64,000 bases of DNA from Aurantiacibacter sp. D1-12 (lineage in GTDB: Bacteria; Pseudomonadota; Alphaproteobacteria; Sphingomonadales; Sphingomonadaceae): NCBI RefSeq assembly GCF_028858515.1, contig NZ_JAPJZJ010000003.1, positions 495,001-559,000 of the forward strand. Reading direction: 5' to 3'. Position 1 is the first letter of the stretch. Each line of letters begins with the position of its first letter. The position numbers and the translations under genes were made by a program. Below are positions 1 to 64,000 of the stretch, one piece after another. A model generated the notes under the pieces. It had not been told where the DNA came from, searched no databases, and was given only the letters and a program-made list of their open reading frames with translations.

Positions 1-1
1 C

Positions 2-232
2 TACAGCCTGTGCCGCGCCTGCCGTCGCCCCCTGAGCGAAGAGGACAAGGCTTCCGAATATTACGAGGAAGGCGTCAGCTGCGCCGCGTGCATCACCGAG
101 AAGACCGAGCAGCAGCGCGCGAGCTATCGCGAGCGGCAGAAGCAGGAAAAGCTCGCCGCAAGCCGCGGTGAGGCACACCTCGGCAAGAAGCTCGCGACCA
201 GCGCCGGGCCGGATGGTTTCGACGATGAGTGA
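2..232 (+). CDS. trhO: tRNA uridine(34) hydroxylase TrhO (rhodanese family), C-terminal part
   Basis: Only the last 76 residues lie in the window; the gene begins upstream. The visible part has the four-cysteine cluster typical of the C terminus of YceA/TrhO proteins (CRAC near the start and CAAC about 25 residues later), followed by a charged tail rich in Glu, Gln and Arg ending GPDGFDDE. TrhO proteins hydroxylate the wobble uridine of some tRNAs using an N-terminal rhodanese domain, which is not visible here. The stop overlaps the start of the next gene by 8 bp, suggesting co-transcription. Family assignment rests on the Cys motif and tail only. Confidence 0.7.
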   Translation, partial: YSLCRACRRPLSEEDKASEYYEEGVSCAACITEKTEQQRASYRERQKQEKLAASRGEAHLGKKLATSAGPDGFDDE

Positions 233-854
233 CCGTATTCTCTACAGCTTCCGCCGCTGCCCCTACGCGATGCGCGCCCGCATGGCGCTCGTCATCAGCA
301 AGAGCCGCTGCGAGCTGCGCGAGGTGAAGCTTTCCGACAAGCCACAGGCAATGCTCGATGTCTCACCTAAGGCCACCGTGCCCGTGCTGGTGCACAGTGA
401 TGGTGCGTTTCTGGAAGAAAGCCTCGACATTATACGTTGGGCTCTCGGCCACACCGACCCCGAAGGCTGGCTGGAGCGCGAGGACAAAGAACTGATCGCC
501 GAGAATGATGGTCCGTTCAAACACGCGCTCGACCACTACAAATACCCGACGCGTTATGATGACTGCGATCCAATGCCCCACCGCGACCGCGGAGAAGAGT
601 TCCTGCGCAAACTCGACGCACGGATCGCTGGGCAGGGTCAACTGTGCGGTGACAAACGCGGCTTGACCGACGTGGCGATATTCCCGTTCATCCGCCAGTT
701 CGCCAACCACGACCGCGCCTGGTTCGATGCGCTCGACCTGCCGCATGTGCAGCAATGGCTGGCGGGGCACTTGGAAAGCGACCTGTTCAAAACCGCGATG
801 CAACGCGAAAAGCCATGGCAGGAAGGCGATGCGCCCATTGCCATGGCTTTGTGA
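225..854 (+). CDS. glutathione S-transferase family protein
   Basis: A 209-residue protein. It opens MSDRILYSFRRCPYAMRARM, a glutaredoxin-like CPYA motif at residues 12-15 in a thioredoxin-fold N-terminal domain. The cis-Pro segment KATVPVLV and the glutathione-contacting EES follow at about residues 49-66. The rest is an all-helical GST C-terminal domain containing LTDVAIFPFIRQF. The start at 225 is chosen because it overlaps the upstream stop by 8 bp; the longer frame from 168 would add residues that only shadow the upstream gene. A substrate cannot be deduced. Confidence 0.85.
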   Translation: MSDRILYSFRRCPYAMRARMALVISKSRCELREVKLSDKPQAMLDVSPKATVPVLVHSDGAFLEESLDIIRWALGHTDPEGWLEREDKELIAENDGPFKHALDHYKYPTRYDDCDPMPHRDRGEEFLRKLDARIAGQGQLCGDKRGLTDVAIFPFIRQFANHDRAWFDALDLPHVQQWLAGHLESDLFKTAMQREKPWQEGDAPIAMAL

Positions 855-878
855 TCGGTCGAGTGGTTCGGCGCTTGG

Positions 879-1349
879 TTAGACCTTCGCCGGCATGAAG
901 CGCGGATTGCGCAGGAGGGCTGCGGCCACCAGCGGCACCACCAGAGCTACTGGTAGGATCTCGGTAAAGGTGATCGGCAGACGATAGGCCGGGTTGGCGT
1001 AGTCCGGATATCCCATGTCGATCGCCGACTGCACGAAAGCATAGTCAGTGGACGCGAGATAGGCTTCCCAGCCGAGTACGTAGAAAAGCGATGCTACCAG
1101 CGCCATGCCGATCCCGAGCTTAAGGGCTTGCCAGAAACCAATCACGCCGCCCAGTTCCTGATCGCGGTACCGCTTCACCCCGACGAAGATTACGCTCAGC
1201 GCGATGAACATCGTGAGGAACCCGATGATCATGCCGAAGGTGTTGTCGGGACTGGACGTGTCCATGAAGCTCAGCGTCGTCAGGAACAGTACGGCGAGGA
1301 TTATCCCGGAGATCGAGCCGAAGGTGAGAACTGTACGTGTCTGGGTCAT
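879..1349 (-). CDS. DUF4199-type four-helix membrane protein
   Basis: A 156-residue integral membrane protein with four hydrophobic segments: two near residues 10-55, one near 75-95 and one near 125-146. A conserved-looking FWQALKLGIGMALVASLFYV segment precedes the third helix. The layout matches DUF4199 proteins, whose function is unknown. The ATG has an AGGAGG ribosome-binding site about 7 bases upstream. It lies 91 bp downstream of a small membrane-tethered LuxR-type regulator on the same strand, and the gap contains a palindrome, so regulation by that protein is plausible but inferred. Confidence 0.75.
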   Translation of the reverse strand: MTQTRTVLTFGSISGIILAVLFLTTLSFMDTSSPDNTFGMIIGFLTMFIALSVIFVGVKRYRDQELGGVIGFWQALKLGIGMALVASLFYVLGWEAYLASTDYAFVQSAIDMGYPDYANPAYRLPITFTEILPVALVVPLVAAALLRNPRFMPAKV

Positions 1350-1402
1350 GAAATGCCTCCTTGTTGGTGGCCTTGGCCTGTCACGTGGCTCGTGTGCCCG
1401 CT

Positions 1403-1420
1403 ATCACCCAAACGGGTGAT
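1403..1420. promoter_or_regulatory. palindrome in the gap before the DUF4199 gene, possible operator
   Basis: ATCACCC and GGGTGAT are perfect 7-base inverted arms separated by AAAC, located between the LuxR-type gene and the DUF4199 gene and about 54 bp upstream of the latter's start. The symmetry and size suit a dimeric LuxR/GerE helix-turn-helix. A weak hairpin is the alternative; no T-run follows on either strand. Function is inferred. Confidence 0.4.
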
Positions 1421-1440
1421 TTGGGCAAAATCACTCCAAT

Positions 1441-1863
1441 TTACGGGAGCAGGCCGAGTTCGCGCGCCTTGGCAATCGCTTCGGTTCGGTTGTTTGCTTC
1501 CAGCTTCTCGAACAGCTTGGCCAGATGGGTCTTCACCGTATTGGGAGAGATATCGAGATCGCGTGCAATCAACTTGTTGGCCCGTCCCTCGGCGAGTTTC
1601 TCAAGCACTTCGCACTCGCGAGGAGAGATACCGAGGCTAGCGATTGCGCGATCATTGCGGACGAATTCTTTCGCGCGCGCAGTAGGTGTCAATCGATTGC
1701 CCAACCAGATACCAAGCGCGGCGAACACCAAGGCGATAACGACACTGTAGAATTCGGTAGTCCACTCGCGCGAGAGATGTCGCCAATCAGCCCAGGTCAG
1801 GAAAAGCGAAAGCGCGGCGATAGCGGCGCCGTACATTGCCATCCATCGCCAGTGTGCCTTCAT
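1441..1863 (-). CDS. membrane-tethered LuxR/GerE-type transcriptional regulator
   Basis: A 140-residue protein with two predicted transmembrane helices (residues about 8-25 and 36-54), then a C-terminal GerE helix-turn-helix with the family signature SPRECEVLEKLAEG, the recognition segment ISPNTVKTHLAKLFEKL and the ending NRTEAIAKARELGLLP. There is no receiver domain. The start at 1863 (MKAHWRW) overlaps the ilvE stop in an ATGA arrangement, so translation is probably coupled to ilvE; a start 18 bp further upstream is possible. Together with the downstream DUF4199 gene it resembles a membrane-linked regulator and partner pair. The signal sensed is unknown. Confidence 0.8.
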   Translation of the reverse strand: MKAHWRWMAMYGAAIAALSLFLTWADWRHLSREWTTEFYSVVIALVFAALGIWLGNRLTPTARAKEFVRNDRAIASLGISPRECEVLEKLAEGRANKLIARDLDISPNTVKTHLAKLFEKLEANNRTEAIAKARELGLLP

Positions 1864-2936
1864 TCGATCCGCATCACCCAACTGTGGCGGTCCTCAACGG
1901 TCCCGCGCTGGATGCCGACGAGCTTTTCGCGGATCGTGCTCGTCAGCTGGCCGGGGCCGCCTGAGCCGATGGTGAATTCGCCGTCGTGGCTGGCGACTTT
2001 GCCTACCGCGGTCACAACCGCAGCGGTACCACAGGCCATCGTTTCGACGAGCTTGCCGCTTTCGGCATCGGCGCGCCACTGGTCGATCGAGTACATCTCT
2101 TCGCTGACGTCGAGGCCCTGCTCGCGCGCCAGTTGCATGATCGAATCGCGGGTGATGCCGGGCAGGATAGTGCCGCGCAGGGGCGGGGTAATCATGCGGC
2201 CATCGTCAAACACGAAGAACAGGTTCATTCCGCCCAGTTCCTCGATCCACTTGCGCTCTGCCGCGTCGAGGAAAACGGTCTGGTCGTGGCCCTTGGCGAA
2301 CGCCTCTCCGGTGGGGACGAGGCTGGCCGCGTAGTTTCCGCCACACTTGGCTTCGCCAGTGCCGCCGGGGGCTGCGCGGGTGTAATCGCTGACCCAGACC
2401 GAAACTGCGGGCGCGCCCGACTTGAAGTAGTTTCCGGCGGGCGAAAGGATCACCACGAACTTGTACTGCTTGGCCGGTCGCACGCCGAGGAATGCCTCGG
2501 TCGCGAACATAAAGGGGCGGATGTAGAGCGAACCGCCCTCGACGCTGGGGAACCAGTCCTTGTCTGCCAGCACCAGCTCTTTCACCGCATCGACGAACAC
2601 GTCCTCGGGGAAATCGGGCATGGCAAGCCGCGCTGCCGACTTGTTGAACCGCGCCGCATTTGCCTCCGGCCGGAACAGCGCCATCGTGCCGTTGCCAAGC
2701 TTGTAGGCCTTCATGCCTTCGAAAATTTCCTGAGCGTAGTGCAGCACCGATGCTGCCGGATCGAGCGGAATGGGCTGACGCGGGCCGAGTGTGGCCGAGT
2801 GCCAACCTTTCCCTTCGTCATAGTCGACGGTGATCATGTGATCGGTGAACAGTGTGCCGAAACCGGGATCGGCAATCGCCGCAACGCGGTCTGCGTCAGG
2901 CGTGGGCGCGGGGTGAGGGATGCGGGTCAATTCCAT
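1860..2936 (-). CDS. ilvE: branched-chain amino acid aminotransferase
   Basis: A 358-residue fold-type IV PLP enzyme catalysing the last transamination in isoleucine, leucine and valine synthesis and the first step of their breakdown. Recognisable segments include YDEGKGWHSATLGPRQPIPL near the N terminus, YAQEIFEGMKAYK, the active-site region YIRPFMFATEAFLGV, and GGNYAASL where the PLP region lies. Near the C terminus are EELGGMNLFFVFDDG and AVVTAVGKV. The length fits the long bacterial BCAT group. It heads a minus-strand unit with the LuxR and DUF4199 genes. A long untranslated region upstream contains a hairpin and short ORFs. Confidence 0.93.
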   Translation of the reverse strand: MELTRIPHPAPTPDADRVAAIADPGFGTLFTDHMITVDYDEGKGWHSATLGPRQPIPLDPAASVLHYAQEIFEGMKAYKLGNGTMALFRPEANAARFNKSAARLAMPDFPEDVFVDAVKELVLADKDWFPSVEGGSLYIRPFMFATEAFLGVRPAKQYKFVVILSPAGNYFKSGAPAVSVWVSDYTRAAPGGTGEAKCGGNYAASLVPTGEAFAKGHDQTVFLDAAERKWIEELGGMNLFFVFDDGRMITPPLRGTILPGITRDSIMQLAREQGLDVSEEMYSIDQWRADAESGKLVETMACGTAAVVTAVGKVASHDGEFTIGSGGPGQLTSTIREKLVGIQRGTVEDRHSWVMRIE

Positions 2937-2995
2937 GCGCGCGGATTAGGACGCTGCGCGGGGAGTCGCAAGTCTTGTGAGAAGCCACAAAATGA

Positions 2996-3029
2996 GAAGG
3001 CCAGTTCCACCTCGGTGAAACTGGCCTTC
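2996..3029 (-). terminator. strong hairpin upstream of ilvE, terminator-like on the minus strand
   Basis: GAAGGCCAGTT (2996-3006) and AACTGGCCTTC (3019-3029) are perfect 11-base arms, and CACC/GGTG extends pairing into the loop. On the minus strand the stem is followed by TCATTTTG, a weak T-rich tail; on the plus strand no T-run follows. It could end a short transcript starting further right, or act as an attenuator for transcripts entering ilvE about 60 bp downstream. Confidence 0.5.
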
Positions 3030-3083
3030 GCATGGTCAGCGGTCGTTACACCGCCAACGAAGCCTTACTCGGCGTAAGAAAGC

Positions 3084-3140
3084 CTACCGAATATGCCCCG
3101 CACGGGTCGTTTCCGACCTCCCTGCTGAACCATGAGACAT
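3084..3140 (-). CDS. possible 18-residue peptide with an unusually strong ribosome-binding site
   Basis: The ATG at 3140 opens an 18-codon frame (MSHGSAGRSETTRAGHIR) preceded at ideal spacing by AAAGGAGGTGATCC (3142-3155), complementary to the whole 3' end of 16S rRNA. A second ATG at 3133 opens an overlapping 22-codon frame (MVQQGGRKRPVRG, then IFGRLSYAE) ending at 3065. Neither is recognised and neither is rich in Ile, Leu or Val. The remainder of the 735-base gap between ilvE and the next gene holds the hairpin at 2996-3029, a 9-base inverted pair (3279-3287 and 3322-3330) and a dispersed repeat. Confidence 0.35.
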   Translation of the reverse strand: MSHGSAGRSETTRAGHIR

Positions 3141-3332
3141 CGGATCACCTCCTTTCGCGCTTGAAAGCCAAGAGCCGCCTTTTCACCGGGGCCCAAGACC
3201 TGCGATTACCGCTGGCCTTGACTGCATTTGTGAATCGGCGAGTCGGTGAAAACAAGTCTTGAATTTATCTTTTTCACAGGGATAATCACACCTTCGCTTT
3301 TCGGGTGGAGAGCGCCCGCGAGATTATCCCTG

Positions 3333-3610
3333 ATGTTTGTTTTTCGAAGCCGCCTCCGCGGCTTCGTCCTCGGTGCTGTCCGCTCCGCTTCGCTGCGCGG
3401 CACCTGCGGTCGGGCGGTCGCCTTCTGTCGTGCGCTAGTCGCGCCCGATTTCAGCGCCAATCTCATGGCACTCACCAAGAGCCTGGCGCTATCCTACTAA
3501 CGTTTCGCGGAGCACGGCCCGCTAGGGCCGCAAGGCCGACTGGCCGCCCGCAGCCGCCCCGGAGCGCAGCGGAGGGATTCAGGCGAGGATAGCCAAGTGA
3601 GCGGACGCGA
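3333..3610 (+). repeat. dispersed GC-rich repeat, copy 1 (about 270 bp)
   Basis: It begins with TGTTTGTTTTTCG and a perfect hairpin GAAGCCGC-CTCC-GCGGCTTC, then continues with a GC-rich body containing GGCACCTGCGGTCGGGCGGT. Nearly the same head and much of the body recur in reverse orientation at about 28495-28760, and a short hairpin version is at 17073-17121. Short open frames inside it are Arg/Pro/Ala-rich and differ between copies, so it is treated as non-coding. No transposase is nearby. Confidence 0.6.
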
Positions 3611-3671
3611 ACGCCGGCGCTTGAGGCTAAACAAAAAATCAAATCCTGGCGCTCAGCCAGCAACCCACTCC

Positions 3672-4277
3672 CTACCCCCTACAATCCTCCATCACCCGCG
3701 TAATCTCGGGATAGGCGGGCGCGTAAAGACCGTTCGTGCCGGGGGCCTCCACCGCGAAGCGTCCCTTTGAAAAGACAATCGCATCGAGCAGGCTATCGCG
3801 CGCGGACAGTTCCACCGTCAGCAGCGGTGCGGCGGCGTTGACGGGGGTGGCGGTTAGCGTGCGATCCTGCGTTTCGGTGCGGATCAGCATTTCAACCTGA
3901 CCGTTCGCGCGGCCGGATCGGGCGATGCCGACGCGGCGAGTGGCAAGATCGCAGCGGATGATCAGTTCCACCGTATCGGGCGTGCGCCCCGTGCCGAACA
4001 CGGCAAGCGTCTCGGTCGGCTCGGACACGTAACGCCAGTCGCCCGGAGTTTGCGGCGCGTCCTGCCAGTTTTCGAATACCGGAGAGACTGTCGCGACAGC
4101 AGTAGGCGTCGGCGCAGGCGTGACCACCGGAGTGGGTGAGGGGACGGGTGTCGGCTCGGGCGCGGGTGGCTGGCATGCGGCCAGCATTGGCAGTCCGATC
4201 AGGGGCAGAACGATCAGCTGATACCAGCGTCCTCTACGGGCTCGATCGTGGCGGCGGGTGCGGGTTGTGGGGTGCAT
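3672..4277 (-). CDS. putative lipoprotein, second of a tandem pair
   Basis: A 201-residue predicted lipoprotein. A basic N terminus (RTRRHDRARRGR) precedes a hydrophobic stretch and the lipobox LPMLAAC at about residues 30-36. A Pro/Thr/Val linker follows (about residues 37-65), then a globular region with GDWRYVSEPTETLAVFGTG, IIRCDLATRRVGIARSG and a C-terminal EITRVMEDC. The same order, with a cysteine-containing central strand (here IIRC, there IVTC) and an arginine-rich C-terminal IRRVLDRC, appears in the upstream neighbour, so the two are probably paralogues. Its start lies inside the upstream frame (64-bp overlap). Function unknown. Confidence 0.65.
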   Translation of the reverse strand: MHPTTRTRRHDRARRGRWYQLIVLPLIGLPMLAACQPPAPEPTPVPSPTPVVTPAPTPTAVATVSPVFENWQDAPQTPGDWRYVSEPTETLAVFGTGRTPDTVELIIRCDLATRRVGIARSGRANGQVEMLIRTETQDRTLTATPVNAAAPLLTVELSARDSLLDAIVFSKGRFAVEAPGTNGLYAPAYPEITRVMEDCRG

Positions 4278-4801
4278 CTGTCTAATACTCTGCGAATGCC
4301 CGGATGGGTGGGGAACTGGAAGGATTGGCGCTGCGGCGAAGTCAGCATGAAGACCTGCCCCTGATCGCCGAGTGCGCGGATGATGGCAAGGCCGTGATCA
4401 ACCTGAGCGGTGAGTTCGGGCAGTACGCCGCCCGATGGCAGCATGTCGATGCGTGCGGCTTCTCCTCCGGCGTCGAGCCGCCACGCCTCCGCCGCCCCGG
4501 CCGATGAAGCCATCGAGATCGAAACACTGTTGTAGGCGGGGTCGCAGGTCACGATCAGTGAAGGCTGCATGCCTTCCACCGCGTACTGCGCGCGGACTCC
4601 GGTGGCATCTTCGTTCACCGTCCATTCGCCCGCGACCAAAGCGGTGCCATCGGGCGCGGCGCTGGCGACTGCTGCAGGAGTCATGACCGGCTGCGGAGCC
4701 TCTACAGTGGCCTGTTCGGCGTCGCCCATTTCCGGTTCGGAATTGCAAGCGGCGATTGCGGCGCTGCCGCACACGATGGCGATCACTGATGGAATGCGCA
4801 T
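4214..4801 (-). CDS. putative lipoprotein, first of a tandem pair
   Basis: A 195-residue predicted lipoprotein starting MRIPSVIAIVCGSAAIAAC, with the lipobox cysteine at about residue 19. A short Pro/Ala-rich linker is followed by a globular region with GEWTVNEDATGVRAQYAVEG, LIVTCDPAYNSVSISM and PGIRRVLDRC. The start at 4801 is chosen because it gives a clean signal sequence; the longer frame would add an unstructured basic leader. Transcription diverges from tlyA 67 bp away. Its 3' end overlaps the paralogous lipoprotein gene. No known domain is recognised. Confidence 0.65.
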   Translation of the reverse strand: MRIPSVIAIVCGSAAIAACNSEPEMGDAEQATVEAPQPVMTPAAVASAAPDGTALVAGEWTVNEDATGVRAQYAVEGMQPSLIVTCDPAYNSVSISMASSAGAAEAWRLDAGGEAARIDMLPSGGVLPELTAQVDHGLAIIRALGDQGQVFMLTSPQRQSFQFPTHPGIRRVLDRCTPQPAPAATIEPVEDAGIS

Positions 4802-4868
4802 GCTGGCACGGCTCCTTTGCGAAAAAGCGTCTGGCACAATGGCCATGCGCCCCCTATCGCCCGTTCCC

Positions 4869-5651
4869 ATGGCCGAGCGCAAGAGTTCTCGCACCCGTAT
4901 CGATCAATTGCTTGTCGCGCGCGGCGAGGCGGAAAGCCGCACCCGTGCGCAGGCGCTGGTAATGGCGGGACTGGTGTTCGCAGGCCCGCCGGACAAGCTG
5001 CAACGGATCACCAAGTCTGGCCAGCAAGTGCCTGAAGACTGGGCGATAGAAGTGCGCGGCCGTGACCATCCCTGGGTCGGGCGCGGCGGTATGAAGCTCG
5101 ACCACGCGATCAAGCACTTCGGACTCGATGCCACTGGTGCGGTGGCGATGGATATCGGCAGTTCTACCGGCGGTTTTACCGAAGTGCTGTTGCACCACGG
5201 GGCAGACCATGTCTTTGCAGTCGATGTCGGCACCAACCAGCTCGCGTGGAAGCTGCGGCAGGATGACCGGATCACCGTGCTCGAACAGACCAATGCCCGC
5301 GCGCTCACCACTGATCTGATCGACCGGGCGTGCGACTGGGTGGTGTGCGACGCGAGCTTCATCGGGCTTGCCAAGGTGCTCGAAGTGCCGCTCCAGCTCG
5401 CCGCGCCCGATGCCCGCGTGGTGGCGCTGATAAAGCCGCAGTTTGAAGTCGCCAAGCATGAAGTCGGCAAGGGCGGCATCATCCGCGATGCCTCGCTGCA
5501 CAAGCGCGTATGTGACGAGGTGACTGACTGGCTCGAAAGCGAAGGCTGGCGCGTGGCGGGTCTCACCGAAAGCCCGATCACCGGGACCGAAGGTAATGTC
5601 GAATTCCTCGTACATGCAGTGCGCGGAACGCTCTCGCAGCCCGTGGATTGA
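4869..5651 (+). CDS. tlyA: TlyA-family rRNA (cytidine-2'-O)-methyltransferase
   Basis: A 260-residue protein with an N-terminal S4 RNA-binding domain (residues about 5-65, RTRIDQLLVARGEAESRTRA) and an FtsJ-like SAM methyltransferase domain. Motif I is DIGSSTGGFTEVLL near residue 95. Further landmarks are WVGRGGMKLDHAI, VCDASFIGL and LIKPQFEV, where the catalytic Lys/Asp/Lys residues of the family fall. TlyA proteins 2'-O-methylate 16S and/or 23S rRNA cytidines and are often mislabelled haemolysins. The start at MAERKSS is chosen over in-frame starts up to 24 bp upstream because it matches the usual S4 beginning. Confidence 0.9.
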   Translation: MAERKSSRTRIDQLLVARGEAESRTRAQALVMAGLVFAGPPDKLQRITKSGQQVPEDWAIEVRGRDHPWVGRGGMKLDHAIKHFGLDATGAVAMDIGSSTGGFTEVLLHHGADHVFAVDVGTNQLAWKLRQDDRITVLEQTNARALTTDLIDRACDWVVCDASFIGLAKVLEVPLQLAAPDARVVALIKPQFEVAKHEVGKGGIIRDASLHKRVCDEVTDWLESEGWRVAGLTESPITGTEGNVEFLVHAVRGTLSQPVD

Positions 5652-5754
5652 TCGCATGGAATGCCCCGTCTGCGGACAGCCGGGGGTGGCACGCTTGCCC
5701 TAGCGCCAGAGCCTCGCCACAAGTCTGGTCAAACGAATCGAGAGGTCCGCCTAA

Positions 5755-6306
5755 ATGAATCGCATCGCGTCTCCGGGGCAATTGCGCGCCAGCCTGATCC
5801 GCTGGTCCCTGTTTCTTGTGCCGCTGGTGATGTTGCTGGGCTTCCTCGCCGGAACCGTGGGCGGCGATGCCAACAGCGCGTGGTTCCAGTCGCTCGACAA
5901 GCCGACCACTTTCCCGCCGCCCGCGACGTTCGGGATCGTCTGGACGATCCTCTATGCGATGATGGGCCTTGCCTTCGCGATGGTCTGCGCAGCCTGGGGA
6001 TCGCGCATGCGGACATGGGCCATTGTTGCGTTCCTGATCCAGTTCGCGATCAACCTTGCATGGTCGCCGGTCTTCTTCGGCCAGCAGCAGATCACAAGCG
6101 CGCTGTTCGTAATCCTTGCGCTGGACGTTGCGTTGATTGCGACGATCTATCTGTTCTTCCAGGTGCGCAAATGGGCCGGGATCCTGCTGCTACCCTATCT
6201 GGCCTGGGCCCTGTTCGCGACGCTTCTCAACTGGCAGTTCCTGCAGCTCAATCCCGATGCCCAGCCGATGGAAGATGACGGCGCCGTGCAGAGTTTTGAA
6301 ATTTAA
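5755..6306 (+). CDS. TspO/MBR family membrane protein
   Basis: A 183-residue five-helix membrane protein of the tryptophan-rich sensory protein family. The signature run is SLDKPTTFPPPATFGIVWTI, followed by LYAMMGLAFAMV, INLAWSPVFF and a C-terminal LAWALFATLLNWQFLQLN. Alphaproteobacterial TspO proteins sit in the outer membrane and bind tetrapyrroles; in Rhodobacter they affect pigment gene expression. The N terminus is about 20 residues longer than the shortest homologues. It is in line with ubiK but separated from it by 36 bp. Confidence 0.9.
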   Translation: MNRIASPGQLRASLIRWSLFLVPLVMLLGFLAGTVGGDANSAWFQSLDKPTTFPPPATFGIVWTILYAMMGLAFAMVCAAWGSRMRTWAIVAFLIQFAINLAWSPVFFGQQQITSALFVILALDVALIATIYLFFQVRKWAGILLLPYLAWALFATLLNWQFLQLNPDAQPMEDDGAVQSFEI

Positions 6307-6342
6307 GTTGCACAGAGGGGGCTGACCGCCCACATTCTCACC

Positions 6343-6588
6343 ATGCAAAGCGAAAACAAGATCATCGCCGATTTCGTCAAAGTCGCCAATTCCGCTGCGG
6401 GTACGCTGGCGGGAATGGGCCGTGAAGCGCGGGAGAACGCGCGCGAGAAGATGAAAGAGGCGATGGGCGGCATGGATTTCGTCTCCCGCGAAGAATTTGA
6501 CGCGGTGAAAGACATGGCTGCAACCGCGCGCGAAAAGATAGAGATCCTCGAAGCAAAGCTCGCCGCGCTGGAAGCCAAGATCAAGTAA
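6343..6588 (+). CDS. UbiK/BMFP-family accessory factor
   Basis: An 81-residue, highly charged helical protein. The N-terminal half carries NKIIADFVKVANSAAGTL; the C-terminal half is a coiled coil (EEFDAVKDMAATAREKIEIL, then EAKLAALEAKIK), the arrangement of UbiK/BMFP proteins. In gamma-proteobacteria UbiK assists the ubiquinone biosynthesis complex and binds lipids; the alphaproteobacterial role is less well defined. Confidence 0.8.
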   Translation: MQSENKIIADFVKVANSAAGTLAGMGREARENAREKMKEAMGGMDFVSREEFDAVKDMAATAREKIEILEAKLAALEAKIK

Positions 6589-6666
6589 TCTGCCCCGACC
6601 GGGGAGCCTTCTCCTCGCCCTCAAAACATGCTTGTGTCGAACCCTGACGTTTCAGGGAGTCGACTC

Positions 6667-8640
6667 ATGCGCCTTTCCGTTATCCTATTCGCCGCCACTG
6701 CATTGAGCGCCGCCCCCGCCTTGGCGCAAGACACCAGCTTTGGCGGCCAGTCCGGCCCCGATCTCAGCATCGAAGCGACCGAGCCTGATAGTTCGGAAGT
6801 GAACATTGGCTTCGCAGGTGATCAGCCCGCCGATATCGCGCGCTATCTCCTTGCCAGCGGTGCGGGTGGTGCGCAGCTTTCGCCAGACGGGCAGACTATT
6901 GTCTTCTCATGGAACGTAACAGGTCAATCCGAACTGTGGCGCATTCCGGCCACCGGCGGGCAACCGCAGCAGCTGACCTTCCGTACCGGCCCGACCTTCT
7001 TCCGCTGGACGCCCGATGGATCGGGTATCCTCTATTCGGCAGACCGTGATGGCGACGAGCAGCCCGGCTACTTCTGGATTGCCGCTGATGGCAGCGGGGA
7101 ACGCTCTGTCCTGCCTGCCGCATCAGGCGATTTCCGCATTTTTGGTGACTTCGTGGGAGAAGACGAATTCGTCTACTCGTCGCCTGTGCGAAACGGTGTA
7201 GATTTCGATATCTACCGCGCCGACTTCGATGGCAATTCGGAGATTATCTACGAAGGCACGCTGGGCACTTATGTCGGTTCGGTGTCTCCGGATGGGCGCT
7301 ATGCCGTAGTGACACAGGGCGTGGGAGAGGATGCCGACAATCTCCTGCTGCTCGATCTCGACAGCCGTGAACTGACAACAATCAGTGCGCCGCCCGAAGA
7401 GGAACGTGCAAGCCATTCGCTGGGCGGTTTCACCTGGGCTGCGGATTCCAGTGCGCTCATCTTTGCCGGCAACGCCGGGCGCGAATATGCGGCGCTAAGC
7501 GAGTATACAGTCGCGACTGGAGAGACCGCTGTCTATCACGCGCCCGATCACGATGTCGGCGACATCAGGCTGTGCGGTGCCAATTCCGACATTATCGCGT
7601 GGACGGAAAGCCAGGACGGCTTTGAAAGCCTGCATTTCTGGGACGGGCCGAGCATGTCCAACCTTGCCTCGCCAGAGCTTCCGGGCGGCAGCTACAGCGT
7701 CGATTGCAGGGGCGATACCGTGCTGGTGCGCGTCAACAGTTGGGAAACGCCGGGCGATCTTTACGCATTTACGCCGGGTGATGCGCAGGCGACGCAGGTC
7801 TACGCCGCCAACCTTGCAGGGATCGATCCCGACACACTCGTCCGGCCGCAAGTCGTGCGCTATCCGGCGCGCGACGGGGTGGAATTGCAGGGCTTGCTCT
7901 ATCTGCCAGAAGGCGCGGGGACAGGCGACCAGGCACCGCCGGTGGTGTTCCGCGTGCATGGCGGGCCATCAGGGCAATCGGGCCCGACGTACAACGCCAG
8001 CATCCAGTACCTCGTCAATCTTGGTGTTGCGGTGTTCGCTCCCAATGTGCGCGGATCGACCGGACTAGGGCGCACCTATTCAACGCTCGATGATCGGGAG
8101 CGGCGACTGGACAGCGTGCGCGATCTGGTCGACCTGCTCGAAGCGCTCGGCAATGACGGCCTGATCGATCCCGAGCGTGCGGTAGTGCAGGGCGGTTCTT
8201 ACGGCGGCTACATGGTCAACGCCGTGCTCGCCGACTATCCGGACGCCTTTGTTGCCGGGGTTTCGCTGTTCGGCGTGGGCAACTGGATCACCGCACTTGA
8301 AGTCGCCTCACCCGGTCTCAAAGCGAGTGACCGGATCGAGTTCGGCGACATCTCGGAAGAGCACTGGCGCGAGTTTTACGGGGAGATTTCTCCGGTCTTC
8401 CGCGCCGATAACATCCGCGTGCCCGTCCTCTATTCGCATGGCGTGAACGATCCGCGCGTCGACATCGCTGAGACCGAGATGATGGTGCGTACGCTTCGTG
8501 AAAACGGGGTCGATGCCCCGTTCATCCGCATTCCGGATGAAGGGCACGGCTGGCGCAAGCTGGCGAACCAGCTATTCTACGCCCGCGAAGAAGCGGAATT
8601 TATCCGCGAGCAGCTTGGATTGGACGAAGCATCGGACTAA
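6667..8640 (+). CDS. secreted S9-family (prolyl oligopeptidase-type) serine peptidase
   Basis: A 657-residue protein with a cleavable signal peptide (MRLSVILFAATALSAAPALA, then Q), a beta-propeller region with TolB/WD-like repeats (about residues 60-390; for example LSPDGQTIVFSWN and VSPDGRYAVV) and a C-terminal alpha/beta hydrolase domain. The nucleophile Ser is in VQGGSYGGYMVN, the Asp in HGVNDPRVDIAET and the His in DEGHGW. Family members release peptides from oligopeptides and act in the periplasm. The start at 6667 is preferred over 6628 because it begins directly at the signal peptide. A second secreted S9 enzyme lies at 14575-16572. Confidence 0.9.
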   Translation: MRLSVILFAATALSAAPALAQDTSFGGQSGPDLSIEATEPDSSEVNIGFAGDQPADIARYLLASGAGGAQLSPDGQTIVFSWNVTGQSELWRIPATGGQPQQLTFRTGPTFFRWTPDGSGILYSADRDGDEQPGYFWIAADGSGERSVLPAASGDFRIFGDFVGEDEFVYSSPVRNGVDFDIYRADFDGNSEIIYEGTLGTYVGSVSPDGRYAVVTQGVGEDADNLLLLDLDSRELTTISAPPEEERASHSLGGFTWAADSSALIFAGNAGREYAALSEYTVATGETAVYHAPDHDVGDIRLCGANSDIIAWTESQDGFESLHFWDGPSMSNLASPELPGGSYSVDCRGDTVLVRVNSWETPGDLYAFTPGDAQATQVYAANLAGIDPDTLVRPQVVRYPARDGVELQGLLYLPEGAGTGDQAPPVVFRVHGGPSGQSGPTYNASIQYLVNLGVAVFAPNVRGSTGLGRTYSTLDDRERRLDSVRDLVDLLEALGNDGLIDPERAVVQGGSYGGYMVNAVLADYPDAFVAGVSLFGVGNWITALEVASPGLKASDRIEFGDISEEHWREFYGEISPVFRADNIRVPVLYSHGVNDPRVDIAETEMMVRTLRENGVDAPFIRIPDEGHGWRKLANQLFYAREEAEFIREQLGLDEASD

Positions 8641-8650
8641 CTGCCTCTGC

Positions 8651-9250
8651 ATGCACCTCCGCGCGCCTGCCATTCTTGTTGCTGCCCGCCAGCATGGCGA
8701 GACAGCGGTTGTCGCGCGGTTTCTGACGGCGGAATACGGCCTGGTCGCGGGATATGTCGCGGGCGGGCGAGGGCGGCAGCTGCGGCCTGTCGTTATTCCC
8801 GGCAACGCGGTGGACCTGCAATTGTCCGCCAAGTCTGACAGCCAGCTGCCCTTTGCCAAGGTTGAGCTCACCGCCAGTCGCGGACCGTGGCTGAGTGAGC
8901 CTTTGGCCGCTGCTGCCATCGGCTGGACCTGCGCGCTCACCGCGACTGCCTTGCCCGAACGCCAGCCCTATCCGACATTGTTCGAGGCTCTCTCCGGCAC
9001 CCTCGATGCCATATGCCATGCGCCCTCTGCGCGCGGCTGGGCTTCGGCGCTTGTCGGGTACGAGGCGCTGCTGCTGCGCGAGCTGGGCTATGGCGGCGCG
9101 GGCGGGCGTCCCGAAGGAGAGCTTTCAGCGGTCATAGAAGTTATGGACGCGCTGGCAGAGCCGCTGGAGCACTACCTGCTTGCTGACCGTCGCGGCGATG
9201 TTATGGCTGCGCGCTCTCGCCTGCGCACATTGCTTTCACGGATTGCCTGA
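8651..9250 (+). CDS. recO: DNA repair protein RecO
   Basis: A 199-residue protein with an N-terminal OB fold ([20 protein letters not shown], then [18 protein letters not shown]) typical of RecO, followed by a helical domain containing [12 protein letters not shown]. RecO anneals SSB-coated DNA and loads RecA together with RecR. It is shorter than the roughly 240-residue enterobacterial protein, and no zinc-binding cysteine cluster is seen in the C-terminal region. It starts 10 bp after the S9 peptidase stop and ends 1 bp before leuB, so the three genes may be co-transcribed. Confidence 0.85.
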
Positions 9251-9251
9251 C

Positions 9252-10310
9252 ATGAAGATCGCCCTTTTCCCCGGAGACGGCATCGGCCCCGAAATCATGG
9301 ACGAGGCGCGCCGCGTGCTGGCCGCGCTCGATCTGCCGGGGCTGGTGGTATTCGAGGGCGATGTCGGCGGCATTGCCTACAAGCGGCACGGCCATCCTCT
9401 GCCGGAAGAGACGCTGGAGATGGCGCGCGCTGCCGATGGCGTGCTGTTTGGCGCCGTGGGCGATCCCGAATGCGACAATCTGGAACGCCACCTGCGCCCT
9501 GAACAGGCAATCCTTGGCCTGCGCGCGGAGCTGGGTCTGTTCGCGAACTTGCGGCCTGCGACTATGTTCGCGGGGCTTGAGGACATGTCCGCGCTCAAGC
9601 CAGGGATCGCCCGCGAAATCGACGTATTGATCGTGCGCGAGCTCAATGGCGATGTGTACTTCGGCGAGAAAGGTATGCGGACGACCGAGAGCGGCGAGCG
9701 CGAAGGCTTTGACCTCATGTCTTACACAGAGAGCGAAGTGCGCCGCATCGCCCATGTCGCTTTCCGCACCGCGCAGGGCCGCAAAAGCCGTTTGTGCAGC
9801 GTCGACAAGGCCAACGTGCTCGAAACCAGCCAGTTGTGGCGCGATGTCGTGATCGAAACGCACGCCGAATACCCGGACGTCGAACTCAGCCACATGTATG
9901 TCGACAATGCCGCTATGCAGCTCGTGAAAGATCCCGGCCAATTCGATGTGATCGTGACCGGCAATCTCTTCGGCGATATCCTGTCCGATCAGGCAAGCAT
10001 GTGCGTCGGTTCGATTGGCCTGCTCGCCAGCGCCGCTCTGGGCGAGCGCCAAACCGACTTCGGCACCTTCGGCATGTACGAACCCATCCACGGCAGCGCG
10101 CCCGATATCGCGGGGCAGGGCAAGGCCAATCCTTCGGCGATGATTCTGTCGCTCGCCATGCTGCTGCGCCACTCTTTGGGCCGCGAGGAGGGCGCGGTGC
10201 GGATCGAGAAAGCGGTTGCCAAAACACTCGAAGATGGCGTGCTCGGCGGTGATCTGGGCGGTAGTGCCGGAACACGCGAAGTCGGCGATGCGGTCCTCGC
10301 GCGGCTATAA
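9252..10310 (+). CDS. leuB: 3-isopropylmalate dehydrogenase
   Basis: A 352-residue enzyme oxidising and decarboxylating 3-isopropylmalate with NAD in leucine synthesis. It opens [20 protein letters not shown]. Family landmarks are the Arg-rich substrate site [34 protein letters not shown], the catalytic Lys/Asp regions [17 protein letters not shown] and [14 protein letters not shown], and [20 protein letters not shown]. The length fits LeuB. It begins 1 bp after the recO stop. Confidence 0.93.
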
Positions 10311-10360
10311 CTTCGCGCCGTGGTAACCTTATGGTTAACAATTCGCTCTAACGCGGGTGC

Positions 10361-11527
10361 ATGGATATGAGTTTGAACGAACTGCATGAGGCTGTCGAAG
10401 CCACCGCCGCGCTTGCCAAGGCACGCGACAATGCTCCGCTTGAGCTGGCGATTGTGCTGCCGACGCTGAACGAAAAAGACAACATCGCCCCGATGGTCGA
10501 TCGGCTGGAAGAGGCGCTTGGCCCATCCGGCTGGGAAGCCGTGTTCGTGGACGACAATTCGCATGATGGCACAGCCGAAGAGGCACGACGCATCGGCCGC
10601 ACCGATCCCCGTATCCGCGTGATCCAGCGCATCGGCCGCCGCGGCCTTGCCAGCGCCGCAATCGAAGGCATGTGCGCCACCGCCGCGCCCTATGTCGCGG
10701 TCATGGATGCCGATCACCAGCATGATCCGAAGCTGCTCGTCGAGATGCTGGAAAGCGTCAAATCGGGTGAATATGATCTCGCCTATGCCAGCCGTTTTGC
10801 CGAAGGCGGCAATGCCGATGGCCTCACCAGCAAGGGCCGCGAAAACGGCAGCCGGGTGGCCAATGCGCTCGCCCGCCAGCTGACCGGCACCGAGCTGACC
10901 GATGCGATGAGCGGGTTCTTCCTGCTGCGCACCGAGCAGCTGCGGAAACAGGCTGGAAACCTTTCCGGCATAGGGTTCAAGATCATGCTCGACATCCTCG
11001 CGACTGCCGAGCCGCGCCTCAAAGTAAAGGAATTCCCCTTGAAGTTCGCACAGCGCCTCGCAGGCGAAAGCAAGCTCGATCACGGCGTGGTGCTCGATTT
11101 CATCGGCGGCCTAGTGGAACGCTATTTCGGCCGCTGGGTGCCGACGCGCTTTGTGCTGTTCGGCATGGTCGGCGGCCTTGGCGTCTTCGTCCACATGGCC
11201 GTGCTGTTCGCGATCTACACGCCTGGCCTCGTCGCTTTCGGTTGGGGACAGGCGATCGCCACCATGGTGGCGATGACCTTCAACTTCTGGCTGAACAACC
11301 TCCTCACTTACCGCGACAAGAAACTGGACGGGGCCGATGGCTTGTTCTGGGGCTGGCTCAAGTTCTGCGGCGCCTGCGCCGTGGGTGCCTTCGCCAATGT
11401 CGCCGTGGCGACCGTGCTGGAAGACCAAGGCATGCTCTGGTGGGCTGCCGCGCTGATCGGCGTAGTGATCGCGAGTGTGTGGAACTACGCGCTGTCGAGC
11501 AAGTTCGTGTGGGGGCGGTTTAGGTAG
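10361..11527 (+). CDS. family 2 glycosyltransferase fused to a GtrA membrane domain
   Basis: A 388-residue protein. Residues about 27-245 are a dolichol-phosphate-mannose synthase-like GT2 domain with [20 protein letters not shown], the acidic triad region [12 protein letters not shown] and a DXD-like [12 protein letters not shown]. Residues about 260-385 form a GtrA domain with four membrane helices ([20 protein letters not shown] and [15 protein letters not shown]). Such fusions make polyprenyl-phosphate sugars and may help flip them. The PMT-like mannosyltransferase at 11938-13212, convergent and nearby, could use its product; that link is inferred. A start 6 bp later is equally possible. 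Confidence 0.88.
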
Positions 11528-11547
11528 GGAGCGTCCCGCCACTATCA

Positions 11548-11575
11548 CGTCATCCCAGCGAAAGCTGGGATCGCT
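11548..11575 (+). repeat. 28-bp palindromic repeat, copy A
   Basis: The core TCCCAGCGAAAGCTGGGA is palindromic. The full 28 bases are the exact reverse complement of copy B at 11895-11922, and the pair bracket the GIY-YIG gene. Its inner end lies 1 bp from that gene's stop codon. A third copy sits at 32085-32111. Confidence 0.8.
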
Positions 11576-11576
11576 C

Positions 11577-11870
11577 TCAATTATTGAGCTGATCAAAAAG
11601 ATCGTCCCATTCAGGATTGAGCTTTTCGATCGCCTCGACCTTCCATTCCCGCTTCCACGCCTTCATCGCTTTCTCACGCGCGATAGCGTCCTCGATAGTG
11701 TCGAATTGCTCGACATAGACAAGGTGCTTCAACCCGTATCGACGGCAAAAGGCTGAACCCTTGCCTGCTCGGTGCTGCATCATGCGCGCTGGCAGGTCGG
11801 CAGTTACCCCGATGTAAAGGACGCCGTTTCGTCTATTCGTTAGGATGTAGACATAGCCGCCCAATGCCAT
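11577..11870 (-). CDS. GIY-YIG nuclease domain protein
   Basis: A 97-residue single-domain protein. The GIY and YIG elements appear as YVYIL (residues 6-10) and LYIGVT (18-23), followed by the family Arg in LPARMMQHRAGKG, FCRRYGLKHLVYVE and a C-terminal AIAREKAMKAWKREWKVEAI with the catalytic Glu. This matches small stand-alone UPF0213/YhbQ-like proteins. The start at 11870 (MALGGYVYIL) is chosen because the longer frame runs through the flanking repeat, translating it as VIPAKAGIA. Perfect 28-bp inverted repeats lie 1 bp beyond the stop and 24 bp before the start. Nuclease activity is inferred from the motifs. Confidence 0.88.
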   Translation of the reverse strand: MALGGYVYILTNRRNGVLYIGVTADLPARMMQHRAGKGSAFCRRYGLKHLVYVEQFDTIEDAIAREKAMKAWKREWKVEAIEKLNPEWDDLFDQLNN

Positions 11871-11894
11871 GTCTAGGCTTGGCGCATTGCTGGT

Positions 11895-11922
11895 AGCGAT
11901 CCCAGCTTTCGCTGGGATGACG
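11895..11922 (-). repeat. 28-bp palindromic repeat, copy B (inverted to copy A)
   Basis: Identical to copy A in reverse orientation over all 28 bases. It lies between the GIY-YIG start and the 3' end of the PMT-like gene (stop at 11938), a position where it could also act as a hairpin at the end of that transcript. Confidence 0.8.
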
Positions 11923-11937
11923 GTCGAAGGGAAGGGC

Positions 11938-13212
11938 TCACCGCCACCCCTCGGTCCAAGCCCACGCCAGAAATGCCTGCTCACCGTCCAGCGGCGCGGC
12001 GGTCATGATCGGGAACCAGTAAATAAAGAACGCCAGCGCTCCCGCAACTATCACCCCGGGCACCAGTCGCTCGCCTTTCGTCCACATGCGCTCCACGCCC
12101 AGTGCCAATGCGCCGCTCACGAACATTCCCGGCAGGAAATAGTGGAAGTAGAACTGCACCGCCTTGGGCGCGACGATCCATAGCGCCATGCTGACCACGT
12201 AGAGCAGAACGAGCGCGAGCATGTCCTTGCGTTTCTCTTTCCACCCCGCCCATGCGCACCAGCCCATTGCGATCAGGCCGAACCACATGGTCACCGGATT
12301 GCCGATCAGCATGACGCCGCGCTGTGCGCCGTCGATCTCTTCGTAGAGGTACCAGATGGATCGGCCATTGCTCACCCATTGCCACCACACGCTCTGGTAC
12401 GGATGCGGTTCGGGCACCTGTGTTTGCAGGCTCAGCATATGCTGGTGGAGGGCGATCAGGCCGCCGCCCTGCCAGCCGGGCGTGTTCCAGAACAGGAAGG
12501 GCCAGAAGCTTAGCGCGTAGATCGCCAGTGGCAGCGCGCCGAGCCAGATCGCCGCTTCCCACAGCGAAGTCCCTGCTACCGGCCAGCCGCGTGTCGATAG
12601 CACGAGCCGCCGTCGCTCGGCCTTCCAGCGTGCGACGAGAAAGGCGAGGCCGGGCAGCATAGCGATTGGAATCGCGTTCCACTTGCTCGCCATCGCGCAG
12701 CCAAGCGCCACGCCGCAGACGATCAACCGCAAGCGGCCCTCCTCGTTCTTCCGGACCGCCCCGGCGAACATCCACAGCGCCACCATCAGGAAGCTTACCA
12801 TGAACACGTCGAGCATGGCGATGCGCATGTGGACGAACAGGAGGAAGTTGGTGGAAACGAAGAACCCCGTCAGCAGGCTCGCCGCGCGGGTGTGCGTGGA
12901 ATGCCAGGCGGCCCGCATCGCCGCGAACAGCGCAAGGCCGCCGAACAGCAGGCTCGGCAAGCGCCAGCCCCAGGCATTGTCTCCGAACAGGACGATGCCC
13001 AGCGCCATGATTTGCTTTGCGAGCGGCGGGTGTTCGACATTGGTGGCAGGGTCCAGCTCCAGCACCGCGCGCGCGGCTGGGAGGTAGTGTACCTCATCGA
13101 AATAGGGCGTCGTTGGAATGCCGAGCCGCACCAGCGCGAGCAGCACGAAGCCCAGCGTAATGGCTAGGTTGAGCTTCAGCGGATCGTCAGGATGGTGCGG
13201 GACGTCGTGCAT
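11938..13212 (-). CDS. PMT-like phospholipid-carrier-dependent glycosyltransferase
   Basis: A 424-residue polytopic membrane protein with about ten hydrophobic helices. The acidic pair in the first periplasmic loop (PTTPYFDEVHYLPAARAVLE), the following NVEHPPLAKQIMALGI, and VHMRIAMLDVFMVSF are typical of GT39 protein O-mannosyltransferases. It would transfer mannose from a polyprenyl-phosphate carrier to an exported acceptor. The neighbouring GT2-GtrA protein is a plausible donor synthase. Acceptor proteins are not evident. It diverges from metZ. Confidence 0.82.
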   Translation of the reverse strand: MHDVPHHPDDPLKLNLAITLGFVLLALVRLGIPTTPYFDEVHYLPAARAVLELDPATNVEHPPLAKQIMALGIVLFGDNAWGWRLPSLLFGGLALFAAMRAAWHSTHTRAASLLTGFFVSTNFLLFVHMRIAMLDVFMVSFLMVALWMFAGAVRKNEEGRLRLIVCGVALGCAMASKWNAIPIAMLPGLAFLVARWKAERRRLVLSTRGWPVAGTSLWEAAIWLGALPLAIYALSFWPFLFWNTPGWQGGGLIALHQHMLSLQTQVPEPHPYQSVWWQWVSNGRSIWYLYEEIDGAQRGVMLIGNPVTMWFGLIAMGWCAWAGWKEKRKDMLALVLLYVVSMALWIVAPKAVQFYFHYFLPGMFVSGALALGVERMWTKGERLVPGVIVAGALAFFIYWFPIMTAAPLDGEQAFLAWAWTEGWR

Positions 13213-13291
13213 AGAAGGCCCAAGGGTTAGTGCGGCTTTGTTGCAAGGGCAATTGGCAAACGCGCTTCACCCCCTTAAACGCCGTTGCCCT

Positions 13292-14500
13292 ATGAAAAAG
13301 CACACCGGATCAGACCCCGCCGCAACCGACAATTGGCGCGCCGCCACGCAGGCCGTGCGCGCGGGCACGCAGCGGAGCGAGCATGGCGAGACCTCTGAGG
13401 CGCTCTACCTCACCAGCGGCTTTGCTTACGATTCCGCTGAGGAAGTCGCCGCGCGGTTTGAGGGTGAGGCAGAGGGAATGGTCTATTCCCGCTTCAAGAA
13501 CCCCACTGTGGAAATGGCGCAGAATCGCATTGCCGCTATGGAGGGCGCAAAAGCGTGCCTGATGCAGGCGAGCGGGATGGCGGCGATGACAAGCTCGCTG
13601 CTGTGCATGCTCTCTGCGGGTGATCACGTGGTCGCAGGCCGCGCGGCATTCGGGTCGTGCCGCTGGATTCTCGACAATGTCCTGAACCGCTTCGGAATCA
13701 CCCACACGGTGGTGGACGGGACGGACAATGCCGCGTGGGAAGCCGCCGTGCAGCCCAACACCAAGGCGTTCTTCTTTGAAACGCCCGCCAATCCGACGAT
13801 GGATCTGGTGGATCTCGAATTCGTCTGCGGCCTAGCGCGCTCGAAGGGTATTACCACGGTGGTGGACAATGCCTTCGCCACCAGCGTGCTGCAGAAGCCG
13901 ATGCAGTTCGGTGCGGACGTGGTTGCCTATTCCGCCACCAAGCTGATGGACGGGCAGGGCCGCGTGATGGCGGGTGCAGTGTGTTCGAGCAAGGAATGGA
14001 TCGAGGAGTATCTCTCCCCCTTCCAGCGTAACACCGGGCCGATTGTCGCGCCGTTCAACGCCTGGGTGGTGATGAAGGGGCTGGAAACACTTCCGCTGCG
14101 TGCACCCGCGCAAAGCAAGAACGCTCTCCAGGTCGCGCAATTCCTTGAGGAAAAGGGCCTGCGTGTCCTCCACCCCGACCTTGCCAGCCATCCGCAGCAT
14201 GACCTTGCGCAAAAGCAGATGGTGTCCGCCGGTCCGATCTTCGCTTTCTTTGCGCCCAAGGGTCAGGAACAGGCGATGGCGCTGTGCAACGCGCTCGAGC
14301 TGATCGACATCTCCAACAACATCGGAGATTCCAAAACGCTGATGTGCCACCCGGCCAGCACCACGCATTACAACATGGGCGAGGAAGGTCGCGCGGAGGC
14401 AGGCATCGAAGATGGCATGCTGCGCATCAACGTCGGCCTCGAAGACCCGCTCGACCTGATCGAGGATCTGGACCAGGCGTTGGGAGCTGTCGGGCTTTAG
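13292..14500 (+). CDS. metZ: O-succinylhomoserine sulfhydrylase
   Basis: A 402-residue Cys/Met-metabolism PLP enzyme. Landmarks are YLTSGFAYDSAEEVAARFEG, YSRFKNPTVEMAQNRIAAME, the cofactor stacking region QASGMAAMTSSLLCM, the Asp of TTVVDNAFATSVLQKP, and the Schiff-base Lys in AYSATKLMDGQGRVMAG. Late residues LMCHPASTTHYNM fit the substrate carboxylate site. It makes homocysteine from O-succinylhomoserine and sulfide. MetZ-type enzymes are hard to separate from MetY by eye; length and YSRFKNPT favour MetZ. The 79-base upstream gap shows no riboswitch I can recognise. Confidence 0.88.
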   Translation: MKKHTGSDPAATDNWRAATQAVRAGTQRSEHGETSEALYLTSGFAYDSAEEVAARFEGEAEGMVYSRFKNPTVEMAQNRIAAMEGAKACLMQASGMAAMTSSLLCMLSAGDHVVAGRAAFGSCRWILDNVLNRFGITHTVVDGTDNAAWEAAVQPNTKAFFFETPANPTMDLVDLEFVCGLARSKGITTVVDNAFATSVLQKPMQFGADVVAYSATKLMDGQGRVMAGAVCSSKEWIEEYLSPFQRNTGPIVAPFNAWVVMKGLETLPLRAPAQSKNALQVAQFLEEKGLRVLHPDLASHPQHDLAQKQMVSAGPIFAFFAPKGQEQAMALCNALELIDISNNIGDSKTLMCHPASTTHYNMGEEGRAEAGIEDGMLRINVGLEDPLDLIEDLDQALGAVGL

Positions 14501-14574
14501 TCTCTGGTTTGTAAACCTATTCCCCCTTGCCTTGTCCGGCACCTCTCATAATATGCGGGCAGGGGAGAAGGGGC

Positions 14575-16572
14575 ATGAATCCAGTTCGGAAACTTTTTGC
14601 AGCGGCGGCACTGCTGGCTGTCTGGGCACATCCTGCGGCCGCGCAGACAGAGACGCAGCAGTCGCAATCGCTTGCCGAAGCGCAGCAAAGCGACGAGATC
14701 CCTCCCGAAATCCCGACTTCGGCCTTTGCCGGACGCAATGAATTCAGTAGCGCGAGGCTATCGCCGGATGGGAACCGTTTCGCCTTTACCGTGGTGCGCG
14801 ATGAAACTCTGTATCTCTCCATCTTTGACAGTAATACGCGCCAGCTGGTTGGCGGTCTGAGCCTTGGCGATCCCGACGATTTCAAGTGGTTCCGCTGGGT
14901 CAACAATGATCGCATGCTGTTCTCGGTCCTGGGAACGGACCTGCGCTATGGTGTGCGGTACAGTCGGCTGATTTCCTATGACATCGGGCCCGAGCAATTC
15001 CGCCCGCTGGCGATTGGCCGGATGAGCTTTGACGGGGACAATATCATCCACACCGCCGATGACGGGAGCTTCGTCCTCGTCTCCATGTCTGAAGGCTACG
15101 GGCAGGAACCCGATGTCTGGCGGTTTGACCTCAATTCGACCGAGCGCGAAGATGAAATACGCGGCGAGCTGGAAGAACGCCGAAATCCGGTTGTTGGCGG
15201 GTGGATCACCGATGAAACGGGCGTCGTGCGTATCGGCCTTGGTTTCCGCCGGCGCGGGCAGATCGGTATGCGTTACCGCAGCGGCCCCGATGACGACTGG
15301 GATACTGTGGCGCGTGCGCGCATCGATGATGATGACGCGATGGATAGCTGGGACTTCATGGGCCTTCGCGCAGGAAGCGATACCGGATACTCGATTGCCG
15401 TGCCTCCTGGCGGAGACCGCCGCGCGCTGATGGAATTCGACTTTTCGACCGGCGAGCTCGGCGACGTGGTGTTCCAGTCACCGGATGAGGACGTGTCATC
15501 GGTGCGTTTCGATAGCCAGCGCAATCCGATCGCGGTTGCTTATGCCGGGGAAGGGTTTCGCCGCGAATGGCTCGATCCGGAAATCCGCCGCTGGCGCGAT
15601 ATGCTGGGCGCTGCGCTGCCGGGAAGTGCGGTGACCATTCTGGACGTGGCCGACGATCGCAGCCGCATGCTGGTGCTGCAATCCGGCTCTGCCGATCCCG
15701 GAGCGCTTTACGTGTTCACGCCTGCGGAAAGGGACTTGTCGCTGTTTGCCGAGTATCGCCCGGAAGTGCCGGCACAGGCGCTCACAGCGCCGCAAGACCT
15801 GCGGTACGAGGCCCGCGACGGCACTACCATCCACGGCTACCTCACTCTCCCGCGCGGGCGTGGGGCGAGCAACCTGCCGCTGATCGTCCACCCGCATGGC
15901 GGACCTTATGGCATCCGCGACTGGGATACCTATGACGACCTGGTCCAGCTGCTCGCCAATCGCGGCTATGCCGTGGTGCAGCCGAATTTCCGAGGCTCGG
16001 GTGGCTATGGCGAGAGCTTTGAGCTGCTTGGCCATGGCCAGATCGGCCGCAGGATGCAGGATGACCTGGACGATGCCGTCGCGCATCTGGTGGAAGAGGG
16101 GATCGTCGATCCTGACCGCGTCTGCATCATGGGCATCAGCTATGGCGGGTTCGCCGCTGCATGGGGTGCGATCCGCAATCCGGAAATCTACCGCTGCGCG
16201 ATCAGCTTTGCCGGCGTGATGCACTTCGAACGCCAGCTGGCACATGACAGCGATTACCTCTTTGGTCGCACGCGAGGTCGCCATTGGGACCGTGTCGATG
16301 GAGACCAGACCAACTTCGACCTCGATGATGTTTCGCCCGCCGTGCAGGTCGCGCGCCTGACGCGGCCTTTCCTGCTGGTCCATGGCGAGCGCGACACCCG
16401 CGTGCCGTTCGACCAGTACGAACTGATGGTAACCCGCGCCCGCCGCGCCGATGTCGAGATCGAGACACTGGTATTGGAAGACTCGGGTCACGGCTTCTGG
16501 AACAAGGAAGATGAGCAAGCCTATTACGACGCACTGCTGGACTTTCTCGCGCGGCACAATCCCGCGGATTGA
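14575..16572 (+). CDS. secreted S9-family serine peptidase
   Basis: A 665-residue protein with a signal peptide (MNPVRKLFAAAALLAVWAHP, then AAAQ), a Gln/Glu-rich spacer (about residues 23-43), a beta-propeller region and a C-terminal hydrolase domain. The Ser is in IMGISYGGFAAAW, the Asp in HGERDTRVPFDQY and the His in DSGHGFWNKEDE, the S9C-like arrangement. HPHGGPYGIRDW supplies the oxyanion region. A purine-rich ribosome-binding site (GGGGAGAAGGGG) precedes the ATG. It may digest peptides in the periplasm. It is only distantly similar to the S9 proteins at 6667-8640 and 54419-56566. Confidence 0.9.
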   Translation: MNPVRKLFAAAALLAVWAHPAAAQTETQQSQSLAEAQQSDEIPPEIPTSAFAGRNEFSSARLSPDGNRFAFTVVRDETLYLSIFDSNTRQLVGGLSLGDPDDFKWFRWVNNDRMLFSVLGTDLRYGVRYSRLISYDIGPEQFRPLAIGRMSFDGDNIIHTADDGSFVLVSMSEGYGQEPDVWRFDLNSTEREDEIRGELEERRNPVVGGWITDETGVVRIGLGFRRRGQIGMRYRSGPDDDWDTVARARIDDDDAMDSWDFMGLRAGSDTGYSIAVPPGGDRRALMEFDFSTGELGDVVFQSPDEDVSSVRFDSQRNPIAVAYAGEGFRREWLDPEIRRWRDMLGAALPGSAVTILDVADDRSRMLVLQSGSADPGALYVFTPAERDLSLFAEYRPEVPAQALTAPQDLRYEARDGTTIHGYLTLPRGRGASNLPLIVHPHGGPYGIRDWDTYDDLVQLLANRGYAVVQPNFRGSGGYGESFELLGHGQIGRRMQDDLDDAVAHLVEEGIVDPDRVCIMGISYGGFAAAWGAIRNPEIYRCAISFAGVMHFERQLAHDSDYLFGRTRGRHWDRVDGDQTNFDLDDVSPAVQVARLTRPFLLVHGERDTRVPFDQYELMVTRARRADVEIETLVLEDSGHGFWNKEDEQAYYDALLDFLARHNPAD

Positions 16573-16662
16573 TGGTGCAGGGTTGAACCGCTTTTGCACC
16601 ACTTAGGCGGTTACCTCCCAAAGCCCCCTTGTGGTGTGCGTCTGACGCGCTAACTTCGGTGT

Positions 16663-17073
16663 ATGTCCAATCCCGCTATCGAGTCTCTGTTCCAGCATGC
16701 TGCAACCACCCACGGGGTGACGGTGCGCGTTGCGGTGAGCTTTATGCCGGAACAATCGCGCGTGGGCGCGGGGCGGTGGTTCTGGGTCTATCACATCCGG
16801 ATCGAGAACGATCGTAAGGATACGATTCAGCTCAAGACGCGGCACTGGCGCATCACCGATTCCAACGGAATGGTGAACCTGGTCAACGGAGAAGGCGTGG
16901 TGGGCGAAACCCCGCGCATCGCGCCCGGGCAGGCGCACGATTACGTCTCGGGCTGCGAATTGCAGACCAATGCCGGGTCGATGGAAGGGTTTTACACCTT
17001 TGATCTTGCCGATGGTGAGAAGCTGGAAGTGGCGATACCTTACTTCCCGCTCGCTGCGCCTGAAGAGGTGTGA
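16663..17073 (+). CDS. apaG: ApaG domain protein
   Basis: A 136-residue beta-sandwich protein. It shows the ApaG pattern FVYHIRI-like WFWVYHIRIENDRKDTIQLK, RHWRITDSNG, VNGEGVVGETPRIAPGQAHD and YVSGCELQTNAGSMEGFYTF. ApaG was linked to cobalt/magnesium homeostasis in enterobacteria, but its biochemical role is uncertain. Its stop falls directly at the edge of a short inverted repeat, and it converges with the M14 peptidase gene. Confidence 0.92.
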   Translation: MSNPAIESLFQHAATTHGVTVRVAVSFMPEQSRVGAGRWFWVYHIRIENDRKDTIQLKTRHWRITDSNGMVNLVNGEGVVGETPRIAPGQAHDYVSGCELQTNAGSMEGFYTFDLADGEKLEVAIPYFPLAAPEEV

Positions 17074-17121
17074 TTGTTTGTTTCATGAACCCGCGGAGGC
17101 GGCTTCGAAAAACAAACATCA
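17073..17121. repeat. short hairpin version of the TTTGTTT repeat between convergent genes
   Basis: TGTTTGTTT on the left and AAACAAACA on the right enclose GAACCCGC-GGAG-GCGGCTTC, an 8-base stem with one mismatch. The sequence is shared with the heads of the longer repeats at 3333-3610 and 28495-28760. It overlaps the last bases of both converging genes and, having T-rich ends on both strands, could serve as a bidirectional terminator. Confidence 0.6.
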
Positions 17122-19719
17122 CCTCACCCTACTCGGCGCGACGATCACCGAATTCGCCAGCAGCAGGTCCAGTCCATCGAGATACCCGCGCACCGTTGGA
17201 TCATGCGCGAACCCAATCGCCAGACCGCGGCCGTTGCGTTCGGCAATCATGTAGGGCTTGTAGGCCATCTGGCGGCGGTTCTCGTCCCAGACGTAGCCAG
17301 CGGCCACCAGATCGTCCGGCCCGGCATAGCGCACCACGTTCACACCATCGGACAGTGTCAGCGGGGTGAGGATCAGCGAACCGTTGGCGAACACGGTTGG
17401 TGCGGTGTCGTCGTATCCGGCGGCGAGGAAGTTTTCGCCGTCCACCACCGTATTGAGCAGCGCTCCGGGCAAGGTGTCAGGGCGGCGGGTATTGTCGAGA
17501 ATGGCCTCGCGGTAATCGTCCTCGTTTTCAAAGGCAGTACCGGCGGCGCTGTCGCCGTCCTCGTCATCGCCATCGGGGTCACCACCGAGTACGGTTTCGC
17601 GGCGGGTGGAGAACAGTGCATCGTCACCGCTGGCAAAGCTGGCGAGCGAGTTGCCATAGGTCACCAGCACGCCGCCTTGCTGCACGAAGCGGGCGATGGC
17701 GCTGCGCTCGCCCGAGCCGATGCCGAAGCTGTCTGCCACTAGCAGCACATCGAAATCGGAGAGGTCCGCGCGCGCCACATTGTCCGCGCGGATTGGCGCA
17801 ACGGGCAGGCCGAAGCGCTGTTCGATCACATAGCGGGTGGCACCTGCTGAAAGCGGCGAGATGCGGCCGTCCCAGACCATTGCCACACGCGGCTCTGTCA
17901 GCAGCACGAAGCTGTCGCTGCCAAGGTTGGGGCCGTCATCCACCCAGCTCGAGGCGAGGGGGCGGGTTTCCGCGCCGATTTCCCGCGCGAGGGTGGTCAA
18001 TGCGTCAAGCGAACCCCCGTTCTCGCTTAGCGTGAACACCACCGTACCACGCGGGAAGACCTCTCCGTTCACGGCGAAGGCGGTGTCGGTGGAACGGCCC
18101 TTGAGGCCGGCACGCAGGGCTTCGGCGACTAGACGCACCTGTCCGCTATCGGTCCACGGCACGGCGATCCCGAAAGCGCCCGGCGCGGCGGTGCGGTTCG
18201 GCATGGGATCATCCGCAGCAATCATAGTTCCCGCAGCGGCGGCGGAGCATTGTGCAATGTCCAGCCCACTCATCTGGCCGACCGACCAGGCGGTGGTGTC
18301 GTAGATTTCGTGCGGCAGATCGCTCGCGCGGCGTGCTTCCTGCTCGGCGATAAAGTCTGCCGGAAGCTCGACATCGCGGTCGAGCAGGCTACGGATCAGC
18401 CGTGCGGTTGGTTGGCGCATGGAAACCGAGAGATAGCCTTCCGGATAGCTGCGCCCGCAGGCATTCGCAGGACCTGTCACGCGGCCAACGGCGATCCCCT
18501 GATGGGCAAGGCGGCGTGCGAGCGACTCCGCGTTCCACGCCCGGTCGGCGAGGTCGATTACAAACCAGCCGCTGCCCGCTGCACCATTGGCGGCGCTGCT
18601 GCGATAGCTGGCGTAGTCGTTCAGAAACAGGTCACTGTTGCGCGCTACCGTCTCGGCTGTCGCTAGCGAGGTGATGAAGTGGTTGCGTACCCCTTCGCCA
18701 TAGGTAAGCAGCTCGCCATTGCTGCGTTCCCACACGAGGCCACGCGCGCTCGACTGCTCGAAGGTCATAGCAATCGCGCCGTTCAGCGTCGGCCAGGTGT
18801 CACCATAGCCGGGGTAGAAGGCGTCGAAGACTTCGCGCGTGTAATAGGGCTCGCCAATGCGGTCCATCCACGTGCCCATATTACGGCCGAGAAGGCCCTG
18901 CCGCTCGCGCTGGGTCTGGGTGATGTAGGGATTGAACGGGTCTGCACTCGGCGGGAAGAAATAGGTGCTGTCGCCTCCCATCTCGTGCGCATCGACATAG
19001 ACCACCGGATGCCAGTCGCGCACTGCGGCCACCTTGCCGCGCGTTTCGGGCTGGGTGAGCGCAAACCAGTCGCGGTTGAGATCGAACAGGTAGTGGTTGA
19101 AGCGACCGCCCGGCCACGGCTGGTCATGCCCCGCCGTGGAGCGATGGCCCGAAGGCGCGATGCCAAGCTGCTGGTAATAGGAGTTTGTAAAGCGCGCGCG
19201 CCCGTCCGGGTTCTGGCTTGGGTCGATAATCACTACAGTGTTGGCAAGGATCATGTCGACCAGTGCATCACCCTCTGCCGCCAGCAGGTGGTAGGCCGTG
19301 GCCAGCGCCGCGTCGGAAGAGCTGATCTCGTCCCCGTGCACGCCGTAGGAAAGCCAGGTCACCGGCACACTGTCCGCCCCCGGCGCACCGCCACGTGCAA
19401 TGCGCTGCATATCGGCCTGGATCGCATCGATCCGCGCCATGTTCGTCTCTGACGTTATGATGGCGTAGACGAGTGGGCGGCCTTCCCAGCTCACCGCATA
19501 TTCGACCAGCCGTATTCGTTCGGGCGCGGCCTCGGCGAGCGCCTCCATGTAATCGACCACGACTTCGGGCCGGGTGATCTGGTCTCCGCTGCGATGCCCC
19601 GCGACCTGTTCCAGTGTCGGAATGCTGTCATCGAAATTGCCTTCGAGGAAGCTTTGCGCGGCAGCAGGTGAAACCGTTGCAACGCATGCAGCGAAGACAG
19701 CGAGCAGGAAGCGGATCAT
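17119..19719 (-). CDS. secreted M14-family zinc carboxypeptidase-like protein
   Basis: An 866-residue exported protein with signal peptide MIRFLLAVFAACVATVSPAA. The M14 domain covers about residues 30-350. The first zinc ligands are in SYGVHGDEISSSD (HxxE) and the third ligand is probably the His in YVDAHEMGGDS. IDPSQNPDGRARFTN and NHYLFDLNRDWFALTQPETR are typical of a large-carboxypeptidase subgroup. The C-terminal half includes a class I glutaminase-like region (LSDFDVLLVADSFGIGSGE and GGVLVTYGNSLASF). The start at 19719 has GGAGA 7 bases upstream; 19731 is an alternative. Substrate unknown. Confidence 0.85.
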   Translation of the reverse strand: MIRFLLAVFAACVATVSPAAAQSFLEGNFDDSIPTLEQVAGHRSGDQITRPEVVVDYMEALAEAAPERIRLVEYAVSWEGRPLVYAIITSETNMARIDAIQADMQRIARGGAPGADSVPVTWLSYGVHGDEISSSDAALATAYHLLAAEGDALVDMILANTVVIIDPSQNPDGRARFTNSYYQQLGIAPSGHRSTAGHDQPWPGGRFNHYLFDLNRDWFALTQPETRGKVAAVRDWHPVVYVDAHEMGGDSTYFFPPSADPFNPYITQTQRERQGLLGRNMGTWMDRIGEPYYTREVFDAFYPGYGDTWPTLNGAIAMTFEQSSARGLVWERSNGELLTYGEGVRNHFITSLATAETVARNSDLFLNDYASYRSSAANGAAGSGWFVIDLADRAWNAESLARRLAHQGIAVGRVTGPANACGRSYPEGYLSVSMRQPTARLIRSLLDRDVELPADFIAEQEARRASDLPHEIYDTTAWSVGQMSGLDIAQCSAAAAGTMIAADDPMPNRTAAPGAFGIAVPWTDSGQVRLVAEALRAGLKGRSTDTAFAVNGEVFPRGTVVFTLSENGGSLDALTTLAREIGAETRPLASSWVDDGPNLGSDSFVLLTEPRVAMVWDGRISPLSAGATRYVIEQRFGLPVAPIRADNVARADLSDFDVLLVADSFGIGSGERSAIARFVQQGGVLVTYGNSLASFASGDDALFSTRRETVLGGDPDGDDEDGDSAAGTAFENEDDYREAILDNTRRPDTLPGALLNTVVDGENFLAAGYDDTAPTVFANGSLILTPLTLSDGVNVVRYAGPDDLVAAGYVWDENRRQMAYKPYMIAERNGRGLAIGFAHDPTVRGYLDGLDLLLANSVIVAPSRVR

Positions 19720-19823
19720 GCGATTCTCCATGTGGAAGTCCCCGCGCACAGGTCTGCGGATACGATCCGGCGCGGTCAAGCACTTGCCGACGAGCCGCAA
19801 CCTACATAGAGGCACCTTCGAAT

Positions 19824-20612
19824 ATGAAACGCACGCACCTGCCCCTGAACGCCCTGCGCGTATACGATGCCGCCGCGCGGCACCTCAGCTTCACCCGCGC
19901 AGCGGACGAGCTGGCGGTGACACCCGCCGCCGTGGGCCAGCAGATCCGCGCGCTGGAAGATGTACTCGGCGTCGTGCTGTTCCGCCGCACCTCGAAGGGG
20001 CTAGAGCTGACCGACGAAGGCATGGCCGGTCTCGATGCGCTGCGCGACGGCTTCCTGAAGTTCGAGGAAAGCGTGCAGGCGATGCAGGCGGGGCAGGCGA
20101 GCAGCAAGTACTCGATTGCCGTCCCGCGCGAATTCTACGCCCAGTGGCTCGCGCCCAAGCTTGCCGCGTTCCGCAACGAAAACCCCGATATCACCGTGCT
20201 GCTGACATCGGACGAGAACGCCGATTTCACCGAGAGCAATCTCGATATTGCCATCCGGTTGGTCGACGGTGCGGGTGATCTGGAAGGCGTACAACTGATC
20301 GAAGGCTGCAAGGTCTGCGTAAAAGCGCCGGGCGCGCCCGATGACTGGATCAGCTGGCCCACCTACGAAGCACCGCAAGGTGAACGCGTGGTGCTCTCGG
20401 TCGGCAATGCGGGGCAGGTCCTGTCTTCCGCACTCGCCGGAATTGGCCGCGCCTACCTGCCCATGCCGCTGGTGGAAGAGGCCATCGCAAACGGCAAGCT
20501 GGAGCTGGTGGGCGAGCCCTCCGAGTGCCGCCAGGCCTACTGGCTCCTCGCCCCGCGCCCGCAATGGCGGCAGAAGAAGGTGAAGGCGCTGGTGGAGTTT
20601 CTGACCAGGTAG
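19824..20612 (+). CDS. LysR-family transcriptional regulator, GcvA-like
   Basis: A 262-residue protein with an N-terminal winged helix-turn-helix (LPLNALRVYDAAARHLSFTR, then AADELAVTPAAVGQQIRALE) and a type 2 periplasmic-binding-fold effector domain (YSIAVPREFYAQWLAPKLAA and AGIGRAYLPMPLVEEAI). The LNALR/F...AAVGQQIR pattern is common in GcvA-like regulators. It starts 104 bp from the divergent M14 peptidase gene, so control of that peptidase is possible by position only. The effector domain is slightly short for the family. Confidence 0.88.
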   Translation: MKRTHLPLNALRVYDAAARHLSFTRAADELAVTPAAVGQQIRALEDVLGVVLFRRTSKGLELTDEGMAGLDALRDGFLKFEESVQAMQAGQASSKYSIAVPREFYAQWLAPKLAAFRNENPDITVLLTSDENADFTESNLDIAIRLVDGAGDLEGVQLIEGCKVCVKAPGAPDDWISWPTYEAPQGERVVLSVGNAGQVLSSALAGIGRAYLPMPLVEEAIANGKLELVGEPSECRQAYWLLAPRPQWRQKKVKALVEFLTR

Positions 20613-20651
20613 CCAGTCGCATGGCGACAACTTCCTGATCAGGCTGTGTGG

Positions 20652-21497
20652 CTAGAGGCGCGGAACCCACATAAACATCGTTGCTGCCAATATTCCAATT
20701 GCGGTTAAAATTGTGGCCGTTCCGATGGTTGCAGCGGTCAGGTATTTGAAGCCCGCATGTTTGCTTCTGCGCGCCCGCAAATACATCTCTAGCACCAGCA
20801 ATGGTACGGCCATCTGTCCGAAAAACAGGAATGTCAGGAATGGGCCCGAGAAAGTTTCGGTGTCTATTCCGACGCCGCCTGTCGTGATGAACCAGGCCAT
20901 GATTCCGATGCGGAAGAACCAAACCGCGCTGACGACCATGAAGAGCCGCAGAACCCATGTTTCATGCAGCAAGAAATTCCGCTTGATCGCGTGATAGACC
21001 GCGATGCAAGCGAAAGAGATTATCAGGATTGCATCAAGACTGATGGCGGTATGGCCAACCCAGCCGCCAAGTGTTCCCCGGGTGAGGACGAGATAAAGCC
21101 CTGCAATGCTGGTGAGGATCGCGGTCGCCACATAGATCCTGCCAACAATGCGATGAAAGCGTGGTGCTTTCATTCGGATTTTGGGAACGAGCTGCAATGG
21201 CCCCAGGCCGATGATCACTGCGGCGATCACGACATGGCCTGATATTGCCAAGTTGCCTGCAGCATCACCAGCCACATAGCCGTTGGGCAGATGTGTGTCG
21301 GCAAGGCCTGCTGGGCCGCTTCCGAATACCCGCGGGAAGTAGAACGCGGTAACATAGGCGGCAAAGATCCATTGCCCTAGAGCCGCGACAACAAGCCAGG
21401 ATTTTGCGGATAGCGAGAGCAGCTTCGCCGGTCGCTTGGACACCGCTTTGTTCTCGATCACTTCGTCGCTTGATGGGGTTTCGTGCGCTTCAGTCAT
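20652..21497 (-). CDS. DUF2306-type multipass membrane protein
   Basis: A 281-residue protein with about seven membrane helices after a charged 30-residue N terminus. Landmarks are GLGPLQLVPKIRMKAPRFHR, IVGRIYVATAILTSIAGLYL, and conserved His positions in GHVVIAAV, FHRIVGR, HTAISLD and YHAIKRNFLLHETWVLRLF. This is the pattern of DUF2306 proteins, predicted membrane proteins with histidines suited to haem or metal. Function unknown. Its codon use looks somewhat less GC-biased than that of its neighbours. Confidence 0.75.
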   Translation of the reverse strand: MTEAHETPSSDEVIENKAVSKRPAKLLSLSAKSWLVVAALGQWIFAAYVTAFYFPRVFGSGPAGLADTHLPNGYVAGDAAGNLAISGHVVIAAVIIGLGPLQLVPKIRMKAPRFHRIVGRIYVATAILTSIAGLYLVLTRGTLGGWVGHTAISLDAILIISFACIAVYHAIKRNFLLHETWVLRLFMVVSAVWFFRIGIMAWFITTGGVGIDTETFSGPFLTFLFFGQMAVPLLVLEMYLRARRSKHAGFKYLTAATIGTATILTAIGILAATMFMWVPRL

Positions 21498-21683
21498 GCC
21501 ACCAGCTTAGTGTATTAGTGTAATAATGCAATAAGGCTCGTGCGCACTGTGGAATCCGGCAGTGTGCATCTTCTCGGACACTTGCCCCGGTTGGCAGGCG
21601 TTCCTACGTCGGATGGTAAGAAACGGCTTCGCATCGATCCCGCCGTATGCAGCGATTGGCATATCCCACCTGACCACCACCCG

Positions 21684-22496
21684 ATGACCTACTGGCCCCT
21701 CCTCCTCATAGCCCTTATCGCGCTAGGCTTCGCGTACCGAAGCTTTGCGAAGCGGCGGAAGTGCGCGCGATTGCTGGCAACACCGCTCACGCCCGAACAG
21801 CGGCGGGTGCTGGAAAGGCTCGTGCCGATGTTGCGCAAGTTGCCGGACAATCTGCGTCCCGCTCTCGAAGGCAAGATCAACCTCTTCCTCGACCAGATGA
21901 CCTTTCACGGTAACAACGGCATCGAAGTCACCGACCATATGCGGCTCTCGATTGCCGCGCAGGCTTGCATTCTTGTCGTCAACAGCCCGGTCTGGTTCGA
22001 TACGCTGCGCACAATCCTGATCTATCCCGCTGCTTTCAGCACAGGGCGAGGCGAGCATGACGGGTTCCTGGTGCACGAGAACGACATCGGCACCGCCGGC
22101 GAAAGCTGGGATCGTGGGCCGGTCGTCCTGTCATGGGACCATGCCTTGCGCGGCGGCCTCGACCCGGAAGACGGGCACAATGTCGTCATCCACGAATTTG
22201 CCCATCAGCTGGATGCACTGACAGGCCACACCAACGGGATCCCGATCCTGCGCAAGGGGCAGCGGTACGACGGTTGGGAAAAGGCCATGCTCGATGCCTA
22301 CAACGGCCATGTCGAACGCGTCGAAAGCGGCCACCGCACGCTGATCGATCCCTATGGCGCAACCAACCACCAGGAATTCTTCGCCGAGGCGACCGTGACC
22401 TTCTTCGAGAAACCGCGCGCAATGCGTCACGCAGAGCCGGCACTCTATGCGCAGCTGGCAGAGCTATACGCTCTCGATCCGGCGGAGTGGGGTTGA
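21684..22496 (+). CDS. mtfA: MtfA-like zinc-dependent peptidase
   Basis: A 270-residue protein starting with a membrane or signal segment (MTYWPLLLIALIALGFAY), followed by the MtfA/DUF980 domain. The zinc motif HEFAHQLD lies near residue 169, with a downstream Glu in NHQEFFAEATVTFFEKP. In E. coli MtfA is a gluzincin that binds the Mlc repressor. Here the hydrophobic N terminus suggests a membrane anchor. The start at 21684 was chosen from longer frames because it begins at the hydrophobic segment. Confidence 0.88.
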   Translation: MTYWPLLLIALIALGFAYRSFAKRRKCARLLATPLTPEQRRVLERLVPMLRKLPDNLRPALEGKINLFLDQMTFHGNNGIEVTDHMRLSIAAQACILVVNSPVWFDTLRTILIYPAAFSTGRGEHDGFLVHENDIGTAGESWDRGPVVLSWDHALRGGLDPEDGHNVVIHEFAHQLDALTGHTNGIPILRKGQRYDGWEKAMLDAYNGHVERVESGHRTLIDPYGATNHQEFFAEATVTFFEKPRAMRHAEPALYAQLAELYALDPAEWG

Positions 22497-22529
22497 GGGC
22501 CCTCCACACTATGGTGGCAGACGTTTCGA

Positions 22530-23402
22530 TCACCGGCTCAGATGGCTGATAAATTCCCGTGTTGCTACGTTCAGGTCGGCGTTGCGCGGCCAAACGACGT
22601 AGATGCCCAAGCTACGATCAGACCACTCGGGCAGGATGCGTACTAGCTTTCCATCATCGAGAAGTGGCTTGACCTCGTAATAGGGCAGTGTCGCTACGCC
22701 TAATCCTTCCACAGCCAAGCCGCATACAGAATTCACCGAATCCGCCAGAGCAACTGTCTTGCCCCAAATTAGCTCTGCAGCCGGTTTGCCTTTGGACAAT
22801 TCGATGCCGTCAGGGACAGCCGAGAAGCTGATAAAGTCCCACTGCTTGAGATCATCGGGACTCTTGGGTGCGGGCTTGCTCGCCACATATTCCGGGGAAG
22901 CGATAACCACGCGGTCATCTTGCGATATACGTTTCATTTTCAGGTCTGAATCGGTCATCGCGCCCATCCGGACCGCCACATCATAACCCTTACGCAACAT
23001 GTTCTGCTGGATGTCCGATGACATCAAATTCAGGCGAACGCCCGTGTGGTTTTTGGCGAAATCTGTGATCCTGGAGAAAATCGGGTTCGAAACAAGGGTG
23101 TCAGGAATGGCGACGCGAAGATCGGTAAGCTGTTCCGGTGCGTGCGATCCAAAAAGTTCGAGTCCGTCTCGCGCGGTTGTGACCATCTTCTTCGCTATCT
23201 CATAGAGCCTGACGCCTTCTCGTGTAAGCGACTGTGCTCGCGTGGAGCGGTAGAGCAAAGGAGCGCCAATCTGTTGCTCAAGAGTCTTGACGTGCAGGCT
23301 CACAACCGACGGCGAAATCAGGAGCTTCTTCGCCGCGCCGCGGAAGGATTTTTCGTCCACTACGCTCACGAAGATCGCCATGGATTTTAGCTGATCTATC
23401 AC
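22530..23402 (-). CDS. LysR-family transcriptional regulator
   Basis: A 290-residue regulator with an N-terminal HTH (IDQLKSMAIFVSVVDEKSFR, then GAAKKLLISPSVVSLHVKTL) and an effector domain containing DLRVAIPDTLVSNPIFSRIT and GLGVATLPYYEVKPLLDDG, as in the AaeR/CrgA-like group. The GTG start keeps the full MIDQLKSMAIF beginning and has a GGGA-type ribosome-binding site; an ATG 21 bp inside is an alternative. It diverges from a three-gene operon across a 107-bp gap that holds a long palindrome, the classical LysR layout. Confidence 0.88.
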   Translation of the reverse strand: MIDQLKSMAIFVSVVDEKSFRGAAKKLLISPSVVSLHVKTLEQQIGAPLLYRSTRAQSLTREGVRLYEIAKKMVTTARDGLELFGSHAPEQLTDLRVAIPDTLVSNPIFSRITDFAKNHTGVRLNLMSSDIQQNMLRKGYDVAVRMGAMTDSDLKMKRISQDDRVVIASPEYVASKPAPKSPDDLKQWDFISFSAVPDGIELSKGKPAAELIWGKTVALADSVNSVCGLAVEGLGVATLPYYEVKPLLDDGKLVRILPEWSDRSLGIYVVWPRNADLNVATREFISHLSR

Positions 23403-23419
23403 TTCTTATCCCTTTTGTT

Positions 23420-23451
23420 CGATATTTCGAACAATATTCTTCGAAATATCG
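23420..23451. promoter_or_regulatory. paired inverted repeat in the LysR divergent promoter region
   Basis: CGATATTTCGAA (23420-23431) and TTCGAAATATCG (23440-23451) are exact 12-base inverted arms with an 8-base spacer CAATATTC. Each arm is itself partly palindromic around TTCGAA. Sited 18 bp from the regulator start and 59 bp from the divergent operon, it is the probable LysR binding region. Promoter elements are not resolved. Confidence 0.65.
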
Positions 23452-23509
23452 TATATTCGCCATCGTTACGGAAAGCTAGTGTGCGAACATCACAGCAGAG
23501 GAATTGATC

Positions 23510-24274
23510 ATGACAACCAACACTGAAAAAGCCGTTGCGCTGATCGAAAGCCTGGAAACGGGCGATACCGGTCCAGTCGCTTTCATCAATCCTGACAAGT
23601 ACATTCAACACAATCTCGATGTTGCTGACGGGCTGTCGGGTTTTGGCGCCATTCTTGAAAATGCGCCTCCCGAAGGTTTCAAGGCTGAAGTGGTCCGCGC
23701 CTTTGCGGATGGCGACTATGTGGTGCTCCACACCCGATACGATTTCTTCGGACCGAAAGCAGGATTTGACGTATTCCGCTTCGAGGATGGTCTGATTGTC
23801 GAACATTGGGACAACTTGAGCGAGATGACACCGCCAAACCCGAGTGGTCACACGCAGTTCGATGGGCCAACACAGACTGTCGATCTCGACATGACCGAGG
23901 CGAACAAGGTCATTGTCACGGGGTTCGTAAAGGATGTCCTACAAGGAGGTCAGACGGACAAGCTGACGACATATATCAATCCAAACAATTACGTTCAGCA
24001 CAATTCGAGCATTGCCGATGGCCTTGACGGGTTGGGCGAGGCGCTAGCCTATTTCGCCGAGCAGGGGCTCGTCATGGAATATGACAAGGTTCACAAGGTT
24101 CTAGGGCAAGGGAATTTTGTCCTGACAATGAGCGAAGGTAAATTTGGCAAGGGCGATCACGTTGCCTTCTATGACCTCTTCCGGATTGAAGACGGCCAAA
24201 TCGTTGAACACTGGGATATCATCCAGCCCATTCCAGCACGTTCGGATTGGCAGAATGACAACGGTAAGTTTTGA
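23510..24274 (+). CDS. tandem-duplicated NTF2/SnoaL-like protein
   Basis: A 254-residue cytosolic protein consisting of two copies of an NTF2-like fold. Copy 1 spans about residues 5-110 and has FINPDKYIQHNLDVADGLSG, VVLHTRYDFFG and FRFEDGLIVEHWDNL. Copy 2 spans about 125-245 and has YINPNNYVQHNSSIADGLDG, FVLTMSEGKFG and FRIEDGQIVEHWDII. Such domains are often small-molecule isomerases, hydrolases or cyclases; a SnoaL-type reaction is only inferred. It is the first gene of an operon (spacings 11 and 13 bp) controlled by the divergent LysR gene. The ribosome-binding site is GAGGAA. Confidence 0.8.
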   Translation: MTTNTEKAVALIESLETGDTGPVAFINPDKYIQHNLDVADGLSGFGAILENAPPEGFKAEVVRAFADGDYVVLHTRYDFFGPKAGFDVFRFEDGLIVEHWDNLSEMTPPNPSGHTQFDGPTQTVDLDMTEANKVIVTGFVKDVLQGGQTDKLTTYINPNNYVQHNSSIADGLDGLGEALAYFAEQGLVMEYDKVHKVLGQGNFVLTMSEGKFGKGDHVAFYDLFRIEDGQIVEHWDIIQPIPARSDWQNDNGKF

Positions 24275-24285
24275 GCGGGGGAGAG

Positions 24286-24753
24286 ATGACCAAGCATGGA
24301 GTATCTCTCATCCCTGGCCTGTTGCTCCCCGCCTTTTTGGCGGGGTGCTCAGGTCAGCAAGATGCAGAATTGCAACTAGTAGAAATTCAAACCGAAAAGG
24401 ATGCAGCCATGAGCGATCAAGTCATTGGCAACAGCTTTAAAGTGGATTTTGGGGCTCCTTACATCTTCAGGCTCAATTTTGAATCTGAAACAGCCATGTC
24501 CTTTGTGCAGATTGATGAAAGCGGAAACGAGATTCCTGACGCACTCAAGGGATCGGTTGAAACTACGCGAGTGGAAATCCGCCCCAATGTGTACATGGTC
24601 TATTGGAGCGAACCGTTTAATCGCGACACCAATGTGACGCATGTCCAAGATTTCGAAAATGGTCGGGTCTGGACAAATATCTCGACGCCTGGCGAACCGT
24701 TCGTGAATCTCAATGGGTCGCTGACACTCATTGACGATGCCGCCGCGCAATAG
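24286..24753 (+). CDS. lipoprotein with a MoaF-like domain
   Basis: A 155-residue predicted lipoprotein (lipobox LAGC, Cys at about residue 21). After a short linker the mature part contains VIGNSFKVDFGAPYIFRLNF and YMVYWSEPFNRDTNVTHVQD, consistent with the lipocalin-like MoaF C-terminal family, which includes proteins annotated for molybdenum-cofactor or aromatic-acid contexts. The biochemical role of such proteins is not established. Second gene of the LysR-linked operon. Confidence 0.6.
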   Translation: MTKHGVSLIPGLLLPAFLAGCSGQQDAELQLVEIQTEKDAAMSDQVIGNSFKVDFGAPYIFRLNFESETAMSFVQIDESGNEIPDALKGSVETTRVEIRPNVYMVYWSEPFNRDTNVTHVQDFENGRVWTNISTPGEPFVNLNGSLTLIDDAAAQ

Positions 24754-24766
24754 GGCAGGGCACGCA

Positions 24767-25573
24767 ATGCGTAGCTACCCTGAAACGGTATCAGGCTTTT
24801 ATCTGTCTCATGGCGGTGGTCCCCTTCCGATAATGGGAGATGTGGGCCACCGCGAGATGGTGGAGCACCTGCAGGCAATCGGGAGTCAAGTGCGACGCCC
24901 CTCCTCGATCATTATGATCAGCGCTCATTGGGAGGCAGCGATTATTTCGATCACTTCGGGACAGTCACCCGAGCTCATTTACGATTACGGTGGCTTTCCA
25001 GAGGAAACATATCGTTACCAGTATCCAGCTCCTGGAGACCCTGAGCTGGCTTCCGAAATAGCCCGGTCTCTCGTCCGATCGGGCATTGAATGCAGGCTCG
25101 ATGCCCATCGCGGTTTTGACCACGGCATGTTCGTGCCGCTTATGTTGATGTACCCGGATGCAGATATTCCGTGCGTGCAGGTCTCGCTTGCCAAATCGCT
25201 TGATCCCGCATTGCATCTGGCGCTTGGCAAGGCATTGGCTTTTGCGACTGGCAAGGGTGCAATGATTATTGGCTCCGGATTCTCGTTCCACAATATGCGG
25301 GCGTTTCGAGATTCTGATACTCCGCAATCGCGAGCTCAGAACGAAGCTTTCGAAAGCTGGCTAATCGAAACGTGTTCGAACGGTTTGATAGGAGAGGAAG
25401 AAAGGGCAGAACGACTCAGATCTTGGGAAGAGGCACCGTTCGCACGATATTGTCATCCACGCGAAGAACACCTGTTACCACTGCATGTTTGTTACGGCGC
25501 ATTTGACCGGCCAAGCAGTCAAACCATTGAACTCATGATAATGAACAAGAAGGCCAGCATGTACCTCTGGTAA
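24767..25573 (+). CDS. LigB-type extradiol ring-cleavage dioxygenase (DODA/YgiD family)
   Basis: A 268-residue enzyme. Metal ligands are visible in FYLSHGGGPLPIM (His near the N terminus) and ISAHWEAA. DAHRGFDHGMFVPLMLMYPD, IIGSGFSFHNMRAF and the C-terminal RYCHPREEHLLPLHVCYGAF complete the family pattern. Related enzymes cleave catechol-like rings or DOPA using iron or zinc. The native substrate is unknown; with the NTF2-like and MoaF-like partners it suggests conversion of an aromatic or quinone compound. Third gene of the operon. Confidence 0.88.
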   Translation: MRSYPETVSGFYLSHGGGPLPIMGDVGHREMVEHLQAIGSQVRRPSSIIMISAHWEAAIISITSGQSPELIYDYGGFPEETYRYQYPAPGDPELASEIARSLVRSGIECRLDAHRGFDHGMFVPLMLMYPDADIPCVQVSLAKSLDPALHLALGKALAFATGKGAMIIGSGFSFHNMRAFRDSDTPQSRAQNEAFESWLIETCSNGLIGEEERAERLRSWEEAPFARYCHPREEHLLPLHVCYGAFDRPSSQTIELMIMNKKASMYLW

Positions 25574-25642
25574 TCGGCGGCCACGATAGGCGGCCTCAAC
25601 TCCGTGCTAGCTTGCCGCACAGCTTTGGGACAATAGGGTCAC

Positions 25643-26173
25643 GTGACCAATCCTGACATCCCGACCCTCACCACTCCCCGCTTCACCTGCCGCCCCTTGC
25701 AGCCAGGAGACGACAACGCGTTCTGGCCCGCGTTCTCCAGCGAAGAGCATATGCGCTACTGGTCGTGCGCGCCCTTCACCGACAAGGACAAGTTTCACGA
25801 CTATCTGTTCGACACCGATTGGGGCGGGCGGACGTGGATTGCCGAGCCGCGCGAAGGCGGCGCTCCGGTGTTCCGCATGGTCGCGAGTTCTCCGGGCGAG
25901 CAAGTGGCCGAGATCGGCTATATCATGGTGCCCGGAAACGAGGGGCAGGGCATTGCGCGCGAGTGCCTATCCGCGCTGATCACCCATCTGTTTCACGAGG
26001 AGGGATTTGTGCGCATTTTCGGGGATGTTGATCCGCGCAACACGCCGTCGAACCGTCTGCTAGCCTCGCTCGGCTTCACGCGGGAGGCTCACTTACGCAG
26101 TGCGATGAAGACCCATATCGGCTGGTGCGACACGTGGCTGTGGGGCCTGCTGGCAGATGAATGGCCCGCATAG
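25643..26173 (+). CDS. GNAT-family N-acetyltransferase (RimJ/RimL-like)
   Basis: A 176-residue acetyltransferase beginning at a GTG. It has the RimJ-type N-terminal TPRFTCRPLQPGDDNAFWPA, an acetyl-CoA loop with EIGYIMVPGNEGQGIARECL, and the DVDPRNTPSNRLLASLGFTR segment typical of acetyltransferases modifying N-terminal amino groups or small amines. Substrate unknown. Separated by 69 bp from the dioxygenase operon, so probably independent. Confidence 0.85.
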   Translation: MTNPDIPTLTTPRFTCRPLQPGDDNAFWPAFSSEEHMRYWSCAPFTDKDKFHDYLFDTDWGGRTWIAEPREGGAPVFRMVASSPGEQVAEIGYIMVPGNEGQGIARECLSALITHLFHEEGFVRIFGDVDPRNTPSNRLLASLGFTREAHLRSAMKTHIGWCDTWLWGLLADEWPA

Positions 26174-26255
26174 GGCTGATTCAGCGAGACATCCCTAGCG
26201 TGCCCGCATCGCTGCGGTTATGCTCTGCGGCAAGATCCATAAGGGGGAATTTCAG

Positions 26256-27515
26256 ATGCGATTCGGTTTTCACAAGGCAGCATTGATGATCGGTGCCGCG
26301 GCGCTGCTCACGCCCGTGGCCGCGGCCGCGCAGGCGCGTGATCTTGACAGCGCGCAAAGCGATGTTCGGGTGTTCCAGGGCAATGTCGACAGTGCAGAGG
26401 CGGTGTTCGAAGTTTCGATCCCGGCCAACTCCATCATGACAATTGATGTGATGACCACATCCGATCTCGACCCGATCGTTTCGGTCACCGATCTCGCCTC
26501 GGGCGAGGTGATTGCGGAAGATGATGACGGCGGCGACGGGCTCAATTCGCGCGTGCGCATTCGCGGCGAAGAAAACGGCCGCCGCATTTCCATCGCGGTG
26601 AACAGCTTTGATGCCGACTGGGTTGGCGAGGGCGAGAGCTATGGCGGCAGTTTTGACCTGCGGTTGGAAACGCGCGCTTGGTCGCCGCCGGTCACGCGCA
26701 CCGTCACCTATGGTTCGCGCGAAACGGGCACCGTCGATGGTGAGCCGAACCTGTTTGAAATGGTGGGTGTTGCCGGAGAGCGGGTGGAAATCTCGCTCGT
26801 CGCACCGGAGGAAAGCTTCCTCGATCCGTTGCTTGAAATGCGCGATGCGAGTGGAGAGATTGTCGCCTACAACGATGATGGCGGCAACGGTCTCAACTCG
26901 CTGATTACGCATGTGTTTGAGGCGGACGGCACCTACACCATTGCCGCGACGGGCTATGGCGAAAGCACGGGCGATTTCGTGCTGCGCATTCGCGAACGTC
27001 GCGAAGCGGTGGCGCAGCTGCCGTTGCAGGTGATCGGGATCGAGGATCAGGCTTCGGGCGAGCTGGCGAGCATGTATGTCGAGGATGAACTGCGCCCGAC
27101 GACCATCTCTTACCAGCTGAGCGAAGAAGCGATGGCGACGATCCTGGGCGGCGATGGCGATGTGACCATCCGCATGAACGCGGTGGGTGAGACTGACGAG
27201 GATTTCGGCGGCGGGCTCGATCCCTATGTCGACGTGGGATTCGATACGCCACTCGGCTTTGCGGTTGTGGCCGCGGACGATGACGGATCGGGCACGCTCG
27301 ATTCGATGTTGCCGCTGGACCTTGGCCTGCTGGCCGATACGCCCGAGTTGCTGAGCATGCTGCGCATCCGCGTGCAGGGCTTTGGCGGATCGGGCGGGGC
27401 TTACACGCTCGAGATCACCGAGGGCATGGAAGCGCGGGCAGAGCCACTGGTTGACTTTGCCGTGCCGCCGCCGCCGATCCAGATCGCTCCTCCGGCACCT
27501 CCGCCGTCCGAGTGA
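26256..27515 (+). CDS. secreted protein with PPC-like repeats
   Basis: A 419-residue protein with a signal peptide (MRFGFHKAALMIGAAALLTP, then VAAAAQA). Two bacterial pre-peptidase C-terminal-like beta-sandwich domains lie at about residues 35-145 (SDLDPIVSVTDLASGEVIAE followed by DDDGGDGLNSRVRI) and 155-250 (EESFLDPLLEMRDASGEIVA followed by YNDDGGNGLNSL). A third, more divergent region (about 265-400) has PYVDVGFDTPLGFAVVAADD and DGSGTLDSML. The DDDGG/NDDGG turns resemble calcium-binding loops. A Pro-rich tail (PPPPIQIAPPAPPPS) ends the protein. No catalytic domain is seen; a surface or matrix role is inferred. Confidence 0.75.
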   Translation: MRFGFHKAALMIGAAALLTPVAAAAQARDLDSAQSDVRVFQGNVDSAEAVFEVSIPANSIMTIDVMTTSDLDPIVSVTDLASGEVIAEDDDGGDGLNSRVRIRGEENGRRISIAVNSFDADWVGEGESYGGSFDLRLETRAWSPPVTRTVTYGSRETGTVDGEPNLFEMVGVAGERVEISLVAPEESFLDPLLEMRDASGEIVAYNDDGGNGLNSLITHVFEADGTYTIAATGYGESTGDFVLRIRERREAVAQLPLQVIGIEDQASGELASMYVEDELRPTTISYQLSEEAMATILGGDGDVTIRMNAVGETDEDFGGGLDPYVDVGFDTPLGFAVVAADDDGSGTLDSMLPLDLGLLADTPELLSMLRIRVQGFGGSGGAYTLEITEGMEARAEPLVDFAVPPPPIQIAPPAPPPSE

Positions 27516-27535
27516 TCGGCTGACATGAGTGCACG

Positions 27536-27563
27536 AAGGGCGGGGGGCTCCTCCGCCCTTTGT
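27536..27563 (+). terminator. hairpin after the PPC-repeat gene
   Basis: AAGGGCGG and CCGCCCTT are perfect 8-base arms around a 9-base loop, followed by a short T-stretch. It lies 20 bp after the stop and before the next start at 27582. The U-tract is weak. Confidence 0.5.
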
Positions 27564-27581
27564 CGTTAGAGGCGCAAGGCG

Positions 27582-28433
27582 ATGATCGAAGACGACACAC
27601 CCCAACCGCTCTGGCGTCGCGCCGGAAAGTTCGCGCTCGCGGGTGTGTTCACCCTCGCGCTGTTCTTCGCCGCCGCATGGGGCTTTGATGCGAGCGCGGT
27701 GCGCGTGTTCCTTGGCCTGACGCCCGAGCTCGACGTGCCCTATGTCGCGACGCGCAGCGCGATGGTGGACACCATGCTCGATATGGCCGGGGTGGGGGAA
27801 GAGGACTATGTCATCGACCTTGGCACGGGTGACGGGCGCATCCTGATCGCTGCCGCGCAGGATCGGGGGGCGAGGGGGTTGGGCGTTGATCTCGACCCGG
27901 CGTTGATCCGCGAAGCCACCAGCACTGCCGAAGACCTCGGCCTCGAAACCCGCGTGCAGTTCGTGGAGCAGGACCTGTTCGACACCCCGCTCTCCGAAGC
28001 AACGGTCGTCACCATGTTCCTCCTCCCAGAGGTCAACCTGCGCCTGCGCCCGCGCTTGCTGGAGGAGCTCGCCCCCGGCAGCCGTGTGGTCTCCAACCGC
28101 TTCGACATGGGCGACTGGCGGCCGGACGATGTGCGCCGCGTGGGCGGCTACAACGCCTATGCTTGGGTGGTCCCCGCGCAAGTGGCGGGCACATGGCGGT
28201 TGGAAGTGGACGGGCGGAGCATCCCCATCAGGCTTGAACAGCAATTCCAGCGCGTCCAGGGTTTCGCGGCGGTTGGCGGGGAGCAGCTGGTCTTCAGCTC
28301 TGTCCTCAATGGCACCGCGATGCGTTTCACGCTTGATCTGGGCGGAGAGCAGGCGCTGGTGTTTGACGGCACGGTGCGCGGGGACAGGGTTGTGCCGGAC
28401 GAGGGCGGGGACTGGAGCATGGTGAGGGAGTAG
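27582..28433 (+). CDS. membrane-anchored class I SAM-dependent methyltransferase
   Basis: A 283-residue protein with one N-terminal membrane helix (AGKFALAGVFTLALFFAAAW). The methyltransferase core begins near residue 60 with VPYVATRSAMVDTMLDMAGV; motif I is YVIDLGTGDGRILIAAAQDR, with an acidic residue at the end of strand 2 (VDLDPALIREA). VEQDLFDTPLSEATVVTMFL, then LLPEVNLRLRPRLLEELAPG, follows. The C-terminal 80 residues form a beta-rich region with GTWRLEVDG. Substrate unknown. Confidence 0.8.
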   Translation: MIEDDTPQPLWRRAGKFALAGVFTLALFFAAAWGFDASAVRVFLGLTPELDVPYVATRSAMVDTMLDMAGVGEEDYVIDLGTGDGRILIAAAQDRGARGLGVDLDPALIREATSTAEDLGLETRVQFVEQDLFDTPLSEATVVTMFLLPEVNLRLRPRLLEELAPGSRVVSNRFDMGDWRPDDVRRVGGYNAYAWVVPAQVAGTWRLEVDGRSIPIRLEQQFQRVQGFAAVGGEQLVFSSVLNGTAMRFTLDLGGEQALVFDGTVRGDRVVPDEGGDWSMVRE

Positions 28434-28453
28434 TTTGTAAGGCCCACCCCTAA

Positions 28454-28475
28454 CCCCTCCCGCAAGCGGGAGGGG
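28454..28475. repeat. CCCCTCCCGC hairpin, REP-like
   Basis: CCCCTCCCGC-AA-GCGGGAGGGG is a perfect 10-base stem 20 bp after the methyltransferase stop. Very stable and without a T-run; it resembles short extragenic palindromes common in sphingomonads and may stop RNA decay or transcription. Confidence 0.5.
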
Positions 28476-28494
28476 GACTGGTTCGCGCTGTTTG

Positions 28495-28760
28495 TTTGTT
28501 TTTCGCACCGACCTCCGTCGGCGCGTCCTCGCTAGACGCGCAGCATAGCTGCGCCCGCTGCGGGCGGGCAGTCGCCCTTGCCCTCGGCTAGGCGCCGAGC
28601 GAGCTCCGCGACACAGTAGCTATCTGGCGTTGTAATCGGGCGCGACCAGCGACCGACAGAGGGCGACCGCCCGACCGCAGGTGCCCCGCAGCGCAGCGGA
28701 GGGAACAGCACCGAGGACGAACCCGCGGAGGCGGGTTCATGAAACAAACAAATCCCGCGG
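28495..28760 (-). repeat. dispersed GC-rich repeat, copy 2
   Basis: On the minus strand it starts at about 28760 with TTTGTTTGTTTCATGAACCC and a GAACCCGCCTCCGCGGGTTC hairpin, then GGCACCTGCGGTCGGGCGGT, matching copy 1 at 3333 for about 90 bp and more loosely to about 270 bp. A further pair of inverted ends surrounds it: TTTGTTTGTTTTTCGCACC near 28489 and GGTGCGGAAAACAAACAA near 28781. The whole gap 28434-28820 holds these repeats and no credible gene. Confidence 0.6.
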
Positions 28761-28820
28761 AAACCTGGACCAGCGCTCTCGGTGCGGAAAACAAACAATT
28801 CCTCTCCCCACGCGCCACCG

Positions 28821-29477
28821 TCAGCAATCATTCCCCTCACTACCTTCCAACAACCGCTTTGCCGCCGCCTTGCGCTCCATCATCTTGTCGATCTTGGCGT
28901 TGAGGCTGGCGAGCGCTTCGGGGCGGCGGGCGCGCTCCTCGGCGCGGATTTCGGCCTTCACTTCCTCGCGGATGCGCTCGTAGAGTGGGTGCCCCGGCAC
29001 AACGCTCGACAGCGCGGCAGACCCGCCATAGCGCTCCGCACGCCGCTGGCGCAGGAAGAACATCACCAGCGCCTCGTTATGCCGCACCTCGGTGCCGAGC
29101 ACCTTGCCCGAAGAGACGACCATCCGCTCCTCCCCTGCAATCGCGCGGGCGAGCGCGCAGTCCTCCAGCCGCGAAACCCCGCGATCCACCGCTGCCTCCC
29201 ACGCCGCATGAAACTCCTCCGCCCCGGGCCGCAGGCGCAGCTTGTACAGCGCCTCGAGCGAAGCCCCGATATGCCTGGCGGCCTGCCTGACGATGCCGGT
29301 GGCCGCCAGATGCGCGATAAACTTGCGCTGCCGGTCCGCCGTGATGGAATTCTTGCGCGGAGCGACATGCGGGACGGGGGTGAAGGAGAGGAGCGGATCG
29401 TCCTCCGCCAGCGGCTCGGCAGCGGGCGCGGTGACGTAGGAGGTGGCTTGGGCGGGGAGGGCGCGTGTGTTTTTCAT
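28821..29477 (-). CDS. hypothetical helical protein, HTH-like N-terminal half
   Basis: A 218-residue protein not recognised. Residues about 45-105 read TADRQRKFIAHLAATGIVRQ, AARHIGASLEALYKLRLRPG and AEEFHAAWEAAVDRG, a three-helix pattern resembling the DNA-binding start of some phage terminase small subunits and helix-turn-helix proteins. The C-terminal 65 residues are a charged coiled coil (EVKAEIRAEERARRPEALAS, then LNAKIDKMMERKAAAKRLL). GC content is like the chromosome. It lies between the repeats and the lower-GC DUF6119 unit, with a 42-bp gap to the latter and the same direction. Confidence 0.65.
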   Translation of the reverse strand: MKNTRALPAQATSYVTAPAAEPLAEDDPLLSFTPVPHVAPRKNSITADRQRKFIAHLAATGIVRQAARHIGASLEALYKLRLRPGAEEFHAAWEAAVDRGVSRLEDCALARAIAGEERMVVSSGKVLGTEVRHNEALVMFFLRQRRAERYGGSAALSSVVPGHPLYERIREEVKAEIRAEERARRPEALASLNAKIDKMMERKAAAKRLLEGSEGNDC

Positions 29478-29519
29478 GCTCGCGGTTGGAGCAGGGGGTG
29501 AGAGCTGTAGGAAAGTCGA

Positions 29520-29996
29520 TTATCGTTTAGTCCGTGTTTTCACAACGGTCTGATTAAGAATGCGCCGATTGATCTTTCTTTTCCATGATGCCTGACGCTC
29601 AGACAAGGATCGTTTTCGTGCTGTGCTCAAGAGAAATCGATATTCATCTTCACCAAAGAGAAAGCCTCGCTCCCATGCATATTCGATCACGGCGATATTT
29701 GGATTGGCTTCGGGGTCATTGGATATGCGTTTCAACCCATCAAACAGCGTACCCGTGTCGATTCCAATAAATCGATTTATGCAAACATTTCCAACGTATG
29801 TTTTGGACCCCGTCAGCTTGTTTTCGATATAGCAGTGCTCTTTGATGTCTTGTCCGCAAGGACAGGTATCCCATTCTTCGGAGATTTCTACCGCGACAAG
29901 ATTCCACTCGGTCTTCGCGACATCAAAAATGCCCGCTTGTGACAGCGGAAGAATATGAGCTTTCAACCTTTCAAAGTTATGTGACACACTAATCAC
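29520..29996 (-). CDS. Cys-cluster protein paired with a DUF6119-type protein
   Basis: A 158-residue protein not assigned to a named family. Four cysteines at residues 45, 47, 55 and 72 (WDTCPCGQDIKEHCYIENKL, then GSKTYVGNVCINRF) form a probable zinc site of the CPCGxxI/GNxCI kind seen in several phage and mobile-element proteins. The rest is helical, ending in a strongly basic tail (RKRSLSERQASWKRKINRRI). Its ATG overlaps the upstream gene's stop by 8 bp, so the two proteins are likely made together. The sequence appears noticeably AT-richer than the flanking chromosome, suggesting transfer. Function unknown; nucleic acid binding is inferred. Confidence 0.65.
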   Translation of the reverse strand: MISVSHNFERLKAHILPLSQAGIFDVAKTEWNLVAVEISEEWDTCPCGQDIKEHCYIENKLTGSKTYVGNVCINRFIGIDTGTLFDGLKRISNDPEANPNIAVIEYAWERGFLFGEDEYRFLLSTARKRSLSERQASWKRKINRRILNQTVVKTRTKR

Positions 29997-31707
29997 CAGC
30001 GCCTGTTTCGACTTTGAGAAAGGCGATACCAGATTGGAATTTGCGGTCTTTCGTCAGGAAGCGATGTGTTTTAACAAGCTCATACCGTGCCATAAATGGC
30101 AGGTCGCCAACGCCCAAGGCAGGTTTAGTATGCAGAATACAAAACAGCACGCAGAAATTCTGCTCTTCAACTTCTTCGCGAGTCTCCGGTATGAGATCCA
30201 GGAAAGTTTGCTTTAGCTTTCCTTGGTTCCATTCTCGCTCGTCTTCTCCCAGCCAGCGGCGCATGTCCGCACAAGTGTTCTGATCACTCGTAAACGCATG
30301 CGCGTAGAAGCGTGCCTGTAGAAAAAGATGGCTAATTGAAGCCGAGCCCGAAGAGTATCGCTTCGCTTGGACCAGATCACCGCCAAGCGAAAAAAGGTCA
30401 CAAACTTCGTATTGTGCTCGTCCTGCGATCAATATGTTAGCCTGGTCGAAGCAGTATACATTCTCATTGTCGACTGCCGTTTTCCGACAGAAGATTGCCT
30501 CACGGTTCTTACGTGAAACAGGGTCAAAAATATTTATGTCGTTAACAAGATAATCACGTTCACAGATATCGATTTCCTCTTCGATATAGGAGGAGATTTC
30601 ATCGACCAGCTCTTGAGAGACTTCACGCCACCTTCCCCCAGACAGCACGAATGTGCGTCCCTCCCAGTCCACCTCCGCAACCAAACATTTGTATGCATTT
30701 GAGAATTTTCCAAGATAATCTCGGTCGGGATCATATCGATAGATTGGCCAGCCTTTGAGGCGATCGGCAGTAAGGTCTGCCATGCGACGCCGAGGTTGAT
30801 TTACTAGATCATCGATCCGCAAATCCTCATACAACGGTGGCAATCCAGCTTCGCCACGAGGCTTGTAGGCAAACAGAGGGTCATCGCCTTCAATGAATTC
30901 TGGGGGAGCCAGATGGATCCTCGAGAAATCTCTTTCTTCGATGGTTGCCGCGACGATATTGTCAAGCCTTTGAATGACTTCCGGATCGTTTTCGAGTCGA
31001 AAACGGTCAAAGTCACGAAAATCAGTGTTTTCGTATTCTCGTGATAGGTATCTCGTTTCGAGGATGTCCAAGTATCGTGAGAGTGTAGGCCATTCCAATT
31101 TGCTTTCCCGCGGCAAAAGAAAGCTCAGCTGGTCTTTCCCTCTGATATTCTCAATTTGATCTCTAAACTCACCTTTGGCGATGCCGGACAATGTCCTGAT
31201 ATTTTCGGCATCTAGATCAACTGCAAATCCACCCAATGTTGTTCCGGCCGACGATTGTCGCTCCGTTTGGAGACTGATAGCTTCATGTGCGGCTGTCTGG
31301 AGGCGCTTGATTCCACCTTCGCTATCGCAGATATTCATTCCAACTCTCAAACCGAAATCATGGACGATCTTCTCCTTATCGAGGGGCTGATCAGCATGCA
31401 TACCGAAGACCAAAGCATATCGCCTAACTTCATCTTCCAAATTACGTTGGAGGAGCACGAGCGCTCTGGGAAAACTGTTGAACGATTCAAATTCGAACGG
31501 GTCATCTGGGAGTCCGGAGTTGATAAAATTCAACCAAGGTACCTGTTCAGCGTTCTTTCTTGAGCGAATTACATCGAACCACACCCAAACCGAGAGACCG
31601 TCGATATCCGGGATTGTCTTGAAGGCATTTGGAAAGCCATCAACTGCATCTTCAAAATCGATGCCGTCTTTTATGCGAAAGACTGTCGCTTTGCGTTGAT
31701 CTGCCAT
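29989..31707 (-). CDS. DUF6119 / TIGR04141-type sporadically distributed protein
   Basis: A 572-residue protein resembling the DUF6119 (TIGR04141) family, which is scattered across bacteria and known mainly from genome neighbourhoods. The N-terminal half is alpha/beta with no motif I can name. In the C-terminal half, residues about 434-470 read YEVCDLFSLGGDL, then VQAKRYSSGSASISHLFLQA. This gives Asp437 and a Gln447-x-Lys449 element similar to PD-(D/E)xK nucleases, followed by the SxSHLFxQ run I associate with this family. The composition is AT-richer than the chromosome and an inverted repeat lies upstream. Nuclease or defence function is inferred. Confidence 0.7.
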   Translation of the reverse strand: MADQRKATVFRIKDGIDFEDAVDGFPNAFKTIPDIDGLSVWVWFDVIRSRKNAEQVPWLNFINSGLPDDPFEFESFNSFPRALVLLQRNLEDEVRRYALVFGMHADQPLDKEKIVHDFGLRVGMNICDSEGGIKRLQTAAHEAISLQTERQSSAGTTLGGFAVDLDAENIRTLSGIAKGEFRDQIENIRGKDQLSFLLPRESKLEWPTLSRYLDILETRYLSREYENTDFRDFDRFRLENDPEVIQRLDNIVAATIEERDFSRIHLAPPEFIEGDDPLFAYKPRGEAGLPPLYEDLRIDDLVNQPRRRMADLTADRLKGWPIYRYDPDRDYLGKFSNAYKCLVAEVDWEGRTFVLSGGRWREVSQELVDEISSYIEEEIDICERDYLVNDINIFDPVSRKNREAIFCRKTAVDNENVYCFDQANILIAGRAQYEVCDLFSLGGDLVQAKRYSSGSASISHLFLQARFYAHAFTSDQNTCADMRRWLGEDEREWNQGKLKQTFLDLIPETREEVEEQNFCVLFCILHTKPALGVGDLPFMARYELVKTHRFLTKDRKFQSGIAFLKVETGAGD

Positions 31708-31743
31708 ATATTCAATCCCATACCTTCAATACTTTATACGTCC

Positions 31744-31784
31744 ATTTTGCACTTTCGCCACTAGAGACTTTCTTAGTGCAAAAT
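31744..31784. promoter_or_regulatory. 10-base inverted repeat upstream of the DUF6119 gene
   Basis: ATTTTGCACT (31744-31753) and AGTGCAAAAT (31775-31784) are perfect arms separated by 21 bases, 37 bp upstream of the DUF6119 start. It could be an operator for that unit or the edge of an inserted segment; no matching copy is seen at the other end of the island. Confidence 0.4.
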
Positions 31785-31893
31785 GATGGGTGCTTGACCC
31801 CACCACCAATCCCCCCTAAGTGCGCGCCCATTCGTGGCTCTCCTTCGGGAATCGCTGCGGGTAGATAGAGCTGAACATTGCCGGTTTTGTCCC

Positions 31894-31927
31894 GGGCTCC
31901 TCGGCATTCATGCGAGGGGCTCTTTTC
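31894..31927 (+). terminator. intrinsic-terminator-like hairpin in the gap before rpsL
   Basis: GGGCTCCTCG and CGAGGGGCTC pair as 10 bases with two G-U wobbles around a 9-base loop and are followed by TTTTCT on the plus strand. No plus-strand gene ends here, so it may close an unannotated small transcript or insulate rpsL. The rest of the 463-base gap (31708-32170) holds the inverted repeat, several short GC-rich hairpins and repeat copy C; no protein gene or clear sigma-70 promoter is seen. Confidence 0.45.
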
Positions 31928-32084
31928 TATTGGGGCGGTTGATGCGTTTATAGCATTTGGCCGCTCGGGGCGGCCGCCAAAGTAACCCGGTGCTCGAAAG
32001 CGTCGAGTGGAGAGTTCAAGCTCGTCAGAGCGCAGCCCTCGCGCAAGCGGGGGTCTCGTGCCTCTCGCTCCGCGCTTGCGGACT

Positions 32085-32111
32085 GCGATCCCAGCTTTCG
32101 CTGGGATGACG
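32085..32111 (-). repeat. 27-bp palindromic repeat, copy C
   Basis: Matches 27 bases of copy B at 11895-11922, including the palindromic core TCCCAGCTTTCGCTGGGA. Here it is solitary, 59 bp upstream of the rpsL start, inside the likely promoter or leader region of the str operon. Confidence 0.75.
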
Positions 32112-32170
32112 GCTTTCAGAACATTCCATCCGGCGCTGGTAGCATCATCGTAACACGGTGAAGAGTAAAT

Positions 32171-32542
32171 ATGCCGACTATTAACCAGCTGGTGCGCAAG
32201 CCGCGCAAGCCGATTGTCAAGAAGAGCAAGTCTGCTGCCATGCAGTCCGCTCCGCAGAAGCGTGGTGTTTGCACCCGCGTCTACACGACGACCCCGAAGA
32301 AGCCGAACTCGGCACTGCGCAAGGTTGCGAAGATCCGTCTGACCAACCAGCGTGAAATCATCGCCTATATCCCGGGCGAGGGTCACAACCTCCAGGAACA
32401 CTCCGTGGTGCTGATCCGCGGCGGCCGTGTGCGCGACCTTCCCGGTGTGCGCTACCACGTGCTGCGCGGCGTGCTCGACACGCAGGGTGTGAAGGACCGC
32501 AAGCAGAGCCGTTCGAAGTACGGCGCCAAGCGGCCCAAATGA
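32171..32542 (+). CDS. rpsL: 30S ribosomal protein S12
   Basis: A 123-residue decoding-centre protein. The two loops touching the A site are [20 protein letters not shown] (Lys43/Lys44 region conserved) and [17 protein letters not shown]. Residue 88 is Arg where E. coli and most bacteria have Lys; Lys-to-Arg at this position is a classical streptomycin-resistance change. [18 protein letters not shown] and the SKYGAKRPK end are standard. First gene of the str operon. The ribosome-binding site is AAGAG. Confidence 0.97.
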
Positions 32543-32590
32543 TTTGGTGCGGTCAGGCGTCCGCCTGACCTCGGTGCCGGCCCGTCTCCC

Positions 32591-32640
32591 CCTCCCAACC
32601 ACCCGATGATTTTCCGATCACGGATCGGGTGGTTGGGAGG
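32591..32640. repeat. long palindrome in the rpsL-rpsG gap, first
   Basis: CCTCCCAACCACCCGAT (32591-32607) and ATCGGGTGGTTGGGAGG (32624-32640) are perfect 17-base arms around a 16-base loop, with looser pairing outside. A separate small stem GGTCAGGCG/CGCCTGACC sits at 32551-32570. The arms match a palindrome in the tuf-rpsJ gap. No T-run follows, so a processing or stability role is likelier than termination. Confidence 0.75.
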
Positions 32641-32686
32641 AGAAGCCGGACCGACACAGGTTAGTTTCAATCGCGGATTTGGTCCG

Positions 32687-32738
32687 CTCCCCCTCCCGAC
32701 CACCTTCACGGTAGTCTTTGGGTGGTCGGGAGGGGGAG
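32687..32738. repeat. long palindrome in the rpsL-rpsG gap, second
   Basis: CTCCCCCTCCCGACCACC (32687-32704) and GGTGGTCGGGAGGGGGAG (32721-32738) are perfect 18-base arms, extendable to about 24 pairs with G-U wobbles. It is a variant of its neighbour and lies about 60 bp before rpsG. Confidence 0.75.
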
Positions 32739-32797
32739 TGGGCCGGAGCCGCAAGCCTCGATGGACATCGAGGCGCACTCCGAAGGAGTTATGAAGA

Positions 32798-33268
32798 ATG
32801 TCACGTCGTCGTCGTCCCGAGAAGCGGGAAATCCTGCCGGATCCCAAGTTTGGTGATCAGGTGCTGTCGAAGTTCATGAACAACCTCATGCTGGACGGTA
32901 AGAAGGCCGTTGCAGAGGGCATCGTCTATTCGGCTCTCGACACCGTCGAAGCCAAGGCGAAGACCAACCCGGTCGAGCTGTTCCATGAAGCGCTGAACAA
33001 TGTGAAGCCGCAGGTCGAGGTTCGCTCGCGCCGTGTGGGTGGTGCTACCTACCAGGTGCCGGTCGAGGTTCGCCCCGAGCGTGCGCAGGCTCTCGCCATT
33101 CGCTGGCTGATCGGTGCTGCGCGCGGTCGTGCGGAAACGACCATGAGCGCGCGTCTCTCGGCTGAACTGATGGATGCTGCCAACAACCGTGGCAACGCTG
33201 TCAAGAAGCGCGAAGATACGCACCGCATGGCCGACGCCAACCGCGCCTTCTCGCACTACCGCTGGTAA
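32798..33268 (+). CDS. rpsG: 30S ribosomal protein S7
   Basis: A 156-residue protein nucleating assembly of the 30S head and binding the 3' domain of 16S rRNA. Landmarks are [59 protein letters not shown] and NRAFSHYRW. In E. coli S7 represses its own operon; the long palindromes just upstream make leader control here uncertain. Confidence 0.97.
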
Positions 33269-33332
33269 AACGCCGGTAACAATGGGGCCGCACCTGTGGC
33301 GGCTCTCGCAAAACTGATTTGGAGTAACTGAT

Positions 33333-35468
<2,136 letters not shown>

Positions 35469-35563
35469 GGCGAGCGATACAGCTAGGGGCGGCGCCTGAT
35501 TCAACGGGTGCCGCTTCCTCCCCCGGTGAAATTCAATTTTGACTAACAGAGGTTATTGAGAAA

Positions 35564-36739
<1,176 letters not shown>

Positions 36740-36768
36740 TTCGTTGCCCCAACAGGGCGATGAGATGA

Positions 36769-36811
36769 GGGCCCGTTCTTCCTTAGGGAAGGGCGGGCCT
36801 TTGCTTTCTTG
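36769..36811 (+). terminator. intrinsic terminator after tuf
   Basis: GGGCCCGTTCTTCC and GGAAGGGCGGGCC pair with a few wobbles around TTAG and are followed by TTTGCTTTCTTG. Position 29 bp after the tuf stop fits termination or attenuation of the str operon. Confidence 0.6.
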
Positions 36812-36847
36812 TTTAGTGCGGCCACCACGTCCGTGGCGGCCTCGGTG

Positions 36848-36925
36848 CCAGCCCGACTCCCCCTCCCAACCACCCGATCATTGTCCGATACGGTATCGGG
36901 TGGTTGGGAGGGGGAGTCGGGCTGG
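36848..36925. repeat. 31-base perfect palindrome in the tuf-rpsJ gap
   Basis: Bases 36848-36878 and 36895-36925 are exact reverse complements (31 pairs) around a 16-base loop, containing CCTCCCAACCACCCGAT, the same arm as the palindrome at 32591. Very high predicted stability. It lies in the 440-base gap 36740-37179, which also contains two terminator-like hairpins and no gene. Confidence 0.85.
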
Positions 36926-37070
36926 AGCCGCAAGGGAAGGGCGGACGCCCTGACCGCACCAAAAAAGCATTCAAAAATCTCCCAATCAGGGGGTTGTCAG
37001 ACGGGGCTCTCCCCCGTATACGCGCGCCGAACCGAACGAGATTCGTCTCGTTTGTAACGAATTTTACGGG

Positions 37071-37118
37071 AAGGCCGCCCGTTCCGGGAAACCGGGCTAA
37101 GCGGGGCGGGCCTTTTTG
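37071..37118 (+). terminator. terminator-like hairpin upstream of rpsJ
   Basis: A GC-rich stem (AAGGCCGCCCGTTCCGGG pairing with CCGGG...GGCGGGCC) is followed by TTTTTGTTTTGGGGTTTT. It precedes rpsJ by about 60 bp, so it may be an attenuator for the S10 operon or end a short transcript. A small stem AACGAG/CTCGTT lies just before it at about 37035-37051. Confidence 0.6.
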
Positions 37119-37179
37119 TTTTGGGGTTTTGGCCTTCGGGTTGTGATCCCTTGGCTCTTTCGCATTGGTAGTTGGAATT

Positions 37180-37491
37180 ATGGACGCACAGAATATCCGT
37201 ATTCGCCTCAAGGCTTTTGATCACCGCGTACTCGACCAGGCAACTGGTGAGATTGCGGAGACTGCAAAGCGCACCGGCGCTCTTATTCGTGGTCCGATTC
37301 CTCTTCCGACGCGCATCGAGAAGTTCACCGTGAACCGCGGCCCGCACATCGACAAGAAGTCGCGCGAGCAGTTCGAGGTGCGCACCTACAAGCGGCTGCT
37401 CGACATTGTGCAGCCTAACGCCCAGACCGTGGACGCGCTGATGAAGCTCGACCTGGCAGCTGGCGTAAACGTCGAAATCAAGCTGGCCTAA
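37180..37491 (+). CDS. rpsJ: 30S ribosomal protein S10
   Basis: A 103-residue protein of the 30S head that also binds NusB in antitermination. It starts [40 protein letters not shown] and [20 protein letters not shown] follow. The start at 37180 matches the usual length; the 15-bp longer frame is not needed. First gene of the S10 cluster. Confidence 0.96.
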
Positions 37492-37744
37492 GCCGCGATT
37501 TCGACCGGTCCTTCTGACGGGACCCTAAACGGTCAGAGAGATAAGGGGCTCCTACGGCCCCGCTAACCGCAAGGTTGGCAAGACATAGGGATACCGCCGG
37601 ATTTATCCGGGCTGCGTCCCCCGTCTCGCTCTCGCAGCTTGCTGCTTGAGTAACTCAGCCCGGACGGGGCGACGTATCGACAATTCGGGCTGGCATGCAC
37701 CCTTGGGATGGGCCCGTGGGTGCCTCTGTGAAGGAGTTTGCGTG
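37492..37744 (+). promoter_or_regulatory. structured 253-base leader between rpsJ and rplC
   Basis: No gene is seen. Several stems are visible: GACCGGTCC/GGGACC pairing at the start, GGGGC-TCCTAC-GGCCCC near 37545-37561, and a long GC-rich region with GGGATGGGCCCGTGGGTGCC before the rplC start. Most alphaproteobacteria place rpsJ and rplC close together, so an extended leader, perhaps for r-protein autoregulation, is suspected. The ribosome-binding site is AAGGAG. Confidence 0.45.
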
Positions 37745-38596
37745 ATGCGCACTGGCGTGATCGCTAAGAAAGTCGGGATGACCCGCCTGTTCCAGGAGGA
37801 TGGACGTCACGTTCCCGTGACCGTTCTGTCGCTGGAAGGGTGTCAGGTCACCGGTAATCGTACTGCAGAGCGTGACGGCTATTGGTCCGTCCAGCTTGGT
37901 GCAGGCGATGCCAAGCACAAGAATGTCAACAAGCCGCAGCGCGAAGCTTTCGCGAAGGCTGAAGTCGGCCTGAAGAAGAAGGTTGCCGAATTCCGTGTCG
38001 ATAACGAGGAAGGTCTCCTTCCTGTCGGCGCGACGATCACGGCGGACCACTTCATTGCGGGCCAGAAGGTCGATATCACGGGTCACACCGTTGGTAAGGG
38101 CTTTGCCGGCGCCATGAAGCGCTGGGGTTTCGGTGGTCTGCGTGCAACGCACGGCGTTTCCATCTCGCACCGTTCGCACGGTTCGACGGGTAACCGCCAG
38201 GATCCGGGCAAGGTCTTCAAGAACAAGAAGATGGCTGGTCACATGGGCGATCGTCAGCGCACCCAGCAGAACCTTGAGGTTGTGCGTACGGATGCTGCGC
38301 GCGGTCTGATCTTCGTGAAGGGTTCTGTCCCCGGTTCGAAGAACGGCTGGCTGCTGGTGAAGGATGCTGTGAAGCTTCCTCTGCCTGAGGGTGTACCGTT
38401 CCCTGGCGCCATGCGTCGTAATGCTGATGAAACCGCTACCGAAGATGCCGCACCCGGCCTCGTGGAAAGCGCAGCAGAACACGAAGTGAAACCAGAAGTT
38501 GATGCAGCGACGCAGGAAAAGCTGGCTGCTGAGCAGGATTCAGGCGCGGGTACCGAAGGCGGCACTCCGGCGGCTGACGAAAGCAAGGAAGACTAA
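37745..38596 (+). CDS. rplC: 50S ribosomal protein L3 with acidic C-terminal extension
   Basis: A 283-residue protein. The core L3 fold (residues about 1-212) opens [20 protein letters not shown] and has [20 protein letters not shown] near the peptidyl-transferase centre and [21 protein letters not shown]3 is normally about 210 residues; here about 70 Glu/Ala-rich residues follow ([20 protein letters not shown] onward, ending PAADESKED). Three bases separate it from rplD. L3 starts 50S assembly with L24. Confidence 0.96.
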
Positions 38597-38599
38597 GCC

Positions 38600-39235
38600 A
38601 TGAAGGTGAAGGTCCAGAAAATCGACGGCAAGGCCGTATCGGGCAAGGGCGGGGAGCTTGAACTCAACGATTCCGTGTTCGGTGTTGAGCCGCGTGCCGA
38701 CATCTTGCACCGCGTTGTGACGTGGCAGCTGGAAAACCGCCGTGGTACGGCGCGTCCGACGCGTGAGCGTTCCGACGTTGCCCGCACCGGTAAGAAGTTC
38801 GGCGCGCAGAAGGGTTCGGGCGGCGCACGTCACGGTGCCCGTTCTGCTCCGATCTTTATCGGTGGCGGTAAGGCGCACGGTGCCCGCAAGCGTGATTTCG
38901 AGCAGTCGCTTAACAAGAAAGTCCGCGCGCTCGGCCTCAAGATGGCTCTTTCGAGCAAGGCGAAGGACGGTCTCGTGATCGTTGACAGTCTTGAAGTGAA
39001 GGATGCCAAGACCAAGGCGCTTAAAGGCCACTTCGACAAGAATGGCTGGAACGGCAAGGTTCTCGTGATCGACGGCGATGCCGTTACCGACAGCTTCAAG
39101 AAGGCTGCTGGTAACCTGCCGGGCGTGAACGTGATGCCGGCTGTTGGCGCGAACGTCTACGACATCCTCAACCACGACACGCTGGTCCTGACCAAGGACG
39201 CTGTCGAAAAGCTGGAGGCGCGTTTCAATGGCTAA
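38600..39235 (+). CDS. rplD: 50S ribosomal protein L4
   Basis: A 211-residue protein lining the exit tunnel with its long loop ([20 protein letters not shown] and [20 protein letters not shown]). In E. coli L4 controls the S10 operon. It overlaps rplW by 8 bp, so translation is coupled. [20 protein letters not shown] and the C-terminal [20 protein letters not shown] are family typical. Confidence 0.97.
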
Positions 39236-39539
39236 GAAGCAAGCAATCGACTCGCGTCACTATGACGTGATCCGTGCCCCGCACATCACCGAGAAGTCCA
39301 CACTGCTGTCCGAGAACAACGCAGTCGTCTTCAAGGTGGCGAACGATGCCACCAAGCCGCAGATCAAGGCTGCGGTCGAAGCGCTGTATGACGTGAAGGT
39401 CGCAGGCGTGAACACCATCGTGGTGAAGGGCAAGTCGAAGCGCTGGAAGGGCAAGCCCTACAAGCGCACCGATCAGAAAAAAGCGATCGTGACGCTGGTC
39501 GAAGGCCAGTCGATCGACATCACCGAAGGCGTGGGCTGA
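39228..39539 (+). CDS. rplW: 50S ribosomal protein L23
   Basis: A 103-residue protein at the tunnel exit and docking site for trigger factor and SRP. It has [40 protein letters not shown] and [20 protein letters not shown]. The start overlaps the rplD stop by 8 bp. Confidence 0.97.
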
Positions 39540-39543
39540 TCCG

Positions 39544-40380
39544 ATGGCACTGAAGAACTATAAACCGACAAGCCCGGCGCGCCGTGGCCTCGTTCTGGTC
39601 GACAAGACCGGCCTCCACAAAGGTGGCCCGGTCAAGTCGCTGACCGAAGGCAAGCGCAAGACCGGTGGCCGCAACAACAAGGGCCATGTTACCTCGCGCG
39701 GCAAGGGCGGCGGTAACAAGCAGAAGTACCGCTTCATCGACTTCAAGCGTCGCAAGTGGGACGTTGAAGGCACCGTGGAACGGATCGAATATGATCCCAA
39801 CCGCACCGCTTTCATCGCGCTCATCAAGTACGACGACGGTGAACTGGCGTACATCATCGCTCCGAACCGTCTGGCTCCGGGTGACAAGGTCATCGCCGGT
39901 GAGAAGACTGACACGAAGCCTGGCAACGCCATGCTGCTCGGTCAGATGCCGGTCGGTACCATCTGCCACAACGTGGAGATGAAGCCGGGCAAGGGTGGTC
40001 AGATCGCCCGTTCGGCAGGCACCTATGTGCAGCTGGTCGGTCGTGACCGCGGTATGGTCATCGTACGCCTGAACAGTGGTGAGCAGCGTTACCTGCGCGC
40101 CGACTGCATGGGCACCGTTGGCGCCGTGTCGAACCCCGACAACCAGAACCAGAACCTGGGCAAGGCAGGTCGCCGCCGTCACATGGGCATCAAGCCTCTG
40201 ACGCGCGGTGTCGCCAAGAACCCGGTCGACCACCCGCATGGTGGTGGTGAAGGCCGCACCAGCGGTGGCCGTCACCCGGTTACCCCGTGGGGCAAGCCGA
40301 CCAAGGGTGCCCGTACCCGTAAGAACAAGCAGACCGACAAGATGATCATCCGGTCGCGTCACGCGAAGAAGAAGAGGTAA
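39544..40380 (+). CDS. rplB: 50S ribosomal protein L2
   Basis: A 278-residue protein required for subunit association and peptidyl transfer. [20 protein letters not shown] opens it; the C-terminal [20 protein letters not shown] contains the conserved His near the catalytic centre. Four bases separate it from rplW. Length is standard. Confidence 0.97.
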
Positions 40381-40386
40381 GAGACA

Positions 40387-40662
40387 ATGGCACGTTCCGT
40401 CTGGAAAGGTCCGTTCGTCGATCTTCACCTGCTGAAGAAGGCGCAGGACGCGCAGGAAGCAAACAGCACGAAGCCGATCAAGACCTGGTCGCGTCGTTCT
40501 ACGATCCTGCCGGATTTCGTTGGCCTGACGTTCAACGTCTACAACGGTCAGAAGTTCATCCCCGTCTCGGTCAACGAGGAAATGGTCGGCCACAAGCTTG
40601 GCGAGTTCGCTCCAACGCGCAACTTCCCGGGCCACGCAGCTGACAAGAAGGGTAAGCGATAA
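40387..40662 (+). CDS. rpsS: 30S ribosomal protein S19
   Basis: A 91-residue head protein: [60 protein letters not shown]. Its stop overlaps the rplV start (TAATG). Complexes with S13 near the A site. Confidence 0.97.
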
Positions 40663-41039
40663 TGGGCAAGGCAAAGTCCCCCCGTCGCGTCGGCGAAAAC
40701 GAGGCAATGGCTGTCGGCACCACTATCCGTGGTTCGGCGCAGAAGCTGAACCTCGTGGCCGCCCTGATCCGTGGCAAGAAGGCTGAAGAGGCTCTTAACA
40801 TCCTCTCGTTCAGCAAGCGCGCCATGGCTCGTGACGCCAGCAAGGTTCTCGCTTCGGCGATCGCCAACGCAGAAAACAACCACGATCTCGACGTGGACGC
40901 ACTCGTCGTCGCTGAAGCCAGTGTCGGCAAGTCGATCACGATGAAGCGGTTCGCAACGCGCGGCCGTGGCAAGTCCACCCGCATCCTGAAGCCGTTCAGC
41001 CGGCTCCGGATCGTCGTGCGCGAGCAGGAGGAAGCGTAA
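40662..41039 (+). CDS. rplV: 50S ribosomal protein L22
   Basis: A 125-residue protein whose hairpin lines the tunnel. It has [40 protein letters not shown] and the tip [20 protein letters not shown]. Macrolide-related residues are not obviously altered. Its first and last bases overlap the neighbouring genes. Confidence 0.97.
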
Positions 41040-41734
41040 TGGGTCATAAGAGCAATCCGATTGGCCTGCGCCTGCAGATCAACCGTACCTGGGATAGCCG
41101 CTGGTACGCCGAAGGTGGCGACTATGCGAAGCTGCTCAAGGAAGACATCGAGATCCGCAAGTACATCACCACGAACCTGCCGCAGGCAGCGATTTCGAAG
41201 GTGGTGATCGAGCGTCCGGCCAAGCTGTGCCGCGTTTCGATCTATGCTGCGCGTCCCGGCGTCATCATCGGCAAGAAGGGTGCAGACATTGAAAAGCTGC
41301 GCGCCAAGCTCGCCACGATGACCGAAAGCGAAGTGAAGCTGAACATCGTTGAGATCCGCAAGCCGGAAATCGACGCCAAGCTCGTCGCTCAGGGCATTGC
41401 AGACCAGCTCGTTCGCCGTGTGGCTTTCCGCCGTGCGATGAAGCGCGCCATGCAGTCGGCCATGCGCCTTGGTGCTGAAGGCATCAAGATCATGTGCGGC
41501 GGCCGTCTTGGCGGTGCGGAAATCGCCCGTGTCGAACAGTATCGTGAAGGCCGTGTGCCGCTGCACACCCTGCGCGCCAACATCGATTATGCCGAAGCCG
41601 AAGCACTGACTGCTTACGGCATCATCGGCATCAAGGTGTGGGTCTTCAAAGGTGAGATCCTGGGTCACGATCCGACCGCACAGGACCGCCTGATGATGGA
41701 ATCGCAGACGTCCGGCGTCCGCCCGGCACGTTGA
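41039..41734 (+). CDS. rpsC: 30S ribosomal protein S3
   Basis: A 231-residue mRNA-entry protein with KH domain ([20 protein letters not shown]) and C-terminal [20 protein letters not shown]. Starts [20 protein letters not shown]. Adjacent to rplP with a 14-bp gap. Standard length. Confidence 0.97.
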
Positions 41735-41748
41735 GGTGAGTAGATAAG

Positions 41749-42186
41749 ATGCTGCAACCGAAAAAAACCAAGTTCCGCAAAGCCTTCAAGGGCAAGATCC
41801 ACGGCAATGCCAAGGGCGGAACCGAGCTCAACTTTGGCTCCTACGGCCTCAAGGCTCTGGAGCCCGAGCGTATCACCGCACGTCAGATCGAAGCTGCACG
41901 TCGTGCGATCACGCGCCACATCAAGCGTCAGGGACGCCTGTGGATCCGTGTGTTCCCCGATGTTCCGGTTTCGAAGAAGCCTGCCGAAGTCCGTCAGGGT
42001 AAAGGTAAGGGTTCGGTCGAATACTGGGCTGCCCGCGTCAAGCCGGGCCGCGTGCTGTTCGAACTCGACGGTGTTCCCGGTCCGCTCGCGGCAGAGGCTT
42101 TCAGCCGCGCTGCCATGAAGCTGCCGATCAAGACCAAGGTCATCGCTCGTCTGGGCGACACCTCGCACCTTGGAGGAACCAAGTAA
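41749..42186 (+). CDS. rplP: 50S ribosomal protein L16
   Basis: A 145-residue protein near the A-site tRNA elbow. [40 protein letters not shown] and [20 protein letters not shown] are present. Overlaps rpmC by one base (TAATG). Length slightly above 136-138 typical. Confidence 0.97.
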
Positions 42187-42404
42187 TGGCCAAGACAACG
42201 AACACGATGGAAGATCTTCGTACGAAGACTGACGATCAGCTCGCAGAGCAGCTCGTCATGCTCAAGAAAGAGCAGTTCAATCTGCGTTTTCAGGCTGCGA
42301 CCAACCAGCTCGAGGGCCCGGCCCGCGTGAAGGAAGTTCGCCGCGCAATTGCGCAGATCAAGACGCTTCAGGGCGAACGCGCCCGCGAAGCTGCAAAGGC
42401 TTAA
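42186..42404 (+). CDS. rpmC: 50S ribosomal protein L29
   Basis: A 72-residue helical hairpin protein by the tunnel exit, with the family run [20 protein letters not shown] and [20 protein letters not shown]. It sits next to L23. Confidence 0.95.
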
Positions 42405-42414
42405 GGAGCTAACG

Positions 42415-42798
42415 ATGCCGAAGCGTATCCTGATCGGGACCGTCACCTCCGACAAGACCGACAAGACCGTGACCGTGCTGGTCGAACGCCGCGTGAAGCA
42501 CCCGCTGTACGGGAAGATCATCAAGCGTTCGAAGAAGTATCACGCGCACGATGAGAAGAACGAATATGTTGTGGGCGACAAGGTCCGTATCGAGGAGACC
42601 AAACCGATCTCCAAGACCAAGACCTGGGCGGTCAAGGACCGTATCGCCGCCAGCAAGGGCCAGGCCGTAGCCGCCGATCTCGATGTGAAGGAAGCAACCC
42701 CCACGGGCGCTCCGGAAGAGAAGAAGAAGGCAGCTGCCAAGCCCAAGACGCCCGCTAAGGAAAAAGCCTCCAAGGAAGAGGCCGAAGCCGAAGCATAA
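42415..42798 (+). CDS. rpsQ: 30S ribosomal protein S17 with C-terminal extension
   Basis: A 127-residue protein. Residues 1-80 are the S17 OB fold ([54 protein letters not shown]). About 40 extra Lys/Ala/Glu-rich residues follow ([20 protein letters not shown] onward). Family length is normally 80-90. The start at 42415 is chosen over a frame reading through rpmC. 85 bp separate it from rplN. Confidence 0.96.
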
Positions 42799-42883
42799 GG
42801 AATTCGTTTCCCGCTTCGGTGGGGAACAGACGTTAGGAACTGCCGGACTGGTTCCGGCAAGCCAATGAGAAGGAACCGGATCA

Positions 42884-43252
42884 ATGATCCAGATGCAATC
42901 CAATCTCGACGTCGCGGACAACAGCGGCGCAAAGCGCGTCCAGTGCATCAAAGTGCTGGGTGGCTCTAAGCGTCGTACCGCGAGCGTTGGGGACGTGATC
43001 GTGGTTTCCGTGAAGGAAGCCCAGCCGCGCGCCCGTGTTAAGAAGGGTGATGTTCACCGCGCCGTGATCGTGCGCACCAAGAAGGACGTTCGTCGTCCCG
43101 ATGGCAGCGTGATCCGCTTCGATAGCAACGCCGCGGTGCTCGTGAACAAGACCGAGGAGCCGATTGGCACTCGTATCTTTGGCCCGGTCGTGCGTGAACT
43201 GCGCGGCAAGGGCTTCATGAAGATCATCTCGCTCGCTCCGGAGGTGCTGTAA
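42884..43252 (+). CDS. rplN: 50S ribosomal protein L14
   Basis: A 122-residue protein of the intersubunit bridge. [40 protein letters not shown] and [20 protein letters not shown] are standard. Overlaps rplX by one base. Confidence 0.97.
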
Positions 43253-43575
43253 TGGCGTCCGCTAAGATCAAGAAGGGCGATACCGTCGTCGTGCTTTCCG
43301 GCAAGGACAAGGGCCAGACCGGCACTGTCCAGCAGGTTATGCCGAAGGATGGCAAGGTTGTTGTGGAAGGCGTCAATGTGATGACCCGCCACCGCAAGCC
43401 GAACCAGGCCAACCCGCAGGGTGGTATCGACCGCATTCCCGCTCCGATGGCAATCAGCAAGGTTGCCGTCGCCGATCCCAAGGATGGCAAGCCCACCCGC
43501 GTCCGCTTCGAAACGAAGAAGGATGGCAAGAAGGTGCGCGTTGCTGTCAAGTCCGGGGAGACCATCGATGGCTGA
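43252..43575 (+). CDS. rplX: 50S ribosomal protein L24
   Basis: A 107-residue KOW-domain assembly initiator: [20 protein letters not shown] and [20 protein letters not shown]. Its last 8 bases overlap rplE. Confidence 0.97.
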
Positions 43576-44149
43576 TTATACGCCTCGCATGAAGACGAAG
43601 TATCAGGACGAAATCGTGAAGGCGATGACCGACAAGTTCGGTTATGCCAACCCGATGCAGGTTCCCAAGCTTGCCAAGATCACGCTCAACATGGGTGTGG
43701 GTGAAGCGAGCCAGGACAAGAAGAAGATCCAGACTGCTGCTGCCGAAATGGAAGCGATTGCTGGCCAGAAGCCGGTGATCACCAAGGCCAAGAAGTCGAT
43801 TGCACAGTTCAAGCTGCGCGACGGCATGCCGATCGGCTGCAAGGTCAACCTGCGTCGTGACCGTATGTATGAATTCCTGGATCGCCTGGTGACCATCGCC
43901 ATGCCGCGTATCCGAGATTTCCGTGGTCTCAATGCAAAGTCGTTTGATGGCAATGGCAACTACGCCATGGGCATCAAGGAGCAGATCATCTTCCCAGAGA
44001 TCAGCTACGACCAGATCGAAAAGGTGCGTGGCATGGACATTATCGTCACCACCACCGCCAAGACCGACGAAGAAGCACGCGAACTGCTGCGTCTTTTCGG
44101 TTTCCCGTTCCCGGCTGAACAGGCCGACGAAGAAAAGGAAGCGGCGTAA
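43568..44149 (+). CDS. rplE: 50S ribosomal protein L5
   Basis: A 193-residue protein contacting 5S rRNA and P-site t[63 protein letters not shown] and [20 protein letters not shown] are present. About ten residues longer than E. coli L5 at the C terminus ([12 protein letters not shown]). The start at 43568 overlaps the rplX stop. Confidence 0.97.
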
Positions 44150-44174
44150 GCCGCTGCAGGAGAGCTTAAGTCCA

Positions 44175-44480
44175 ATGGCGAAACTGAGTTCCATCAACAA
44201 GAACGAGAAGCGTAAGGCTCTCGTCAAGAAGTACGCGGCGAAATACGCCAAGCTGAAGGCTATCGCAGACGATGAATCGCTCGACGATTCTGAGCGTCTG
44301 ATTGCACGCCTGAAGATGGCTGAACTTCCCCGCAATGCGAACCCCACGCGTGTTCGCAACCGCTGCAACACCACCGGCCGCCCGCGCGGCTACTACCGCA
44401 AGTTCGGGCTTAACCGCATCGAGCTCCGCGATCTGGCCAACAAGGGCCTGATCCCGGGTGTGACCAAGTCGAGCTGGTGA
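44175..44480 (+). CDS. rpsN: 30S ribosomal protein S14
   Basis: A 101-residue long-form S14 without the zinc cysteines of the short form. [20 protein letters not shown] and [20 protein letters not shown], then [18 protein letters not shown]. The start at 44175 fits family length; a much longer frame begins inside rplE. Confidence 0.96.
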
Positions 44481-44491
44481 GGAATTAGACA

Positions 44492-44887
44492 ATGGCTATG
44501 ACCGATCCCCTGGGTGATATGCTCACCCGCATCCGCAACGGCCAGCAGGCTAAGAAGGACTCTGTCCTCTCGCCCGCCAGCAAGCTGCGTGCAAACGTTC
44601 TCGAAGTGCTTCAGCGCGAAGGCTACATCCGTGGCTACAGCGAAGACTCTTCGGGCAAGCACCCCGCACTGCGGATTGAACTGAAGTATTTCGAGGGCGA
44701 GCCCGCTATCAAGCACATCGCCCGCGTCTCCAAGCCGGGTCGCCGGATCTACTCGGGTTCGAAAGAACTTCCGACTGTCCGCAATGGCCTTGGCATCACC
44801 ATCGTCTCGACGCCCAAGGGCGTGCTCTCGGACATCGAAGCGCGCAACGACAACGTCGGCGGCGAAGTGCTGGCGGAGGTGTTCTGA
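44492..44887 (+). CDS. rpsH: 30S ribosomal protein S8
   Basis: A 131-residue protein that binds the central domain of 16S rRNA; in E. coli it represses the spc operon. [40 protein letters not shown] and [14 protein letters not shown] are typical. Overlaps rplF by one base. Confidence 0.97.
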
Positions 44888-45420
44888 TGAGCCGCATTGG
44901 CAAAAAGCCGGTGGTGCTCCCCGCAGGAGTGACCGCCAAGATCGAAGACGGCAAGCTGATCGTGAAGGGCGCCAAGGGCGAGCTTTCGATGAGCACTTCC
45001 GACCTCATCGACTACAAGGTCGAAGAAGGTGAAGTTTCCGTCAACCCGGCGAACAAGACCAAGCAGGCGCGCCAGTACTGGGGCATGCAGCGTACGCTCG
45101 TGCAGAACCTGGTCGACGGTGTGACCGAAGGCTTCACCAAGGTCCTCGAGATCAACGGTGTTGGTTATCGTGCACAGGCCCAGGGCAAGAAGCTCAAGCT
45201 CCAGCTTGGTTTCTCGCACGACATCGATCTCGATGTTCCTGAAGGTCTGGATGTGAAGACGCCCGATCAGACTACGGTCGAGATTTCGGGCATCGACAAG
45301 CAGAAGGTCGGGCAGTTCGCTGCCGAGATCCGCGAATGGCGCAAGCCTGAGCCTTACAAAGGCAAGGGCGTGAAGTATCGCGGCGAATATATCTTCCGCA
45401 AGGAAGGGAAGAAGAAGTAA
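44887..45420 (+). CDS. rplF: 50S ribosomal protein L6
   Basis: A 177-residue two-domain protein near the sarcin-ricin loop. [40 protein letters not shown] and [20 protein letters not shown] match the family. Confidence 0.97.
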
Positions 45421-45421
45421 G

Positions 45422-45766
45422 ATGGCAAAGCTTTCTCTTTTTGAACGTCGCCGCCGCCGGGTGCGCACCGCGCTCCGCAAGCGTGCCGGTGGCAAGCCGC
45501 GTCTGTCGGTGCACCGCACTGGTCAGCACATCTACGCGCAGATCATTGACGACAAGGACGGCCGCACCGTCGCAGCAGCGTCTACGCTGGGCGGCAAGAA
45601 GTCGGGCGCCAATGTCGATGCTGCCACGCAGGTGGGCAAGGACATTGCCGCTGCCGCCAAGAAGGCCGGCGTGAAGACTGTCGTGTTCGATCGCGGCGGG
45701 TTCCTGTTCCATGGCCGCGTTAAGGCGCTGGCCGATGCCGCTCGTGAAGGCGGGCTGGAGTTCTAA
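45422..45766 (+). CDS. rplR: 50S ribosomal protein L18
   Basis: A 114-residue 5S rRNA-binding protein. The basic [20 protein letters not shown] and the C-terminal [20 protein letters not shown] are typical. One base separates it from rpsE. Confidence 0.97.
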
Positions 45767-45767
45767 G

Positions 45768-46604
45768 ATGGCTGACAAGAAGAAAACCGAAAAGGCCCCG
45801 GAAACCACTGAGGCCGAAACCAAGGTTGAAGAAACCAAGGCGGAAGCTGTGACCGAAACGCCGGAAGCTGCTGCTCCTGAAGCAGAGGCCAAGGTTGAAG
45901 AAGTTGCCGAGGCGGCTCCTGCTGAAGCCGCTCCGGCCAAGGCTGAAGCTGCTCCGGCAGAAGAAAAGCCTCGGGGCCGTGGTGGTCGCGGTGGACGTGA
46001 TGACAACCGTGGCGGTGGCCGCGGTCGTGGTCGTGGCCGTCGTGATGATCGCCGCGGTGATGATGATGGCGAAGAGCTGATTGAAAAGCTCGTCCACATC
46101 AACCGCGTCGCCAAGGTGGTGAAGGGCGGTAAGCGCTTCGGTTTCGCCGCACTGGTTGTGGTTGGTGACGGCAAGGGCCGCGTTGGCTTCGGCCACGGCA
46201 AGGCTCGCGAAGTGCCGGAAGCCATCAACAAGGCAACCGCTGCCGCGAAGAAGAAGATGATCCGCGTTCCGCTGAAGGAAGGCCGCACGCTGCACCACGA
46301 TGGCACCGGCCATTTCGGCGCAGGCCGCGTGGTCGTTCGCTCGGCGCCTCCGGGTACCGGTATCATCGCCGGTGGTCCGATGCGTGCCGTGTTCGAAGCG
46401 CTCGGCGTTGCCGACGTTGTGACCAAGTCGGTCGGCACCTCGAACCCCTACAACATGATCCGCGCCACGTTTGATGGCCTGGGCAACCAGTCTTCTCCGA
46501 AGGCCGTTGCACAGCGTCGCGGCAAGAAGGTTGCAGACCTTCTCGGCCGTGGTGGCGCGAGCGAAGCCGAGGCCAAAGCCGACGCTGAAGCTATTGCGGA
46601 GTAA
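45768..46604 (+). CDS. rpsE: 30S ribosomal protein S5 with long low-complexity N-terminal extension
   Basis: A 278-residue S5, about 110 residues longer than the usual 166. Residues 1-68 are Glu/Ala/Pro/Lys-rich ([40 protein letters not shown]). Residues about 69-100 are Arg/Gly-rich ([20 protein letters not shown]), like RGG boxes. The S5 fold follows with [40 protein letters not shown] and [20 protein letters not shown]. No alternative start would remove the extension and keep a ribosome-binding site as close to rplR. Extensions of this kind occur in other Sphingomonadales; whether they stay on the mature protein is unknown. Confidence 0.95.
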
Positions 46605-46609
46605 TCCAG

Positions 46610-46798
46610 ATGGCTGCCAAGAAAACAATCAAGATCAAGCAGATCGGTTCGCCGATCCGTCGTCCTGCCAACCAGCGCAAGATCCTGATCGGCCTCGGGC
46701 TGAACAAGATGCACAAGGTTGTCGAACTGCAGGACACCCCCGAAGTGCGCGGTGCCATCAAGAAGGTGCCGCACATGGTTGAGATCGTCGAAGGATAA
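46610..46798 (+). CDS. rpmD: 50S ribosomal protein L30
   Basis: A 62-residue protein: [40 protein letters not shown]. Standard bacterial length of about 60. Confidence 0.95.
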
Positions 46799-46847
46799 CC
46801 CTTCGGCGGCTCTGCCAGCGCGAAAACAGCGAAAGCGAGTGCAAATT

Positions 46848-47333
46848 ATGAAACTGAATGACATCCGTGACAATGAAGGTGCTCGCAAGGGCCGTATCCG
46901 CGTCGGACGCGGCATCGGTTCGGGCAAGGGTAAGACCGGCGGTCGCGGCCAGAAGGGCCAGAAGAGCCGTTCGGGCGTAGCCATCAAGGGCTTTGAAGGC
47001 GGCCAGATGCCGCTGCACATGCGCCTGCCGAAGCGTGGCTTCAACAACCCGTTTGGCAAGGACTATGCCGAGGTCAACCTTGGCACCGTGCAGAAGCTTG
47101 TCGATGACAAGAAGCTCGACGCCAAGAAGGACATCGATCACGCCGCGCTGAAGGCTGCCGGCGTTGCCCGCGGTGGCAAGGACGGCGTGCGTCTTCTCGG
47201 CAAGGGTGAAATCAAGTCAAAGCTGACCTTCAAGGTTGCCGGCGCCTCCAAGGCGGCTGTTGCAGCCGTTGAAAAGGCTGGCGGCAAGGTCGAACAGACC
47301 GCTGCCAAGAAGGAAAAGGCTTCGGCTGAATAA
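46848..47333 (+). CDS. rplO: 50S ribosomal protein L15
   Basis: A 161-residue protein: [60 protein letters not shown]. The tail ([13 protein letters not shown]) exceeds E. coli L15 by about 15 residues. Start at 46848 fits the family; the longer frame reads through rpmD. Confidence 0.96.
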
Positions 47334-47435
47334 ATTTTTAGGGCGCGCGGGTTCGACATCGGGCTCGCGCGTCCCTATCTAGCCTTCCTGAGCCGGGAGG
47401 GACCGGCGTTCTGACCTGGATCTGAAAGATTTCTC

Positions 47436-48806
47436 ATGGCTTCACGCGCCGATAATATCGCAAGCTCACTTAGCTTCGCCAACTTCTCCAAGGCGACCGA
47501 ACTCAAGCAGCGCATCTGGTTCACCATTGGTGCGCTGATTGTGTTCCGTTTCCTCAGCTTTGTGCCGCTGCCCGGTGTTAACCCGGCCGCGCTGGCAGAG
47601 CTATACTCGCAGCAGGAACTCGGCGGCGGCATCATCGGCATGTTCAACATGTTCTCCGGTGGTTCGCTGGAGCGCATGAGCCTGATCGCGCTGGGCGTGA
47701 TGCCGTACATTACGGCCTCTATCGTCGTGCAGCTCGCTTCTTCGCTTCATCCGAGCCTGATGGCGCTGAAGAAGGAAGGCGAGGCTGGCCGCAAGAAGCT
47801 GAACCAGTATACGCGTTACGGCACAGTGTTCCTTTGCGCGATCCAGGGCTGGTTCCTGGCGTCGGGTCTGGAAGCATTCGGCGCACAGGCAGGCATCCAG
47901 CCTGTTGTTGATCCGGGCATGATGTTCAAGGTCGTGGCCGTCATCAACCTGATCGGTGGCACCATGTTCCTGCTGTGGTTGGGTGAACAGATTACCGCGC
48001 GCGGCATTGGTAACGGTGTTTCGCTGATCATCATGGCGGGCATTGTCGCCCAGTTCCCGACCTTTACTGCGCAGTTGTTCGAAGGCGGCCGTTCGGGCTC
48101 TATCAGCAGCGCGCTGATCGCCTTCCTGGTCATCATGATCATTGCGCTGATTCTGGTCATCTGCTTCTTCGAGCGTGCCCAGCGCCGTTTGCTGATCCAG
48201 TATCCCAAGCGCGCGACGCAGCGCGGTGGTATGCAGGCAGACCGTTCGCACCTGCCGCTGAAGCTCAACACCGCTGGTGTGATCCCGCCGATCTTCGCCA
48301 GTTCGCTGCTGCTGCTGCCGCTGACGATCACGCAGTTTGCGGGTAACTCGATCGATACGACGAGTGCCAGTGGTAGCGTGATCCAGACGCTCAACCAATA
48401 TCTGCAGCACGGGCAGCCGCTCTACATGCTGCTGTACGGCGTCGGCATCATGTTCTTCTGCTTCTTCTACACCGCTGTGGTCTTCAATCCGGAAGACACG
48501 GCTGACAACCTGAAGAAGCAGGGTGGCTTTATTCCGGGTATCCGTCCAGGCAAGCGGACCGCCGACTATCTCGACTATGTGCTGAGCCGCATTACCGTGG
48601 TCGGCGCGATCTACCTGACTGCTGTCTGTGTGGTTCCCGAATACTTCATCGCATCCAACGGCCTCCCGCTGCTTCTCGGCGGTACCAGCCTGCTGATTAC
48701 GGTGAACGTGACGGTGGATACGATCAGCCAGATCCAGTCGCACCTGCTTGCCCACCAGTATGGTGATCTTATCAAGAAGGCGAAGTTGAAGGGCCGGATG
48801 CGCTAA
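47436..48806 (+). CDS. secY: preprotein translocase channel subunit SecY
   Basis: A 456-residue ten-helix protein that forms the SecYEG channel in the inner membrane. The plug/pore region and signature GVMPYITASIVVQLASSLHP, ARGIGNGVSLIIMAGIVAQF and FIPGIRPGKRTADYLDYVLS are seen. 102 bp after rplO and 43 bp before adk, as in other alphaproteobacteria. Confidence 0.97.
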   Translation: MASRADNIASSLSFANFSKATELKQRIWFTIGALIVFRFLSFVPLPGVNPAALAELYSQQELGGGIIGMFNMFSGGSLERMSLIALGVMPYITASIVVQLASSLHPSLMALKKEGEAGRKKLNQYTRYGTVFLCAIQGWFLASGLEAFGAQAGIQPVVDPGMMFKVVAVINLIGGTMFLLWLGEQITARGIGNGVSLIIMAGIVAQFPTFTAQLFEGGRSGSISSALIAFLVIMIIALILVICFFERAQRRLLIQYPKRATQRGGMQADRSHLPLKLNTAGVIPPIFASSLLLLPLTITQFAGNSIDTTSASGSVIQTLNQYLQHGQPLYMLLYGVGIMFFCFFYTAVVFNPEDTADNLKKQGGFIPGIRPGKRTADYLDYVLSRITVVGAIYLTAVCVVPEYFIASNGLPLLLGGTSLLITVNVTVDTISQIQSHLLAHQYGDLIKKAKLKGRMR

Positions 48807-48849
48807 GCTAGCGTCGGCGACTTCAGGCTAACGGGGATTCGCGAGCTTC

Positions 48850-49500
48850 ATGAATATCATCCTTCTCGGCCCTCCGGGCGCAGGCAAGGGCACACAGGCC
48901 AACCTGCTCGTCGACAATCACGGCATGAAGCAGCTCTCTACCGGAGACATGCTGCGTGCCGCGGTGAAGGCGGGAACAGAGGTCGGGCTTGAAGCGAAAG
49001 CCGTGATGGAACGCGGCGAGCTGGTATCCGACGCCATCGTTTCAGCGCTGATCGATGACGAGCTCGCTGCAATGGATGCTGACACCGGCGCGATCTTCGA
49101 TGGTTTCCCTCGTACGCCCGCGCAGGCTGCAACTCTGGAAGAAATCCTCGCCAAGCATGATCGCAAACTGGACCTGGTGGTTGAGCTGGTTGTCGATGAA
49201 GAGGCACTGGTTGACCGCGTCACCGGCCGCTTCACCTGCGCCAACTGCGGTGAGGGCTATCACGATCGGCACAAGCAGCCTGAAGTTGAAGGTGTGTGTG
49301 ACCGCTGTGGTTCGACCGAATTCAAGCGCCGCAAGGACGATACCGAAGAGACCGTGCGTACGCGGATGAAGGAATACCGCGCCAAGACAGCGCCGATCCT
49401 TCCGGTTTATGAGCCGCGCGGCATCGTTCACCGCGTTGACGGCATGGCGTCTATCGATGATGTGACGACGGCGATCGAGAAGGTCTTGGCTTCGGCCTGA
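48850..49500 (+). CDS. adk: adenylate kinase with zinc-type LID
   Basis: A 216-residue enzyme interconverting AMP, ATP and ADP. P loop ILLGPPGAGKGTQANLLVDN, GELVSDAIVSALIDDELAAM and IFDGFPRTPAQAATLEEILA. The long LID has two Cys pairs (FTCANCGEGY and GVCDRCGSTEFKRRKDD), so it probably binds zinc, unlike E. coli Adk. Cotranscribed with secY in many bacteria. Confidence 0.97.
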   Translation: MNIILLGPPGAGKGTQANLLVDNHGMKQLSTGDMLRAAVKAGTEVGLEAKAVMERGELVSDAIVSALIDDELAAMDADTGAIFDGFPRTPAQAATLEEILAKHDRKLDLVVELVVDEEALVDRVTGRFTCANCGEGYHDRHKQPEVEGVCDRCGSTEFKRRKDDTEETVRTRMKEYRAKTAPILPVYEPRGIVHRVDGMASIDDVTTAIEKVLASA

Positions 49501-49543
49501 CACTCGCGCTACCCCTTCCGTCACTCAACGGGAGGGAGTTTGC

Positions 49544-50089
49544 ATGAAAGTTCTGGGCATCACTGTTGCTGCGGCATTGGCCTGCACCGCGGGCAGCGCG
49601 TCGGCGGAAATCGTCGAGAGTCATGGAGACGGTTTTGCCACGCGCCACACCGCGGTGGTGGAGGCGGACCGCGCAACGGTATGGCAGGCGCTGCTGCATC
49701 CCGAGAACTGGTGGAGCCACACCTGGTCGGACAGTTCGGCGAACCTGCGGCTCGATGCGTTTGCGGGCGGATGCTTCTGCGAGACATTACCTGCAAACGA
49801 TGGCTGGCCGGCCGGCTCTGTCGAACACATGCGTGTTGTCTTTGTACAGCCTGGCTCGACACTGCGGATGTCCGGTTCGCTCGGTCCACTGCAGACAGAA
49901 GCGTTGGCTGGCACGTTGTCGGTCAGCCTTGCCGATGAAGGCGAGGGCACGCGTATCACCTGGGAGTACATTACCGGCGGACAGTCGCGCTTCCCGCTCG
50001 ATCAGATCGCTCCGGTCGTGGACAGTGTTCAGGCCGAATTCCTGGGCGGATTGGTGGAGAATTTGGGTGGCGGTAGCATCGAGGGTTAA
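49544..50089 (+). CDS. exported SRPBCC-like protein
   Basis: A 181-residue protein with a signal peptide (MKVLGITVAAALACTAGSAS, then A). The mature part looks like a START/Bet v 1 ligand-binding fold: RHTAVVEADRATVWQALLHP, NWWSHTWSDSSANLRLDAFA, VVFVQPGSTLRMSGSLG, TRITWEYITGGQSRFPLDQI and APVVDSVQAEFLGGLVENLG. Ligand unknown. It is inserted between adk and rpsM, where ribosomal genes normally continue; the adk end and its own ribosome-binding site (GGGAGGGAG) suggest read-through expression. Confidence 0.8.
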   Translation: MKVLGITVAAALACTAGSASAEIVESHGDGFATRHTAVVEADRATVWQALLHPENWWSHTWSDSSANLRLDAFAGGCFCETLPANDGWPAGSVEHMRVVFVQPGSTLRMSGSLGPLQTEALAGTLSVSLADEGEGTRITWEYITGGQSRFPLDQIAPVVDSVQAEFLGGLVENLGGGSIEG

Positions 50090-50188
50090 CGCCAATTTTG
50101 ACTAGCGTGTAACACGGCGCTATAAGTGTGAGCACAACACGGGAATAACAAATCGGGCTGCGCAATGCCGCAAGCTCGCTTTCGCCTG

Positions 50189-50217
50189 TTGACGTAGAGA
50201 GGGAATCACCCTATCTG
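50189..50217 (+). promoter_or_regulatory. candidate sigma-70 promoter for rpsM
   Basis: TTGACG (50189-50194), a 17-base spacer and TATCTG (50212-50217) fit a housekeeping promoter in the 293-base gap before rpsM. The gap otherwise shows no gene. A second TTGACG at about 50342 lacks a good -10. Promoter use is inferred. Confidence 0.5.
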
Positions 50218-50382
50218 CGCCTTTCATTCGTTCAATTGCAAAGATTTGCGTGATTTGTCGTGCGCGCTTTCCGCGTCGTAATCATGCCTTTCCCGGTAAC
50301 TGGGCGAGAATGAAGCGTTGAGATAGGGGCGTGCTAACCGTTTGACGGAATTGGCAAATCCCTGTGGAGCATGGAGAATTAA

Positions 50383-50751
50383 GTGGCTCGTATTGCCGGG
50401 GTAAACATCCCCACAAACAAGCGCGTTATCATCGCGCTCACCTATATTCACGGAATCGGTTCGACGACTGCCAAGAAGATCGTCGACAAGCTTGGCATTG
50501 ATTACTCTGCACGTGTGCAGGACCTGACCGATGCTGAAGTTCTGCAGATCCGTGAAACCATTGATGCCGATTACACCGTGGAAGGCGACCTGCGTCGTGA
50601 AACCGCGATGAACATCAAGCGTCTGATGGACCTCGCCAGCTATCGCGGTCTGCGTCACCGTAAGGGTCTCCCGACCCGCGGCCAGCGCACCCACACCAAC
50701 GCCCGTACCCGCAAGGGTAAGGCCAAGCCGATCGCCGGCAAGAAGAAGTAA
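50383..50751 (+). CDS. rpsM: 30S ribosomal protein S13
   Basis: A 122-residue head protein touching P-site t[43 protein letters not shown], and [20 protein letters not shown]. It uses a GTG start with GGAG upstream; an ATG nearby opens only three codons. First gene of the alpha cluster. Confidence 0.97.
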
Positions 50752-50805
50752 GCTCGGGCAACCCCCAAGCTTTTCCCTTCTTTCGACTAACGAGGAAACG
50801 AGAAA

Positions 50806-51195
50806 ATGGCACGCGAACCAGGCCGGGTACGGCGCCGCGACAAAAAGAACATCAGCAGCGGCGTGGCACACGTCAATGCGAGTTTCAACAACACCATGAT
50901 CACCATCACCGATGCGCAGGGCAATGCTATCAGCTGGTCCAGCGCGGGCATGATGGGCTTCAAGGGTAGCCGCAAGTCTACTCCGTATGCAGCACAGGTT
51001 GCAGCGGATGATGCCGGCAAGAAGGCCGCCGAACACGGCGTTCGCACCCTGGAAGTCGAGATCAAGGGACCGGGTTCGGGCCGCGAAAGCGCGCTTCGTG
51101 CTCTGCAGGCGGTGGGTTTCACCATCACCTCGATCCGTGACGTAACGCCGATCCCGCACAACGGCGTGCGACCATCCAAGCGTCGCCGCGTCTGA
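50806..51195 (+). CDS. rpsK: 30S ribosomal protein S11
   Basis: A 129-residue platform protein: [60 protein letters not shown] and the end [16 protein letters not shown]. Standard length. Confidence 0.97.
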
Positions 51196-51308
51196 TCGAA
51201 GCCTGCCGCGGGGGCACGTCGCCTTCGCAAACACAGTCATCGCATCAGCCGCGGCGGTACCAGCGCCCCGCGGCTTTTGCGCAACCTAGATACCTTTAGG
51301 GGAAGTCC

Positions 51309-52364
51309 ATGTCCGTCAATACGAAGAACTGGCAGGAACTGAAGAAGCCCAACGTGCTCGACATCAAGGAAGGTGCCGACAAGAAGCGCAAGGCTACCTT
51401 CGTTGCCGAACCGCTTGAGCGCGGTTACGGCCTGACACTCGGCAACGCCCTGCGCCGCGTGCTCCTGTCGAGCCTTCAGGGTGCCGCGATCACCTCGATC
51501 AAGATTGAAAACGTGCTGCATGAATTCAGTTCGCTTGCCGGTGTGCGTGAAGACGTGACCGACATTGTGCTGAACGTGAAGCAGATCGCTCTCAAGATGG
51601 AAGGCGAAGGTGCCAAGCGCCTGCAGCTCTCCGCTACCGGTCCGGCTGAAGTGAAGGCTGGCGACATCGCCGTTTCGGGCGACATCGAAGTCCTCAACAA
51701 GGATCTCGTGATCTGCCACCTTGACGAAGGCGCAACGCTCAACATGGAGCTGACCGCAGACACCGGTAAGGGCTATGCCCCGGCCGTTGCCAACCGTCCG
51801 GCAGACGCGCCGATCGGCCTGATCCCGGTCGACAGCCTGTACTCGCCGATCAAGCAGGTGAGCTACAAGGTCGAGAACGCCCGTGTTGGTCAGGAACTCG
51901 ACTTCGACAAGCTGAGCCTCACCATTGAGACTGACGGCACCGTCACCCCTGAAGATGCGATCGCCTACGCAGCGCGCATCCTGCAGGACCAGCTGACTCT
52001 GTTCGTCCACTTCGAAGACGGCATCCCGCAGCCGCAGGCCGCCATGATCGGCGTTGCTGCAGAGCCGCAGGAAAGCGACACCAACCAACTCAACCGTTAC
52101 CTCCTCAAGAAGGTGGACGAGCTGGAACTGTCGGTGCGTTCGGCAAACTGCCTCAAGAACGACAACATCATCTACATTGGCGACCTGGTCCAGAAGACCG
52201 AAGCCGAGATGCTGCGCACGCCGAACTTCGGTCGCAAGTCATTGAACGAGATCAAGGAAGTTCTCTCCAGCATGGGTCTGCGCCTCGGTATGGACATCCC
52301 TGGCTGGCCGCCTGAGAACATCGAAGAAATGGCCAAGAAGCTGGAGCAGGAACTGCTCGGCTAA
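51309..52364 (+). CDS. rpoA: RNA polymerase alpha subunit
   Basis: A 351-residue subunit. The N-terminal assembly domain has [20 protein letters not shown] and [20 protein letters not shown]; the C-terminal domain that binds UP elements and activators has [20 protein letters not shown] and [20 protein letters not shown]. Slightly longer than E. coli alpha (329). A GC-rich hairpin (GGCCGG/CCGGCC) follows the stop. Confidence 0.97.
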
Positions 52365-52451
52365 TAGCCAAATGGGGCATGGGCCGGACCCCTTTTTCCG
52401 GCCTGCATCGGGCTACCTCATACGGGCCCCCTACGAACTGGAGTAAGTAAT

Positions 52452-52871
52452 ATGCGTCACGGTATTTCTGGCCGTAAGCTCAGCCGTAAGTCTCAGCACC
52501 GCACCGCCCTGTTCCGCAACATGGCTGCTGCGCTGATCAAGCACGAGCAGATCCTCACCACCACGGCAAAGGCGAAGGAAATTCGCCCCTATGTCGAAAA
52601 GCTGATCACGCTGGCAAAGCGTGGCGGCCTGTCGAACCGTCGCCTTGCGGCCGCTCGCCTGATGGATGACACGCAGCTGACCAAGCTGTTTGACGTTCTG
52701 GCCGAGCGTTACAAGGATCGCGACGGCGGCTATACCCGCATCATCAAGGCCGGCTACCGTCAGAGCGACGCTGCTGCCATCGCCTATATCGAACTCGTCG
52801 ATCGTGACGAAGATGCGAAAGGCCAGGACAGCGGTCCGGTGATGACCGAGGACGATTTCGAAGACGCGTAA
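52452..52871 (+). CDS. rplQ: 50S ribosomal protein L17
   Basis: A 139-residue protein: [60 protein letters not shown]. Last gene of the cluster; a terminator follows. Confidence 0.97.
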
Positions 52872-52894
52872 GCGCGCGTCAACGCGAAGCAAGC

Positions 52895-52932
52895 AAAGGG
52901 CTGGTGGAGCAATTCACCGGCCCTTTTCTTTT
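52895..52932 (+). terminator. intrinsic terminator after rplQ
   Basis: AAAGGGCTGGTG pairs with CACCGGCCCTTT around an 8-base loop, followed by TCTTTT. It closes the ribosomal supercluster 24 bp after the rplQ stop. Confidence 0.8.
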
Positions 52933-52958
52933 GCGCGGATAGTGGCAGAGTGCGCGCC

Positions 52959-54341
52959 ATGATCCGCATCACACTCGCCGCAGCCGCTGGGCTGCTGATC
53001 GCCGCTCCCGCCAACGCGCAGAGCATCTCGCAAAGCGACCTGCAAGACCGCTATGACCGCGCGCTGGCTGCTGGGTACAAAGCGATGTTTCTGTGCAGTG
53101 CGATTGCCAATGCGGAGCGCAATGGGGCAACTCGCACACCCGAAAGCGTGATGGAGTGGGAACTAACGGGAATTCAAGCTCCGCTGGACGATATCGTTCG
53201 TAGGCTTCCCCACCGTATCACCTATCGCATTGATCCAGAGCGGCCGCAGATGGCCCCTGAAGTCGATATGGTTGCGGTAGAATGGGCAGAAGGTGCCGAA
53301 CCACGGGTTGCCCGACATCTAAGCGGTCGGGGATGCGCAATCTATCCAATTGGCACTGAAGACATTGAAACGCCTGAGGGTGAACGTGCCAGGTCGTTAG
53401 CTCCTCGAATGTTTGTGCACACCATGCCTTCGCCAACGCAGCCGGTGGCCGATCTGGCTCTCACTGATCAATACGGGGTGGATGCCCGAACCACACAAAT
53501 CCTAATTCGACACAATACGCGGTTGGCTGCTTATGCGACGGCCGACGGTTGGGAGCCCGGTCCGCAGAGGACGTGGTCGGTAGCCAAGAGTATTGCCGCA
53601 ACACTCGTCGGCGCTGCCGTTCAACGGGGTGAAGTCAATGTGATGGACAGCGCGGGACTTGGCGAAAGCGATGAAGATCCGCGGCGCGCAATAACGATTG
53701 ATCAACTGCTGCGCATGGCATCGGGCCGCTATTCGGATACGCCCGGCAACAGGACTGATCCGCTCTACTTCGGCGGGGCAACGGTTGACGAAGTTGCTCT
53801 AGATTGGCCGCTGATCCATGAGCCGGGAAGCGTCTATCGCTATGCCAACAACGACACACTCGCGGCGATCGCGGCTATTGAGCATACCTTTCAGGAACAT
53901 TCACCTGCCGAACTCTTTGACCGCCTCGACATGACCGGTGCAGTTGCCGAGACTGATTGGCAGGGCAATTACGTGCTATCCTCCCAAGTGTGGGCTACCG
54001 CAAATGACCTCCTCAACCTTGGTGAACTGCACCTTCGTGACGGGGTTTGGGGAGGAGAGCGCATCCTGCCCGAAGGCTGGGTCGAGTACATCTCATCACC
54101 CGCAGGCCCTCAGCCAGGTGGCTCGCGCGGTTGGGGCTATGGCGCCGGCTGGTGGCTGCTCAACAATAGCGAGGGCATTCCGCCGGACACCTTCATGGCG
54201 GCGGGTAATCGCGGGCAGTACATTGTCGTGGTGCCTAGCCGTGATGTTGTGATCGTACGGCGGGGAGAGGACCCTGCGGGCGGCTCAGGCTTCGATATTG
54301 TCGCCTTCACCCGTGATGTGCTGGCTGCGCTCGACGAATAG
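52959..54341 (+). CDS. secreted beta-lactamase-fold serine hydrolase
   Basis: A 460-residue exported protein with signal peptide (MIRITLAAAAGLLIAAPANA). About 160 residues with no recognised domain precede the class C/PBP4-type domain. The SxxK is in WSVAKSIAATLVGAAVQRGE and the YxN in SVYRYANNDTLAAIAAIEHT. Later residues SRGWGYGAGWWLLNN fit the HxG/WxG strand. Such proteins are esterases, peptidases or D-amino-acid peptidases; not necessarily beta-lactamase. The long N-terminal region is unusual for the family. Confidence 0.82.
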   Translation: MIRITLAAAAGLLIAAPANAQSISQSDLQDRYDRALAAGYKAMFLCSAIANAERNGATRTPESVMEWELTGIQAPLDDIVRRLPHRITYRIDPERPQMAPEVDMVAVEWAEGAEPRVARHLSGRGCAIYPIGTEDIETPEGERARSLAPRMFVHTMPSPTQPVADLALTDQYGVDARTTQILIRHNTRLAAYATADGWEPGPQRTWSVAKSIAATLVGAAVQRGEVNVMDSAGLGESDEDPRRAITIDQLLRMASGRYSDTPGNRTDPLYFGGATVDEVALDWPLIHEPGSVYRYANNDTLAAIAAIEHTFQEHSPAELFDRLDMTGAVAETDWQGNYVLSSQVWATANDLLNLGELHLRDGVWGGERILPEGWVEYISSPAGPQPGGSRGWGYGAGWWLLNNSEGIPPDTFMAAGNRGQYIVVVPSRDVVIVRRGEDPAGGSGFDIVAFTRDVLAALDE

Positions 54342-54418
54342 CCATCAGTTTGCCTTGATCAGAACAAGTTTCGTTGCCAACTATCCCCGCAGGACTTTGC
54401 ACAAACACATGAGGCTTT

Positions 54419-56566
54419 ATGACACGCCATCTTCTCGCCGCGGCAGCGGCCATCGCGATTGTTGCGCCCGTCGCTAACGCACAGGACATGACAGCGCCCG
54501 ACTATCCCGAAACCCGTACGGGTGATGTGGTCGAGACGATCTTCGGTGAAGAGGTCGCGGACCCCTACCGCTGGCTGGAAGAGGATGTTCGCAACAGCGA
54601 GGAAGTGGCCGCATGGGTTGATGCGCAGAACGAAGTCACCGACGCCTATCTCGACGGACTGCCCGCACGCCAGTGGTTTGCCGACCGCATTGGCGAGTTG
54701 TTCGATTACGAGCGTTTCGGCATTCCTGTGGCACGCGGCGACCGCTATTTCTTCACGCATAATTCCGGCCTGCAGAACCAGTCGCCGCTTTACGTGCAGG
54801 ACGGTCTGACGGGTGAGCGCCGTGTGCTGATAGACCCGAACGAGTGGGCTGACGACGGTGCAACCGCGCTGGCGGGCTGGGTGCCATCTCCCGATGGCTC
54901 CAAGCTGCTCTACAGCGTGCAGGACGGTGGCAGCGACTGGCGTATCGTCCGCGTGCTTGATGTTGCGACGGGTGAGCAGATCGGCGGCGATGTGCGCTGG
55001 GTGAAGTTCTCCGGCCTCAGCTGGGTGGGCGAAGAAGGTTTCGTCTACTCGCGCTTCCCCGAGCCGGAGGAGGGTGAGGATTTCCAGGCACTCAACCTCA
55101 ACCAGTCGATCTACTACCATGATCTGGGCACCGACCAGTCGGAAGACCAACTCGTATTCGCCACTCCTGATGCGCCCGAGCAGAACAACTTCGGCGGCGT
55201 CAGCGAAGATGGCCGCTGGATGACGATCCTTTCGTCCACCGGCACGGATTCACGTTATGAGGTCAATCTTGTTGATCTCGATGCGCGCGACACCAATGGC
55301 TGGCAGGTCATTCCGCTGGTTGAGGGGTTCGACTACGCATGGAACCCTATCGGAAATGTCGGCTCCACGATCTATTTCACCACCAACAATGATGCGCCGC
55401 TCTATCGCATCGTTTCGATCGACATGGACAACCCGCAGGCGGGCTGGAATGTAATCGTGCCCGAGCGTGATCAGCCGATTGCCGGTGCCAGCATGGTGGG
55501 TGACCACCTGATCGTCGAGTATCTCGAAGACGCCAGTTCCAGCGCATACGTGATGACGCTGGAAGGCGAGCTGGTTCGCGAAATCGAATTTGCCGGGCTT
55601 GGTTCGGCAGGCGGCTTTGGCGGCAGCGCAGACAGTAACGAGACGTTCTACAGCTTCTCCAGCTTCAACCGCCCCGGCACGATCTACCGCTACGATGTCG
55701 CGACGGGCGAGACGAATACCTTCGCCGCGCCGGAAGTCAGCTTCGATCCGGAAGATTTCGTTGTCGAGCAACGCTTCTATGAAAGCCGTGATGGCACGCG
55801 CGTACCGATGTTCATCGTTCGCCGCGCAGATGTGGTGGAGAGCGGTGAGGCGGTACCGACACTGCTTTACGGCTATGGTGGCTTCGATATTTCGCTCACC
55901 CCAGGCTTCTCTTCCACACGCCTTGCATGGGTCGAGGCAGGCGGTGCCTTTGTCATGGCCAACATCCGCGGTGGCGGTGAATATGGCCGCGCCTGGCATG
56001 ATGGCGGTCGTCGCGCCAACAAACAGAACGTGTTCGACGATTTCATCGCTGCAGGCGAGTTCCTGATCGACGAAGGTATCACGCCGGAAGATGGCCTTGC
56101 TATCCAGGGCGGTTCCAACGGCGGCCTGCTGGTGGGTGCTGTGGCGAACCAGCGCCCCGATCTCTTTGCAGCCGGTAATGCTGCTGTGGGCGTGATGGAT
56201 ATGTTGCGCTTCGACCAGTGGACAGCCGGGCGCTACTGGGTCGATGACTACGGCTATCCTGACCGCGAGGAGGACTGGCGCATCCTGCGTGCCTATTCGC
56301 CGTATCACAACATTCAGGCCGATACTGAGTACCCGGCGCTGCTGGTGACAACGGCAGACACCGATGACCGCGTGGTGCCCGGACACTCTTTCAAATACAC
56401 CGCTGCTCTGCAGGCAGCCAACCTTGGCGAGCGCCCGCAATTGATCCGTATCGAGACCCGCGCGGGTCACGGATCGGGCAAGCCGACCGATAAGGCTATT
56501 GAGGAAGCATCTGATATTGCTGCATTCCTTGCCTACTGGACCGGCCTCAACCCGCAAGAAGACTGA
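54419..56566 (+). CDS. secreted prolyl oligopeptidase (S9A-like)
   Basis: A 715-residue exported peptidase with signal peptide (MTRHLLAAAAAIAIVAPVAN, then A). The N-terminal YPETRTGDVVETIFGEEVAD, then PYRWLE opening and a seven-bladed propeller match S9A enzymes. The catalytic domain has the Ser in IQGGSNGGLLVGAV, Asp in TTADTDDRVVPGHS and His in TRAGHGSGKPTDK. They cleave after Pro in short peptides. The third S9 protein in this window; starts 77 bp after the serine hydrolase. Confidence 0.92.
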   Translation: MTRHLLAAAAAIAIVAPVANAQDMTAPDYPETRTGDVVETIFGEEVADPYRWLEEDVRNSEEVAAWVDAQNEVTDAYLDGLPARQWFADRIGELFDYERFGIPVARGDRYFFTHNSGLQNQSPLYVQDGLTGERRVLIDPNEWADDGATALAGWVPSPDGSKLLYSVQDGGSDWRIVRVLDVATGEQIGGDVRWVKFSGLSWVGEEGFVYSRFPEPEEGEDFQALNLNQSIYYHDLGTDQSEDQLVFATPDAPEQNNFGGVSEDGRWMTILSSTGTDSRYEVNLVDLDARDTNGWQVIPLVEGFDYAWNPIGNVGSTIYFTTNNDAPLYRIVSIDMDNPQAGWNVIVPERDQPIAGASMVGDHLIVEYLEDASSSAYVMTLEGELVREIEFAGLGSAGGFGGSADSNETFYSFSSFNRPGTIYRYDVATGETNTFAAPEVSFDPEDFVVEQRFYESRDGTRVPMFIVRRADVVESGEAVPTLLYGYGGFDISLTPGFSSTRLAWVEAGGAFVMANIRGGGEYGRAWHDGGRRANKQNVFDDFIAAGEFLIDEGITPEDGLAIQGGSNGGLLVGAVANQRPDLFAAGNAAVGVMDMLRFDQWTAGRYWVDDYGYPDREEDWRILRAYSPYHNIQADTEYPALLVTTADTDDRVVPGHSFKYTAALQAANLGERPQLIRIETRAGHGSGKPTDKAIEEASDIAAFLAYWTGLNPQED

Positions 56567-56598
56567 TGTTCAGAAAAGTGCATAGTTTTCTGAACATC
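56565..56598. promoter_or_regulatory. 13-base inverted repeat overlapping the prolyl oligopeptidase stop
   Basis: GATGTTCAGAAAA and TTTTCTGAACATC are perfect arms around GTGCATAG. The left arm shares two bases with the stop codon. No T-run follows the hairpin, but the AAAA/TTTT interior would weaken the loop end. It may be a terminator or an operator for the next gene. Confidence 0.45.
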
Positions 56599-56693
56599 GG
56601 CTAACACGCGAGTTCAGTCTGCCATCAGGGCGAATCATCTAGAACCCTTCTCATCGGCGGCAATCATGCTGCTGGTGAGAAGGAGAAGCCCTG

Positions 56694-57308
56694 ATGAATA
56701 GTCTGACCAAACGCCTGGCCAAGGGAACGCTTGCAACCGTCGCCGCTGGTGCGATGGCAGTTTCCGCGGCTGCTCCCGCCAGCGCGCAGGACCGCTATCG
56801 TGACCGCGATGATGACGGCATTTCTGCCGGTGAAGTTATCGCCGGTGCTGTGATCCTGGGTGGACTGGCAGCGATCTTGTCGAGTCGTGACGATGACCGC
56901 TACGACCACCGCGATCGCCGCTATCGTGATCGTCACTACCGCAATGACCGTTATCGTGATCGTCGCTATCGCGACCGTGATTATCGTGACCGCCACTATC
57001 GCGATGACTATCGCCGCGGCGAGAACCGTGCACGCCGCGCTGTAGAGGCCTGTGTCCGTGCTGCCGAGCGTCGCGCCCAGCGTTGGACTGGCTCGCGTGC
57101 CGAGGTTTACGAGATCCGCGATATTGATCGTGAACGTCGCGGCTTCGAAGTCAAAGGCCGTATCGCGGTTCAGGAATATCGCGGCGGACGTTATCGTGAC
57201 TACCGTCGCGGCTACCGCAACGATGGTTGGGATACTGGCCGCTTTGAATGCCAGTTCCGTCGTGGACGGGTGGTTGACGTTGATTTCCGAGGCATCCGTG
57301 GCCTCTAA
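56694..57308 (+). CDS. secreted Arg/Asp/Tyr-repeat protein, first of a tandem pair
   Basis: A 204-residue protein: signal peptide (KGTLATVAAGAMAVSAAAPA, then SAQ), a Gly/Ala-rich hydrophobic segment SAGEVIAGAVILGGLAAILS (residues about 43-62), then about 40 residues of RYRDR/HYRND/DYRDR repeats (about 64-108), and a C-terminal region with ACVRAAERRAQRWTGSRAEV and GRFECQFRRGRVVDVDFRGI. The repeat is strongly charged. The layout recurs in the next gene. Function unknown; a periplasmic or membrane-associated role is inferred. Confidence 0.75.
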   Translation: MNSLTKRLAKGTLATVAAGAMAVSAAAPASAQDRYRDRDDDGISAGEVIAGAVILGGLAAILSSRDDDRYDHRDRRYRDRHYRNDRYRDRRYRDRDYRDRHYRDDYRRGENRARRAVEACVRAAERRAQRWTGSRAEVYEIRDIDRERRGFEVKGRIAVQEYRGGRYRDYRRGYRNDGWDTGRFECQFRRGRVVDVDFRGIRGL

Positions 57309-57399
57309 GACCGGATAGCCCCAGACGATAGGCGGTTCAGGTTGGTTTCAGCCTGGGCCGCCTAGTCATATTCGCAATACCAGCAGGGGATTGGTTCAA

Positions 57400-58173
57400 A
57401 TGACCTTGAAAACTTCCAAATTCGCATCTGCGGCGGCGATGGCAGCCGCGCTCTCGCTTGGCGCAACGCCCGCTGCGGCAGTGGAGTTGCCAGGCATCGG
57501 CAGCGGCCCGGCAATCGCTCACAATGGCGAAGCTGCAGAGCAGAATCACCACCACCGCTGGCGTCGCCACCACCGCCATCGCAACCGTGTTGATGCGGGC
57601 GACGTCGTTGCGGGCGTGCTTGTGCTCGGCACTATCGCAGCCATCGCAGGTGTCTTCGATGGCGACAATGACCGCCGCGAGCGTCGCCGTGATGATCGCG
57701 ACTACCGTGAGCGCGACAATCGCAACTATGAGGATCGCCGTGATCGCTACGACAGCAATGGTGTCGAGCGCGCGGCTGACATGTGTGTCGAGCAGATCGA
57801 ACGCGGCCAGGACCGTGTCAGCGACGTAACGCAGGCTGCGCGCCGTAGCGATGGCTGGCATGTGGCCGGAACGCTGGAAGGCGGATCGGGGTGGACATGC
57901 TGGATCGATAATGAAGGCCGCATCCGCAGTGTCGATTTCGGTGCGGTTGGGTACCCGGGCGAATATGATGCCTCTACGCCTTCCTCAGGGGGGGATCAAT
58001 GGAGTGATCAGGACTATGCCCGCGCACGGGCAACCACGGTGACGCCGGGGCAGGGCAGCTATTCCTATCGCTCTGCAGAGGCCCCGCAGGCTGAAGGACC
58101 GCAACCGGACTATCCGGGCGGGCCGTTGCCGGGTGAAGAGGGCTATGGCGAAGTCGACGCTGACCTTCGCTGA
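57400..58173 (+). CDS. secreted Arg/Asp-rich protein, second of a tandem pair
   Basis: A 257-residue protein with signal peptide (KFASAAAMAAALSLGATPAA). A His-rich stretch (NHHHRWRRHHRHRNR) precedes a hydrophobic DAGDVVAGVLVLGTIAAIAG segment like that of the upstream protein, then RRDDRDYRERDNRNYEDRRD. The C-terminal DMCVEQIERGQDRVSDVTQA and GWTCWIDNEGRIRSVDFG parallels the ACVRAAE and FECQFRRGRVVDVDF regions upstream. A Pro/Gly-rich tail is extra. The pair probably arose by duplication; the two genes have similar AT at wobble positions. Function unknown. Confidence 0.75.
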   Translation: MTLKTSKFASAAAMAAALSLGATPAAAVELPGIGSGPAIAHNGEAAEQNHHHRWRRHHRHRNRVDAGDVVAGVLVLGTIAAIAGVFDGDNDRRERRRDDRDYRERDNRNYEDRRDRYDSNGVERAADMCVEQIERGQDRVSDVTQAARRSDGWHVAGTLEGGSGWTCWIDNEGRIRSVDFGAVGYPGEYDASTPSSGGDQWSDQDYARARATTVTPGQGSYSYRSAEAPQAEGPQPDYPGGPLPGEEGYGEVDADLR

Positions 58174-58182
58174 ACGCTTGGC

Positions 58183-58815
58183 TCAGGCTTCGCGCGAATA
58201 GGCGGGAAGTTCGATAGACCAGATCATCGCCGCGCCGCGTAGGGTAAAGCCTGCCGCCGCGGCCACTGTCATTGCGACGGGTTGTTGCACACCGAGCAGG
58301 ATCATGATTGCGCAGGATCCGGCAGTGAGAGCTGCGGCTGTAACGTAAAGCTCCGGCCGCATGATGATGCTCGGCACGCCGGCGATCACATCGCGGATGA
58401 TTCCGCCCACGCATCCGGTGATGACGCCCAGCACAACCGCCGCTAGCGGTGCGACATCAAACGCGAGCGCCTTTGCCGTACCGAGCGCACAGAACAGCGC
58501 GAGACCCAACGCATCGGCCCATTCGAGCCAGCGCCCCTCCCACCATTTGCGCGGGATAAACCAGGCGACTAGCGAAGCGCCAAGAACAACGGGCAGCACC
58601 CAGAAATCGCGTATCCAGAAGGCTGGCACGCCCAGCAAAGCATCGCGCACCGATCCGCCGCCAACCCCGGTCAGAAGCGCGAAGAAGGCGCAGGTCACAA
58701 ACGTCTGGTTGAGCCGTGCGGCGAGCAGAGCGCCGGACAACGCAAACACCGCAGTCCCGCCAAGATCGAGGATTGGCGGCAGAACCGGAGTTATGACCTC
58801 AACCGTCGTGGTCAT
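58183..58815 (-). CDS. TRIC-type cation channel family protein (UPF0126/YicG-like)
   Basis: A 210-residue seven-helix membrane protein with two GxxxRD repeats, GVGGGSVRDALLGVPAFWIR and GCVGGIIRDVIAGVPSIIM, the signature of bacterial TRIC channels, which assemble as trimers and conduct K+ or Na+. The start at 58815 overlaps the PepSY gene stop (ATGA), favouring it over longer frames, so the two proteins are translationally coupled. Confidence 0.9.
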   Translation of the reverse strand: MTTTVEVITPVLPPILDLGGTAVFALSGALLAARLNQTFVTCAFFALLTGVGGGSVRDALLGVPAFWIRDFWVLPVVLGASLVAWFIPRKWWEGRWLEWADALGLALFCALGTAKALAFDVAPLAAVVLGVITGCVGGIIRDVIAGVPSIIMRPELYVTAAALTAGSCAIMILLGVQQPVAMTVAAAAGFTLRGAAMIWSIELPAYSREA

Positions 58816-59525
58816 GATGGCGCTTTGACCCGCGCCTTGCGCCGGCGAAACATCAGCACGCAGCCGAGCAGCGAACCCAGGACCCCAAGCACAGCGAAGG
58901 ACACCAGCATGAAATAGTTGAACGGGCTTTGCTGATCGAGCTCGCGCGTTTGCAGGTCCATAATGTGCAGGCCCCACATGAAGTCGAACACGCGCCACCA
59001 GCGCGTGCGTACAGCTGCAACCTCGGCAGTCTGGGCATTCACGTAGATATGCGTGCCGTCCTCCAGCGCGACCTGCCAGCTGGGGATCGGGCGGCGGAAA
59101 TCGAAGGGCGCCTCGTCAGCGGCGAAGAATTCTGCGCCGACCGCATCTTCGCCGCCCACGATGTCACGCGCAACGATGGCAAGAGCCTGTTCGCGCTCGA
59201 CAGGTTCCATCTCTTCGCCCGTTTCCAGCGAATAGCGGCGCTGCGATCCGTCATTCATTGTCAGGATGGCAATCGGTTCGCCGTGCGCCATGCGCTGCGT
59301 AATCGACATCACGCCCTCTTCCGGACCGACACGTGGGTATTCCGCCATGCCCGTCAGCGGCTCTGAAGCCTGCGGTACCCGCAAGTGGCTCCCGCGCACT
59401 TCCTCGATAGGGGTGATGACCATGACCAGTCCGGTGACGGTCCACATGAGAACGGGGAAGCCCACCAGCCAGCCAAGCCAGATGTGCCATTTCGCGAAGA
59501 GTCGCATGAACTTCTGTTGTGCCAT
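58812..59525 (-). CDS. PepSY-associated membrane protein
   Basis: A 237-residue protein with an N-terminal membrane helix (KWHIWLGWLVGFPVLMWTVT, then GLVMV), a periplasmic PepSY-like region (DIVGGEDAVGAEFFAADEAP and VALEDGTHIYVNAQTAEVAA) and a C-terminal membrane helix (FNYFMLVSFAVLGVLGSLLG) with a basic tail (RRRKARVK). The WHIWLGW and WGLHIMDL segments are common to PepSY-associated proteins linked to iron uptake in many bacteria; no siderophore gene is nearby here. Confidence 0.82.
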   Translation of the reverse strand: MAQQKFMRLFAKWHIWLGWLVGFPVLMWTVTGLVMVITPIEEVRGSHLRVPQASEPLTGMAEYPRVGPEEGVMSITQRMAHGEPIAILTMNDGSQRRYSLETGEEMEPVEREQALAIVARDIVGGEDAVGAEFFAADEAPFDFRRPIPSWQVALEDGTHIYVNAQTAEVAAVRTRWWRVFDFMWGLHIMDLQTRELDQQSPFNYFMLVSFAVLGVLGSLLGCVLMFRRRKARVKAPS

Positions 59526-59557
59526 ACCGCCGTGCTAACGCGGCTTGCTGTCTGCGC

Positions 59558-59977
59558 CTAGTCTTTGGCGAACAATTTCGACTGATCGGCAAAGGCCTTC
59601 ATCTCGATGGCATTGCCACTGGGATCGCGGAAGAACATGGTCGCCTGCTCGCCCGGCTCGCCTTTGAAACGGATATAGGGTTCGATGTCGAAGGTCACGC
59701 CCTTGGTTTTGAGGCGTTCGGCCAGTTCTTCCCACTCCGCCATGCCGAGTACGACGCCGAAATGCGGCACCGGGACGTTGTGCCCGTCCACCGGATTGCT
59801 GGCGGCATCACCCGCCCCCGGCGACAGGTGGGTGACGATCTGGTGGCCGTAGAAGTCGAAGTCGATCCAGTGATCTGAGGAACGCCCCTCTGCACAACCT
59901 ATCACATCACCCCAGAATTGCCGCGCAGCCGCGAGGTCATGCACGGGAAATGCGAGATGAAAGGGTGAGAGGGCCAT
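59558..59977 (-). CDS. VOC-family (glyoxalase-like) protein
   Basis: A 139-residue single VOC module pair: [20 protein letters not shown], then a [11 protein letters not shown] strand, [20 protein letters not shown] and [20 protein letters not shown]. His in FHLAFPV, His in VPHFGVV and Glu in NAIEMK could bind a divalent metal. These proteins include dioxygenases and glyoxalases; specificity cannot be read. Confidence 0.87.
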
Positions 59978-59982
59978 GCCGG

Positions 59983-61335
59983 TTATTCCTTGATTGCCGG
60001 CACCTCTTGCCCGCCCTGATGCAGGACAAGGCCTGTTACCGTGCCATCATCATCGCGGGTGAAGTGCAGCTCTGCTGCGACAACCTCAAGGTAGAACACA
60101 TCGTCTCCCGCAGCATAGACGGGAAATGCGCCTTGGCCCGTCGCTTGTGTCATCAGAGTCTCTCCCTCGCGGAAGATTGCGATCTTGAAGTCCGCGGTGA
60201 TGGCGAATGTGCCGACATATTCGTCGAGCGTTTCGGTTGGCAATTGCAACCGGGCGCGTTCGCCGGGCAAGGAAACCTCTTCGCCGCGGGCATGCGCGAC
60301 GAGATCGCGTGCGATGTTGTTCGCTGCGCCGCCATTCTGGTTGGCAAGGACCACAACGGTGATGTCGCGCGAGGTATCGTGGCCAAGCCATGCGTTGAAC
60401 CCTTCGATGCCTCCACCGTGCCACACAAGCCGGCCGTTGTTGTCGTCGATCATCACGCCAAGCGCGTAGTTGCCAAGACCTGGCGTAGTCATCAGTTCCA
60501 CGCTCTCGGCTTCAAGCACCTCGCCGGCGAAGAGCGCCTGCTGCCAGCGAAGCAGGTCGTGTGTCGTCGAGTAGAGTGCCCCTGCGCCCTGCGGAATGTC
60601 CATATTGACGTAATCGGCGGGCCTAGGCCCTTCGCCGCCCGGGAAATATCCGGTGGCGCGGTGCGGGACTACGGCAGCATTGTTGTCCACGCCGGTAGAG
60701 TCCATGCCAAGCGGGTCGAAAATATTGGTCTGCACGAATTCAGCGTAGGACAAGCCGGACACATCTTCGACGATTTCGGTCAGGATCAGATAGTTCGAAT
60801 TGGAATAGCTCCACCGTTCGCCAGGCTCGAACTCCAGTGGGAGATCGGAAAAGGTCGCGATTAGCTCGTCAGGCGATGTCGGGAGGAATTTCATCGTCGC
60901 AAACCCGTCAAGCGAGGTGACGTTGGGAATCCCTGAAGTGTGCTGCAGCAGTTGGCGAACGGTGATCGCTTCCCAAGATTCGGGCGCTTCGGGCCAATAA
61001 GTCGCTACCGGTGCCTCGATATCGACCATGCCACGTTCCTGCAGCATCAGGATGCTGGCGGCAGTGAATTGTTTGGTGACGGATCCTATGCGGAACCGCG
61101 TATTCGGACTGTTGGGGATCTGCCAATCGTAGTTGGCCATGCCCTGGCTGTTCTCGAACACGATATCACCGTCCACGGCGACGAGAACATTGCCGATGAA
61201 TGCTCCGGTGTCGGCCTCTGCCGCGACGATCTGTTCCATGCGATCGACATCTTGCGACAGCGCGGGGGCCGAGGAGATGGTGATCGAAACAAGCGCGGCG
61301 GCAGTCAGCGGCAAACTACGGGACATAAACGACAT
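59983..61335 (-). CDS. secreted serine hydrolase, beta-lactamase/PBP4 fold
   Basis: A 450-residue exported protein. The start at 61335 has GGAGAG 7 bases upstream and gives signal peptide [20 protein letters not shown], then SSAPALS. The nucleophile motif is [20 protein letters not shown] (SVTK), the YxN is [20 protein letters not shown] and the third motif is [16 protein letters not shown]. The C-terminal 100 residues are an extra beta-rich domain ([20 protein letters not shown]) common to this group. Likely an esterase or D-peptidase. Confidence 0.88.
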
Positions 61336-61424
61336 TCTTGCTCTCCGAACAGGTGTATCACTACAATAATACACTATAGCCTGCAATTGCAACCATCTTT
61401 CAATCGGGCCCGCCTACAGCGATG

Positions 61425-62243
61425 TTAGCGCTGTGGAATCCGGTGCAGGCCTAAGGCAAGGCCAAAACCGATAATCGGTGCTGTCCCGTAACCGATCAAC
61501 GGTGTGGGGTAGTGGTTCATCGCGGCGATTACCGTGAAACCGAAAAGCGCGCCGGCGAGGCCGAAGCGCTTGTCGCGCGCGAAAGGGATGGCGAACAGCA
61601 GGAGCGCAAAGCTGGTAAGTAGTGTTGCCAACAAGAGGATCGCAAGCACCGGGCTTTGCTCAGCGGCATCGACAAATACACGCTCGACGAATGGCTGGGG
61701 TGGCAGCTCCCCGATCAGTGCCATTCGGATCGACGCGACGAAGCCTATGATCGCTGTCGCCGCCACTTTCCAATCGCGTGTGACATGATGGATGCCGATA
61801 GCTGCGAAAGTGAGGGCGAAGCCGGCGGCGGCGTCAGGTTGCAGATAGGCCGCGCCTATTCCCGCAAGCAGCATTGGGGCGGCCATAACGCGATTTCGTG
61901 CAGCGAGCACGACCAACGGTGGCACGGCAATCATCCCAGTATGGAGATTAAGCGGGCCCAACGGAAACCAGCGCATGATCTTCTGTCCGCCAAGCCCTTC
62001 AACCGCTGGGCCAACGGCTATCGCAGCAAGCATGATGAGAATAAGCGCGGCAAGGAGGATGTGTCGACTAAGCGCGGTATGCGGTCCGCGCCCGAACGCG
62101 ATCCAAAGGCTGACGAGCGCCAGCGCGGCAAGATTGGTCAGCGGATAGTGCGACGGAGCACCGCTCGTAGCCATCCATGCAGCGCCCACCATGACCGGGA
62201 TCGCGAGCGCCGCAATGGCGGGCAGGCGATCCCGTAATGTCAT
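61425..62243 (-). CDS. multipass membrane protein downstream of lpdA
   Basis: A 272-residue protein with about eight hydrophobic helices and few charged loops (LTNLAALALVSLWIAFGRGP; GLGGQKIMRWFPLGPLNLHT; AATAIIGFVASIRMALIGEL; TPLIGYGTAPIIGFGLALGL). I do not recognise a family. It begins 15 bp after the lpdA stop on the same strand, so it is probably in the odhB-lpdA transcript. Transport is possible but unsupported. Confidence 0.7.
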   Translation of the reverse strand: MTLRDRLPAIAALAIPVMVGAAWMATSGAPSHYPLTNLAALALVSLWIAFGRGPHTALSRHILLAALILIMLAAIAVGPAVEGLGGQKIMRWFPLGPLNLHTGMIAVPPLVVLAARNRVMAAPMLLAGIGAAYLQPDAAAGFALTFAAIGIHHVTRDWKVAATAIIGFVASIRMALIGELPPQPFVERVFVDAAEQSPVLAILLLATLLTSFALLLFAIPFARDKRFGLAGALFGFTVIAAMNHYPTPLIGYGTAPIIGFGLALGLHRIPQR

Positions 62244-62258
62244 GTCAGCTGCGCCCCA

Positions 62259-63671
62259 TCAGATATGGATTGGCTTGCCCTGCACGCCCATCGCAGCCTC
62301 TTTCAGAGCTTCCGAATGGGTCGGGTGGGCATGGCAGGTGTAGGCAATGTCTTCGCTAGTCGCGCCGAATTCCATGGCCAGCGCGGCTTCGGCGATCATT
62401 GTGCCTGCGACTGAGGCAATCGCCCAGACACCCAGAACGCGGTCGCTCTCTGCCTCGGCAATGATCTTCACAAAGCCATCGCCCTCGTGATTGGTCTTCG
62501 CGCGGCTGTTCGCCATCATCGGGAACTTGCTCGTCTTGATCGCCTTTTTGTCGCCGCCCATCTTCTCGATCGCCTGCTCTTCGGTCAGCCCGACACCGGC
62601 GATCTCGGGAAGGGTGTAGACGACGCTGGGGATCACATCGTGGTTCACGATGCCGGTCTCGCCAGCGATCCATTCGGCCACCGCAATGCCTTCATCCTCG
62701 GCCTTGTGCGCGAGCATGGGGCCGGGGACGACATCACCGATTGCGCGCACGCCATTGACGCTGGTCTTGAACTCGTGATCGACTTCGATCTGGCCGCGCT
62801 GGTTCACTTCCAGCCCGATATTCTCGAGGCCCAGCCCCTCTGTGTTCGGCTTGCGACCGATGGAAACGAGCACGCAATCGGCTTCGAGCGTTTCCGCATC
62901 GCCGCCCTTGGCCGGTTCCATCGTCAGCGTGGCCTTCTTGCCCTTCACGGTGCAGCCGGTGACCTTGGTACCGAGCTTGAATTCGATACCCTGCTTCTTG
63001 AAGATCTTGCGCGCTTCCTTGCGCACGTCGCCATCCATGCCGGGCAGGATTTCGTCGAGGAATTCCACGCACGTTACCTGCGCGCCAAGACGACGCCAGA
63101 CCGAGCCCAGCTCCAATCCGATGACACCGCCGCCGATCACAACCATGTGCTTGGGCACCTTGGGCAGTTCGAGCGCACCAGTGGAATCAACCACCACATG
63201 CTTGGAATTGTCGATCTCGATACCGGGTAGCGGCGTCACGCTGGAACCTGTGGCGATGACGATTTCCTTGGCAGACACCTTCTCACCGCCAACTTCAACC
63301 GTGTGCGCATCGACGAAAGTGGCGAGGCCCTTCTTCCAGTCCACCTTGTTCTTCTTGAACAGGAATTCGATACCCTTGGTGAGCCCGCCCACGGCATCGA
63401 GCCGCTGTTCATGCATCTTGAGCAGGTTGAGTTTGGGGCTAACGTTGATACCCATGCTTTCCATCGCGCCATTGGCAGCCGCATCGAAATATTCGGACGC
63501 GTGCAGCATCGCCTTGGAGGGGATGCAGCCGACATTGAGGCAGGTGCCCCCAAGCGTTTCACGCGCCTCGGCGCAAGCGGTTTTCAGTCCCAGCTGCGCC
63601 GCACGGATCGCGGCAACATAGCCACCCGGGCCAGCACCAATAACAAGGATGTCGTAATCGTATTCAGCCAT
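62259..63671 (-). CDS. lpdA: dihydrolipoyl dehydrogenase (E3)
   Basis: A 470-residue FAD enzyme reoxidising dihydrolipoamide of 2-oxo-acid dehydrogenase complexes. FAD site DILVIGAGPGGYVAAIRAAQ, redox disulfide GGTCLNVGCIPSKAMLHASE, NAD site HMVVIGGGVIGLELGSVWRR, interface and catalytic His-Glu pair TCHAHPTHSEALKEAAMGVQ. Its start overlaps the small upstream gene's stop (TAATG), placing it in the odhB operon, so it probably serves the 2-oxoglutarate dehydrogenase complex. Confidence 0.96.
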   Translation of the reverse strand: MAEYDYDILVIGAGPGGYVAAIRAAQLGLKTACAEARETLGGTCLNVGCIPSKAMLHASEYFDAAANGAMESMGINVSPKLNLLKMHEQRLDAVGGLTKGIEFLFKKNKVDWKKGLATFVDAHTVEVGGEKVSAKEIVIATGSSVTPLPGIEIDNSKHVVVDSTGALELPKVPKHMVVIGGGVIGLELGSVWRRLGAQVTCVEFLDEILPGMDGDVRKEARKIFKKQGIEFKLGTKVTGCTVKGKKATLTMEPAKGGDAETLEADCVLVSIGRKPNTEGLGLENIGLEVNQRGQIEVDHEFKTSVNGVRAIGDVVPGPMLAHKAEDEGIAVAEWIAGETGIVNHDVIPSVVYTLPEIAGVGLTEEQAIEKMGGDKKAIKTSKFPMMANSRAKTNHEGDGFVKIIAEAESDRVLGVWAIASVAGTMIAEAALAMEFGATSEDIAYTCHAHPTHSEALKEAAMGVQGKPIHI

Positions 63672-63916
63672 TATTTGCTCTCTCTACGGTCGTAAAGGTC
63701 GTAAAGGTCGTAAAAGCCGACCCACGATAAACCTTGCGAAACCTCAGAAGGTTCCGGGTATTTTTTTCTATATGCAGCTTTCTGACCTTGATCGAGTGAT
63801 CTATAAAAATCATTGAATTCAATTATATATTCTTCACCATATCCCATTCGCCACCCAATCGATCCGCGACCGATGTGGGGGTATTTAAGCCAAGGGGGGA
63901 GAAGCTGGTCAGGCAT
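63671..63916 (-). CDS. small protein in the odhB-lpdA operon
   Basis: An 81-residue protein, ATG at 63916, whose start overlaps the odhB stop by one base and whose stop overlaps lpdA by one base. It has DQLLPPWLKYPHIGRGSIGW, RMGYGEEYIIEFNDFYRSLD and YRKKYPEPSEVSQGLSWVGF. A Pro/Trp/Tyr-rich acidic protein of this type occurs in scattered proteobacteria, but I know no function. The tight overlaps suggest it is coupled to the dehydrogenase subunits. The upstream GTG in frame is not used. Confidence 0.7.
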   Translation of the reverse strand: MPDQLLPPWLKYPHIGRGSIGWRMGYGEEYIIEFNDFYRSLDQGQKAAYRKKYPEPSEVSQGLSWVGFYDLYDLYDRRESK

Positions 63917-64000
63917 CACAAATCAATCAGCATCCGCATGGGATCTTCGATTGCCTCTTTCATGATTTTCAGCGCGGTCACGGCTTCGCGGCCGTCGATA
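63916..64000 (-). CDS. odhB: dihydrolipoyl succinyltransferase (E2 of 2-oxoglutarate dehydrogenase), C-terminal end
   Basis: Only the last 27 residues are in the window: IDGREAVTALKIMKEAIEDP, then MRMLIDL. The DGREAV run just after the catalytic HR/D segment and the LLxDL ending are typical of the catalytic core of SucB/OdhB; acetyltransferase subunits are a close alternative. The gene continues beyond the window. Its stop overlaps the small gene by one base. Confidence 0.75.
   Translation of the reverse strand, partial: IDGREAVTALKIMKEAIEDPMRMLIDL

Follow-up and report, generated by a model that had tools for sequence, protein, structure and literature searches.

Two independently mobile, defence-linked genes meet in a variable cargo slot beside rpsL in Aurantiacibacter sp. 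D1-12

The window, the whole stretch of DNA analysed here, is 64,000 nucleotides from Aurantiacibacter sp. D1-12. Two minus-strand genes lie in it between the conserved gene p218 and the start of the str operon, whose genes we take from sequence to be rpsL, rpsG, fusA and tuf (Table 1). An earlier note on this DNA had described an overlapping two-gene unit, and the two reading frames and their overlap lie where it placed them. Homologues of the smaller protein, for example P0018, start about three codons later than its GTG at 29996, which makes the next GTG (29987), one base past the stop of the larger gene, a possible true start. The genes abut with either start, and translational coupling across the 8-nt overlap is possible. 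The pair is also visibly AT-richer than its flanks, as had been claimed, with a GC content of 0.486 in the two 1-kb bins of 30001-32000 against 0.57-0.66 in neighbouring bins. A second, milder AT-richer stretch lies at 23000-25000 (GC 0.51-0.52); by eye its genes encode a LysR-type regulator, a SnoaL-like protein of 256 aa and an extradiol-dioxygenase-like protein of 280 aa. The genome holds one match each for the larger protein, below the DUF6119 protein, and the smaller, the Cys protein.

Table 1. Features of the two-gene segment and its flanks, in window coordinates unless residues are given.
Feature	Position	Strand	Details
p218, conserved flank gene, left slot border	28821..29477	-	218 aa
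Variable segment	29516..31792	.	between conserved left end (about 29488-29515) and sharp right end (31793)
Cys protein gene	29520..29996	-	158 aa, GTG start; CxCG, then C55 and C72; basic C-terminal helix and tail
Gene overlap	29989..29996	-	8 nt, from ORF coordinates
DUF6119/TIGR04141 protein gene	29989..31707	-	572 aa, ATG start; profile matches
Predicted nuclease-like C-terminal domain of the DUF6119 protein	residues about 374-572		E403, D437, K449, H460, Q464
Conserved promoter-like start (CTTGACC) and rpsL leader, right slot border	31793..32170	+	terminator-like hairpin
rpsL (S12), presumed first str operon gene, right flank	32171..32542	+	

On both sides the flanking gene is conserved across the genus. 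A match to rpsL was found in 38 of 40 genus genomes and to p218 in 39 of 40 (counts that include the own genome); as p218 has distant paralogues, some of its matches are not the flank gene, and the protein itself matched nothing in Pfam, NCBIfam or PADLOC at E≤1. The two flanks lie close together on one contig in 29 other genomes of the genus (L068-L096), and in all 29 the DUF6119 and Cys genes are absent from the slot between them. The gap measures 1.6-4.7 kb in these relatives, mostly 2-3.5 kb, and 2.7 kb in the window. Six further genomes (L097-L102) showed no p218 beside rpsL within the stretch fetched, and L103 ends at a contig end. When the gap was compared with 20 relatives by blastn, matches were found in 19 and were confined to the ends; in 12 of the 19 one match started exactly at gap position 2316, which is window position 31793. 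As only the ends of the slot align, the variable segment of the window consists of the Cys gene, the DUF6119 gene and its upstream region, and there is no cargo beyond the two genes. The right border also contains a 22-nt block, AGATAGAGCTGAACATTGCCGG (31863-31884), present with at most three changes in 29/29 relatives, many of which have a hairpin and T-run after it. The leader (31793-32170) matched no Rfam family and may serve the str operon as an attenuator or leader RNA.

Slot ORFs differ between genomes, except for a LuxR-type regulator set that a few of them share, and distant likeness was seen only between two slot reverse transcriptases and between two slot HATPases. Some of these ORFs may be spurious, and the shortest gap (L092) has only small ones. 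For 18 of the 29 slot genomes, and for L103 (which lacks p218), the main cargo proteins were compared with Pfam; 42 slot ORFs were compared with PADLOC. By our grading, the evidence for a defence role of the cargo is clear in five of the 18, probable in three, possible in four and absent in six. Reverse transcriptases occur in L070 (RVT_1, just under the Pfam cut-off) and L093, and two of the 42 ORFs match PADLOC Drt6 and Drt4, with best E-values of 1e-147 and 1e-130 among the 25 of 233 families listed. The L072 cargo combines AAA_21 with DUF4435 and its best PDB relative is AriA (8e-14 over about 100 residues), which makes it PARIS-like. Other Pfam matches were to SEFIR/TIR (L096), a C5 methylase (L095), AIPR (L080), SLFN_AlbA_2 (L089), PRTase-CE (L090) and KAP NTPase (L073), with HATPases in L071 (under the cut-off) and L086, a weak GmrSD_N in L083 (under the cut-off) and an AAA_15 ATPase in the contig-limited L103. 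L078 and L082 gave sub-threshold Pfam matches only, and L068 gave nothing in Pfam and a weak PADLOC match to PDC-M36A (7e-10). These three loci give no evidence of a defence role, and nor do L076 (a 5'-nucleotidase), L075 (DUF3037) and L069 (a LuxR-type regulator). The regulator ORF recurs in four relatives (L069, L074, L079, L084), in some with a small protein and a protein of 171-218 aa, relatives of which are also found in L086 and L091; this set is perhaps older slot content.

Integration hotspots of defence islands have fixed flanks and variable defence cargo. The slot beside rpsL resembles them in both respects, but it is small and ends at the rpsL promoter, and its segment in the window has neither an integrase gene nor a flanking direct repeat of at least 14 nt. 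We infer that its cargo is exchanged by recombination within the conserved flanks.

The 572-residue protein belongs to DUF6119/TIGR04141, as the earlier note had proposed. The matches are far above the cut-offs and, for Pfam PF19614, a family named as a sporadically distributed protein, full-length (E 5.1e-91, 306.3 bits against a cut-off of 27, residues 8-563; NCBIfam TIGR04141, E 7.7e-76, 255.6 bits against 35). At E≤1 no other Pfam family and no PADLOC model matched it, and a literature search found no description of the family. The Asp, QxK element and SxSHLFxQ run reported in its C-terminal half are present. In an alignment of 63 family members, the window's included, D437 is kept in 62, K449 in 61, and H460 and Q464 in all; the position read as Gln is mostly His (54/63, with Gln in eight and Arg in one). 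The C-terminal domain is weakly predicted to be nuclease-like, which goes part of the way to the proposed nuclease-like effector, whose nuclease activity is itself inferred. In one account of Hachiman (PMC12278908), HamA is a DUF1837 nuclease and HamB a helicase. The DUF6119 protein differs from the HamA described there in having Gln or His in place of the Glu of D-E(X)K and in its extra N-terminal half, and the window unit from the system as described there in lacking a helicase gene, the variable segment containing just its two genes between p218 and rpsL. An identity with Hachiman was rejected: the only Pfam match at E≤1 was DUF6119 rather than DUF1837, PADLOC gave none, and there is no HamB.

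Of the 118 relatives searched, eight have DUF6119, own genome counted. In three of nine other loci the gene lies inside a type I restriction operon (L051, L053, L054). In L053 and L054 it shares what looks like a single operon with genes for a type I methylase, an HsdS-sized protein and HsdR (PDB matches in L054 of 9e-99 for the methylase and 1e-30 for HsdR), and L051 has an arrangement of the same kind (HsdR match 2e-36). The genomes of L053 and L054 are from one genus, and four of the five neighbours are 93-99% identical between them, the HsdS-sized protein 31%; both operons also carry an extra protein of 340-344 aa and one of 251 aa. The neighbour in L056 looks by eye like a C5 methylase, and of two plasmid copies one has no evident partner (L041) and the other lies near an AAA ATPase (L042). 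The window gene differs from the restriction-linked loci in lying outside a restriction operon and with a Cys gene. The earlier suggestion of an accessory, horizontally acquired and probably anti-phage locus is thus borne out by the cargo slot and the restriction operons, and we consider that the pair probably acts against phage.

The four cysteines noted in the smaller protein (C45, C47, C55 and C72) are invariant in 70/70 aligned sequences, and it probably binds zinc, possibly as a zinc ribbon. No model in Pfam, NCBIfam or PADLOC matched it at E≤1. Its confidently predicted structure (pLDDT 90.5) had a single Foldseek match at E≤0.001, to a protein of an iridovirus that is itself uncharacterised (E 1.3e-4, TM 0.41); the next matches, at 1e-3 to 5e-3, were to proteins of phages, pithovirus and poxvirus. 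Of 1,084 candidate proteins 1,070 matched at E≤0.001, and all 120 matches listed were at least 66% identical. The family spreads over Alpha-, Beta- and Gammaproteobacteria and Cyanobacteria, with about 60-70% identity kept across these groups by a protein of about 155 aa, and reaches Nitrospira by listed protein name. A second branch, about 40% identical, occurs in Rhizobium, Stappiaceae, Hyphomonas and others, and distant relatives are carried by plasmids of Klebsiella, Providencia and related genera. The closest relatives of both the Cys and the DUF6119 protein lie in metagenome contigs. In 28 other loci of the P0002 type the ORFs are 123-171 aa long, which indicates that the protein is not fused there. 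The gene is probably broken in L021 and L023 (about 6001-6470), where it was matched in two or three pieces. One Providencia plasmid relative (L040:5977-6870) is 297 aa long and has a C-terminal helical motif in what seem, by eye, to be about three repeats.

Within any one group the gene is rare, occurring in 1/118 relatives, 3/398 genomes phylum-wide and 3/385 class-wide, own genome in each. The pair is therefore not a gene set of normal composition present in all close relatives, a pattern the earlier note had named as telling against it. Relatives of the Cys protein were found in 84 plasmid records, 78 of them predicted conjugative, although identity is below 60% in 68 of the 84 and near-copies are numerous. 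There was no match among 50,697 phage records, nor in IMG/VR with exact peptide patterns, which detect close relatives only.

The Cys gene was found beside many unrelated defence systems. Gabija adjoins it in L006, L010 and L021, SIR2-HerA in L002, GmrSD in L022, AlbA with type I R in L025, PDC-S28 in L016 and, beside a second-branch plasmid copy, Shedu (L038); in L023 the neighbour is a 1910-aa ATPase, weakly Avs1b-like. In L009 and on plasmid L034 it comes after ubiquitin-like, E1/JAB and DUF6527 genes, and L020 has an operon related to these. A frequent neighbour is an ImmA/IrrE (capP-like) gene, which lies ahead of it on the same strand in nine loci (L004, L005, L007, L008, L011, L018, L024 and plasmids L035 and L036), preceded by an HTH gene where annotated; this is likely CapH-CapP. 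The distance is at most 45 nt in seven of the nine, using the most upstream plausible start. A CBASS cyclase lies nearby in L008, with L007, L011 and L036 being similar loci, and in L003, L005 and L024 the capP-like gene is the sole defence neighbour. L012, L013, L014, L015, L017 and L019, where some of the neighbours were scanned singly, yielded no named defence neighbour. In L013 (4528-6462) a phage major-capsid-like gene precedes the Cys gene (PDB match Phi92_gp124, 1e-11), possibly making this a prophage-borne copy.

This association exceeds the background. At E≤1e-20, 106 Cys-neighbour ORFs from 22 loci matched 174 PADLOC families, while 106 ORFs from 20 random windows matched one family once; these are counts of overlapping families (25 of the 174 listed) and not of proteins, and the control windows were not matched by species. 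The capP family was matched by eight of the neighbouring proteins. The 22 loci are those of 24 genome loci without L008 and L011, near-copies of L007; each gave up to five of the nearest ORFs of at least 150 aa, and 106 of 115 listed control ORFs were used to equalise numbers. As ORFs were picked longest first and not by a trained gene finder, both sets contain some false ones. On a tree of 33 Cys proteins (L021 and L023 left out, bootstrap not settled), partner type, as labelled by us, changes 17 times (minimum 10; shuffled mean 18.9; as low in 23/200), indicating that partners have been swapped often. The capP label is clustered (five changes against a shuffled mean of 8.0; as low in 5/500), partly through near-copies in rhizobia.

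The earlier note had most wanted to know whether the Cys protein is a regular partner of DUF6119, and the neighbourhood survey speaks against this. Profiles built from 70 Cys and 63 DUF6119 proteins were run on translated open stretches of all neighbourhoods, 4.4-14 kb long and excluding metagenome contigs. Each found its own gene throughout (Cys 35/35, DUF6119 9/9), and neither found the other: DUF6119 occurred in 0/35 other Cys loci, one of which (L047) repeats L011, and the Cys gene in 0/9 other DUF6119 loci. Neither gene was found in 36 slot-region loci or 20 random windows. In place of a dedicated pair, these are two independently mobile, defence-linked genes that meet in a cargo slot, and the Cys protein is a separate family, widely transferred and often beside unrelated defence systems.

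Two known kinds of accessory invite comparison. In one study, nuclease-protease pairs are recurrently acquired by unrelated immune systems (PMC12799240). Such systems have likewise acquired the Cys protein as an accessory time and again, but unlike the pairs described there it has no nuclease or protease profile match and, in the loci examined, is not fused. CapH-CapP is described in another as releasing immune operons when CapP binds ssDNA (PMC13373217). Like the module described there, the Cys gene is small and sits beside diverse immune operons, often directly downstream of a capP-like gene, but its product matches no regulator profile and it is also found with no capP nearby. Given that CapP binds ssDNA, a nucleic-acid-binding role would fit the Cys protein.

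The reading we favour, at roughly even confidence, is a compact defence unit in which a nuclease-like DUF6119 effector is joined by a promiscuous accessory, the whole exchangeable in the rpsL slot. DUF6119 would most likely have an N-terminal half for sensing or binding and a C-terminal, PD-(D/E)xK-like nuclease half that would attack the DNA (or RNA) of infected cells, serving within restriction systems or alone. The Cys protein, a predicted zinc ribbon with a basic tail, would be an independently mobile immune accessory attached to DUF6119 as it is elsewhere to Gabija, CBASS-regulator, ubiquitin-like and restriction systems, most likely tuning or licensing its neighbour system through binding to nucleic acid or to the effector. 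The failure of the two genes to recur together, and the variety of other Cys neighbours, which include the phage-like capsid gene, would suit a DUF6119 that acts alone beside a defence or stress gene that is unrelated to it, suffices by itself and ended up there. This is rather unlikely, as the pair is the sole cargo of the slot, on one strand and with overlapping or abutting ends, and the short distances behind capP-like genes suggest coupling.

The same survey bears on a toxin-antitoxin system, with DUF6119 as toxic nuclease and the Cys protein as antitoxin. Antitoxins normally track their toxin, but these two genes do not track each other in the loci surveyed, and members of the Cys family occur next to Gabija, capP/CBASS and ubiquitin-like operons, making this the least probable reading. 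A role for the Cys gene in counter-defence or in a mobile element, outside immunity, is improbable too. Its largely conjugative plasmid carriers, divergent and partly redundant as they are, and the viral Foldseek matches point that way, but the phage and IMG/VR searches do not, and in many loci the gene lies downstream of immune genes or regulators on the same strand.

The rpsL cargo slot and the promiscuous family of the Cys protein are both apparently new, no description having been found in the literature searched. Accessory genes common to unrelated immune systems indicate steps that those systems hold in common, and the Cys protein, whose neighbours range from Gabija and CBASS-regulator genes to ubiquitin-like and DUF6119 genes, lends itself to testing this. 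More tentatively, it may be the founding member of a new, promiscuous class of immune accessory: a small zinc protein, locally similar in fold to uncharacterised proteins of phages and giant viruses, that moves alone between unrelated anti-phage systems and serves one common step, such as nucleic-acid sensing or effector restraint. The rpsL slot offers a simple way to collect compact defence units, with the uncharacterised cargo of dozens of relatives as a candidate list, and DUF6119, a large family still without an explanation, is now tied to defence by two independent links.
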